From assembly GCA_030695905.1 (NCBI GenBank), contig JAUYOL010000004.1, positions 66,874-105,498 of the forward strand: a DNA stretch of 38,625 nucleotides, given 5' to 3'. Below the pieces are notes generated by a model that did not search any database, had not been told where the DNA came from, and worked only from the letters and a program-made list of their open reading frames with translations. Both the position numbers and the translations under genes were made by a program. Shown one piece after another: positions 1 to 38,625 of this stretch. Each line of letters starts with the position of its first letter. Positions within the stretch are counted from its first letter, which is position 1. Origin of the DNA: Candidatus Omnitrophota bacterium (GTDB lineage: Bacteria; Omnitrophota; Gorgyraeia; 2-01-FULL-45-10).

Positions 1-2
1 GC

Positions 3-92
3 AAGGGAAGCGGGATGCTGTTTAAAAAGGGAAAAATTATAAGAAAGGTTTCTGTAGGGAATGCTATTAAAGAGCTGTTGAAGCTCTTGTAG
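3..92 (+). CDS. ispG: C-terminal end of 4-hydroxy-3-methylbut-2-enyl diphosphate synthase (partial)
   Basis: The third frame is open from the left edge of the window and reads GSGMLFKKGKIIRKV, then NAIKELLKLL before a TAG stop. This looks like the extreme C-terminus of IspG/GcpE, where a conserved 'FKKGKxxRKV' strand is followed by a short helix. IspG makes HMBPP from MEcPP in the non-mevalonate isoprenoid pathway, and ispH of the same pathway is encoded at 13945. Only about 29 residues are visible, so the call rests on the tail motif and on the common ispG-proS adjacency. The C-terminus of another enzyme is possible. Confidence 0.5.
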   Translation, partial: KGSGMLFKKGKIIRKVSVGNAIKELLKLL

Positions 93-115
93 CTTAAAGC
101 CTACGGCTTAAAGCT
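91..115 (+). repeat. Inverted repeat (hairpin) between ispG and proS
   Basis: AGCTTAAAGCC (91-101) and GGCTTAAAGCT (105-115) form an 11-bp stem with one A-A mismatch and a TAC loop. The stem starts inside the preceding TAG stop. It lacks a U-run, so it is not a convincing intrinsic terminator. It may be an RNA-stability or processing hairpin. It also ends only 5 bases before the proS start codon. Confidence 0.5.
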
Positions 116-120
116 GAATT

Positions 121-1833
121 ATGCGTTGGACACAAAGTTTAATACCTACACTTAAAGAAGATCCTCAGGACGCCGAAGTTATAAGTCACAAGCTTATGAT
201 CAGGGCGGGCCTCGTAAGAAAGCTGTTTTCCGGAGCGTATTCATATCTTCCTCTGGGGCTTAAGGTTTTGCAGAAAGTAAGCAATATAATACGCGAAGAG
301 ATGAACTTTAAGGGTTCCCAGGAGGTATTGTTGCCCGCTATGCAGCCGCCGGAACTATGGAAGAAGACCGGCCGTTATGATCTTTTGGGCGAAGTCTTGA
401 TAAAGTTTAGAGATAGGCATAATAAGGAATTAGTGCTCGGGCCTACCCACGAAGAGATAATAACTGATTTAGTCGCCAATAATGTAAAATCCTATAAAGA
501 TCTTCCTTTAATATTATATCAGATACAGACGAAATTCAGAGATGAGCCAAGGCCGCGTTTTGGTGTTATGAGGACATCAGAATTCATAATGAAGGATGCG
601 TACAGTTTTGACCGCGATATAGAAGGCATGGAAGCGAGTTACAGGAAGATGTACGATGCATACTGCAGAATATTCGAAAGGTGCGGCTTGCCTTATATTC
701 CCGTTGAGGCCGATCCGGGTATGATGGGCGGATCTGTGTCGCATGAATTTATGGTGCCGTCAGAAGCCGGTGAAGACAATATAGTCATATGCCAGAAGTG
801 TAAGTACGCCGCCAGCACGCATATCGCCGCTTGTAAAACCACGCCTGAAGGCAAATCCTCGAAATCCGAGAAAAAATTACCGATAGCGGAAGTAGAAACT
901 CCCGGTGTAAGTACCATAGAAAAAGTTTCCGAATTTTTGAAGGTTGATCCGGTGAAGCTGGTTAAGACGCTATTATATAAATCCGACGATAATGTCGTCG
1001 CGCTATTGGTCAGGGGCGACTTTGACGCAAATGAGACAAAGTTAAAAAATTATCTTAAATGCGGCGTACTCGGACTGGTGGATGAAAAAACGATACAGGA
1101 AGTGACTGGCGCTCCGGTAGGCTTTTCAGGCCCGGTAGGATTGAAGAACGTGCGGATAGTCGCGGACAATAGTGTAAAGGATATGGTAAATCTTGTCACC
1201 GGAGCCAATAAAAAAGACGCACATCTTATAAATGTGAACATGGGCAGAGATTTCGAAGTAAAAGAATTTTCCGACCTTAGAACGATAACTAAAGATGATA
1301 AGTGTCCTGTATGCGGCAAGCCTGTAGATGTCAAACGGGCCATAGAAGTAGGACATACTTTTAAGCTTGGGACAAAATACTCCGAAACCCTTAATGCAAA
1401 GATCCTTGATGCCCAAGGGAAGGCAGATACGATAATAATGGGCTGTTACGGAATAGGCGTTACAAGGATAATACCCACACTGATTGAGACCAGTAATGAT
1501 AAAGACGGTATCATATGGCCGCTTTCCATAGCGCCTTATCAGATATTGATAGTCGCGTTAAACATGGCCAGTAAGAAAGTGAAAGAAGTGTCAGATGCTG
1601 CTTATGCAGAGCTTGTTAAATCAGGATATGACGTCCTGTACGATGACCGCGATATTTCAGCCGGGATAAAATTTAAAGACGCGGACCTTGTAGGGATACC
1701 GATACAGATCGTTATAGGCGAAAAGAACGCCAAAAAAGATATCGTTGAAATAAAGATGAGGCGTGACAAGAAAGTAATAGAGGTCAAGTCCGCGGAGTTG
1801 ATAGCAAACCTTAAGAGCCTTATTCCCGCATAA
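121..1833 (+). CDS. proS: Prolyl-tRNA synthetase (bacterial type with editing insertion)
   Basis: Charges tRNA-Pro with proline in the cytoplasm. The 570 residues match the usual length of the bacterial ProRS with an inserted editing domain. Class II motif 2 is clear (FRDEPRPRFGVMRTSEF, about residues 139-155), as is motif 3 (GCYGIGVTRIIPTLIE, near residue 441). The segment between them, about residues 225-395, is the INS/YbaK-like domain that removes mischarged alanine; it contains VKLVKTLLYKSDD and ALLVRGDFDANETKL. The C-terminal 100 residues are the anticodon-binding fold (APYQILIVALNM, YDDRDISAGIKFKDADLVGIP). The start ATG follows a small hairpin with no good ribosome-binding site, and the next in-frame Met would remove conserved N-terminal sequence (MRWTQSLIPTLKE). 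The gene may be co-transcribed with upstream ispG. Confidence 0.96.
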   Translation: MRWTQSLIPTLKEDPQDAEVISHKLMIRAGLVRKLFSGAYSYLPLGLKVLQKVSNIIREEMNFKGSQEVLLPAMQPPELWKKTGRYDLLGEVLIKFRDRHNKELVLGPTHEEIITDLVANNVKSYKDLPLILYQIQTKFRDEPRPRFGVMRTSEFIMKDAYSFDRDIEGMEASYRKMYDAYCRIFERCGLPYIPVEADPGMMGGSVSHEFMVPSEAGEDNIVICQKCKYAASTHIAACKTTPEGKSSKSEKKLPIAEVETPGVSTIEKVSEFLKVDPVKLVKTLLYKSDDNVVALLVRGDFDANETKLKNYLKCGVLGLVDEKTIQEVTGAPVGFSGPVGLKNVRIVADNSVKDMVNLVTGANKKDAHLINVNMGRDFEVKEFSDLRTITKDDKCPVCGKPVDVKRAIEVGHTFKLGTKYSETLNAKILDAQGKADTIIMGCYGIGVTRIIPTLIETSNDKDGIIWPLSIAPYQILIVALNMASKKVKEVSDAAYAELVKSGYDVLYDDRDISAGIKFKDADLVGIPIQIVIGEKNAKKDIVEIKMRRDKKVIEVKSAELIANLKSLIPA

Positions 1834-2147
1834 CTATTTTTGAAAATCAACACCATTTATAAAACAGAATAAAATATCTTCTAACCCGAATGGTTGCCCC
1901 TTATGTTAACTAATAAAAAAGTCAATTATTAGCCATTGTATTGTGTGAAATAGCGGGTAAGCTTATTAATGAGAAGGAAAAACGATTTAGAATCGCCCCC
2001 TACTTATTTACTTAGTAAATAAAGTTTATCTGTTTTAGACGCTAGAGAGTCCGCGAGGGGATGCTTGGCCTTAGGGTGGCGCAACAAATACCACCCTAAA
2101 GTTCCCGCGGGACGCCTTCCTACAGTGTGTAATCTGCAAAAAATCCC
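1834..2147. other. AT-rich intergenic region with hairpins, no gene recognised
   Basis: This is the gap between proS and the efp promoter. I see no plausible coding region; the frame open from 2065 is part of the structured stretch and runs into efp out of frame. The gap contains a perfect 8-bp hairpin (TTATTTAC/GTAAATAA, 2004-2022), a short CGATT/AATCG hairpin at 1983-1995, and a GC-rich nested stem at 2049-2113 that is listed separately. On the minus strand the CGATT hairpin is followed by TTTTT, so a weak minus-strand terminator is possible. No clear promoter precedes it. Confidence 0.5.
2049..2113. other. Nested stem-loop, candidate structured RNA of unknown class
   Basis: GTCCGCG-A-GGGG (2049-2060) can pair with TTCCCGCGGGAC (2102-2113) as about 11 base pairs with two single-base bulges. 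This closes over a perfect 9-bp hairpin, TTAGGGTGG (2071-2079) with CCACCCTAA (2091-2099). The stretch is GC-rich in an AT-rich gap, and long-range plus local pairing of this quality is typical of a structured RNA. It matches no riboswitch or housekeeping RNA that I recognise. It lies upstream of the efp promoter, so it would be in the proS 3' UTR or in a transcript of its own. The strand is unknown. Confidence 0.4.
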
Positions 2148-2175
2148 TTGCTTTTTTAATATGGTGTGGTACAAT
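2148..2175 (+). promoter_or_regulatory. Promoter of efp
   Basis: The -35 is TTGCTT (2148-2153), the spacer is 16 bases and the -10 is TACAAT (2170-2175). The expected transcription start is about 2182-2183, three or four bases before the ATG at 2186, so the mRNA would be leaderless or nearly so. The upstream GTG at 2177 starts within two bases of the -10 and could not be in a message made from this promoter. Confidence 0.7.
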
Positions 2176-2185
2176 TGTGCCCACT

Positions 2186-2740
2186 ATGAAGGCATCAGAA
2201 TTAAAAAAAGGAATGATGATAGAGGAAGACGGGCAGCTCTATGTCGTTACAGACGTAGACCATAAGACGCCCGGTAATTTACGCGCTATCTATCAGTTGA
2301 CGCTCAAGCACCTGCTGGATGGCAGGGTAACAAATAAACGTTTCAATCCAAGCGATAGTGTTACAAAGGTTGACCTTGAGGCGAAGAAGGCCCAATATCT
2401 CTTCCATGACCACGCAGGTTTTCATTTTATGGACATGGAGACGTACGACACGATAGTCCTTGGCGATGATATATTGTCCGATATTAAGGTTTACCTTAAG
2501 GAGAATGCCGAGATAGCCCTGCTTTATCATGACCACAAGCCTGTTACGGCCGATCTTCCGGTAAGCATGGATTTTAAGGTAATCGAGTCCGCTCCCGGGG
2601 CTCGCGGCGATACATCGGGCAAGGTCACAAAACCCGCGAAGATTGAGACGGGCCTGGTGGTGAATGTGCCTCTTTTTATAGAAGAAGGCGAGATAATCAA
2701 GGTAGATACCAGGACTGGCCAATACCTGGGTAGGGCATAA
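2186..2740 (+). CDS. efp: Elongation factor P (atypical loop residue)
   Basis: EF-P binds between the ribosomal P and E sites and speeds peptide-bond formation at stalled polyproline stretches. The 184 residues match the family: N-terminal KOW-like domain I (MKASELKKGMMIEEDGQLY), OB domain II and OB domain III with the signature ESAPGARGDT and KVDTRTGQYLGRA. I start it at ATG 2186 rather than the GTG at 2177 because the -10 box ends at 2175 and EF-P proteins normally begin close to this point. No Shine-Dalgarno is present. The domain I loop reads KTPGNLRAI where the classical protein has KPGKGQAF, so the residue at the E. coli Lys34 position is Asn31. The usual lysine modification could not occur there. 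Some features (the YLGRA end) recall EF-P-like paralogues such as YeiP, but the loop length is that of EF-P. Confidence 0.93.
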   Translation: MKASELKKGMMIEEDGQLYVVTDVDHKTPGNLRAIYQLTLKHLLDGRVTNKRFNPSDSVTKVDLEAKKAQYLFHDHAGFHFMDMETYDTIVLGDDILSDIKVYLKENAEIALLYHDHKPVTADLPVSMDFKVIESAPGARGDTSGKVTKPAKIETGLVVNVPLFIEEGEIIKVDTRTGQYLGRA

Positions 2741-2746
2741 AAGCGC

Positions 2747-2775
2747 TTGACACCAAAGGAGTTATATAGTATACT
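2747..2775 (+). promoter_or_regulatory. Promoter of the rimP-nusA-infB operon
   Basis: A consensus -35 TTGACA (2747-2752), a 17-base spacer and -10 TATACT (2770-2775) start just after the efp stop codon. The expected start is about 2782, giving a leader of roughly 74 bases that contains an intrinsic terminator and a six-codon open frame. Confidence 0.88.
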
Positions 2776-2814
2776 GATATCCGAATAAATTTATCCTTAA
2801 AAGGAGGAAAGTAG

Positions 2815-2835
2815 GTGGGTTTAAGCTGTACGTAA
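2815..2835 (+). CDS. Possible six-codon leader peptide before rimP
   Basis: A very strong Shine-Dalgarno, AAGGAGG (2801-2807), sits 7 bases before GTG GGT TTA AGC TGT ACG TAA (MGLSCT). The frame overlaps the 5' arm and loop of the terminator hairpin and its stop codon begins the 3' arm. A ribosome on this frame would therefore melt the terminator. This ribosome-binding site serves no other start, while rimP itself has none. It is an inference from arrangement only; the peptide is too short to identify by composition. Confidence 0.4.
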   Translation: MGLSCT

Positions 2836-2849
2836 ACCCATTTTTTTTT
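2816..2849 (+). terminator. Intrinsic terminator/attenuator in the rimP operon leader
   Basis: TGGGTTTA (2816-2823) pairs perfectly with TAAACCCA (2833-2840) across a 9-base loop, followed at once by nine T residues (2841-2849). The rimP start codon is 7 bases further on. Because the promoter at 2747 lies upstream, the element can stop transcripts of the whole operon as well as read-through from efp. This is the layout of an attenuator. Confidence 0.75.
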
Positions 2850-2855
2850 GCTAAA

Positions 2856-3308
2856 ATGGAAATAACGGATAGAGTAAGACAAGTAGCCGAGCATCATCTG
2901 GACGGACGCGACATAGAGGTGGTAGATGTCATATATAGACGCGAACAGCCCGGTATGGTATTAAGGATACTTATAGATAAGCCGGAAGGCGTGACGATAG
3001 CCGAGTGTGAGGAGTTGAACAATTTTCTGAGCATAGAACTGGATAATCAAGACGTGATACAGGAGCGGTATGTATTAGAAATCTCCTCTCCGGGACTCGA
3101 CAGGCCCATAAAAACCGACAGGGACTTCGAACGTTCTATGGGCAAGCTTTTGGAGATAACGACCTACGAGAGGATAGACGACAAAAAGGCCCATGAAGGC
3201 ACATTAATGGGTATGGATAAAGAAAATATTGTGGTAGAATCCGATGGGATTAGCACAGTAATACCGAGAAATAAAATTGCTTTGGCCAGGCTAAAGATAG
3301 AGATTTAG
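2856..3308 (+). CDS. rimP: Ribosome maturation factor RimP
   Basis: RimP helps 30S subunit assembly. The 150 residues match the family. The N-terminal alpha/beta domain carries VEVVDVIYRREQPGMVLRI-like sequence and the conserved RILIDKPEGVTIAECEELN segment (about residues 38-56). The linker has YVLEISSPGLDRPI (about 72-85), a RimP hallmark, and the C-terminal SH3-like barrel follows (LEITTYERIDDKKAHEGTL onward). The ATG lies 7 bases after the T-run of the leader terminator and has no Shine-Dalgarno. It is the first gene of a classical rimP-nusA-infB operon, with nusA 16 bases downstream. Confidence 0.92.
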   Translation: MEITDRVRQVAEHHLDGRDIEVVDVIYRREQPGMVLRILIDKPEGVTIAECEELNNFLSIELDNQDVIQERYVLEISSPGLDRPIKTDRDFERSMGKLLEITTYERIDDKKAHEGTLMGMDKENIVVESDGISTVIPRNKIALARLKIEI

Positions 3309-3324
3309 ATAGGAAGGTGTAATC

Positions 3325-4533
3325 ATGAACGAAGAGTTGCTGACAATTTTGGATCATATGGAGCGCGAAAAGGGCATAGACAAAGAATTGCTATTCAAGG
3401 CGATAGAGTCTGCTCTTGCAAGCGCTGCCAAGAAGATCATTGGCAATAAAGAGGCCGCTGTCGAAGCTGTTATAGACCGCACAACAGGCGAGATAAATAT
3501 AATGAGCGAGGGCAAAGTAATTAAAAGCGCTGAATTTGGCAGAATAGCCGCCCAGACGGCAAAGCAGGTCATAATACAGAAGATACGCGAGGCGGAGCGC
3601 GACATAGTATTGGAGGATTACACAAAACGCATCGGTACCATAGTAAACGGCTCTGTGCATAGATTCGAAAAGGGCGATATAATAATTGACCTTGGTAAGA
3701 CTGAAGCTGTGCTTCCAAGATCCCAGCAGTCACAAGGCGAACGATATAAACAGGGCGACAGGGTGCGCGCTTATATTCTGGAGGTCAACAAAACGGCTCA
3801 CGGGCCTCAGGTAATATTAACCCGCTCCGATGTCGCATTCGTAAAGAAATTATTCGAAATCGAAGTGCCGGAGATAATGGATGGGATAGTAGAGATAAGG
3901 TCCATGGCAAGAGAGCCGGGTGAGAGGACCAAAATAGCGGTATGGTCGAAGGACGAGAAGGTGGACGCTGTTGGGGCGTGTGTCGGCATGAGAGGTTCGC
4001 GCGTAAAAGATATAGTGAATGAATTAAGAGGCGAACGCGTCGATATAGTAAGATGGAGTGACGATATAAAAGAGTATGTCAAGGCAAGTTTAAATCCCGC
4101 TGAACCGCTTGAGATAACTGTCGATAAGGCCAATAAGAGAATAGGCGTTGTAGTAGCCGACGATCAGCTTTCTATAGGCATCGGAAAGCACGGCCAGAAT
4201 GTCAGGCTTGCGTCAAGGCTTATAGGATGGGAGATAGATATAAGGGGTAAAGAAGAGAAAGCTAAGAAGGCGGCAGAGGCTGTGATGGGCCCGGCAAAGG
4301 CCCAGGAAGAGCCTGTGGCCCCCACAGAGCCGGCACCGGCGGTTGAAACTACCACGGAGTTTAATATTACCAGTATTGAAGGAGTCGGGCCTAAGATAGC
4401 CAAAATATTAAAAGATGCGGGATTTGATACGCTGGAAAAGATAAAGAACCTTACAGTAGAAGACCTGACAAAGTTACAAGGTATAGGTGAAAAGACTGCC
4501 CAGAAGATAGTCAAGTCTGCGAAGGGAATATGA
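3325..4533 (+). CDS. nusA: Transcription termination/antitermination factor NusA
   Basis: NusA binds RNA polymerase and nascent RNA, and affects pausing, termination and rRNA antitermination. The 402 residues contain the N-terminal polymerase-binding domain (about 1-98), an S1 domain (about 100-170; VHRFEKGDIIIDLGKTEAVLP), and two KH domains with GACVGMRGSRVKDI (about residue 218) and LSIGIGKHGQNVRLASRL (about 283). An Ala/Pro/Glu linker (about 316-345) leads to a C-terminal helix-hairpin-helix region (TSIEGVGPKIAKIL and LQGIGEKTAQKIV) in place of the acidic repeats of E. coli. The start has a GGAAGGTG ribosome-binding site. The TGA stop overlaps the infB ATG (ATGA), so the two are translationally coupled. 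NusA may act on the boxA sites in the rRNA operon of this window. Confidence 0.95.
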   Translation: MNEELLTILDHMEREKGIDKELLFKAIESALASAAKKIIGNKEAAVEAVIDRTTGEINIMSEGKVIKSAEFGRIAAQTAKQVIIQKIREAERDIVLEDYTKRIGTIVNGSVHRFEKGDIIIDLGKTEAVLPRSQQSQGERYKQGDRVRAYILEVNKTAHGPQVILTRSDVAFVKKLFEIEVPEIMDGIVEIRSMAREPGERTKIAVWSKDEKVDAVGACVGMRGSRVKDIVNELRGERVDIVRWSDDIKEYVKASLNPAEPLEITVDKANKRIGVVVADDQLSIGIGKHGQNVRLASRLIGWEIDIRGKEEKAKKAAEAVMGPAKAQEEPVAPTEPAPAVETTTEFNITSIEGVGPKIAKILKDAGFDTLEKIKNLTVEDLTKLQGIGEKTAQKIVKSAKGI

Positions 4534-6725
4534 TAAAAAAATCTAAAGACAAAGAGAAGCCTGTCGTAAAACCTGCCCGCCGTAGCCCTGGCGAAGGCGG
4601 GAAAATTGCCACAAAGGTTGCGGCAGTAAAGCCTAAGACGGCCAAGAAGCCCGCGGCTGTAAAACCCAAGGCTGTAAAAAAAGAGATAAAGCCTGTAAAG
4701 GTGGCAGTGAAGAAGGAAAAAGAAGTTAAGGTTGAGGCGCCAAAGAAAGTAGAGCCCGTTGTAAAGAAAGAAGCCGCAGTAAAGGTTGTAATACCCAAGG
4801 CTCCGGAAATCCCCAAAAAGATAGAGGCCCCAGTGAAGGCCGATGCTGCCCCAAAGGTAGAAGTTCCTAAAAAAGCGGATCTCGCTAAAAAGATAGAAGA
4901 GCTAAAAAAAGTCGAAGAGATAAAAGTCGTTGTCGAGGAGCCTAAGGTTAGAATACTTGAGTTGGAGCTTCCTATAGCGCTGAAGGATCTTGCCTCGCAG
5001 ATCGGAGTTAAATCAAACGAACTTATAATGAAATTAATGGCAAAAAACGTGTTTGCCACTATAAATCAGAATCTTGGCGAAGATATGGTTATAGATTTAT
5101 TGAAAGATTATGGCATCGAATTCAGAAAACCGGCCCGGCTTGAAGGGGAGATGGTAAAAGAACACAGGGAGATGGAAGAGAAGCAGGACATGAAGAATGT
5201 TGTAACGCGTCCTCCTGTAGTAACATTTATGGGCCACGTCGATCATGGCAAGACGAGCCTTCTCGATTTTATACGTAAAACCCGCGTCGCTGACAAAGAA
5301 AAAGGCGGTATAACGCAGCATATAGGCGCATATGAGATAAAATTGCCGAATGGCTCAGTGACTTTCCTTGATACGCCGGGTCATGAAGCATTTACCGCTA
5401 TGAGGGCACGCGGCGCCAGCGCAACAGATGTTGTAGTATTGGTGGTAGCGGCGGATGACGGCGTAATGCCGCAGACAAAGGAAGCTATAGATCATGCCAG
5501 GGTGGCCGGAGTGCCTATAGTCGTCGCGATGAATAAATGCGACCTGCCGACAGCAAATATCGAAAAAGTCAAAGGCCAATTGTCACAGATAGGACTGGCA
5601 CCGGAAGATTGGGGCGGTAAGACTATTACGATGCCTGTATCAGCAAAAACAGGCGAAGGCGTTGATAAATTATTGGAACTATTATTGCTTGAGGCGGAGT
5701 TGCTCGAATTAAAGGCCAATCCCAGTCTCAAGGCAAGAGGTGTTGTAATAGAAGGCAAGCTCTCCAGCGGCCAGGGCCCGGTCGCGACTATACTCGTGAA
5801 GAACGGGACGCTGCATCTCGGAGATATGGTATTAAGCGGCAGCCATTATGGCCGCGTGAAGGCTATGTTAAATCATAAAGGCGAGAGGATAGAATCCGCG
5901 CCCCCTTCGAAGCCCGTAAGCATATTGGGCCTGTCGGGCGTTCCTATGGCAGGCGAGGAGTTCTTTGTAGTAAAAGACGAAAAGAAGGCCAGGACGCTGT
6001 CGCTATTAAAGCAGGACGAGGTTCGCGCGCACAAGCTGAGATCTTCCAAGCGTGTGACGCTGGAAGATTTCTACAAGAAGATGAAAGAAGGCGTTACTAA
6101 AGAGCTCGCGATACTTTTAAAAGGCGACGTCCAGGGTTCTATAGAAGCGATACAAAAATCGCTATTAGAACTTAATACCAAGGATGTGAAGATAACAATA
6201 GTGCACTCCGATGTCGGTAATATAAATGAGTCTGACGTAATGCTTGCGGTCGTATCTAACGCGGTCGTCATGGGATTCAATGTCAAGGTGGACGAGCGTG
6301 CCGTAGAACTTGCCGCTAAAGAAGAGATAGAGATAAAGATATACGGGATAATATACGAAGCTATACAGGATGTAATTGCCGCCATGGAGGGTTTATTAGA
6401 GCCTATCTCTAAAGAGATACTTGTTGGCAGGGCTTTGGTAAAGCAGGTATTCAGGGTTTCTAAAGCTGGCACCATCGCGGGTTGTCAAGTTATGCGCGGT
6501 AAGATGGCGAGACATGGCCTGGCGAAGCTGATAAGAGCCAAACAGGTCGTTTATGAGGGCAAGATAGGCGGATTGAAGCGCTTCAAAGACGACGTTAAAG
6601 AGGTTAACGAAGGTGTAGAGTGCGGAATAGGATTAGACAGGCACGACGATATAAGAGAGGGCGACCTGATAGAGTTGTATTCAATAGAAAAAGTCGCTCG
6701 CAGACTTGATTCAAGAAAGCCATAA
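4530..6725 (+). CDS. infB: Translation initiation factor IF-2
   Basis: A GTPase that brings initiator tRNA to the 30S subunit and promotes subunit joining. The 731 residues begin with a low-complexity Lys/Ala/Val/Pro region (about 1-145), then an IF2-N domain ([20 protein letters not shown], from about 150). The G domain is complete: G1 GHVDHGKT (about residue 235), [12 protein letters not shown] and SAKTGEG. Domains II-IV follow ([36 protein letters not shown]; the C-terminal [11 protein letters not shown] fold). The start overlaps the nusA stop by 4 bases. The N-terminal region carries an in-frame 26-bp palindromic repeat (4576-4601). rbfA and truB, which often follow infB, are absent here; trpS starts 4 bases after the stop. 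Confidence 0.97.
4576..4601. repeat. 26-bp imperfect palindrome inserted in infB
   Basis: CCCGCCGTAGCC at one end and GGCGAAGGCGGG at the other form an imperfect palindrome (20 of 26 positions self-complementary; arms CCCGCC/GGCGGG and GCC/GGC). It encodes Arg/Ser/Pro/Gly/Glu residues in a tract otherwise made of Lys/Ala/Val/Pro, so the composition breaks sharply. GC-rich palindromes of this style occur as interspersed repeats in many bacterial genomes. I see no second copy in this window, so its status as a family member is inference. Confidence 0.5.
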
Positions 6726-6728
6726 ACT

Positions 6729-7718
6729 GTGACTAACAGAAAACGCATTTTAAGCGGTATGAGGCCAACAGGCAGGCTCCACCTGGGCCATCTCGTCGGG
6801 GCTTTAAGCAATTGGGTTGAGCTTCAGAGTTTATATCAGTGTTTTTATATGATCGCTGATTGGCACGCGCTGATGAGCGAGTACGAAAACCCGAAAGAGA
6901 TGGAGAAGGATTCCTATGAAATCGCCAAAGATTTTATAGCCGCGGGACTTGATCCTAACAGGTGTACGATATTTATACAGTCCCAGGTTCCTCAACATCT
7001 GGAGCTTGCGGCGATATTTTCCAATATTACGCCTTTGGCATGGCTGGAGAGGTGTCCGACATATAAAGAGCAGCTGCGTGAATTGAGGGGAAGAGAGCTT
7101 ACCACATACGGCTTCCTGGGTTATCCGGTTTTGCAGGCCGCGGATATAGCTCTTTATAAAGCCAACGCTGTTCCCGTCGGGGTAGATCAATTGCCTCACC
7201 TTGAATTGACGCGCGAGATAGTGCGCCGATTCAACGCTCTTTATAAAAAGAATGTATTCCCGGAACCAGAGCCGATATTAACGAAGGCGTCGAAGTTGTT
7301 GGGCCTGGATAACAGGAAGATGTCCAAAAGTTATGGAAATTTTATAGCACTTTCGGATACGCCCGAGGTTATAGAGAAGAAGGTTTCCCAGATGATTACG
7401 GACCCGTCGCGTATTCATGTCAAAGATAAAGGGCATCCGGATGTCTGCACGGTGTTCAGCTATTTTACCAACTTTGGCGAAGATTCTATACGTGAAGAGA
7501 CGAAGCTTTTGTGTGAATCTGCCGGCATTGGATGTATAGCGTGCAAGAAAAATCTGTCCAAGATACTGATAAATTATCTTGCGCCGATAAGAGAGAAGAG
7601 GGAAAGCCTGTCGGACTCGAAGATAAAAGAGATCTTAAAAGAAGGCGCAAAGGAAGCCATGGATTTTGCGGCGCAGACTATGGACGAAGTCAAAAGTATT
7701 TTAAGCTTGGCCCGATAA
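6729..7718 (+). CDS. trpS: Tryptophanyl-tRNA synthetase
   Basis: Charges tRNA-Trp. The 329 residues fit bacterial class I TrpRS. The HIGH-type motif is HLGH within MRPTGRLHLGHLVGAL (residues 11-26), the ATP/Trp site includes DWHALMSEYENP, and KMSKSYGN (near residue 199) is the class I signature loop. GVDQLPHLELTREIVRRFN is the conserved helix of the tryptophan pocket. The GTG at 6729 is chosen because TRNRKRILSGM-like sequence before the RPTG motif is normal for the family. A Met exists 10 residues on but would cut the first strand. It follows infB by 3 bases and its TAA immediately precedes the scpA ATG. Confidence 0.95.
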   Translation: MTNRKRILSGMRPTGRLHLGHLVGALSNWVELQSLYQCFYMIADWHALMSEYENPKEMEKDSYEIAKDFIAAGLDPNRCTIFIQSQVPQHLELAAIFSNITPLAWLERCPTYKEQLRELRGRELTTYGFLGYPVLQAADIALYKANAVPVGVDQLPHLELTREIVRRFNALYKKNVFPEPEPILTKASKLLGLDNRKMSKSYGNFIALSDTPEVIEKKVSQMITDPSRIHVKDKGHPDVCTVFSYFTNFGEDSIREETKLLCESAGIGCIACKKNLSKILINYLAPIREKRESLSDSKIKEILKEGAKEAMDFAAQTMDEVKSILSLAR

Positions 7719-8513
7719 ATGACTTATAAAGTAAAATTAGAAGTTTTTGAGGGTCCGCTCGACCTTCTTTTGTATCTGATAAAGAAAGAAGAGCTGAATA
7801 TATCCGATATTCCTATAGCAAAGGTAACGGAGCAGTATCTGGAATATCTTGAGTTTATGCAGCTTCTCGACCTTGATATAGCCGGCGAGTTTCTGGTGAT
7901 GGCAGCAACTTTAATGCATATAAAATCAAAGATGCTGCTACCACCGGACCAGTTGGACCAGGAGGAGATAGAGGAAGATCCCAGGGCCGAACTCGTAAAG
8001 CGCCTTTTGGAGTACAAAAAGTTTAAAGAGGCCGCGTCCCAATTGGCGTCTATGGAGTCGCAGCAGAAGCATCTTTTTCCCAGGGTGGGTATAGCGGCGC
8101 CGGAAGAGGTCGCTATCCCTAAGGATATGCTCTTTGAGGCAAATCTATTCGACCTTATAACCGCGTTCACAAAAGTATTAAAAGATATTCCGAAAGACGT
8201 ATTTCACGAGGTTATAAAGGACGAATTTACCGTAGCGCAGAAGATGCACGATATTCTGCATATGATAGTCGAGAAGCCATCGATATTTTTTTTGGAGTTG
8301 TTTAAGGCGGCAAAGAGCAAAAGGGAGATGATAACGATATTTTTAGCGCTCCTGGAATTGATAAAACAAAAGGTTGTGGTAGTTAAACAGGCGCAGGCCT
8401 TTGATGATATAGAAATATTTCGTTGTACTGAGGAAATCCGCCCTAGAGAAACATCAGCGGATTCCGCGACCGAAGGGAGCGAAATAAAACCGGTAGGTGA
8501 GGGTAATGGATAG
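7719..8513 (+). CDS. scpA: Segregation and condensation protein ScpA
   Basis: ScpA is the kleisin that joins SMC and ScpB in the bacterial condensin complex. The 264 residues start with the family signature FEGPLDLLLYLIKKEEL, then ISDIPIAKVTEQYLEYL and AATLMHIKSKMLLP. The winged-helix C-terminal region follows (FLALLELIKQKVVVVKQAQAFDDIEIFR), and then a Ser/Glu-rich tail. The ATG directly abuts the trpS stop. The end overlaps scpB by 8 bases, as usual for this pair. No smc gene lies in the window. Confidence 0.93.
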   Translation: MTYKVKLEVFEGPLDLLLYLIKKEELNISDIPIAKVTEQYLEYLEFMQLLDLDIAGEFLVMAATLMHIKSKMLLPPDQLDQEEIEEDPRAELVKRLLEYKKFKEAASQLASMESQQKHLFPRVGIAAPEEVAIPKDMLFEANLFDLITAFTKVLKDIPKDVFHEVIKDEFTVAQKMHDILHMIVEKPSIFFLELFKAAKSKREMITIFLALLELIKQKVVVVKQAQAFDDIEIFRCTEEIRPRETSADSATEGSEIKPVGEGNG

Positions 8514-9192
8514 GAAAGAAGCGAAAAAAATAATAGAAGCTATACTTTTTGTAAGCGACAAGCCGGTGTCGATATCGACACTGAAAGATGTATTAAAAGA
8601 TATCGAACCGACGGAAGTAAGGACATGCATCGAAGAGTTAAATAACGAGTATAATTCTTATGACAGAAGTTTCAGTATAAAAGAGATAGCGGGCGGATTT
8701 CAGATGCTGACGGATCCTGTTTACAGCACCTGGATATCGTCGCTATACAAGAAGCCGGCGGACAGGATGACCGGCCCGGCGCTTGAAACACTCGCTATAA
8801 TAGCATATAAGCAACCTCTTACCAGAAGCGATATAGAAGTAATAAGGGGTGTCAATGTAGATGGCGTACTGCACACTTTAGAGGAACGAAACTTGATAAG
8901 GACCAGGGGGCGGGTTGATGCGCCAGGCAGGCCCATTCTATATGGCACCACAAACGAATTTTTACAGCATTTCGGTCTGAAGTCGCTGGAAGACCTGCCC
9001 AAATTAAAGGAGTTTCAGGAAAGTGACCTGGATTTTGTCAAAGAACAACAGAAGACGCAGGCTATCGATACGCAAACCGGTGAGTTAAAGACTATAGACA
9101 AAAGCCCTGAACAGACTACGGGGCTCGAGCCGGCCGTGACGGCTGAAAAGGAGAATAAAGATGGAACTGAAGGGCTTGAGAAGAGCAATTGA
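8506..9192 (+). CDS. scpB: Segregation and condensation protein ScpB
   Basis: The partner of ScpA, with tandem winged-helix domains. The 228 residues carry IIEAILFVSDKPVS at the N-terminus, LNNEYNSYDRSFSIKEIAGGFQM, and the very conserved LETLAIIAYKQPLTRSDIEVIRG-type core (about residues 87-109), followed by RGRVDAPGRPILYGTT. The ATG at 8506 is preferred over GTG 8497 because it gives the standard MDRKEAKKIIEA start and has GGTGAG just upstream. The last 50 residues are a variable charged tail (about 179-228). The final 32 bases overlap the start of pheA, whose ribosome-binding site AAGGAG is inside scpB. Confidence 0.92.
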   Translation: MDRKEAKKIIEAILFVSDKPVSISTLKDVLKDIEPTEVRTCIEELNNEYNSYDRSFSIKEIAGGFQMLTDPVYSTWISSLYKKPADRMTGPALETLAIIAYKQPLTRSDIEVIRGVNVDGVLHTLEERNLIRTRGRVDAPGRPILYGTTNEFLQHFGLKSLEDLPKLKEFQESDLDFVKEQQKTQAIDTQTGELKTIDKSPEQTTGLEPAVTAEKENKDGTEGLEKSN

Positions 9193-10231
9193 TTCCATTG
9201 ATTCGAAGATTTTGAATCTTTTGAATGAGCGCGCTAAGGTTACGCTTAAGATAGGCAAGATAAAATCGAAGTCGAACCAGTCTATCTATGTGCCGAATAG
9301 GGAGTCGGAAGTTTACGCCAGGCTTGCGAACAATAATAAGGGCCCGCTTTCGAATGCCGCGTTACAGGCCATATACAGAGAAGTTATGTCCAGCGCGCTG
9401 AATTTGGAAAAGCCACTGACGATAGCGTATCTTGGCCCTGTATATACATTCACACATTTGGCAAGCATGAAGAAGTTCGGTTCAAGCGTGGACTACTCAA
9501 GCTGTAACACCATTACATCTGTGTTCGACGAGGTTGATAAGGGAAGGGCTGATTATGGAGTCGTTCCTATTGAAAATTCGGTAGAAGGCGCTGTAAATCA
9601 TACTCTGGATATGTTCATAGATTCCGATCTTAAGATATGTTCGGAGATATACCTTGAGATATCGCACAGCCTTTTGTCCAAGGAATCCGACAGAAAAAAG
9701 ATAAAGAAGATATATTCCAAAGATCAGGTATTCGGCCAGTGCAGGCTGTGGTTAGAAGAGCACCTGCCTAATGTGACTTTAGTCGACGTGTCGAGCACCG
9801 CGAGAGCCGCCGAGATCGCTTCAAAAGAAAAGAATGCCGCATGCATAGCCAGTGAGCTTGCCGCGGGCAAATACGGTCTCAAAGTATTGAACCGATCCAT
9901 AGAAGATAACGCGCATAATGTTACGAGGTTCCTTGTCATAGGAAGGACCGAGGCGAGACAAACCAAGAAAGATAAGACGTCGATAATGTTCTCCCTTAAA
10001 GACAGAGTGGGAGCGCTGCACGACATCCTTATGCCTTTTAAGCACAATGGCATAAATCTTACCAAGATAGAGTCGAGGCCTTCTAAAGTGAATGCGTGGA
10101 AATATTATTTCTTCGTGGATATGGAAGGGCATCACGCGGATAAGAAAGTCGCCAAGGCCCTATCCATATTAAAGAAGAGCACCACATATTTAAAGATACT
10201 TGGTTCGTATCCCGCAGCCGACGTCATTTAA
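9161..10231 (+). CDS. pheA: Bifunctional chorismate mutase / prephenate dehydratase
   Basis: Converts chorismate to prephenate and then to phenylpyruvate, the precursor of phenylalanine. The 356 residues comprise an AroQ-type chorismate mutase domain (about 1-85; LRRAIDSIDSKILNLLNERAK, with RESEVYARL), a prephenate dehydratase domain (about 88-265; IAYLGPVYTFTHLA, GVVPIENSVEGAV and the catalytic NVTRFLVIGR), and a C-terminal ACT domain (about 275-350) with the ESRPSK phenylalanine-binding motif. Feedback inhibition by phenylalanine is expected from that motif. The start has AAGGAGAATAAAG before the ATG and lies inside scpB. It heads a run of aromatic amino acid genes (pheA, hisC, aroF, tyrA). 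Confidence 0.95.
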   Translation: MELKGLRRAIDSIDSKILNLLNERAKVTLKIGKIKSKSNQSIYVPNRESEVYARLANNNKGPLSNAALQAIYREVMSSALNLEKPLTIAYLGPVYTFTHLASMKKFGSSVDYSSCNTITSVFDEVDKGRADYGVVPIENSVEGAVNHTLDMFIDSDLKICSEIYLEISHSLLSKESDRKKIKKIYSKDQVFGQCRLWLEEHLPNVTLVDVSSTARAAEIASKEKNAACIASELAAGKYGLKVLNRSIEDNAHNVTRFLVIGRTEARQTKKDKTSIMFSLKDRVGALHDILMPFKHNGINLTKIESRPSKVNAWKYYFFVDMEGHHADKKVAKALSILKKSTTYLKILGSYPAADVI

Positions 10232-10274
10232 TGAGAGACCGTTGTACCCACCGGGTGGGTAATGGGGGTTATTA

Positions 10275-11381
10275 ATGAGCAAAATTGATAGATTATTTAG
10301 GAGCGAGATAGAGGATATACCGGTTTACATTCCCGGAAAGCCTATCGAAGAGGTCCAGAGAATGCTGGGCTTAAAACGCGTTATAAAGCTTGCTTCAAAC
10401 GAGAATCCGCTCGGGCCTTCGCCTAAGGCGGTATCGGCAATAAAGAGGGCGCTTAAGGACGCTAATAGATATCCTGACGCCGCGAGCTGGTACCTTAAGG
10501 CTAAGATAGCCACGACGCACAAGACCGAGATAGACAGGATAATTTGCGGAAACGGTTCCGATGAAATTATTATTCTGGCGATGAAGGCTTTTGTGAATAA
10601 AGGCGATGAAGTCATAATAGCCAAACCTACATTTTTGATATATCAGGTAGCGGCGGGGATAGCCGGCGCTAATATAAAATACGTTCCTTTAACAAAGAAC
10701 CTTAAATACGACCTTAAGGCTATGAAAAAAGCCGTTACCGACAAGACCAAGATAATCTTTATAGCCAATCCGGATAATCCGGCGGGAAGCTATGTAACAA
10801 AAAGAGAGCTCGATGAATTTTTTGACGGGCTGCCCAGCGATTGCCTTGTATATCTCGATGAAGCGTATTTTGAGCTGGCAAGCTATTTGGCAGAAGATTA
10901 TCCCAATGGCATCGATTACCTTGATAGGCAGAATCTAATAGTGGCCAGATCATTCTCGAAGATATACGGCCTTGCTGGTTTGAGAGTAGGTTATGGAGTT
11001 ACGAGCCCGCGCATAGTCCAATATCTGGATAAGTTCAGAGACCCGTTCAACGTTAACTGCCTTGCTCAGGCGGGAGCATGCGCCGCCATGGATGACAAAG
11101 AGTTTGTAAAAAAGACGCTGAAACTCGTAAAAGAAGAGAGGCAGTTCCTTTATAATTCTCTCGAAAAGATGGGCCTTGAATACGTAAAGACCGTGACAAA
11201 TTTCATGATGATAAATGTTAAAAGAGATTCTAAGAAAGTGTTTGAAGATATGATATGCAAGGGTATCATAATACGCGATATGAAGCCGTGGGGTTATGAT
11301 ACATTCATACGTGTAAGCGTCGGTACGCGTCAGGAAAATAATATATTCATAGAGACACTCAAAAAGATACTGGCCAAATAG
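10275..11381 (+). CDS. hisC: Histidinol-phosphate/aromatic aminotransferase
   Basis: A PLP-dependent class I/II aminotransferase of 368 residues. It contains LASNENPLGPSPKAVSAI, the cofactor phosphate contact region GNGSDEIIILAMKAF, NPDNPAGSYV, and the Schiff-base lysine Lys229 in SFSKIYGLAGLRVGYG. The C-terminal FIRVSVGTRQEN is typical of HisC. By sequence it belongs to the HisC subgroup. No other histidine gene is nearby and it sits between pheA and aroF/tyrA, so I infer that it also, or mainly, transaminates phenylpyruvate and 4-hydroxyphenylpyruvate (or prephenate). The GGGGG/TTATTA stretch before the ATG is a modest ribosome-binding site. The short spacer after pheA holds a small ACCCA/TGGGT hairpin. 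Confidence 0.88.
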   Translation: MSKIDRLFRSEIEDIPVYIPGKPIEEVQRMLGLKRVIKLASNENPLGPSPKAVSAIKRALKDANRYPDAASWYLKAKIATTHKTEIDRIICGNGSDEIIILAMKAFVNKGDEVIIAKPTFLIYQVAAGIAGANIKYVPLTKNLKYDLKAMKKAVTDKTKIIFIANPDNPAGSYVTKRELDEFFDGLPSDCLVYLDEAYFELASYLAEDYPNGIDYLDRQNLIVARSFSKIYGLAGLRVGYGVTSPRIVQYLDKFRDPFNVNCLAQAGACAAMDDKEFVKKTLKLVKEERQFLYNSLEKMGLEYVKTVTNFMMINVKRDSKKVFEDMICKGIIIRDMKPWGYDTFIRVSVGTRQENNIFIETLKKILAK

Positions 11382-11394
11382 GAGATTTAAATAG

Positions 11395-12411
11395 ATGATC
11401 ATCGTAATGCAGCCGGGCGCGTCCAAAAAGGACGTAAGCCATCTTGTAGAGAAGATAAAGAAGCTGGGTTTAAAGCCGTGGGTTTCCGCGGGCGTTGAGA
11501 GGACTATAGTAGGCGTTATCGGCGAAGAGGATATTTTGAGAATACAGCCGCTTGAGGCATTCCGCGGCGTTGAGAAGGTAATGCCGATATTAAAGCCTTA
11601 TAAGCTGGCATCCAAAGATTTTAAAAAAGAGGCTAGCGTAATAGATATAGGAAACGGGGTAAAGGTAGGCGGCAAGAAACTTGTTGTAATGGCCGGTCCA
11701 TGTTCCGTTGAAAACGAGAAGCTCCTTATCGACATAGCGAAGAAAGTCAAAAAGGCGGGCGCGACAGTCTTAAGAGGCGGAGCTTTTAAGCCCAGGACCT
11801 CTCCATATGCTTTTCAGGGGTTAGGGTTGAAGGGTTTAAAGTTTTTAGCTAATGCCAGGAAAGAGACAGGGTTGCCTATAGTAACAGAAGTCATGGATAC
11901 GCGCGATGTGGAAGTTATAGCCAAATATGCCGATGTGTTTCAGATAGGCGCGCGTAATATGCAGAACTTCAATTTATTAAAAGAGGTCGGCAAGGCCAGG
12001 AAGCCGGTGCTTTTAAAGCGAGGAATGTCCAATACGATAAAAGAATTACTGATGTCCGCCGAGTATGTTCTTTCGGAGGGTAACTTTAACGTCATACTCT
12101 GCGAAAGAGGCATAAGGACTTTTGAAGACTCCACAAGGTTTACCATGGATATAAACGCGGTACCTGTGGTAAAAAGCTTAAGTCATCTGCCGATAATAGT
12201 GGATCCGTCTCACGCTACGGGCAAATGGGGGCTTGTTGAGCCGTGCGCGAAGGCGGGAATAGCCGCCGGAGCGGACGGGTTGATCGTAGAAGTCCATACT
12301 AAGCCGGAGGAAGCTATGTCCGACGGTGAACAGTCGTTATTACCGGAAAATTTCGAGCATCTCATGAAGGAAGTGGCGAGGGTAGCGAAGTCGGTCGATA
12401 GAGAATTATAA
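11395..12411 (+). CDS. aroF: 3-deoxy-7-phosphoheptulonate (DAHP) synthase, type I-beta
   Basis: First enzyme of the shikimate pathway, joining PEP and erythrose 4-phosphate. The 338 residues start with a ferredoxin-like regulatory domain (about 1-70; [20 protein letters not shown]), as in the Thermotoga type I-beta enzyme. The TIM-barrel domain follows, with the metal-binding Cys in MAGPCSVE, the substrate-binding [24 protein letters not shown], the metal-ligand His in DPSHATG and [17 protein letters not shown] at the C-terminus. The N-terminal domain is the likely feedback-control site for tyrosine or phenylalanine. It starts 13 bases after hisC and ends 3 bases before tyrA. Confidence 0.95.
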
Positions 12412-12414
12412 AAA

Positions 12415-13278
12415 ATGAAATTTAATAAGATTGCGATAATAGGCGTGGGATTGATAGGCGGGTCGATAGGCCTGGCGATCAAAAAAAGACGTATTGCCAA
12501 AGAAACTATCGGTGTATTCAGGCACGCGTCGACTTTGAAGAAAGCGCTTAAAGCGCGCTCTGTCGATAAAGCTACTATGTCTATTCGCGAAGGCGTGAAG
12601 GATGCGGATCTTATCATAGCCGCATCGCCGGTACATTCGATACCTGTTTTAGTAAAAGAAGCCGCAAGATATGCCAGGCCGGGCGCAATAATCACCGATG
12701 TCGGGAGCACGAAGAGCTGGATCGTAGGTAGCGTCGAAAAAATATTGGAAAACCATAGCGCCATATATTTTGTAGGATCGCATCCTATGGCGGGATCCGA
12801 GCATGCCGGTGTAGAATACGCAAGAGCGGATCTTTTGACGGGCGCTCCCTGTATAGTAACGAAGGACTTAAAAACAGATGGAGCTGCATTAAAAAAAGTA
12901 ATAAATTTTTGGAAATCGCTGGGCGCTAAAGTTAAAGTTATGAGTCCGGCCGCACATGACAGAAGCGTTTCACTTATAAGCCATTTGCCGCATATTGTGG
13001 CGTTTGGCCTGGCAGGCGCTGTGCCGGGAAAAGAACTTCAATACGCGGCTGAAGGATTTAAAGACACAACACGCGTGGCGTCGAGCGACCCCGAATTGTG
13101 GGCCGATATATTTTTAACAAACAATATAGAAGTAGTTAAAGCAGGCAGGCTCTTTGAGAAATATTATAAAGATATATTAAATGCGGTATCGAGCGGCGAT
13201 TATTCAAAGACGGTCAGTATATTAAAGAGAGCTAAAGACAAAAGAGATAAGTTTATCTATGGCAGGACCGGGCGCTAA
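12415..13278 (+). CDS. tyrA: Prephenate dehydrogenase
   Basis: Oxidises prephenate to 4-hydroxyphenylpyruvate for tyrosine synthesis; arogenate is a possible alternative substrate. The 287 residues have a Rossmann NAD(P) motif at the N-terminus (IIGVGLIGGSIGLAI), ADLIIAASPVHSI, the conserved DVGSTK and GSHPMAGSEHAGVEYA, and a helical dimerisation domain (HDRSVSLISHLPHIVAFGLA). No ACT or chorismate mutase domain is attached, consistent with the mutase being fused to pheA and control lying elsewhere. It overlaps the start of cmk by 20 bases. aroA, often between tyrA and cmk, is missing here. Confidence 0.94.
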   Translation: MKFNKIAIIGVGLIGGSIGLAIKKRRIAKETIGVFRHASTLKKALKARSVDKATMSIREGVKDADLIIAASPVHSIPVLVKEAARYARPGAIITDVGSTKSWIVGSVEKILENHSAIYFVGSHPMAGSEHAGVEYARADLLTGAPCIVTKDLKTDGAALKKVINFWKSLGAKVKVMSPAAHDRSVSLISHLPHIVAFGLAGAVPGKELQYAAEGFKDTTRVASSDPELWADIFLTNNIEVVKAGRLFEKYYKDILNAVSSGDYSKTVSILKRAKDKRDKFIYGRTGR

Positions 13279-13930
13279 GAATTTGATAATCGCTATCGAC
13301 GGACCGGCTGGAAGCGGTAAGTCCACAGTTTCCAAGCTTGTCGCCAAGAAGCTCTGTCTTCTATATATAGATACAGGCGCGATGTACAGGGCTTTGACGC
13401 TAAAGGCTATGAATAAGCGCGTCAATCTGGAAGATGAGAAGGCGCTTACCGATTTAGCGAAGTCGACAAAGATAGAGTTAAAATACGCCGGCAGTCTTCA
13501 CGTGATCCTGGACGGGGAAGATGTAAGCGGCCCCATAAGGACGCCGGAAGTGACAGCAAATGTAAAATATATAGCCAGGACTCCCGGTGTGCGGCATGAG
13601 ATGGTGAAGTTGCAGCGCGCTCTTGGGGAAAACCAGGGCGGAGTGCTTGAAGGTAGAGACATCGGTACGGTAGTATTTCCCGACGCGGATTATAAATTTT
13701 ATCTGGACGCGAGCCCGCAGGTAAGAGCCAAGAGGCGCCTCAAGGACCTGCTCGCGATAGGCAAGAAGAGCATAGTTGAGGATGTTAAGAAGGATATTAT
13801 AGCCAGGGATGAATCCGATATGAATAGGGATGTAGGCGCCCTCAAAATCGCACCCGGAGCTATAGTGGTTGATACGACAAATTTATCAATAGACCAGGTC
13901 GTCGAGACCTTGATTAGCCATATAGTATAA
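13259..13930 (+). CDS. cmk: Cytidylate kinase
   Basis: Phosphorylates CMP and dCMP. The 223 residues show the P-loop GPAGSGKST (about residues 15-23), DTGAMYRAL, the substrate-binding LEGRDIGTVVFPDA, and the lid region AKRRLKDLL followed by RDESDMNRDVGALKIAPGAIVVDTT. The ATG at 13259 lies inside tyrA; the first 7-8 residues are non-conserved, and an in-frame TTG near 13283 is an alternative start. The cmk-ispH-rpsA order is widespread in bacteria and supports all three calls. Confidence 0.94.
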   Translation: MAGPGAKNLIIAIDGPAGSGKSTVSKLVAKKLCLLYIDTGAMYRALTLKAMNKRVNLEDEKALTDLAKSTKIELKYAGSLHVILDGEDVSGPIRTPEVTANVKYIARTPGVRHEMVKLQRALGENQGGVLEGRDIGTVVFPDADYKFYLDASPQVRAKRRLKDLLAIGKKSIVEDVKKDIIARDESDMNRDVGALKIAPGAIVVDTTNLSIDQVVETLISHIV

Positions 13931-13944
13931 GGGCAAAGATTCAA

Positions 13945-14823
13945 ATGCCGGTAAAATTAGCTAAAAAGGTCGGTTTTTGTTTCGGCGTTAAACGCGCGAT
14001 AGATATCGCCGAAGATGTTATAAAAAAAGAAGTAAGCGCGTATTCTTTAGGCTCGCTGATCCATAACAGGCAAGTGGTTGAAGCTCTCTCAGCTCGCGGC
14101 CTTAAAGTCATAGACGATATAGATAAGGTAAAGAGCGGCTGCATAGTAATATCATCACACGGCATAAGCCCGTATAAAGCGGAAGAGATAAAGAGACGTT
14201 CTTTGAAACTGGTTGATACTACATGTCCTTTCGTCAGGAATGCGCAGGATATAGCCAAGCGTTTGAGCCAGGCGGGCTACAGGGTAATAATAGTGGGCGA
14301 TGCCAATCATCCCGAAGTCAAAGCGCTGGTAGATTTTGCCGGCAAAAACGTAAGCGTTATAAAAGATGTAAAAGGTATAAAGGCATTACGCTTAAAGCCA
14401 AAAGAAAAGATCGGGATATTGTCCCAGACGACACAGGCGATGAACAATTTTTTGCCGGTTGTCAGGTCGGTAATAGACGCTAAGCCCGGAGAGTTGCGGG
14501 TATTCAACACAATATGCAGGGATGCTGAAGACAGACAGCTGGCGGCGCAGGACCTGGCGCAAGATGTCGATCTTATGCTTATAGTCGGAGGCCGCAACAG
14601 CGCCAACACAAAAAGATTATTGGAGGTCTGCAAGAAGATATTAAAGAATTCCTACCTTATAGAGACCTGTAAGGATTTGAAGGATGCATGGTTTAAAAAG
14701 GCGAAGACGGTCGGAATAACAAGCGGCGCGTCGACGCCCGATTGGATAGTAAAAGATGTCGCAAGCGAAGTAGGAGCACAATTAAAAAATAAAAAGGAAA
14801 GGAAGGTTGCAAATAGTAAATGA
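13945..14823 (+). CDS. ispH: 4-hydroxy-3-methylbut-2-enyl diphosphate reductase
   Basis: Last step of the non-mevalonate pathway, making IPP and DMAPP from HMBPP. The 292 residues carry the three cysteines that hold the iron-sulfur cluster: Cys12 (GFCFGVKRA), Cys94 (DTTCPFV) and Cys191 (NTICRDA). Also visible are SSHGISPYKAEEI, VVGDANHPEV, SQTTQAMNNF, VVGGRNSANTKRL-like and GITSGASTPDWIV, all family signatures. The upstream neighbour enzyme IspG appears to be encoded at the left edge of the window. The stop overlaps the rpsA ATG by 4 bases, so ispH and rpsA are translationally coupled. Confidence 0.96.
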   Translation: MPVKLAKKVGFCFGVKRAIDIAEDVIKKEVSAYSLGSLIHNRQVVEALSARGLKVIDDIDKVKSGCIVISSHGISPYKAEEIKRRSLKLVDTTCPFVRNAQDIAKRLSQAGYRVIIVGDANHPEVKALVDFAGKNVSVIKDVKGIKALRLKPKEKIGILSQTTQAMNNFLPVVRSVIDAKPGELRVFNTICRDAEDRQLAAQDLAQDVDLMLIVGGRNSANTKRLLEVCKKILKNSYLIETCKDLKDAWFKKAKTVGITSGASTPDWIVKDVASEVGAQLKNKKERKVANSK

Positions 14824-16424
14824 CAAAAGAGAAGAATGATGTAGATGTAGAAAATAATGAAATGAAGGATGTACCCAAGAGCGAATTTCAAAGGCTCTAC
14901 GAGGAATCTATCACGACTTTCAACGATGGTGAGATAGTAAAAGGCAAGATAGTCAATATCACTTCAAAGGAAGTCATAGTAGATATCGGCTATAAGTCCG
15001 AAGGCGCGATCTCCATATCTGAATTTTCCGATTCGGATGCTTTGAAGATAGGCGATGAAGTTGAAGTGTATCTGGAATCAAAGGAAGACGAAAACGGCAT
15101 GGTTGTGTTGTCGAAACAAAAAGCCGAGCGCGCGGTAGGCTGGGATATGGTTATCTCAAGATACGGCGAAGGCGATGTTGTCGACGGCAAGATATCGAAG
15201 AAGGTAAAAGGCGGCTTCATGGTCGATATCGGGGTTGAGGCGTTTCTACCCGCCAGCCAGGCTGCGCTTAAGTCTTTCGGTAACTTAAATCAGATGGTCG
15301 GCCAGGTATTTCCGTTCAAGATAATCAAGATAAACAAGCCGAGGAAGAATATCGTGGTATCGCGCAAAGACGCCATGCAGCAGCAGAATACCGAAGACAA
15401 GAAGAAGGTCTTCGAGACTCTGCAAAAAGGCTCTACCATAAGCGGTGTTGTGAGAAATATCACTGACTTTGGCGCGTTTGTAGAAATAAATGCCGGGATA
15501 ATAGGGTTACTGCATATTACCGACATGAGCTGGGGCAGGGTCTCTCACCCGAGCGAAGTTCTTGCTATTGGCGATACTATAGAGGTAGTGGTCCTCGATT
15601 TCGACGCGAATACCATGAAGGTGTCGCTCGGATTAAAGCAGAAGACGGCCAATCCGTGGGAAACAGTCGATACTAAATATCCCGCCGGAAGCAAGGTAAA
15701 GGGGACAGTTGTAAACCTGATGCCTTACGGCGCGTTTATCGAGTTGGAAAAGGGCGTCGAGGGACTCCTGCACATATCGGAGTTATCCTGGACGAAGAAA
15801 TACAACCACCCGAACGAACTGCTTGCTATAGGCGACAGGATTGAAGCATCGGTGATAGATACGGATAAGGCGAACCGCAAGATATCCCTTGGATTGAAGC
15901 AACTTGAATCAAATCCGTGGGTGGAAGTCGAAGCGAAATATCCGGTAGGAACGAAGGTAAAAGGAAAGATACGCAATCTCACCGACTATGGAGCATTCGT
16001 TGAACTTGAGGACGGCATAGACGGACTGATCCATGTCTCTGACATATCATGGACCAAGAGAATAGGCCATCCTAAGGATGTATTCAAGAAGGGCGAAAAG
16101 GTAGAGGCGGTTATCTTGGCTGTAGACGCTACCAATAGAAAGATATCGCTCGGATTGAAACAGCTTACACAGGATCCGTGGGATGAGATAGCGGGCAAGT
16201 ACGCGCCGGACGCTCAGATGAATGGCAAGGTAACGAAGGTCGCAAACTTCGGCCTATTCGTCGAAATAGACAAGGATCTCGAGGGCTTGGCTCATATCTC
16301 CGAAATATCGCTGGCCGAAGGCGAGAAACTCGAAGAGAAATACAAAGTCGGCGACGAGATAAAGGTGAAAGTAGTGAAGGTTGACTCGATCCAGCACAAG
16401 ATCGCGTTGAGCTTGAAAGTATAG
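14820..16424 (+). CDS. rpsA: 30S ribosomal protein S1 (six S1 domains)
   Basis: S1 binds mRNA leaders and helps load them on the 30S subunit. The 534 residues hold six S1 domains, at about 32-100, 118-186, 203-272, 289-358, 376-445 and 463-532. Domains 3-6 have the classic 'GAFVE...GLLHISELSW' RNA-binding pattern and share the linker 'SLGLKQ..xxPW'. The first two are divergent, as in other S1 proteins where they anchor to the ribosome. It starts inside the ispH stop (ATGA). After the stop, ATTTGA/TCAAAT can form a short hairpin (16425-16443), but it lacks a good T-run, so the end of this long operon is not sharply marked. Confidence 0.95.
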   Translation: MTKEKNDVDVENNEMKDVPKSEFQRLYEESITTFNDGEIVKGKIVNITSKEVIVDIGYKSEGAISISEFSDSDALKIGDEVEVYLESKEDENGMVVLSKQKAERAVGWDMVISRYGEGDVVDGKISKKVKGGFMVDIGVEAFLPASQAALKSFGNLNQMVGQVFPFKIIKINKPRKNIVVSRKDAMQQQNTEDKKKVFETLQKGSTISGVVRNITDFGAFVEINAGIIGLLHITDMSWGRVSHPSEVLAIGDTIEVVVLDFDANTMKVSLGLKQKTANPWETVDTKYPAGSKVKGTVVNLMPYGAFIELEKGVEGLLHISELSWTKKYNHPNELLAIGDRIEASVIDTDKANRKISLGLKQLESNPWVEVEAKYPVGTKVKGKIRNLTDYGAFVELEDGIDGLIHVSDISWTKRIGHPKDVFKKGEKVEAVILAVDATNRKISLGLKQLTQDPWDEIAGKYAPDAQMNGKVTKVANFGLFVEIDKDLEGLAHISEISLAEGEKLEEKYKVGDEIKVKVVKVDSIQHKIALSLKV

Positions 16425-16448
16425 ATTTGACTAAAAATCAAATTATTC

Positions 16449-16477
16449 TTGACAAATAGATAAATCAATGGTATACT
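16449..16477 (+). promoter_or_regulatory. Promoter of the giant secreted protein gene
   Basis: TTGACA (16449-16454), a 17-base spacer and TATACT (16472-16477). Transcription should begin near 16484, giving a leader of about 24 bases with a strong Shine-Dalgarno, GAGGAGG (16494-16500), 7 bases before the ATG. The gene is therefore expected to be well expressed unless it is repressed through the overlapping inverted repeat. Confidence 0.88.
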
Positions 16478-16507
16478 CTTCCTAATAGTTATTGAGGAGG
16501 GTATACC
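16470..16507. promoter_or_regulatory. Inverted repeat over the -10 box and ribosome-binding site
   Basis: GGTATAC (16470-16476) and GTATACC (16501-16507) are perfect inverted copies. The inner bases CTTCC and GGAGG extend the match to about 12 pairs with two G-T pairs. The left arm contains the -10 box. The right arm abuts the Shine-Dalgarno and touches the ATG. The left arm is upstream of the expected transcription start, so the symmetry cannot act as an RNA hairpin from this promoter. A DNA operator for a dimeric regulator is the likelier reading. Confidence 0.55.
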
Positions 16508-19500
16508 ATGGTTTTACCAAATAAATCAAAAATCGCGTTTAAGATAATCTCGGCAACTCTTGCCGGGATTTTTTTATTTGAACAGATAGCCTGGGCAGGC
16601 GATCTTATCAATACGGCCCTCGAACAGCAATATCAGGAACAATCCCAGACATTCGCGCCCGAGTATCTGCAGAACCAGCAATCCATTGCCGAAAGCCTTG
16701 TTTCGCAGCAGCAGGCAAGCGAAGACTACATGGCCACGCAAACTCTTCTCCAGGACACATCCTCAACAACTACGCAAGAAGAAGAGCCCATCATCGACCT
16801 GCAGGGCCCGCAAGGCGGCGGCGAACCCGCGCCCTCTGTCAGCACCACAAGCACTACTACTGATACACAGACTCCGGTGCAGGATAATTCGGCCGTAATC
16901 AGCGTAACGACAGTTGATGGCGACAAGGTTAGTTATAAAGACAGTGTAATAGATTGCATAGAGAGGCCGGACGGCACTACACTGCGCAATATTGTGCTTG
17001 ATGGCTCAAATAATCTAACATCAGCCGATATATATCATCCGGATGGCACAATTCAAATTGTAAATAATGGCACAACCTTAAAAATAATAAAGCCGGATGG
17101 CGTTACCTATAATTATAATTCCGAAGAGCTTATAGAATCGGCCGTTTATACCGATGGCAGGGTCGTTAATTACTCCTATTTAAAGGATGGACTGGGAGAT
17201 GTAGTCGAGACTACACTGACAGATCCTGAAAAAACCTCCCGCTATGACCCCAATAACAGGCTAAAAAAAGTCGAATTCAATACAGGTAAAACAATCGGAT
17301 ACGATGGCGGCATCCTATCCTGGGTAACAGATGTTGATGGGAAGACCTATGTTTATAAAAAGGAGACTACGAATATAGATGGCAATATTACGTATGCGGT
17401 CAGCCTGGAGAATATTATAGGCCAGGACGGCAGTATCTATTATTACGTGCCATTCATAACAGGCGACTTTAACCTCGATGGAGCCATCGACGATACCGAT
17501 GTCGATATATTAAGCGCAGGCTATGGAGGCTCGGATAAGACATATTCCGAAGGTGACGCGAACTATGATGGAAGAGTAGACGATACAGATGTAGATATAT
17601 TTAGCGCAAATTACGGTCAGGGTCAGTTCCGCGCGAATGGAGGCAATATCTTCTATGCAAGCGACTTTGATCTCGATGGCGCTGTCGGCGATTCCGATGT
17701 AGATATACTACTTGTGAATTATGGAAGCTCGGATAAGACATATTCGGAAGGCGACGCGAACCGCGATGGAATAGTAGATGATACAGATATAGATTTATTT
17801 ATGGCAAGCTATGGAAATATCCAAACTAATCCGGGTCCTGTATTAGACGATATCTATGCGGATACAATAATATACAATCAGGACGCAAGCGTAAAAGAAA
17901 TCTTAAAAGCGACCGGCGAAACCATCTCTTTCAAAGAAGGGTTGGTCGATAATGTTTTGGCCGGCTCTATCTTAACACAATATAGCTATTCCTTAACAGA
18001 GTCAAATAATATCGAAGGAATATCTCTTATTCGTGACGGTGTAAAGCGTATCTATGATAAATACGGAAATCTTTCAAGGATAACAGGCGGCGGGGTAGCC
18101 CTTAACACGCAGAATGGCGAAGTTACAAAGATAGAAAAAGAAGACGGCACAGTAATAGAGGACGCGGTCTTCGATACAGATAATAATATCGTAAGCGCGA
18201 AAATAACCAAACCAGATGGCGTCCAGGCGGTTTATAGCGATGGCGTTTTGACAGAAGCTCATCAGCCTGATGGCGGCATATTCTATTACGACGTATCGGG
18301 TAACATAGCAAAACTCGTAAATGCTAAAGGCATTACCTATATATATTCAACTATTACAGAAGGCGACCAGATATATACGGTCGCGAACGCCGAAGCGCTT
18401 GATTCTATAACCGATCCCGAAGAAATCGTTTTTCAAAAATATAACTCTGATAAACGGCTTATCGAAGCCCGCCGCAAGAATGGCACGGTCATAAATTATA
18501 ACTATTCAGGCGGCAAGGTCATCGCCAGCGATGGAAAGGTTGTAACAACATATGATGAGAATAATAATATCGAAAAAACCGAAGTGCTGCCTGCTGCCGA
18601 TGACCCTCTTTCCACAATATCAGAATATGAATATGGCCGCATCCGACGCGTATATAAAGGTAATGATTTAATATATAGATATTCATATGAATTTGATGAC
18701 GTGGGCGCGGAGGTCACCAGAATAGAGGATATCGCCACGAAAGATATCAAGCGCTATAAGGATGAGTTTTTAGTGTCAGTAACCGACGCGAAAGATATTG
18801 TAACGGCATATGAATATGACGCCGATAAAAAAATCTCGAAATCCACCGCGACTTACCTTGGCAAAATGATAAATCAATACACCTATACATATGACGGTGA
18901 CAATACCATTATCGAGGACATAGATGGTGTGCGCAGGGCCTACGACAAGGATGACAGACTTACGCGTCTCGAGGAAGATTGGAGGACGTACGACTACACT
19001 TATACGGCGGACGACGCAGGCACGGAAATATCAGCTCAAGCGCTTGTCGCAGTAAGGGATGATACGGGGGTCATTACCAATTATAGGAATGGCAGCATTG
19101 AGTCGGTAGTAAGGCCGGACGGTACAGTGTTAACAAATATTGTAGTTACGAATGGTGTGGCCACAAGCTATGTCGCGCAAAAAGACGGGATAGCATATTA
19201 CATCGAAAATGATCGTGTGGTTAGAGAGATTAAGGCCGATGGCACAGATATCGAATATTATGCCAATAATGGCTGGGCAAAATCGATAACTTCTCCAGAT
19301 GGCGAGGTTACCCTATATGCATATGATTTTGGAACCGAAGACAATGTCGAATATATCCATGCCACAAAAGACGAAATAGCATATAAATTTGACAGCGCCG
19401 GCCTCATAAATCAGGTCGAGTATGCTGACGGGCAGATATTGAATTATATTTACAGCGAAACGGAGCCTCAAACTTTAGAGAAATATGAGCTCGTAAAGAA

Positions 19501-22500
19501 CGCCGCACATTATTTTTATGACACGCAAGACCGTCTTATCAGGGTAGTCGATTCTTCCGGCAGGGAATACGACTATGAATATACGGAGGAAGAGGCCTCC
19601 GTAACATCTATATATACGAGTAGATACTCATCCATTGAAGATATCATAAGTTTCAGCAAAGAAAATCTGCGATTTATCGATAACGGCGTCGATGAATATT
19701 TGGAGATAGAAAAGTACAAAGACCTCGATACGCCTCTTTTGCTGCACCTTAACGATACAAACGGCGCCGCCTCTACTATAGACGACTCTTACGCCGATTA
19801 CGAGGTCGTCTTTAACGGCGACGCAAGGCTCGATGCAACAAGCGCCCGGTTCGGTTCCTCGTCACTATATCTTGACGGCTCAGGCGACTATCTGTCGGTA
19901 TCTGACTCTCCGGACTGGGACTTCGGGACAGGGGACTTTACGCTGGAAACTTTTGTGAACTTCAATTCTCTCGGCACAGCATATTTCTTTGACAGAAATA
20001 ACACCAATGGTTATACCCTTTATTGGCATAACAATAATATTTACTATGCCTCGAACGGCTCTGATAAGGTCAGTCAATATTGGGTGCCGCAGGTTAACAG
20101 ATGGTATCACGTCGCGTTGGTCAGATCCTCAGGCCTTGTCAAGATATTTGTTGATGGAACTCAGCTTGGCAGCGATGTCGCGGACAACACCGATCTGACC
20201 TATGCCAACCCCTTGATTATCGGAGCCAGCGCTAACGGCGGCAATTCTTTTAATGGTTGGATGGATGAGGTAAAAATAGTCAAAGGCAAGGCGCTCTGGA
20301 CATCGAGCTTCACACCGCCCGCATCGGAACACATTGACGCACTCTATAAAACAACCGGCTCCATAACCTCCACACCGATCGAGATCAACGCTACGCAGCT
20401 TGGTTCAATCTCCTGGAATGAATATCTACCGGAAACAACTGATATCACAACTCAGACCAGGACAGGCGATACACCAGATCCCGATGACGGCACATGGAGC
20501 GAGTGGTCGGAGGAGCTTACTGATTCAGCCTCTGCCGCGATTATGTCGCCGGCCGCTAAATTTATCCAGTATAAGGTGAATTTTAAATCACTGGATTCCA
20601 TGGCTACACCGAGGCTGATCCCTGACGCTAACGGCAATTTTGTGCAGATAGATTATGTAGAAAATTTAACGATTCTTAGCGCCGCAACAAACGGCTCAGG
20701 GAGTGATATGGAATTAATAAAGCTCGATAATGTCGATACCCTGCGGCTTGCCGGATATCCGGATCCGGATACGCCTCTTTTGCTGCACCTTAACGATACA
20801 AACGGCGCCGCCTCTAATATAGACGACTCTTACGCCGATCACGAGGTCGTCTTTAACGGCGATGCGCATATAGATTCTTCAGATAGCGATTTCTTCAATT
20901 CAGCCACATTGAACCTCGATGGCAATGATGATTACATGACAATCCCTGACAGCCCAGACTGGGACTTTGGAACCGGAGACTTTACGGTAGAGATGTGGTT
21001 CAAGCAAGATACTATTAAATCCGCGGAGTTTATAACAATAGGCGGTTTTTATTCACAAGGCAAAGGAATTCTTGTATCATCATCGGATTCCGGGAGAGCG
21101 ATAGATGTATATTTGAATGGTGGATACCCCCTTGAAACATATTGGAATATCACCGCTAATACCTGGTATCATTTGGCTGTTACAAGAGCAAGCGGAACGC
21201 TTAGAATATTCTTAAATGGTACGCAGATTGCTTCAGGGTCTGACCCAAGAAGCATAGATGGCGGAACGCTTGGAACAAGGATAGGATATGGGCAATATAA
21301 TTATTTCAACGGCTTCGTAAAGGAAGTCAGAATCTCAAATTCCGCCCGCTACACTTCAAGCTTCACCCCTCAAACCTCGCAATTTGCCTCTGATTCAAAC
21401 ACTAATCTTCTTCTTCATCTTGACCAATCAAACGGTATGGACTCCAGCCCCGTTCCTCATGCCGGTATTACCTTAAACGGCAACGCTGTTATTAGCAAGC
21501 CATACGCTTTCGGTACCGGCAGCATAAGATTCGACGGCAGCGGCGATTATCTGGCTATGCCAGACTCTCCCGATTGGGATTTCGGCACAGGGGACTTTAC
21601 GCTGGAAACTTTTGTGAAGTTCAAGTCGCTTTCTACAGCATACTTCTTCGACAGAAATAACACCAACGGCTACACCTTATATTGGCATAACAATAATATT
21701 TATTATGCGGCCAACGGCCTTAATAAGGCCTCGCAATATTGGGCTCCTGAGACTAATAAATGGTATCACGTAGCTTTGGTCAGATCTTCGGGCCGCATCA
21801 AGATCTTTGTTGATGGAACTCAATTAGGCAGTGATGTCGCGGATACCACTGATCTGACCTATATAAACTCCCTGACTATCGGGGCCAGCGCCAACGGCAG
21901 TAATTCCTTCAACGGCTGGATGGATGAAATACGCGTATCAAAAGGTGTGGCAAGGTGGGGCGGCCCTTTTACGGCGCCAACCGAAGAGTATAATGACCTT
22001 TACAAGACATCCGGTCTTGTTATATCGAGCCCCATACCCATTGTGGCGACCGAGATCTCCGGTATCATAGCGAATATTAACGAGCCTCCCGGCACCGCTG
22101 TTGCGTTCAGGACCAGAACAGGCGCCACCGCCAACTTGGACGATGGCACATGGAGCGGCTGGGTAGATTCGACCAGAACAGCTTCCGGTTGGTCGGTTAA
22201 TTCTCCGGTAAATAAATATCTGCAATATCAGCTTGCGATGAATACGACCGATCCCGGAAGGACTCCGTCCATATATTCAGACGGCGATGCGCTTATAAAA
22301 TTAGGTTATATTTATATAAAGGGTTTTGATGCCACAGCGCCGCCGGAAGATTTAGTATTCAGGGGCTTATTGACTATCGCTCCGCTAGTCATTCCACAGT
22401 CGCTTCAATTATCAAATCTTAATCCCGAATTTATTTACTTTAATCCGCTTGCCGCGGAGATTGCGTCCCGCATCCTTCCCGATTCCACAATAATAGAGAC

Positions 22501-25500
22501 AAAGTCTTTCAAGGAAGATTCGCGCGATGTCACAGTCGAAACCACAAAGGACGGTAAACTTACATATTATCTTGACGGCAAAGTGCAGGCTACGTATCAG
22601 AAATACGACGACAATCATCTGGAAATGTTGGTGGAGTATTCTTATGATGGCGAAGGAAGCCTTGTGTCTGTCAATCTTCCTTCAGCGCGCAACTCGATTG
22701 ATACACAAATAACGCTTGCGCGCCAGCAGATAGCCGAAGAGCGCGCCAATTACCTAAGAACGCTTGCCGAGCAGAAAGGGCTTGCTTATACCCAGATCCG
22801 AGACCAGGTTCAGATTATTCGTGATCAGATAAATACGGAAAGGTCGCGGCTCCAGCCCATGCTCTATCAGGAAGTGCAGCGTCAGAGATGGGTCGGCTGG
22901 TGGATCTTCGGCTGGTATGAGACTTATGCGGAGACAATAGAAGTCTCCGAGGTCAGGGGCGCCCTGAATCAACTGAATGAACAGGAGAGGATTCTTAATG
23001 ATGAAGAGGCTAATGCCTATGCCGAACTGAATAGTGAAGTTGCATCCACTGAAACGGACTTGATTCAGGATGAAGAAGCGGCCTTGGCAGAAATCGCGGC
23101 CCAGGAGGAAGAGTTCCACGTCCAGATTATCGCCGAAGAGTCGACGCCTGTGATATTGGAGTACTATCGGACAATTTTAGGCCGCGATCCGGATGATGCG
23201 GAGACTCAAAGCTGGCTGAATACAGTCGGTTACGATTCAAAAATAAATGTTGCTACTCTAAAGAATGCTCTGTTCAATTCACAGGAAAGGACAGACCAGG
23301 AAGTCTTTGTCGCGGCCCTTAAAGACAGGATTGAAACAGAATTATCCAATTATATCAATAGTGACGAGGCGGGCAAAGAATCGCTTCTTTCGACGCTTGG
23401 CCTTTCCATGGCTAAGGGTGTCCCCTTAAGCCAGAAAGACGTAGATGCAATTCTTTCCCTCCTTGATAAGCAGAATATCCACTTTGGCAGAAGCGCCTTC
23501 GTCGCTTTAGGAACGGTTCTCTCTAATAATGGTATTACCTATGATCTCGAAGATTTAGCCCTTAAGACCATATTGGTTGACATATTCACTGGTTCCCTCA
23601 ATAAGTTTAGTGAAGGGACACTGTTAGAACTATCCATGTATGCCCTCTCAAAGACCGCTTCCTCATATGGAGTTGAATTAAATAATACAAGGTTAAACTA
23701 TGATGAGCTGAAGCAAGTCTTTAATTCAAGCGGGCAGGTAGTTGTCCACCTCGTCAATAACCATTACGTCGTTGTCACAAATATCGCCGCAGACGGCAAG
23801 ATTAGTTATGTGGAGCGTAATAGAGGGCAGGACGGCTATACGTGGACAGTTTCAAGGCAAGATTTTGAGAATTCATGGACAGGTTATGCCATTGTTCAGA
23901 CAACGTCTACAAAAGGCACTATTCCCGATACTGTATTAGCGAAGAAGATTTCTGACGATACGGCTATGCGTGTAAAGGGTAGCTGTCTGCCGTTCTTATT
24001 CCCGCTACTTGGAATGATATTCGGTGCTATCACAGGTGTAGCTACGGCAGTAGTTGGTGCAATAGGCGCTATTGTTGCGGGTATTTCAGCTGTTATAGGG
24101 CCTATTATAGCAGGTATAGGGCAGCTCATTACAGGCATCGCCGGATTTATGACCCAGATAGGCGGTGCCTTATTTAGTGCCGTCCAATTCGTTGGAACAA
24201 GTCTCCTTCCTACTATCGGTGGTTGGATAGGCGGTATTGGTTCGTGGATAGGTGGCATAGGTGCAGCAATTGGTAATGGATTTGGATTAGGCGGGATAAT
24301 ATCAGCAACAGGATTCAACCTTACGGGCCTTGGCCTTGCGCTTGGTAAGACAGTTGTTAGCGTTGCTCTCTCAATGGGTATTTCAAAAGGCCTTGAATTG
24401 CTTGGCGTAAATTCAACAATATCCGGCCTCCTAAGCTCTTTCGTCACTGGCGGTGTTTCGGGCTTATTTAATAACGGATTCTCGGTGTTGTCGTTTATTA
24501 CCGGTGGCATACAAGGGCTTGCCATACAAGGTGTGAACGAGCTCGCCCCGCGGTTAGGTATCGATCCGATGCTAACGAACGTCATAGGCATGACTGCCGG
24601 TGCCTTCATAGGAGCGGTAGGGAACAATATCTCGCCTGAAACTGGGCTGTTCAGCCTTGAAGGATTCAGCACGTCAATAGGCACGCAAATTATGCCCAGC
24701 GTAGCCGGTGAACTGGCTTATTATGGTATTACTAAAGCGGGTGAGTTGCTGGGTGTGGATCCCAGGATCTCCTACGTAAGTGGTTGTCTCATAAGGAGTT
24801 ACATCAATCCTGGAATTGATCCTGAAACAGGAAATCCTAGAACGATGTGGCAAGGAATTACCGACGGGCTATTGCAAGGTGTGACCTCAGGGGGTCTTAA
24901 CTATGCTACTACTGAGCTTGGTCTTGATCCGCTCTTGGCCAACATCGGCTTTTCAGCTATTTCTGGAGCCATCAATGCTGGAATTCAAGCTGCTACAGGC
25001 GGGAGTCAGGATATATTCAAGACTATATTTGAAACATACGAGAAAAATGCTTTAAATTTCTTGGGTTATACTGAACCAGGTACTACCTTGTCTCCTTGGC
25101 AACAAGCGGCGTATATATCCCAGATATTAGACTTCTCAAATATCGTAAAGGATAAAGGGATAGTAAATGCCCTTAATACCTATGGGGCAAGCTTCTTTAA
25201 CGCTGTGGCTGTTAATCAAATAATTCAATCGGGTTTATCAATAGGAGATTACTTTAATAATAAGCTTGATAATAATCAGGGTGTTACGAGAACATTGAAA
25301 GATGGAACGCAGGTTACACAGGTTGCGATAAAAGATGCGCAAGGTAACATTGTCTCTAATGTCTTTTTTGTAAAGAATACTGATGGAAAATGGAATGTTG
25401 TTGGTAAGGAAGATTTAACGCCTAATGGCACATATCTTAGTTGGGGCACCCTTGGGGTAGATACTTACGGTAAGCTTGGTTACACCGATGCTCAACTATA

Positions 25501-26620
25501 TTCAATCTTTAATAGCGATACACAGTTCCAGAGAATACAGGATGGGCAACAAACTTATGCTGAGATTAAGGATTTGCAGGGTAACACGCTGATCATAATC
25601 GAGCCAACAGCGGATGGACACTTTAATGCGTATAACTCGTACGGTGACTATGTGGATGCTAAAATTAGTAGTCCACTGAGTGGAAAATCCTACTCATTTA
25701 GTAATGATATGTTGAAACAATATCAAGAATTTGACATAACGGATAACACATCATTATTCGATGTTGACTTTAGCAAGCTCGCTGCAATAGGGCTAATGTT
25801 TAATAGCTTGTCTATTTCATCAGGTGATATAGCAAAATTTAGTTTTACAGATGCTCAGAAACAGCAAATAACATATGTTATTCTTAATGGTATAGGTAAT
25901 CCGTTCCCTGCAGGAATGGCACCGTCTTATATGAGAGGCTTTGAAACCCAATTAGCGATAGCAGACCCAAGTGGTGCAACCGTTAAGAGTATTGCCATGT
26001 TTCCAAATAGCGGTTCCTTGCCAATAGATGCTAAGATGGATGATACAGTAAATTGGATTGCAAATGCGTATCTTGGCTCTCATTATTTAACAAATGATGT
26101 AATAACTGGCATGCAAGCTCAATTTAATGGTCAAATACCATCAAATATGACAGGCGTTGCTTATAGTGGTAGTGGAGACCCATTAATTCAAGCACTAAAT
26201 GAAAATCCAAACTGGGATATAAAATCGATTGTCTTGGTGGATACCCCGATTGGATTTGAAAGAAAAATTACTAATCCAAATGTAAATAATGTTATAATGA
26301 TTGCCGCAGATGGTGATCTTTTGTCTATTCACGGGCTTATAAGTCAAGGGTTTGAGACAAATCCTCGGCCATTAAATGTTTATAAAATAGTATTAAACGG
26401 GGTTAGTCATACGCAATTTTCTTACGACCCTAATAATACAAATCCAGATCCGGTATCCGTGCAGTCAGCAAGATTCACAGCGGAAATGGCGGTCAGAGGA
26501 AATGATACGGCGTCAATACGGAGTTTTCTTGCAAATCAGGTTGAAATTGGTAGTATTAAGTATGATTCTCAAACAAAATCGTATTTAGTTGACCTAAGTA
26601 AGGTGAAATATGGAAATTAA
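16508..26620 (+). CDS. Giant exported mosaic protein with C-terminal hydrolase-like domain
   Basis: A 3370-residue protein with a signal peptide (KIISATLAGIFLFEQIAWA, about 11-29). Domains in order: YD/Rhs-like beta repeats, many with 'PDG(T/V)' turns (about 110-315 and 440-1065); four dockerin-type calcium repeats (about 319-440; GDFNLDGAIDDTDVDIL and similar); three LamG/concanavalin-like domains (about 1074-1275, 1420-1620, 1630-1820), with a beta-rich 'DDGTWS' module after the first and third; a charged, probably coiled-coil stretch (2058-2211); a DUF4214-like segment (ILEYYRTILGRDPDDAETQSW, from about 2212); a C39-like fold with His2419 (NNHYVVVTNI) but no cysteine; a Gly-rich hydrophobic region (2492-2685); and a C-terminal alpha/beta-hydrolase-like domain (about 3115-3365) with GVAYSGSGDP (Ser3220), IMIAADGD and GVSHTQF as a possible triad. 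The function is unknown. The layout and the coupled downstream gene suggest a toxin-like or adhesive surface protein. No Rhs-core cleavage motif was seen. Confidence 0.85.
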   Translation: MVLPNKSKIAFKIISATLAGIFLFEQIAWAGDLINTALEQQYQEQSQTFAPEYLQNQQSIAESLVSQQQASEDYMATQTLLQDTSSTTTQEEEPIIDLQGPQGGGEPAPSVSTTSTTTDTQTPVQDNSAVISVTTVDGDKVSYKDSVIDCIERPDGTTLRNIVLDGSNNLTSADIYHPDGTIQIVNNGTTLKIIKPDGVTYNYNSEELIESAVYTDGRVVNYSYLKDGLGDVVETTLTDPEKTSRYDPNNRLKKVEFNTGKTIGYDGGILSWVTDVDGKTYVYKKETTNIDGNITYAVSLENIIGQDGSIYYYVPFITGDFNLDGAIDDTDVDILSAGYGGSDKTYSEGDANYDGRVDDTDVDIFSANYGQGQFRANGGNIFYASDFDLDGAVGDSDVDILLVNYGSSDKTYSEGDANRDGIVDDTDIDLFMASYGNIQTNPGPVLDDIYADTIIYNQDASVKEILKATGETISFKEGLVDNVLAGSILTQYSYSLTESNNIEGISLIRDGVKRIYDKYGNLSRITGGGVALNTQNGEVTKIEKEDGTVIEDAVFDTDNNIVSAKITKPDGVQAVYSDGVLTEAHQPDGGIFYYDVSGNIAKLVNAKGITYIYSTITEGDQIYTVANAEALDSITDPEEIVFQKYNSDKRLIEARRKNGTVINYNYSGGKVIASDGKVVTTYDENNNIEKTEVLPAADDPLSTISEYEYGRIRRVYKGNDLIYRYSYEFDDVGAEVTRIEDIATKDIKRYKDEFLVSVTDAKDIVTAYEYDADKKISKSTATYLGKMINQYTYTYDGDNTIIEDIDGVRRAYDKDDRLTRLEEDWRTYDYTYTADDAGTEISAQALVAVRDDTGVITNYRNGSIESVVRPDGTVLTNIVVTNGVATSYVAQKDGIAYYIENDRVVREIKADGTDIEYYANNGWAKSITSPDGEVTLYAYDFGTEDNVEYIHATKDEIAYKFDSAGLINQVEYADGQILNYIYSETEPQTLEKYELVKNAAHYFYDTQDRLIRVVDSSGREYDYEYTEEEASVTSIYTSRYSSIEDIISFSKENLRFIDNGVDEYLEIEKYKDLDTPLLLHLNDTNGAASTIDDSYADYEVVFNGDARLDATSARFGSSSLYLDGSGDYLSVSDSPDWDFGTGDFTLETFVNFNSLGTAYFFDRNNTNGYTLYWHNNNIYYASNGSDKVSQYWVPQVNRWYHVALVRSSGLVKIFVDGTQLGSDVADNTDLTYANPLIIGASANGGNSFNGWMDEVKIVKGKALWTSSFTPPASEHIDALYKTTGSITSTPIEINATQLGSISWNEYLPETTDITTQTRTGDTPDPDDGTWSEWSEELTDSASAAIMSPAAKFIQYKVNFKSLDSMATPRLIPDANGNFVQIDYVENLTILSAATNGSGSDMELIKLDNVDTLRLAGYPDPDTPLLLHLNDTNGAASNIDDSYADHEVVFNGDAHIDSSDSDFFNSATLNLDGNDDYMTIPDSPDWDFGTGDFTVEMWFKQDTIKSAEFITIGGFYSQGKGILVSSSDSGRAIDVYLNGGYPLETYWNITANTWYHLAVTRASGTLRIFLNGTQIASGSDPRSIDGGTLGTRIGYGQYNYFNGFVKEVRISNSARYTSSFTPQTSQFASDSNTNLLLHLDQSNGMDSSPVPHAGITLNGNAVISKPYAFGTGSIRFDGSGDYLAMPDSPDWDFGTGDFTLETFVKFKSLSTAYFFDRNNTNGYTLYWHNNNIYYAANGLNKASQYWAPETNKWYHVALVRSSGRIKIFVDGTQLGSDVADTTDLTYINSLTIGASANGSNSFNGWMDEIRVSKGVARWGGPFTAPTEEYNDLYKTSGLVISSPIPIVATEISGIIANINEPPGTAVAFRTRTGATANLDDGTWSGWVDSTRTASGWSVNSPVNKYLQYQLAMNTTDPGRTPSIYSDGDALIKLGYIYIKGFDATAPPEDLVFRGLLTIAPLVIPQSLQLSNLNPEFIYFNPLAAEIASRILPDSTIIETKSFKEDSRDVTVETTKDGKLTYYLDGKVQATYQKYDDNHLEMLVEYSYDGEGSLVSVNLPSARNSIDTQITLARQQIAEERANYLRTLAEQKGLAYTQIRDQVQIIRDQINTERSRLQPMLYQEVQRQRWVGWWIFGWYETYAETIEVSEVRGALNQLNEQERILNDEEANAYAELNSEVASTETDLIQDEEAALAEIAAQEEEFHVQIIAEESTPVILEYYRTILGRDPDDAETQSWLNTVGYDSKINVATLKNALFNSQERTDQEVFVAALKDRIETELSNYINSDEAGKESLLSTLGLSMAKGVPLSQKDVDAILSLLDKQNIHFGRSAFVALGTVLSNNGITYDLEDLALKTILVDIFTGSLNKFSEGTLLELSMYALSKTASSYGVELNNTRLNYDELKQVFNSSGQVVVHLVNNHYVVVTNIAADGKISYVERNRGQDGYTWTVSRQDFENSWTGYAIVQTTSTKGTIPDTVLAKKISDDTAMRVKGSCLPFLFPLLGMIFGAITGVATAVVGAIGAIVAGISAVIGPIIAGIGQLITGIAGFMTQIGGALFSAVQFVGTSLLPTIGGWIGGIGSWIGGIGAAIGNGFGLGGIISATGFNLTGLGLALGKTVVSVALSMGISKGLELLGVNSTISGLLSSFVTGGVSGLFNNGFSVLSFITGGIQGLAIQGVNELAPRLGIDPMLTNVIGMTAGAFIGAVGNNISPETGLFSLEGFSTSIGTQIMPSVAGELAYYGITKAGELLGVDPRISYVSGCLIRSYINPGIDPETGNPRTMWQGITDGLLQGVTSGGLNYATTELGLDPLLANIGFSAISGAINAGIQAATGGSQDIFKTIFETYEKNALNFLGYTEPGTTLSPWQQAAYISQILDFSNIVKDKGIVNALNTYGASFFNAVAVNQIIQSGLSIGDYFNNKLDNNQGVTRTLKDGTQVTQVAIKDAQGNIVSNVFFVKNTDGKWNVVGKEDLTPNGTYLSWGTLGVDTYGKLGYTDAQLYSIFNSDTQFQRIQDGQQTYAEIKDLQGNTLIIIEPTADGHFNAYNSYGDYVDAKISSPLSGKSYSFSNDMLKQYQEFDITDNTSLFDVDFSKLAAIGLMFNSLSISSGDIAKFSFTDAQKQQITYVILNGIGNPFPAGMAPSYMRGFETQLAIADPSGATVKSIAMFPNSGSLPIDAKMDDTVNWIANAYLGSHYLTNDVITGMQAQFNGQIPSNMTGVAYSGSGDPLIQALNENPNWDIKSIVLVDTPIGFERKITNPNVNNVIMIAADGDLLSIHGLISQGFETNPRPLNVYKIVLNGVSHTQFSYDPNNTNPDPVSVQSARFTAEMAVRGNDTASIRSFLANQVEIGSIKYDSQTKSYLVDLSKVKYGN
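19727..19821 (+). repeat. 95-bp direct repeat, copy 1 (start of LamG domain 1)
   Basis: This stretch matches 20768-20862 at 93 of 95 positions by eye. The offset of 1041 bases is a multiple of three, so the frame is kept. It encodes the TPLLLHLNDTNGAAS segment that opens the LamG-like domain. Flanking sequence diverges much more, which suggests recent gene conversion or duplication within the gene. Confidence 0.9.
20768..20862 (+). repeat. 95-bp direct repeat, copy 2 (start of LamG domain 2)
   Basis: Second copy of the 95-bp repeat, differing at two positions: a C-to-A change in the Ser-Thr/Ser-Asn codons, and a T-to-C change giving Tyr to His. The rest of LamG domain 2 is less similar to domain 1 than domain 3 is, so conversion was local. 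Confidence 0.9.
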
Positions 26621-27227
26621 AAAACATAAAATATTAAAGATTATGGTAATGATTGTCAGTGTTATTGTTATTATAGCAGGCGGTATAACTGTTAAAACAT
26701 ATGTTAATGAAAAAAGAACTCAACAGACTTATATAGTTACAGGATTGCCAGAGAAACAAACGGGTGTTCTCAAAGAACTACAAATAGTTGCAACTGAGCA
26801 TGCGTATATTACCCAAGGATATGAATATCTTAAGACTGGAGATTTTAATAAAGCCAGAGAGCAATTCGAGATTGTATTAAAGCGAAATCAACCTACTGGA
26901 GCATTACCAGAAGCTAGGCGGGGGATTGTTGATGTTTATGAGAAGATACATGATTATGTGACTGCTGCTAAATCATTTGAAAAAATAATAGCTACTTTTA
27001 AAATACCTAAAGGTGACATGTGGCGACTACCTGACGATGAACGATTATCGTATTTGCTGTATGCAGCTAATGGAGATTACGATCTTGCCATAGAACATGC
27101 ACAAAAAGCACTCGAAGCAGATAGCCAACTTCCAAACGCTCCTAAAGGCGGTAGCCCTGATTACATTCAGCGTCTTAATGATTTGAAAGCCGCAAAAGAT
27201 TATATATTAAGTCTCAAGAAGCAGTAG
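26610..27227 (+). CDS. Membrane-anchored TPR protein coupled to the giant gene
   Basis: The 205 residues have a short basic N-terminus, one hydrophobic segment (MVMIVSVIVIIAGGITV, about 12-28) and no obvious cleavage site, so it is probably anchored in the inner membrane with the rest outside the cytoplasm. TPR-like helical repeats follow: GYEYLKTGDFNKAREQFEIV (about 72-91), then a second unit around YEKIHDYVTAAKSFEKI and a third with NGDYDLAIEHAQKALEADS (about 151-169). The ATG lies 11 bases before the end of the giant gene, and its ribosome-binding site AAGGTGA is in the last codons of that gene, so the two are tightly coupled. I do not recognise a named family. From position and topology it may be an immunity protein, chaperone or anchoring partner of the giant protein; this is inference. 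Confidence 0.8.
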   Translation: MEIKKHKILKIMVMIVSVIVIIAGGITVKTYVNEKRTQQTYIVTGLPEKQTGVLKELQIVATEHAYITQGYEYLKTGDFNKAREQFEIVLKRNQPTGALPEARRGIVDVYEKIHDYVTAAKSFEKIIATFKIPKGDMWRLPDDERLSYLLYAANGDYDLAIEHAQKALEADSQLPNAPKGGSPDYIQRLNDLKAAKDYILSLKKQ

Positions 27228-27268
27228 TATACTCTTGAAAAGTAGTATTTACCTCTCCTTCATTTCCC

Positions 27269-27297
27269 TTGTTCCTTTTCCGTCGTAGAGTTATAAT
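27269..27297 (+). promoter_or_regulatory. Promoter of the TIR-domain gene
   Basis: A perfect -10 TATAAT (27292-27297) lies 17 bases after a partial -35 TTGTTC (27269-27274). Transcription would start near 27304, leaving a leader of about 67 bases. This separates the TIR gene from the giant/TPR unit upstream. Confidence 0.6.
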
Positions 27298-27370
27298 AAA
27301 ATAAGTTTTAAGCTCATAAACGGACGCAGTTAAAAAATATATTTTGCAAACGATATAAAAGGCTTTGTAT

Positions 27371-28090
27371 ATGGCACTAAATCTGAAACAATTGTTGAAG
27401 GGAGTAAAGGAATACGTTGAAACTGAGGCTCATACGAAGGTAAAGAGCGTTTCTTACGTTGGACGTTTCCAACTTTTAGGCAAAGAGGATATTGTATTTT
27501 CCGTTGTAATAACCGACAAAAAGGAGCCTGAGTGGTGGGTTGTCGGAGGATCTACCCCAATGAATCTTTACTCAAAGATTCATTTTCATTCTGCTGATGA
27601 AGCTTTTTCCATGCATACTGGATTGATGCTTCGTATGGCGGCACATGATTTTAAACATTCTACTACCGTTCCTGAAGATATTGGATATGATGCGTTTATT
27701 TCTCATGCCTCTGAAGATAAGACAGGTCTAGTTCGGCCCCTAGCAAATGTCCTTAAAAGAATGGGTTATCGTATATGGTATGACGAATTTGAGCTTCAAG
27801 TTGGGGACAGTTTACGGCAATCAATCGACCGAGGACTTGTAAACTCACGATACGGAATAGTTGTTCTGTCGAATGCTTTTTTCGCAAAGAACTGGCCTCA
27901 ATATGAGCTTAACGGATTAACTGCTAAAGAGATGAGGGGCCACAAAGTTATCCTACCTATTTGGCATAAGATCACTAAGGATGATATTCTAAAGTTTAGT
28001 CCTGCCCTTGCCGACAAAGTTGCCATTACTACTAGAGGCCATAGCATCAAAGAAGTTGCCACAAAGCTTGCCAAAGTTTTTGAAAATTAA
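27371..28090 (+). CDS. TIR-domain protein with an unrecognised N-terminal domain
   Basis: The 239 residues split into an N-terminal alpha/beta domain that I do not recognise (about 1-95; RFQLLGKEDIVFSVVITDKK, EWWVVGGSTPMNLY) and a C-terminal TIR domain (about 103-238). The TIR has the opening strand YDAFISHASEDK, MGYRIWYDEFELQVGDSL, the SRYGIVVLSNAFF strand, and NWPQYELNGL with Glu179 in the position of the catalytic glutamate of NAD-cleaving TIRs. An NADase role in abortive-infection-type defence is therefore possible. No sensor or effector partner (for example a Thoeris ThsA) is adjacent. ATG 27371 is chosen over TTG 27365 because AAAAGG lies 8 bases upstream. It sits in a run of mobile and toxin-antitoxin genes, which fits a small defence island. 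Confidence 0.85.
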   Translation: MALNLKQLLKGVKEYVETEAHTKVKSVSYVGRFQLLGKEDIVFSVVITDKKEPEWWVVGGSTPMNLYSKIHFHSADEAFSMHTGLMLRMAAHDFKHSTTVPEDIGYDAFISHASEDKTGLVRPLANVLKRMGYRIWYDEFELQVGDSLRQSIDRGLVNSRYGIVVLSNAFFAKNWPQYELNGLTAKEMRGHKVILPIWHKITKDDILKFSPALADKVAITTRGHSIKEVATKLAKVFEN

Positions 28091-28199
28091 ATGCATTCCT
28101 GCGCAATATTCCACACCATTTCCTAAATAAATCTCAAACAAACTAAACCAAACATAGGTACTATCATGTATTTTTTACAAAAATCTACCGGAGGTGCAT

Positions 28200-28571
28200 A
28201 TGAAAATCCAAGAATTGCTTGAAGATTTTAAAGGGTATCTTGAGGCTAGGGGTTTTTCTCCACGAACTGTAAAAACTTATGTCCTTTATGTAGACATATT
28301 TGACAGATATCTGAAACAAAAAGACATAGAAAATATCGAAAATATTACAAGGAATGTCATCGACCAATACCAGATAGATATATCTACAAAAAACGAATAT
28401 ATGCAGATAGTCCTGTCGACAGCTACCAGGATAGGAAGGCTTATTGGTGTTATGTCATTTTTTCGATTTCTTACTAGGAAAGGTTTAATAGGCGCAGATC
28501 CGACATCCTCTATTGAGCTTCCAAGGTTACCTAAAAGGCCTTCGCCTCAATACCTTACTTATAGTGATTAA
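28200..28571 (+). pseudogene. Truncated tyrosine recombinase (N-terminal core-binding domain only)
   Basis: The 123 residues are the SAM-like N-terminal domain of XerC/D-type integrases: ELLEDFKGYLEARGFSPRTV, then TATRIGRLIGVMSFFRFLTR and GADPTSSIELPRLPKR. In intact relatives the catalytic domain follows right after the PSPQYLTYSD-like sequence. Here a TAA ends the frame at that exact point, where a palindromic repeat (28570-28592) begins. None of the catalytic Arg/His/Tyr residues are present and no remnant of the domain follows. The start codon has a strong GGAGG 5 bases upstream, so a short DNA-binding protein could still be made. ATG 28200 is preferred over GTG 28194 for that reason. Confidence 0.8.
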
Positions 28572-28592
28572 ATAGGGGACAGACACCTATTT
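28570..28592. repeat. Palindromic repeat abutting the recombinase fragment
   Basis: AAATAGG (28570-28576) and CCTATTT (28586-28592) form a perfect 7-bp stem with loop GGACAGACA, followed by TT. A related string, AAATAGGGGAC, recurs at 28719-28729 inside the transposase remnant, again followed by GTGTCAC and AGGGACAC. The GGGAC(A) core also occurs at 28819-28824 before the intact transposase. These look like REP-type repeats linked to the transposases here. The first could also terminate transcription weakly. Confidence 0.6.
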
Positions 28593-28630
28593 TTATTGAC
28601 ATATTAAATTCTTAGTAATAGTATTGCTCC

Positions 28631-28756
28631 ATGCCACGTATAGCACGATTAGTAGTTCCGGATTACCCTCATCATATAACTCAGCGGGGCAATTATCGGC
28701 AGATCGTATTTAATAGGCAAATAGGGGACGTGTCACTTAGGGACACACAACTTTAG
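28631..28756 (+). pseudogene. N-terminal remnant of a REP-associated tyrosine transposase
   Basis: This short frame reads MPRIARLVVPDYPHHITQRG followed by NYRQIVF. It is the characteristic start of the Y1/REP-associated transposase family (IS200-like fold). After about 27 residues the match ends at a copy of the repeat sequence (NRQIGDVSLRDTQL, then TAG). The HxH metal site and the catalytic tyrosine are missing, so it is a dead fragment. It differs from the intact copy at 28851, so it is not a simple duplicate of it. Confidence 0.8.
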
Positions 28757-28793
28757 AAAATAAAAATATTTAAAAATAATCTGCAACAATTTA

Positions 28794-28844
28794 GCCTCTT
28801 TTTACGTCTTATATAGTAGGGACATATAAGGCAAAAAAGGAGGC
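28794..28844 (+). promoter_or_regulatory. REP-like hairpin upstream of the intact transposase
   Basis: GCCTCTTTTT (28794-28803) can pair with AAAAAGGAGGC (28834-28844, one base bulged). Inside this is a perfect 7-bp stem, CTTATAT (28808-28814) with ATATAAG (28824-28830), with loop AGTAGGGAC. The outer 3' arm contains the transposase ribosome-binding site AGGAGG. The loop holds GTAG and GGGAC, resembling the short guide bases next to REP hairpins. The element could both block translation and be a recognition site. Confidence 0.5.
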
Positions 28845-28850
28845 ATTTTT

Positions 28851-29441
28851 ATGCCAAGAATAGGAAGAGTCATATATGATAATGCAGTCTATCATATTCT
28901 TAACAGGGGGCATGATAGGCGAAGACTGTTTCAGGAAGCCGAGGATTTCAAGAGTTTCAAAGACATGATAGCAAGGTATAAGCAAAAATTCCAGTTCGAT
29001 CTTTACCATTATTGTTTTATGTCAAACCATTTCCATTTGTTATTAAAAATAGCAAAAGGCGAAGAGCTTTCTTTTCTTATGAAAGGCATATGCCAGACTT
29101 ATGCCTTTCACTACAAGAGAAAACATCATTTTTCCGGCTATTTATTTCAGAATAGATATAAGAGCATACTTATTGAAAAGGATGAATATCTTATGGAATG
29201 CGGCAGATATATTGAACGTAATCCCGCAAGGGCAGGTATAGTCGATAATCCGGAAAAATACTATTGGTCAAGCTATAATTTCTACGCAAAAACCATACCA
29301 GATGATATAATAACGCCAGACCCTTTATATATTGCTCTTTCTGTTATAGATGCCGAACGAAGGGCAAAATATATTGAATATGTCTCTACTGATCGGCCAT
29401 ATGAACAGCTTCTCGATGAAAAGTTATCCGAGTTAAAATAA
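28851..29441 (+). CDS. REP-associated tyrosine transposase (Y1 family), intact
   Basis: The 196 residues belong to the RAYT branch of the IS200/IS605 TnpA fold. They include MPRIGRVIYDNAVYHILNRG at the start, the HUH-type metal motif His60-x-His62 (SNHFHLLLK), RYKSILIEKDEYLMECGRYI with candidate catalytic Tyr120, and ERNPARAGIV. These enzymes nick single-stranded DNA at REP hairpins and are usually single-copy domesticated genes. All key residues are present, so it may be active. AGGAGG lies 7 bases before the ATG and can be masked by the hairpin upstream. No terminal inverted repeats or target-site duplication are evident, and GTGTCCC occurs just after the gene. Confidence 0.92.
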   Translation: MPRIGRVIYDNAVYHILNRGHDRRRLFQEAEDFKSFKDMIARYKQKFQFDLYHYCFMSNHFHLLLKIAKGEELSFLMKGICQTYAFHYKRKHHFSGYLFQNRYKSILIEKDEYLMECGRYIERNPARAGIVDNPEKYYWSSYNFYAKTIPDDIITPDPLYIALSVIDAERRAKYIEYVSTDRPYEQLLDEKLSELK

Positions 29442-29529
29442 GTGGAGTGTCCCAAAGTGATAAGGTCTATTATAGTAAAGAGAGATTTTTATGTTTGTAA
29501 ATAAGAGTTGCTTTTTTAAAGATCATATG

Positions 29530-29582
29530 TTAACCTTGTATATGTAGGTTAACAATTGTTAATTGAATAGCAAGCGGTTAAC
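29530..29582. promoter_or_regulatory. Palindromic operator cluster upstream of the HTH-Doc pair
   Basis: TTAACCT (29530-29536) and AGGTTAA (29546-29552) form a perfect inverted repeat. TTAACAATTGTTAA (29549-29562) is a perfect 14-bp palindrome sharing its left half with it. Another GGTTAAC lies at 29576-29582. The repeated GTTAAC half-sites between the previous gene and the HTH gene suggest binding sites for the HTH protein (autoregulation). The -10/-35 elements are not clear. Confidence 0.6.
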
Positions 29583-29608
29583 GATAAGATTTATTAGAAG
29601 GTGAGAAT

Positions 29609-29866
29609 ATGCAAGATAGGGGATATATCAGTATTCAAGAGATGGCCCGAATTTTAGGCATAAGCAGGATAGCTGTGTATAAAAAGGTTAAAAAAGGGCA
29701 AATAAAGGCTGTAAGGATAGGGAGAAGCTTCGCAATACCAAAAAAATACGTAGATCATATTCTGGGTAAGGCTCTAGATAAAAAGGATAAAAAAGAAATA
29801 GACAATGCTGTAAAGAAGACGGTCAAAGAGTATGGAGAGGTCTTAAGGCTCCTAGGCAGAGATTGA
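29609..29866 (+). CDS. Excisionase-type HTH protein, probable antitoxin of Doc
   Basis: The 85 residues start with an excisionase/MerR-like helix-turn-helix: YISIQEMARILGISRIAVYK (about 5-24), then the wing KGQIKAVRIGRSFAIPKKYV. A Lys-rich helical tail follows (about 52-85). The tail could bind and block the toxin, as in other antitoxins with an N-terminal DNA-binding domain. GAAGGTGAG precedes the ATG. The TGA stop overlaps the doc ATG by one base. The palindromes upstream suggest autorepression. Doc is classically paired with Phd, and this protein is not Phd by sequence. Confidence 0.82.
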   Translation: MQDRGYISIQEMARILGISRIAVYKKVKKGQIKAVRIGRSFAIPKKYVDHILGKALDKKDKKEIDNAVKKTVKEYGEVLRLLGRD

Positions 29867-30282
29867 TGAAGATTATAACGCTGAAAGAAGTTGAATACAT
29901 GGCGTTCAGGTTAGCCAAAGAGTTGATGTCGTTTAAGGAGCCTATACCCGATTTTTCTACGAGATTTTCAAATAGACTGGAAAGCTGTTTAGCAGCGCCA
30001 TTTCAGAGTTTTTCTGGGAAATCACCTTATAAGGATTTTATATCTAAGGCAAGTGTTCTATTCTATTTGATGATTAAAAATCACCCCTTCCAGAATGGAA
30101 ACAAGAGAATTGCCATGACAACACTGTTCGTTTTTCTTCACATGAATGGTAAGTGGTTGACCGTAGACACCCAGGAGCTATATAATTTTACTATGTGGAT
30201 AGCTCAGAGTCCGCCAAAGGCAAAAAATGAGACAGTTATGGCAACGGAAAAATTTCTGAAATCTAACCTGATCAGTTTATAA
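29866..30282 (+). CDS. doc: Doc-type toxin of the Fic/DOC family
   Basis: The 138 residues resemble Doc, which phosphorylates EF-Tu. The catalytic motif is HPFQNGNKRIA beginning at His73. The Lys in 'NKR' is the Doc form; AMP-transferring Fic proteins have 'GNGR' there. Around it are the usual helices (SKASVLFYLMIKNHPF; AMTTLFVFLHMNG). No Fic inhibition motif (S/T-x-x-x-E/D-G-N) is evident within it, so the upstream HTH protein should supply the antitoxin. ATG 29866 overlaps the stop of the HTH gene; the TTG at 29863 is possible but unneeded. The pair looks intact and carries no sign of decay. Confidence 0.88.
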   Translation: MKIITLKEVEYMAFRLAKELMSFKEPIPDFSTRFSNRLESCLAAPFQSFSGKSPYKDFISKASVLFYLMIKNHPFQNGNKRIAMTTLFVFLHMNGKWLTVDTQELYNFTMWIAQSPPKAKNETVMATEKFLKSNLISL

Positions 30283-30318
30283 AATTTCTATTGTAAAACA
30301 ATCAGGGAGAAATCATGC

Positions 30319-30405
30319 ATGCACCCAAATACATTTATAGCTAATATAGCGATTCCGAGCTGGTACGCCATAATCGCCTTTATTGTCACAAAAAAAATTT
30401 CTTAA
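30319..30405 (+). CDS. Possible 28-residue hydrophobic peptide before the glycosidase-like gene
   Basis: ATG 30319 has AGGGAGA about 8 bases upstream and opens a 28-codon frame (MHPNTFIANIAIPSWYAIIA, then FIVTKKIS) ending TAA. That stop overlaps the next gene's ATG by one base (TAATG). The middle is hydrophobic enough to span or sit in the membrane. The next gene has no ribosome-binding site of its own, so coupling to this peptide would explain its translation. No family is recognised. Confidence 0.35.
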   Translation: MHPNTFIANIAIPSWYAIIAFIVTKKIS

Positions 30406-31793
30406 TGAAAAAAATAATAATACTCCTTATCGTATCATTGAGTTTTTCAACGCATGTTTATGGGAACCCTTTCGGCGTACATGCCCCCGGAAAAAATGAT
30501 GCGGCCCTGGTCAAAAAGTTAAAAGCTGATATAAGGCTCATAGCGGTCAGGGGCAAGCTAAATGCAGAAAATATACGCCTGGTTGACAATTACATTGTTC
30601 AGAGCGACTGTGATTTTGTGATAACCCTGGACTCATCAGAGACAGGGATGTCTGAGTCTGCCTTGATAAAAGGCAGGGATCTAAAGCAGTGGGAAAAGGC
30701 TGTGGGCAATCTCGTGGAGAGATATGACGGAGACGATGACTTCGGTTGCGGGCCAAGAGACAGGCTTTATCCGAGCAAAGACGTAAGAGACGCGATAAAG
30801 AGAAGGCCGATTAAATATTGGCAGATTGAAAATGAATGGTTCTGGCAGATCAAAGACTCCAAAGACATTAGAAAAGCCGCATCCAGTCAAGAGCTGGCAA
30901 GGCATTTTATTGCGATAAGGAGCGCTATAAAAAGAAAGGATCCTGGGGCAAAGATAATTCTTGGGGTATTGACAGGGGTGGGGATATTTGCCGGAATGGA
31001 CGGCCATTTGGCGGATGGTTACTTTGAGATAGGGGATCCGGATTACAAATACAAGAAATACTATTTTAAAAATATTCCGGAGGGGATGCTGACGGTGATC
31101 GAAAGCATGCGAGATAAGGCGCTATTTTTAATAAAGAATCTTGCCCCTTACTATGATGTGATCGATTTTCATTCATATGAGAATAATTCTTCAAACTTAA
31201 AATATGAAGCCGCGTGGCTAAGGAAGGCAATGGAAGAAAACGATGTCCGCGGAAAAGAGATCTGGTCATTGGAAAACGCCGGGCCATTTTATTTTTTCCC
31301 GCTGTTGGGATTATCTAAACCCGAGGATCGCGATACGAATATTTATGACCCCGCTATACATGCCTCTTGCCTTATCAAAAGATATGTAATAGGTTTAGAT
31401 GGCGGTATAAGTAAAATATTTTACAGTTCGCTTAGGCCCACATTGGGATGGAGTAATAATTATACCAGGCTTTCTTTAATAGATATGGATGGGAATAAAA
31501 AGCCCGCGTATTACACATACAAATTGATGGCTGAAAAATTATCCGGATTTACAAGAATAAATAAGGTAAAAGACGGTATTTATAAATTTTCATTTGAAGA
31601 TAAAAAGCCTGTTTTTGTGCTTTGGTCCGAGACGGGAGACGGGGTAGTTGATTTGTCCGAATATACTGATTTACCGCATTTAAAGGTGACGCATATAGTT
31701 ACGGAGGAAGAAAAGACGGATAGCGATGCAGTGGTAGAAATGGTCGGCGCGAATTCAGTAAAGATTTCACCCGCTCCCGTCTTTTGCGAGTAA
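30405..31793 (+). CDS. Secreted glycoside hydrolase-like protein (clan GH-A type)
   Basis: The 462 residues begin with a signal peptide (MKKIIILLIVSLSFSTHVYG, cleavage near residue 20). The body looks like a TIM-barrel glycosidase of clan GH-A. YWQIENEWFW holds the 'NE' that marks the acid/base (Glu144). IDFHSYENN is typical of an internal strand. IWSLENAG carries Glu290 at the nucleophile position. A C-terminal beta region follows (GIYKFSFEDKKPVFVLWSET). It is closest in style to GH39/GH5-like putative enzymes. The substrate is unknown, but polysaccharide degradation at the cell surface is likely. It stands alone with respect to other carbohydrate genes. Its downstream neighbour has its own promoter. 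Confidence 0.7.
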   Translation: MKKIIILLIVSLSFSTHVYGNPFGVHAPGKNDAALVKKLKADIRLIAVRGKLNAENIRLVDNYIVQSDCDFVITLDSSETGMSESALIKGRDLKQWEKAVGNLVERYDGDDDFGCGPRDRLYPSKDVRDAIKRRPIKYWQIENEWFWQIKDSKDIRKAASSQELARHFIAIRSAIKRKDPGAKIILGVLTGVGIFAGMDGHLADGYFEIGDPDYKYKKYYFKNIPEGMLTVIESMRDKALFLIKNLAPYYDVIDFHSYENNSSNLKYEAAWLRKAMEENDVRGKEIWSLENAGPFYFFPLLGLSKPEDRDTNIYDPAIHASCLIKRYVIGLDGGISKIFYSSLRPTLGWSNNYTRLSLIDMDGNKKPAYYTYKLMAEKLSGFTRINKVKDGIYKFSFEDKKPVFVLWSETGDGVVDLSEYTDLPHLKVTHIVTEEEKTDSDAVVEMVGANSVKISPAPVFCE

Positions 31794-31838
31794 AAGTCCG
31801 ACTAATTAATAAAGTTAAAATAAAAGTTAAAATTTCCC

Positions 31839-31867
31839 TTGACAAAATATGATACGTAGTGTATACT
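31839..31867 (+). promoter_or_regulatory. Promoter of the cold-shock gene, with inverted repeat
   Basis: TTGACA (31839-31844), 17 bases and TATACT (31862-31867). A perfect inverted repeat, ATACTCG (31863-31869) and CGAGTAT (31874-31880), covers the -10 box and the expected start near 31874. It may be an operator, or a DNA feature affecting open-complex formation. The leader to the ATG is about 115 bases. Confidence 0.88.
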
Positions 31868-31900
31868 CGCCTTCGAGTATTAGATAGGATTAGCAACTTG

Positions 31901-31936
31901 AACCGTGAGGCAGAGTCTAAACCTTACGGTTTTTTT
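31901..31936 (+). terminator. Terminator-like hairpin in the cold-shock gene leader
   Basis: AACCGTGAGG (31901-31910) pairs with CCTTACGGTT (31922-31931) through 10 pairs, one of them G-U. It is followed by a run of seven T (31930-31936). It lies about 27 bases after the expected transcription start and 52 bases before the ATG. It would make a roughly 60-nt RNA unless read through. Confidence 0.7.
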
Positions 31937-31988
31937 GTGTGCGGCTTATTTAAATGCTTAATATAGTTGAAAGGAGGAACAGGAAGCA

Positions 31989-32189
31989 ATGGTAAAAGGA
32001 AAAGTAAAATGGTTTAACAACCAGAAGGGTTATGGATTTATTACACTTGATTCGGGCACGGATGTATTCGTACATCACAGCGCGATTCAGGGTGATGGCT
32101 ATAAGACTTTGGACGAGGGTATGGACGTCGAATGCGAGGTCACCAAGGGTCCAAAAGGGGAACAGGCATCAAAAGTAACAAAGTTGTAA
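31989..32189 (+). CDS. Cold-shock protein (CspA family)
   Basis: A single cold-shock domain of 66 residues that binds single-stranded RNA/DNA and acts as an RNA chaperone or antiterminator. It has [18 protein letters not shown] with RNP1 (KGYGFI) and RNP2 (VFVHHSAI), and ends [14 protein letters not shown]. The family member (CspA to CspG) cannot be told from sequence. AAAGGAGG lies before the start. It has its own promoter, a long leader with a terminator hairpin, and a strong terminator after it, so it is a single-gene unit. Csp proteins can melt leader hairpins, which makes self-control through the leader plausible. Confidence 0.95.
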
Positions 32190-32201
32190 CCTAGATCGAC
32201 C

Positions 32202-32235
32202 AAAAGGCCCGGTATTAATTTACCGGGCCTTTTTT
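32202..32235 (+). terminator. Intrinsic terminator after the cold-shock gene
   Basis: AAAAGGCCCGGTA (32202-32214) pairs with TACCGGGCCTTTT (32221-32233) across a 6-base loop, a 13-bp perfect stem ending in a T-run. This is the strongest terminator in the window. It directly abuts the tyrS promoter. Confidence 0.93.
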
Positions 32236-32236
32236 A

Positions 32237-32265
32237 TTGTTATGTGCAGTTTAATCTGGTAAAAT
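32237..32265 (+). promoter_or_regulatory. Promoter of tyrS
   Basis: TTGTTA (32237-32242), 17 bases and TAAAAT (32260-32265). The tyrS ATG begins 9 bases after the -10, so transcription should start at, or two or three bases before, the start codon. No Shine-Dalgarno is present. The arrangement mirrors that of efp. Confidence 0.65.
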
Positions 32266-32274
32266 GTCCTCATT

Positions 32275-33537
32275 ATGGAAAAAAATATAGATAAACAATT
32301 AGAGCTGATAAGGCGTGGGACAGTAGAGATAATACAGCTTGAAGAGCTTAAGAAGAAGCTCGATAACGCCATCAAAACCAATAAACCGCTTGTTGTGAAG
32401 GCGGGTTTTGATCCCACCGCACCGGATATACACCTGGGCCACACGGTATTATTAAGGAAGCTGAGGCATTTTCAGGACCTAGGGCATAAGGTTATATTTT
32501 TAATCGGTGATGCTACCGCATTAGTTGGTGATCCATCAGGTCAGTCACAGACCAGAAAAGTTTTGCCTATAGAGGAAGTAGATAGAAATTCCAGAACGTA
32601 TGTAAATCAAGCCAAAAGGATATTGCGTGAGGACCCAAGACTTCTTGAAATAAAACATAATAGAGATTGGTTTATTAAGCCATTCAGCGGAAACGGCGAA
32701 CATCCTTTCGGGTTTGAGCAATTTATCGAACTGGCACAAAAATACACCGTAGCGAGGTTATTGGAAAGGGATGATTTCGAGAAACGATTAAAGGAAAATC
32801 GTCCAATAAGTTATTCGGAACTTTTTTATCCACTGATGCAAGGATACGATTCTGTAAAATTGAGATCGGATATAGAAGTCGGAGGAACGGATCAGAAGTT
32901 TAATATGCTGGTCGGCAGGGATCTTCAGGGGTCCTATGGGCAGAATCCGCAGGTAGTAATAACAATGCCGCTTCTCGAAGGTCTTGACGGCGTAAACAAG
33001 ATGTCTAAATCGCTCGGCAATTACGTTGGTATTAATGAAACGGCCAAGGACACGTTCGGCAAACTTATGTCGGTTTCAGATGAACTTATGTGGAAATACT
33101 ATGAACTTTTAACGGATGAGAATGTCGAAAAGGTTAAGGCTGAGGTTAACGCTGGGAAATTGCATCCTAAACAGGCCAAAGTGAATTTGGCAGCAATCAT
33201 CACCGCACAATACCACGGTAAGACTGAAGCTGACAAACAGATTGAGGAATTCGACCGCGCATTCAAAGACAAGGGTTTCCCCCAAGATATAAATTTAACA
33301 GAAGTACAGATACAGGGTGATAAGGCAGTGATTACGGAGGTCCTTTCCGATTTATCCAAATTACTTTCCAGTAAGGGTGAGGCGAAACGTAAGATCCAGG
33401 AAGGGGCTGTTGAGGTGGATGGGGCCAGGATTTCCGACGTCAATTTAGGGCTTCCGGCAGGCAGGGAATATAAGATAAGGGTGGGTAAGAAATTCGCCAG
33501 GATTAGTTTAAAAAATTTTCCCCAAGGCTTAAGATAA
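32275..33537 (+). CDS. tyrS: Tyrosyl-tRNA synthetase
   Basis: Charges tRNA-Tyr. The 420 residues have the class I HIGH-type motif (FDPTAPDIHLGHTVLLRKL, about residues 44-62), FLIGDATALVGDPSGQ, the tyrosine-site region YPLMQGYDSVKLRSDIEVGGTDQKFN, and KMSKSLGN (about 242-249). A C-terminal S4 RNA-binding domain ends the protein (LLSSKGEAKRKIQEGAVEVDG onward). It is the TyrZ-like bacterial branch by the 'HLGH' motif and overall length; that sub-assignment is inference. The start appears leaderless. No clear terminator follows, and the rRNA promoter begins 63 bases later. Confidence 0.95.
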   Translation: MEKNIDKQLELIRRGTVEIIQLEELKKKLDNAIKTNKPLVVKAGFDPTAPDIHLGHTVLLRKLRHFQDLGHKVIFLIGDATALVGDPSGQSQTRKVLPIEEVDRNSRTYVNQAKRILREDPRLLEIKHNRDWFIKPFSGNGEHPFGFEQFIELAQKYTVARLLERDDFEKRLKENRPISYSELFYPLMQGYDSVKLRSDIEVGGTDQKFNMLVGRDLQGSYGQNPQVVITMPLLEGLDGVNKMSKSLGNYVGINETAKDTFGKLMSVSDELMWKYYELLTDENVEKVKAEVNAGKLHPKQAKVNLAAIITAQYHGKTEADKQIEEFDRAFKDKGFPQDINLTEVQIQGDKAVITEVLSDLSKLLSSKGEAKRKIQEGAVEVDGARISDVNLGLPAGREYKIRVGKKFARISLKNFPQGLR

Positions 33538-33599
33538 TGTGAGAAAATTCCGCGCCCAAGGCTAAGAAAAATATTTTAGCGAAAAGTTTAAAATAACGC

Positions 33600-33627
33600 T
33601 TGACAAAAATCCTGAAAATGATATACT
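33600..33627 (+). promoter_or_regulatory. Promoter of the rRNA operon leader
   Basis: TTGACA (33600-33605), 16 bases and TATACT (33622-33627), the only good promoter that I find before 16S. The expected start is near 33634. The run before it (AAAATATTTTAGCGAAAAG, 33571-33589) is AT-rich and could be an UP element. Confidence 0.85.
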
Positions 33628-33633
33628 TGACTT

Positions 33634-33776
33634 CCGCGACAGAACTGATTGCATACCGCTAAGGTGTGGATAACAGTGTCGCAAGAAGGAGAAGTTTTTG
33701 ATCACTTCACCTTAAAATTTTGGAATACATAAAGTAGCAGAGGATGAAATATTAAGACGTCTCTGACGTCTTTTTT
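33634..33776 (+). ncRNA. Structured rRNA leader or separate small RNA
   Basis: Between the promoter and the first terminator lie about 143 bases with three clear helices. Helix 1 is GCGACA (33636-33641) with TGTCGC (33677-33682), enclosing CATACC (33652-33657) with GGTGTG (33663-33668) across a two-sided internal loop. Helix 2 is AAGGAGAAGT (33686-33695) with ACTTCACCTT (33704-33713), nine pairs and one mismatch. Helix 3 is the terminator at 33754-33776. I see no convincing coding frame. It could be an independent small RNA sharing the operon promoter, or a riboswitch-like or attenuating leader. I recognise no known family. Confidence 0.5.
33754..33776 (+). terminator. First intrinsic terminator in the rRNA leader
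   Basis: AAGACGTC (33754-33761) pairs perfectly with GACGTCTT (33765-33772) around a TCT loop and is followed by a T-run to 33776. It lies between the only evident rRNA promoter and 16S. Confidence 0.8.
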
Positions 33777-33787
33777 GTTGTATAAAG

Positions 33788-33812
33788 TCCGTCCCCTGGA
33801 CGGATTTTTTTT
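33788..33812 (+). terminator. Second intrinsic terminator in the rRNA leader
   Basis: TCCGTCC (33788-33794) pairs with GGACGGA (33798-33804) around a CCT loop, followed by eight T (33805-33812). It is 12 bases after the first terminator and 4 bases before boxA. Confidence 0.8.
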
Positions 33813-33815
33813 CAC

Positions 33816-33829
33816 TTGTTCTTTAAAAA
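33816..33829 (+). promoter_or_regulatory. boxA antitermination site before 16S
   Basis: TTGTTCTTTAAAAA resembles the rRNA boxA consensus (TGCTCTTTAACA) that loads NusB-S10 and NusA on RNA polymerase. A second boxA-like sequence precedes 23S. Both positions match the usual layout of rRNA operons. Here boxA lies after the two terminators, so it could not help polymerase through them. Confidence 0.65.
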
Positions 33830-33855
33830 GACGAGTTTTAAGTTAGCGATCAATT

Positions 33856-33873
33856 TTTGGAACGAGCCAAGAC
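33856..33873 (+). other. 5' arm of the pre-16S processing stem
   Basis: TTTGGAACGAGCCAAGAC is complementary to 35530-35547 over 18 bases, with one G-U pair. The two arms bracket 16S, as RNase III-type processing stems do. Confidence 0.8.
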
Positions 33874-33893
33874 AGATAACTCTAATAGATATT

Positions 33894-35447
<1,554 letters not shown>

Positions 35448-35529
35448 AGACTTTAAACAAAAGAAGCACAAACCTCGAGTAAGTTTCACCTACTCGGGCG
35501 ACTTAAATCGGTGAAAAAAAAAGAGTTTC

Positions 35530-35547
35530 GTCTTGGCTTGTTCCAAA
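35530..35547 (+). other. 3' arm of the pre-16S processing stem
   Basis: GTCTTGGCTTGTTCCAAA is the partner of 33856-33873. The rest of the spacer from 35444 to 35648 holds a CGAGTA/TACTCG hairpin (35474-35494) and an A-rich tract. No gene is seen in it. Confidence 0.8.
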
Positions 35548-35615
35548 TTATATAACTGCGAGCAAAGCCCTCATAATTTTATTTATGAATCGGGCAAAAG
35601 TGCTTTTTCGAATCA

Positions 35616-35643
35616 GGCCTCCGGCCCTTCGGGCCGATAGGCC
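35616..35643 (+). other. Strong GC hairpin before tRNA-Ile
   Basis: GGCCT (35616-35620) pairs with AGGCC (35639-35643), and CGGCC (35622-35626) pairs with GGCCG (35632-35636) around a CTTCG loop. It ends 5 bases before the tRNA and is probably a processing signal. It lacks a T-run. Confidence 0.55.
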
Positions 35644-35648
35644 CAGAG

Positions 35649-35725
35649 GGGCCTATAGCTCAGTTGGCTAGAGCGCCGTGCTGATAACGCGGAGGTCTCT
35701 GGTTCGATTCCAGATGGGCCCACCA
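35649..35725 (+). tRNA. tRNA-Ile (GAT anticodon)
   Basis: A 77-base cloverleaf. The acceptor stem is GGGCCTA with TGGGCCC (one G-U pair), the D-arm has AGCTCAGTTGGCTAGAGC, and the anticodon GAT is at 35683-35685 within CTGATAA. The T-arm has GGTTCGATTCC and CCA is encoded at the 3' end. It lies in the 16S-23S spacer, the usual place for tRNA-Ile(GAU). Confidence 0.97.
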
Positions 35726-35733
35726 AGTTTTGT

Positions 35734-35809
35734 GGGGATATAGCTCAATTGGGAGAGCACCAGCTTTGCAAGCTGGGGGTTACCGGTTCGATCCCGGTTA
35801 TCTCCACCA
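35734..35809 (+). tRNA. tRNA-Ala (TGC anticodon)
   Basis: A 76-base cloverleaf. The acceptor stem is GGGGATA with TATCTCC, the D-arm has AGCTCAATTGGGAGAGC, the anticodon TGC is at 35767-35769 in TTTGCAA, the T-arm has GGTTCGATCCC, and CCA is encoded. It is 8 bases after tRNA-Ile, as in many bacterial rRNA spacers. Confidence 0.97.
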
Positions 35810-35886
35810 GCTAACTTATTTGAAATTTTGATATATAAGAATTTTTTTCCGCCGGATAGTACGCATAGGGCGAGGCGGAGAAAGCT

Positions 35887-35900
35887 CGTTCTTTGACAAT
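35887..35900 (+). promoter_or_regulatory. boxA-like site before 23S
   Basis: CGTTCTTTGACAAT resembles boxA (TGCTCTTTAACA) and parallels the site before 16S. The rest of the 35810-36025 spacer is AT-rich, with a perfect hairpin CATTTTAAT/ATTAAAATG (36004-36026) that ends at the 23S start. No gene is seen in it. Confidence 0.6.
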
Positions 35901-36025
35901 CCATAGTAAATGTTATCCAAAGTAACAAATGCAAGTAACAAAACATAGGTAAATCGAGCATCAAAACATTGACGTTGTTTGTTGCCAAAAGCGAACAACT
36001 TTACATTTTAATGAAGAATTAAAAT

Positions 36026-38625
<2,600 letters not shown>

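What the first reader, a model, noticed from the sequence alone, without database searches (positions are those of the whole stretch)
16508..27227. Giant exported mosaic protein plus coupled membrane TPR protein: a polymorphic toxin-immunity-like pair
The protein has an export signal, YD-type repeats, adhesive-type domains (LamG, dockerin), a protease-like fold, a Gly-rich hydrophobic stretch and an enzyme-like C-terminal domain. This is the order seen in polymorphic toxins: delivery body, pre-toxin region, toxic tip. The next gene starts 11 bases before its end, with its ribosome-binding site in the last codons. It encodes a membrane-anchored TPR protein that could face the same compartment as the tip, as an immunity protein would. 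The known Rhs-core cleavage motif is missing, so this would be a different architecture. The toxin role is inference.
Basis: partly seen in the sequence, partly recalled or inferred. Interest (0 to 1): 0.75.

Follow-up and report, generated by a model that had tools for sequence, protein, structure and literature searches.

The report
Swappable toxin on giant Omnitrophota protein
A 3,370-residue exported protein of an uncultured Omnitrophota bacterium, followed by a small membrane protein, turns out to belong to a phylum-wide weapon-and-antidote system in which the protein's last 300 residues and the next gene are swapped together, which offers a testable job for some of this phylum's unexplained giant proteins.

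Summary
In detail: a 3,370-aa Sec-signal protein (16508-26620), overlapped by 11 bp by a membrane TPR gene (26610-27227). Comparison with relatives makes the polymorphic toxin-immunity reading strong. A ~212-aa pre-tip module (25031-25666) recurs in 28 of 384 Omnitrophota genomes, mostly inside 2,000-5,700-aa proteins, and is followed by unrelated tips: two alpha/beta-hydrolase classes, C92-type amidase, RES, all-helical and others. The next gene changes with the tip. Within the GTDB family, 10 of 10 same-tip pairs of loci share a partner family and 0 of 81 different-tip pairs do. This window's tip class, an alpha/beta hydrolase with an intact Ser3220-Asp3270-His3301 triad, is followed by an exported TPR gene in 30 of 30 loci. 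Partners match compartments: hydrolase and amidase tips have exported or membrane partners, RES tips have cytosolic ones. Relatives carry displaced or tandem tip+partner cassettes, tips are AT-rich, and RES and the Pfam 'Pre-toxin TG' domain occur. Unexpectedly, RAYT transposases lie within 2.5 kb downstream of tips about 95 times more often than chance and abut displaced cassettes. Toxicity, substrate and tip-partner binding are untested. New variant of a known kind.

The parts
16449..16477 (+). sigma-70-type promoter TTGACA-17 nt-TATACT driving the giant gene (separate from the upstream rpsA-like gene)
   Evidence: sequence read
16508..26620 (+). giant polymorphic-toxin-like gene, 3370 aa
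16508..16600 (+). export signal with the motif F[KR]hhS..FLxxQhhWA shared by other giants of the family
17447..17827 (+). four dockerin-like Ca-loop motifs (residues 320, 350, 386, 416); no Pfam dockerin hit
19800..22000 (+). three LamG (Laminin_G_3) domains; approximate bounds
   Evidence: best stretch residues 1471-1614; E 2.4e-54
23435..23917 (+). C39-like papain-fold domain conserved across the family, nucleophile position Ser instead of Cys (probably inactive)
23987..24487 (+). Gly-rich hydrophobic stretch (residues about 2494-2660), candidate membrane-insertion/translocation segment (inference)
25031..25666 (+). conserved pre-tip module (residues 2842-3053), the junction after which tips differ
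25667..26617 (+). variable tip: alpha/beta-hydrolase, triad S3220 (26165-26167), D3270 (26315-26317), H3301 (26408-26410)
26610..27227 (+). predicted cognate immunity gene: one N-terminal TM anchor plus TPR repeats, 11-bp overlap with the giant gene
28570..28594 (.). REP-like element AAATAGGGGACAGACACCTATTTTT (same palindrome sits at the RAYT 3' end / displaced-tip junction in L072)
28722..28748 (.). REP-like element, 89% identical over 27 nt to the 83-nt hairpin that borders displaced tips in L017
28851..29441 (+). REP-associated Y1 transposase (RAYT) gene 2.2 kb after the tip stop

Best explanation
The locus is a polymorphic toxin-immunity system of a lineage not described before, found through much of Omnitrophota. 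Shown: a long exported body (YD repeats, LamG and Ca-loop modules, C39-like domain, Gly-rich hydrophobic segment, conserved pre-tip) ends in an exchangeable C-terminal enzyme domain, and the exchangeable next gene encodes a partner specific to that enzyme class and suited to its compartment. Inferred: the Sec-exported protein is displayed at the cell surface; LamG and YD modules bind a neighbouring cell; the hydrophobic/pre-tip part helps the tip enter. Here the tip is a serine hydrolase that probably attacks an ester in the envelope (a lipid is the best guess), and the membrane-anchored TPR protein binds and blocks it in the producer's and its kin's periplasm. Tip+partner cassettes are replaced as a unit by recombination at the pre-tip, with RAYT transposases or REP hairpins marking the junctions.
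For: Pre-tip 36-67% identical between family members whose tips are unrelated. Tip and partner clusters coincide: 45 of 54 homologous-tip pairs have homologous partners (5,000 shuffles: mean 4.1, maximum 16); within the GTDB family 10/10 against 0/81; tip-partner distance correlation r=0.67, Mantel 0/5,000. 30/30 class-A tips followed by an exported TPR partner. Compartment match: 19/19 hydrolase or amidase tips with membrane/exported partners, 4/4 RES tips with soluble partners. RES above Pfam cut-off in two relatives and Pre-toxin TG (PF14449, 40.1 bits) in L059. Displaced tip remnants with cognate partners, and tandem cassettes, in L017, L072, L074, L081, L064, L134. Lower GC in tips than bodies in 20/20 and in partners (means 0.478, 0.394, 0.360). 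Intact catalytic triad and alpha/beta-hydrolase fold.
Against: No toxicity, neutralisation or binding has been measured. The window tip matches no Pfam family and no solved structure by sequence, and its model is only moderate (mean pLDDT 70.6, pTM 0.72). Exceptions: one pre-tip giant (L079) has dapB, not a partner gene, downstream, and one class-B tip (L065) has a two-TM instead of a HEAT partner. How a Sec-exported 3,370-aa protein crosses the outer membrane is unknown, and the C39-like domain seems unable to release the tip. Body size and adhesive modules would also suit predation on other species rather than competition with kin.
Confidence: 0.87

Rival explanations
1. The giant is a surface enzyme/adhesin for predation or feeding, and the small gene is a dedicated chaperone, anchor or regulator of the tip enzyme in the producer's own envelope, not an immunity protein.
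For: LamG and dockerin-like modules suit adhesion. Giant Omnitrophota ORFs have been proposed to be adhesins or predation factors (PMC10066038). A chaperone could also vary with the tip.
Against: RES-type tips on exported giants are paired with proteins that have no signal or TM segment; an anchor or envelope partner for an exported tip should not be confined to the cytosol, whereas an immunity protein against a cytosol-acting toxin should. Partners persist next to displaced tip remnants that no longer belong to any giant. A recognised pre-toxin domain is present in a relative.
Confidence: 0.08
2. It is a polymorphic toxin, but aimed mainly at prey or hosts of other species (Omnitrophota as predators or parasites); the immunity gene only prevents self-damage. 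This is a variant of the best explanation, not exclusive of it.
For: Predatory or host-associated lifestyles are proposed for the phylum (PMC10066038); the body carries large adhesive regions.
Against: Tip polymorphism among close relatives and retention of old immunity genes after tip replacement are usual signs of competition among kin (PMC3482391). Sequence cannot separate the two uses.
Confidence: 0.35
3. The C-terminal diversity is neutral decay or chimerism at the end of a repetitive giant gene, and the neighbouring small gene is coincidental.
For: Giant repetitive genes assemble poorly, and some fragments lie at contig ends.
Against: Tips keep catalytic residues across classes, GTDB families and independent assemblies, and tip-partner linkage is far above shuffled expectation.
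Confidence: 0.02

Closest known systems
Sec/T2SS-dependent RHS/YD polymorphic toxins (class defined in PMC3482391); WapA-like exported YD toxins (from general knowledge)
   Same: Signal peptide, YD/RHS repeats, C-terminal exchangeable toxin, cognate gene immediately downstream, standalone toxin-immunity cassettes; RES and PT-TG occur among relatives
   Different: Much larger body with LamG and dockerin-like modules; no DPxGL autocleavage site; probably inactive C39-like domain, long Gly-rich hydrophobic segment and a pre-tip without Pfam or PDB match; diderm, uncultured phylum
CdiA-CT/CdiI contact-dependent inhibition
   Same: Constant body, AT-rich variable tip plus immunity gene, displaced orphan tip/immunity modules, compartment-matched immunity
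   Different: No TPS/Haemagg_act domain or VENN motif, and no adjacent CdiB; the genome's ShlB-type gene is on another contig
Tox-ABhydrolase-2/-3 with Imm66/Imm69 (PMC3482391) and T6SS Tle lipases with Tli immunity
   Same: Alpha/beta-hydrolase toxin domains, some predicted to act on membrane lipids; immunity proteins for envelope-acting hydrolases sit in the envelope
   Different: The window tip matches no Pfam family; its partner is a membrane-anchored TPR protein; profile-level identity with Tox-ABhydrolase-2/-3 was not tested
Giant ORFs of Omnitrophota (PMC10066038)
   Same: Same phylum; giant exported proteins with laminin_G_3 and dockerin-type modules
   Different: That work proposed adhesion or predation and called the functions poorly understood; it reports no exchangeable tips or immunity genes (no occurrence of 'toxin' in the main text)
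Rhs elements with H-repeat insertion sequences (from general knowledge)
   Same: Toxin-tip loci with an insertion element at the displaced-tip end
   Different: Here the element is a RAYT (Y1/HUH transposase) with REP-type hairpins

Membership tests
Polymorphic toxin system (PMC3482391) | Constant N-terminal delivery body with exchangeable C-terminal domain | tested here: met
   Pre-tip 36-67% identical, tips unrelated, across family members
Polymorphic toxin system (PMC3482391) | Cognate immunity gene directly downstream, specific to the tip | tested here: met
   Linkage and covariation: 10/10 against 0/81 in the family; 30/30 for this tip class. Protection itself not tested
Polymorphic toxin system (PMC3482391) | Standalone or displaced toxin-immunity cassettes near the full-length gene | tested here: met
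   Met in relatives: L017, L072, L074, L081, L064, L134; none seen in the window itself
Polymorphic toxin system (PMC3482391) | Tip is a recognised toxin domain | tested here: inconclusive
   RES and PT-TG in relatives; the window tip is a structurally predicted alpha/beta hydrolase without a family match
Polymorphic toxin system (PMC3482391) | Tip toxic and neutralised by partner | not testable with these tools
   needs the bench
Rhs (T6SS/cage type) | Rhs core ending in DPxGL-type autocleavage motif; PAAR/VgrG delivery | tested here: not met
   No such motif in the window protein; no PAAR or VgrG Pfam hit
CdiA (T5SS) | TPS domain, VENN pre-toxin motif, adjacent CdiB | tested here: not met
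   No Haemagg_act hit, no VENN; ShlB homologue only on another contig
Sec-exported YD/WapA-like toxins | Signal peptide plus YD/RHS repeats plus C-terminal toxin | tested here: met
   Signal by sequence, RHS_repeat above cut-off; toxin activity inferred
C39 processing peptidase | Catalytic Cys | tested here: not met
   Ser at the candidate nucleophile position in the window and nearly all homologues; Cys in only three. The Pfam match does not cover the catalytic Cys, so that position is assigned by motif only

The most novel reading that the evidence does not exclude
Omnitrophota exchange toxin-tip+immunity cassettes with the help of REP-associated Y1 (HUH) transposases: RAYT genes and REP hairpins travel at the end of the cassette and mark each replacement, so a domesticated single-strand transposase drives diversification of a giant contact-toxin family.
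Probability: 0.35. Interest if true: 0.78.

Novelty: new variant of a known kind. Interest (0 to 1): 0.62.

Why it matters
Giant ORFs of Omnitrophota are common but their roles are described as poorly understood, with adhesion or predation proposed (PMC10066038). This gives a subset of them a specific, testable role as exchangeable toxins with paired immunity genes, at tips small enough (about 300 aa) to assay although the bacteria are uncultured. It adds several tip/immunity families that Pfam does not recognise, including an alpha/beta hydrolase with an exported TPR antidote. It also points to a possible link between RAYT transposases, whose host function is debated, and toxin-cassette exchange. 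In the full-text library searched, only one paper holds both 'polymorphic toxin' and 'Omnitrophota', and it concerns other domains; preprints and most subscription journals are not in that library.

Tried and rejected
PDB searches by sequence with the tip, the tip profile and the pre-tip profile found nothing convincing. Pfam, NCBIfam and PADLOC gave no name for the tip. The AlphaFold model of the pre-tip was too poor to use (pLDDT 58.5). Plasmid and viral collections hold no relative of the tip at the sensitivity used. I considered the C39-like domain as the protease that frees the tip and rejected this as the default, since the nucleophile is replaced. I considered CDI/T5SS, T6SS-Rhs and cage-Rhs membership and rejected them on missing markers. 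I considered tyrosine recombinases next to two orphan tips in G009 (L016, L019) as the exchange machinery; the RAYT association is stronger, so this was left open. The first attempt at search for related loci with the diverse tip alignment failed for lack of conserved stretches. DPLGL in L017 and L088 falls in the pre-tip region and was judged a chance variant.

Full report
WHAT IS THERE. The window (G000:C4:66874-105498 of a 1.82-Mb assembly, 97.5% complete) carries a conserved run ending in cmk, ispH/lytB and an rpsA-like gene. After it, with its own TTGACA-17-TATACT promoter and a GAGGAGG ribosome-binding site, comes a 3,370-codon gene (16508-26620), then a 205-codon gene (26610-27227) overlapping it by 11 bp with AAGGTG just before its ATG. 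Refinements: the 'protease-like fold' is a C39-like domain whose likely nucleophile is Ser here and in nearly all relatives (Cys in three), so it is probably inactive; the dockerin-like repeats are four Ca-loop motifs without a Pfam hit; the tip is an alpha/beta hydrolase.

THE TIP. Aligned with its closest relatives it keeps Ser3220 (YSGSGDP), Asp3270 and His3301. An AlphaFold model from seven sequences (mean pLDDT 70.6, pTM 0.72; the core mostly 62-93, the first 65 residues below 50) matches alpha/beta hydrolases in the PDB, the best being cutinase/PETase/PAF-acetylhydrolase-like esterases and AroC (Foldseek probability 1.00, E about 1e-5 to 1e-4; TM-scores only 0.3-0.55). So a serine esterase/lipase-type fold is well supported; the substrate is a guess.

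CONSTANT BODY, CHANGING TIP. A search with the last 371 residues found full-length tip relatives in only some genomes, while others matched only the first 50-110 residues. Fetching those loci showed giants with the same ~212-aa pre-tip and quite different ends. A profile of the pre-tip hit 10 of 27 genomes of the order and 28 of 384 across the phylum, including genomes outside the window's class. Within the family, pre-tip identity over its last 110 residues is 36-67%, while tips of different classes align no better than chance (alignment scores 7-65, against 141-682 within a class). Tip classes seen: A, alpha/beta hydrolase GxSG (the window); B, a second alpha/beta hydrolase with HSAG/WSAG; C, apparently all-helical; D, permuted papain-like amidase (Peptidase_C92, 35.4 bits); R, RES (35.5 and 23.5 bits, above cut-off); plus several unnamed ones.

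THE PARTNER CHANGES WITH THE TIP. Clustering 36 tip/partner pairs independently gave the same groups: nine class-A tips had exactly the nine TPR partners; four of five class-B tips had TM-HEAT partners; two C tips had the same small multi-TM partner; two related tips (L085, L086) shared a soluble partner. Of 54 pairs of loci with homologous tips, 45 have homologous partners (shuffled mean 4.1, maximum 16 in 5,000); within the GTDB family, 10 of 10 same-tip and 0 of 81 different-tip pairs. These count pairs of loci, not independent events. Among 11 class-A pairs, tip and partner distances correlate (r=0.67, Mantel 0/5,000), which shared descent alone could also produce. Extending class A to distant relatives, every tip with DNA after it, 30 of 30, is followed by a gene matching the TPR-partner profile, and all 30 have an N-terminal signal or anchor: some TM anchors, at least one lipobox (L019), some apparently cleavable signals. 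A 31st, on a contig labelled Altiarchaeota (L138), shows the same arrangement.

COMPARTMENT LOGIC. Hydrolase and amidase tips (19 of 19 in the pre-tip set) have exported or membrane partners; RES tips (4 of 4), whose known substrate NAD is cytosolic (general knowledge), have partners with no signal or TM segment (Fisher p 1e-4, not corrected for relatedness). A cytosolic partner for the end of an exported protein makes sense if that end returns into a kin cell's cytosol, which is what immunity proteins guard against. This argues against a chaperone or anchor role.

HISTORY OF SWAPS. In L017 the giant ends in a class-C tip with its multi-TM partner, followed by the last ~70 residues of a class-B tip with its HEAT partner and then the end of a class-A tip with its TPR partner. 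L074, L081, L072 and L064 carry tandem tip+partner cassettes, and L134 a 50-aa remnant with its TPR gene. Tips are AT-richer than bodies in 20 of 20 loci, partners still more so on average (mean GC 0.478, 0.394, 0.360); in the window the drop, 0.453 to 0.366, begins just before the pre-tip. Pfam's Pre-toxin TG domain (PF14449) occurs in L059 at 40.1 bits (cut-off 23.5) and just under cut-off in L074. These are the marks by which polymorphic toxins were defined (PMC3482391).

RAYT/REP LINK. In 14 genomes, 11 of 47 Y1_Tnp (RAYT) genes lie within 2.5 kb downstream of a tip stop, against 0.115 expected; seven genomes contribute. Four of these genomes had drawn my attention to RAYTs first; the remaining ten still give 6, where a proportional share of the expectation is under 0.1. 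In the four cases where a RAYT precedes a displaced tip, its end is -8, 0, 36 and 104 bp from the tip ORF. In L017 two 83-nt, 99%-identical hairpins (-42.7 kcal/mol) end exactly where the displaced tips resume. The window has two REP-like pieces, a RAYT 5' fragment and a full RAYT about 2 kb after the tip. Mobile elements could simply accumulate in spare DNA, so causation is not shown.

MECHANISM. Sec export is supported by the signal, which shares a motif, F[KR]hhS..FLxxQhhWA, with other giants of the family (weaker matches occur widely in these genomes, many in very long ORFs). Passage through the outer membrane is unexplained; secretins exist in the genome and a ShlB-type protein sits on another contig, but neither is linked to this locus. 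Adhesion through LamG/YD modules, insertion through the Gly-rich hydrophobic segment and inhibition of the tip by TPR binding are inferences.

VERDICT. Toxin-immunity architecture: strongly supported by comparative evidence. Actual toxicity, lipid target and contact: open. Known kind (polymorphic toxins), new variant in body, tips, antidotes and phylum.

Noticed in passing
window 28570-29441; L072:4567-5270; L074; L081; L017:14634-14716 and 16067-16149: RAYT (Y1/HUH) transposases and REP-type hairpins lie next to toxin cassettes far more often than chance (11 of 47 within 2.5 kb downstream of a tip, 0.115 expected) and abut displaced tips.
   Followed up: partly
window 27365-28090: TIR-domain gene directly after the pair, matching PADLOC PDC-S66 (E 5.5e-71) and ThsB profiles; followed by an integrase fragment (28194-28571) and an HTH/Doc-like toxin-antitoxin pair (29609-30282): a small defence/mobile island between the pair and tyrS/rRNA.
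   Followed up: partly
window 16508-16600 and giants of G008, G010, G018, G165: Shared signal-peptide motif F[KR]hhS..FLxxQhhWA; profile matches occur in all 26 genomes of the family, many in ORFs over 2,000 aa, hinting at a dedicated export class for giant proteins.
   Followed up: partly
G009 (L016, L019, L062, L067, L071, L076): One genome with at least six different tips, two on short ORFs right after tyrosine-recombinase genes rather than on giants.
   Followed up: no
L138 (JAHIYG010000031.1): Contig labelled Candidatus Altiarchaeota carries a pre-tip + class-A tip + TPR partner; most likely a misbinned Omnitrophota contig.
   Followed up: no
L061:1499-2539, L063:3560-4483, L078:5343-6446: Three loci with tips not all clearly related share a membrane/lipoprotein WD40-like (PD40) propeller partner, a possible broader-range antidote.
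   Followed up: no
L079:7764-9595: A pre-tip giant whose next gene is dapB, the only one of 36 without a plausible partner.
   Followed up: no
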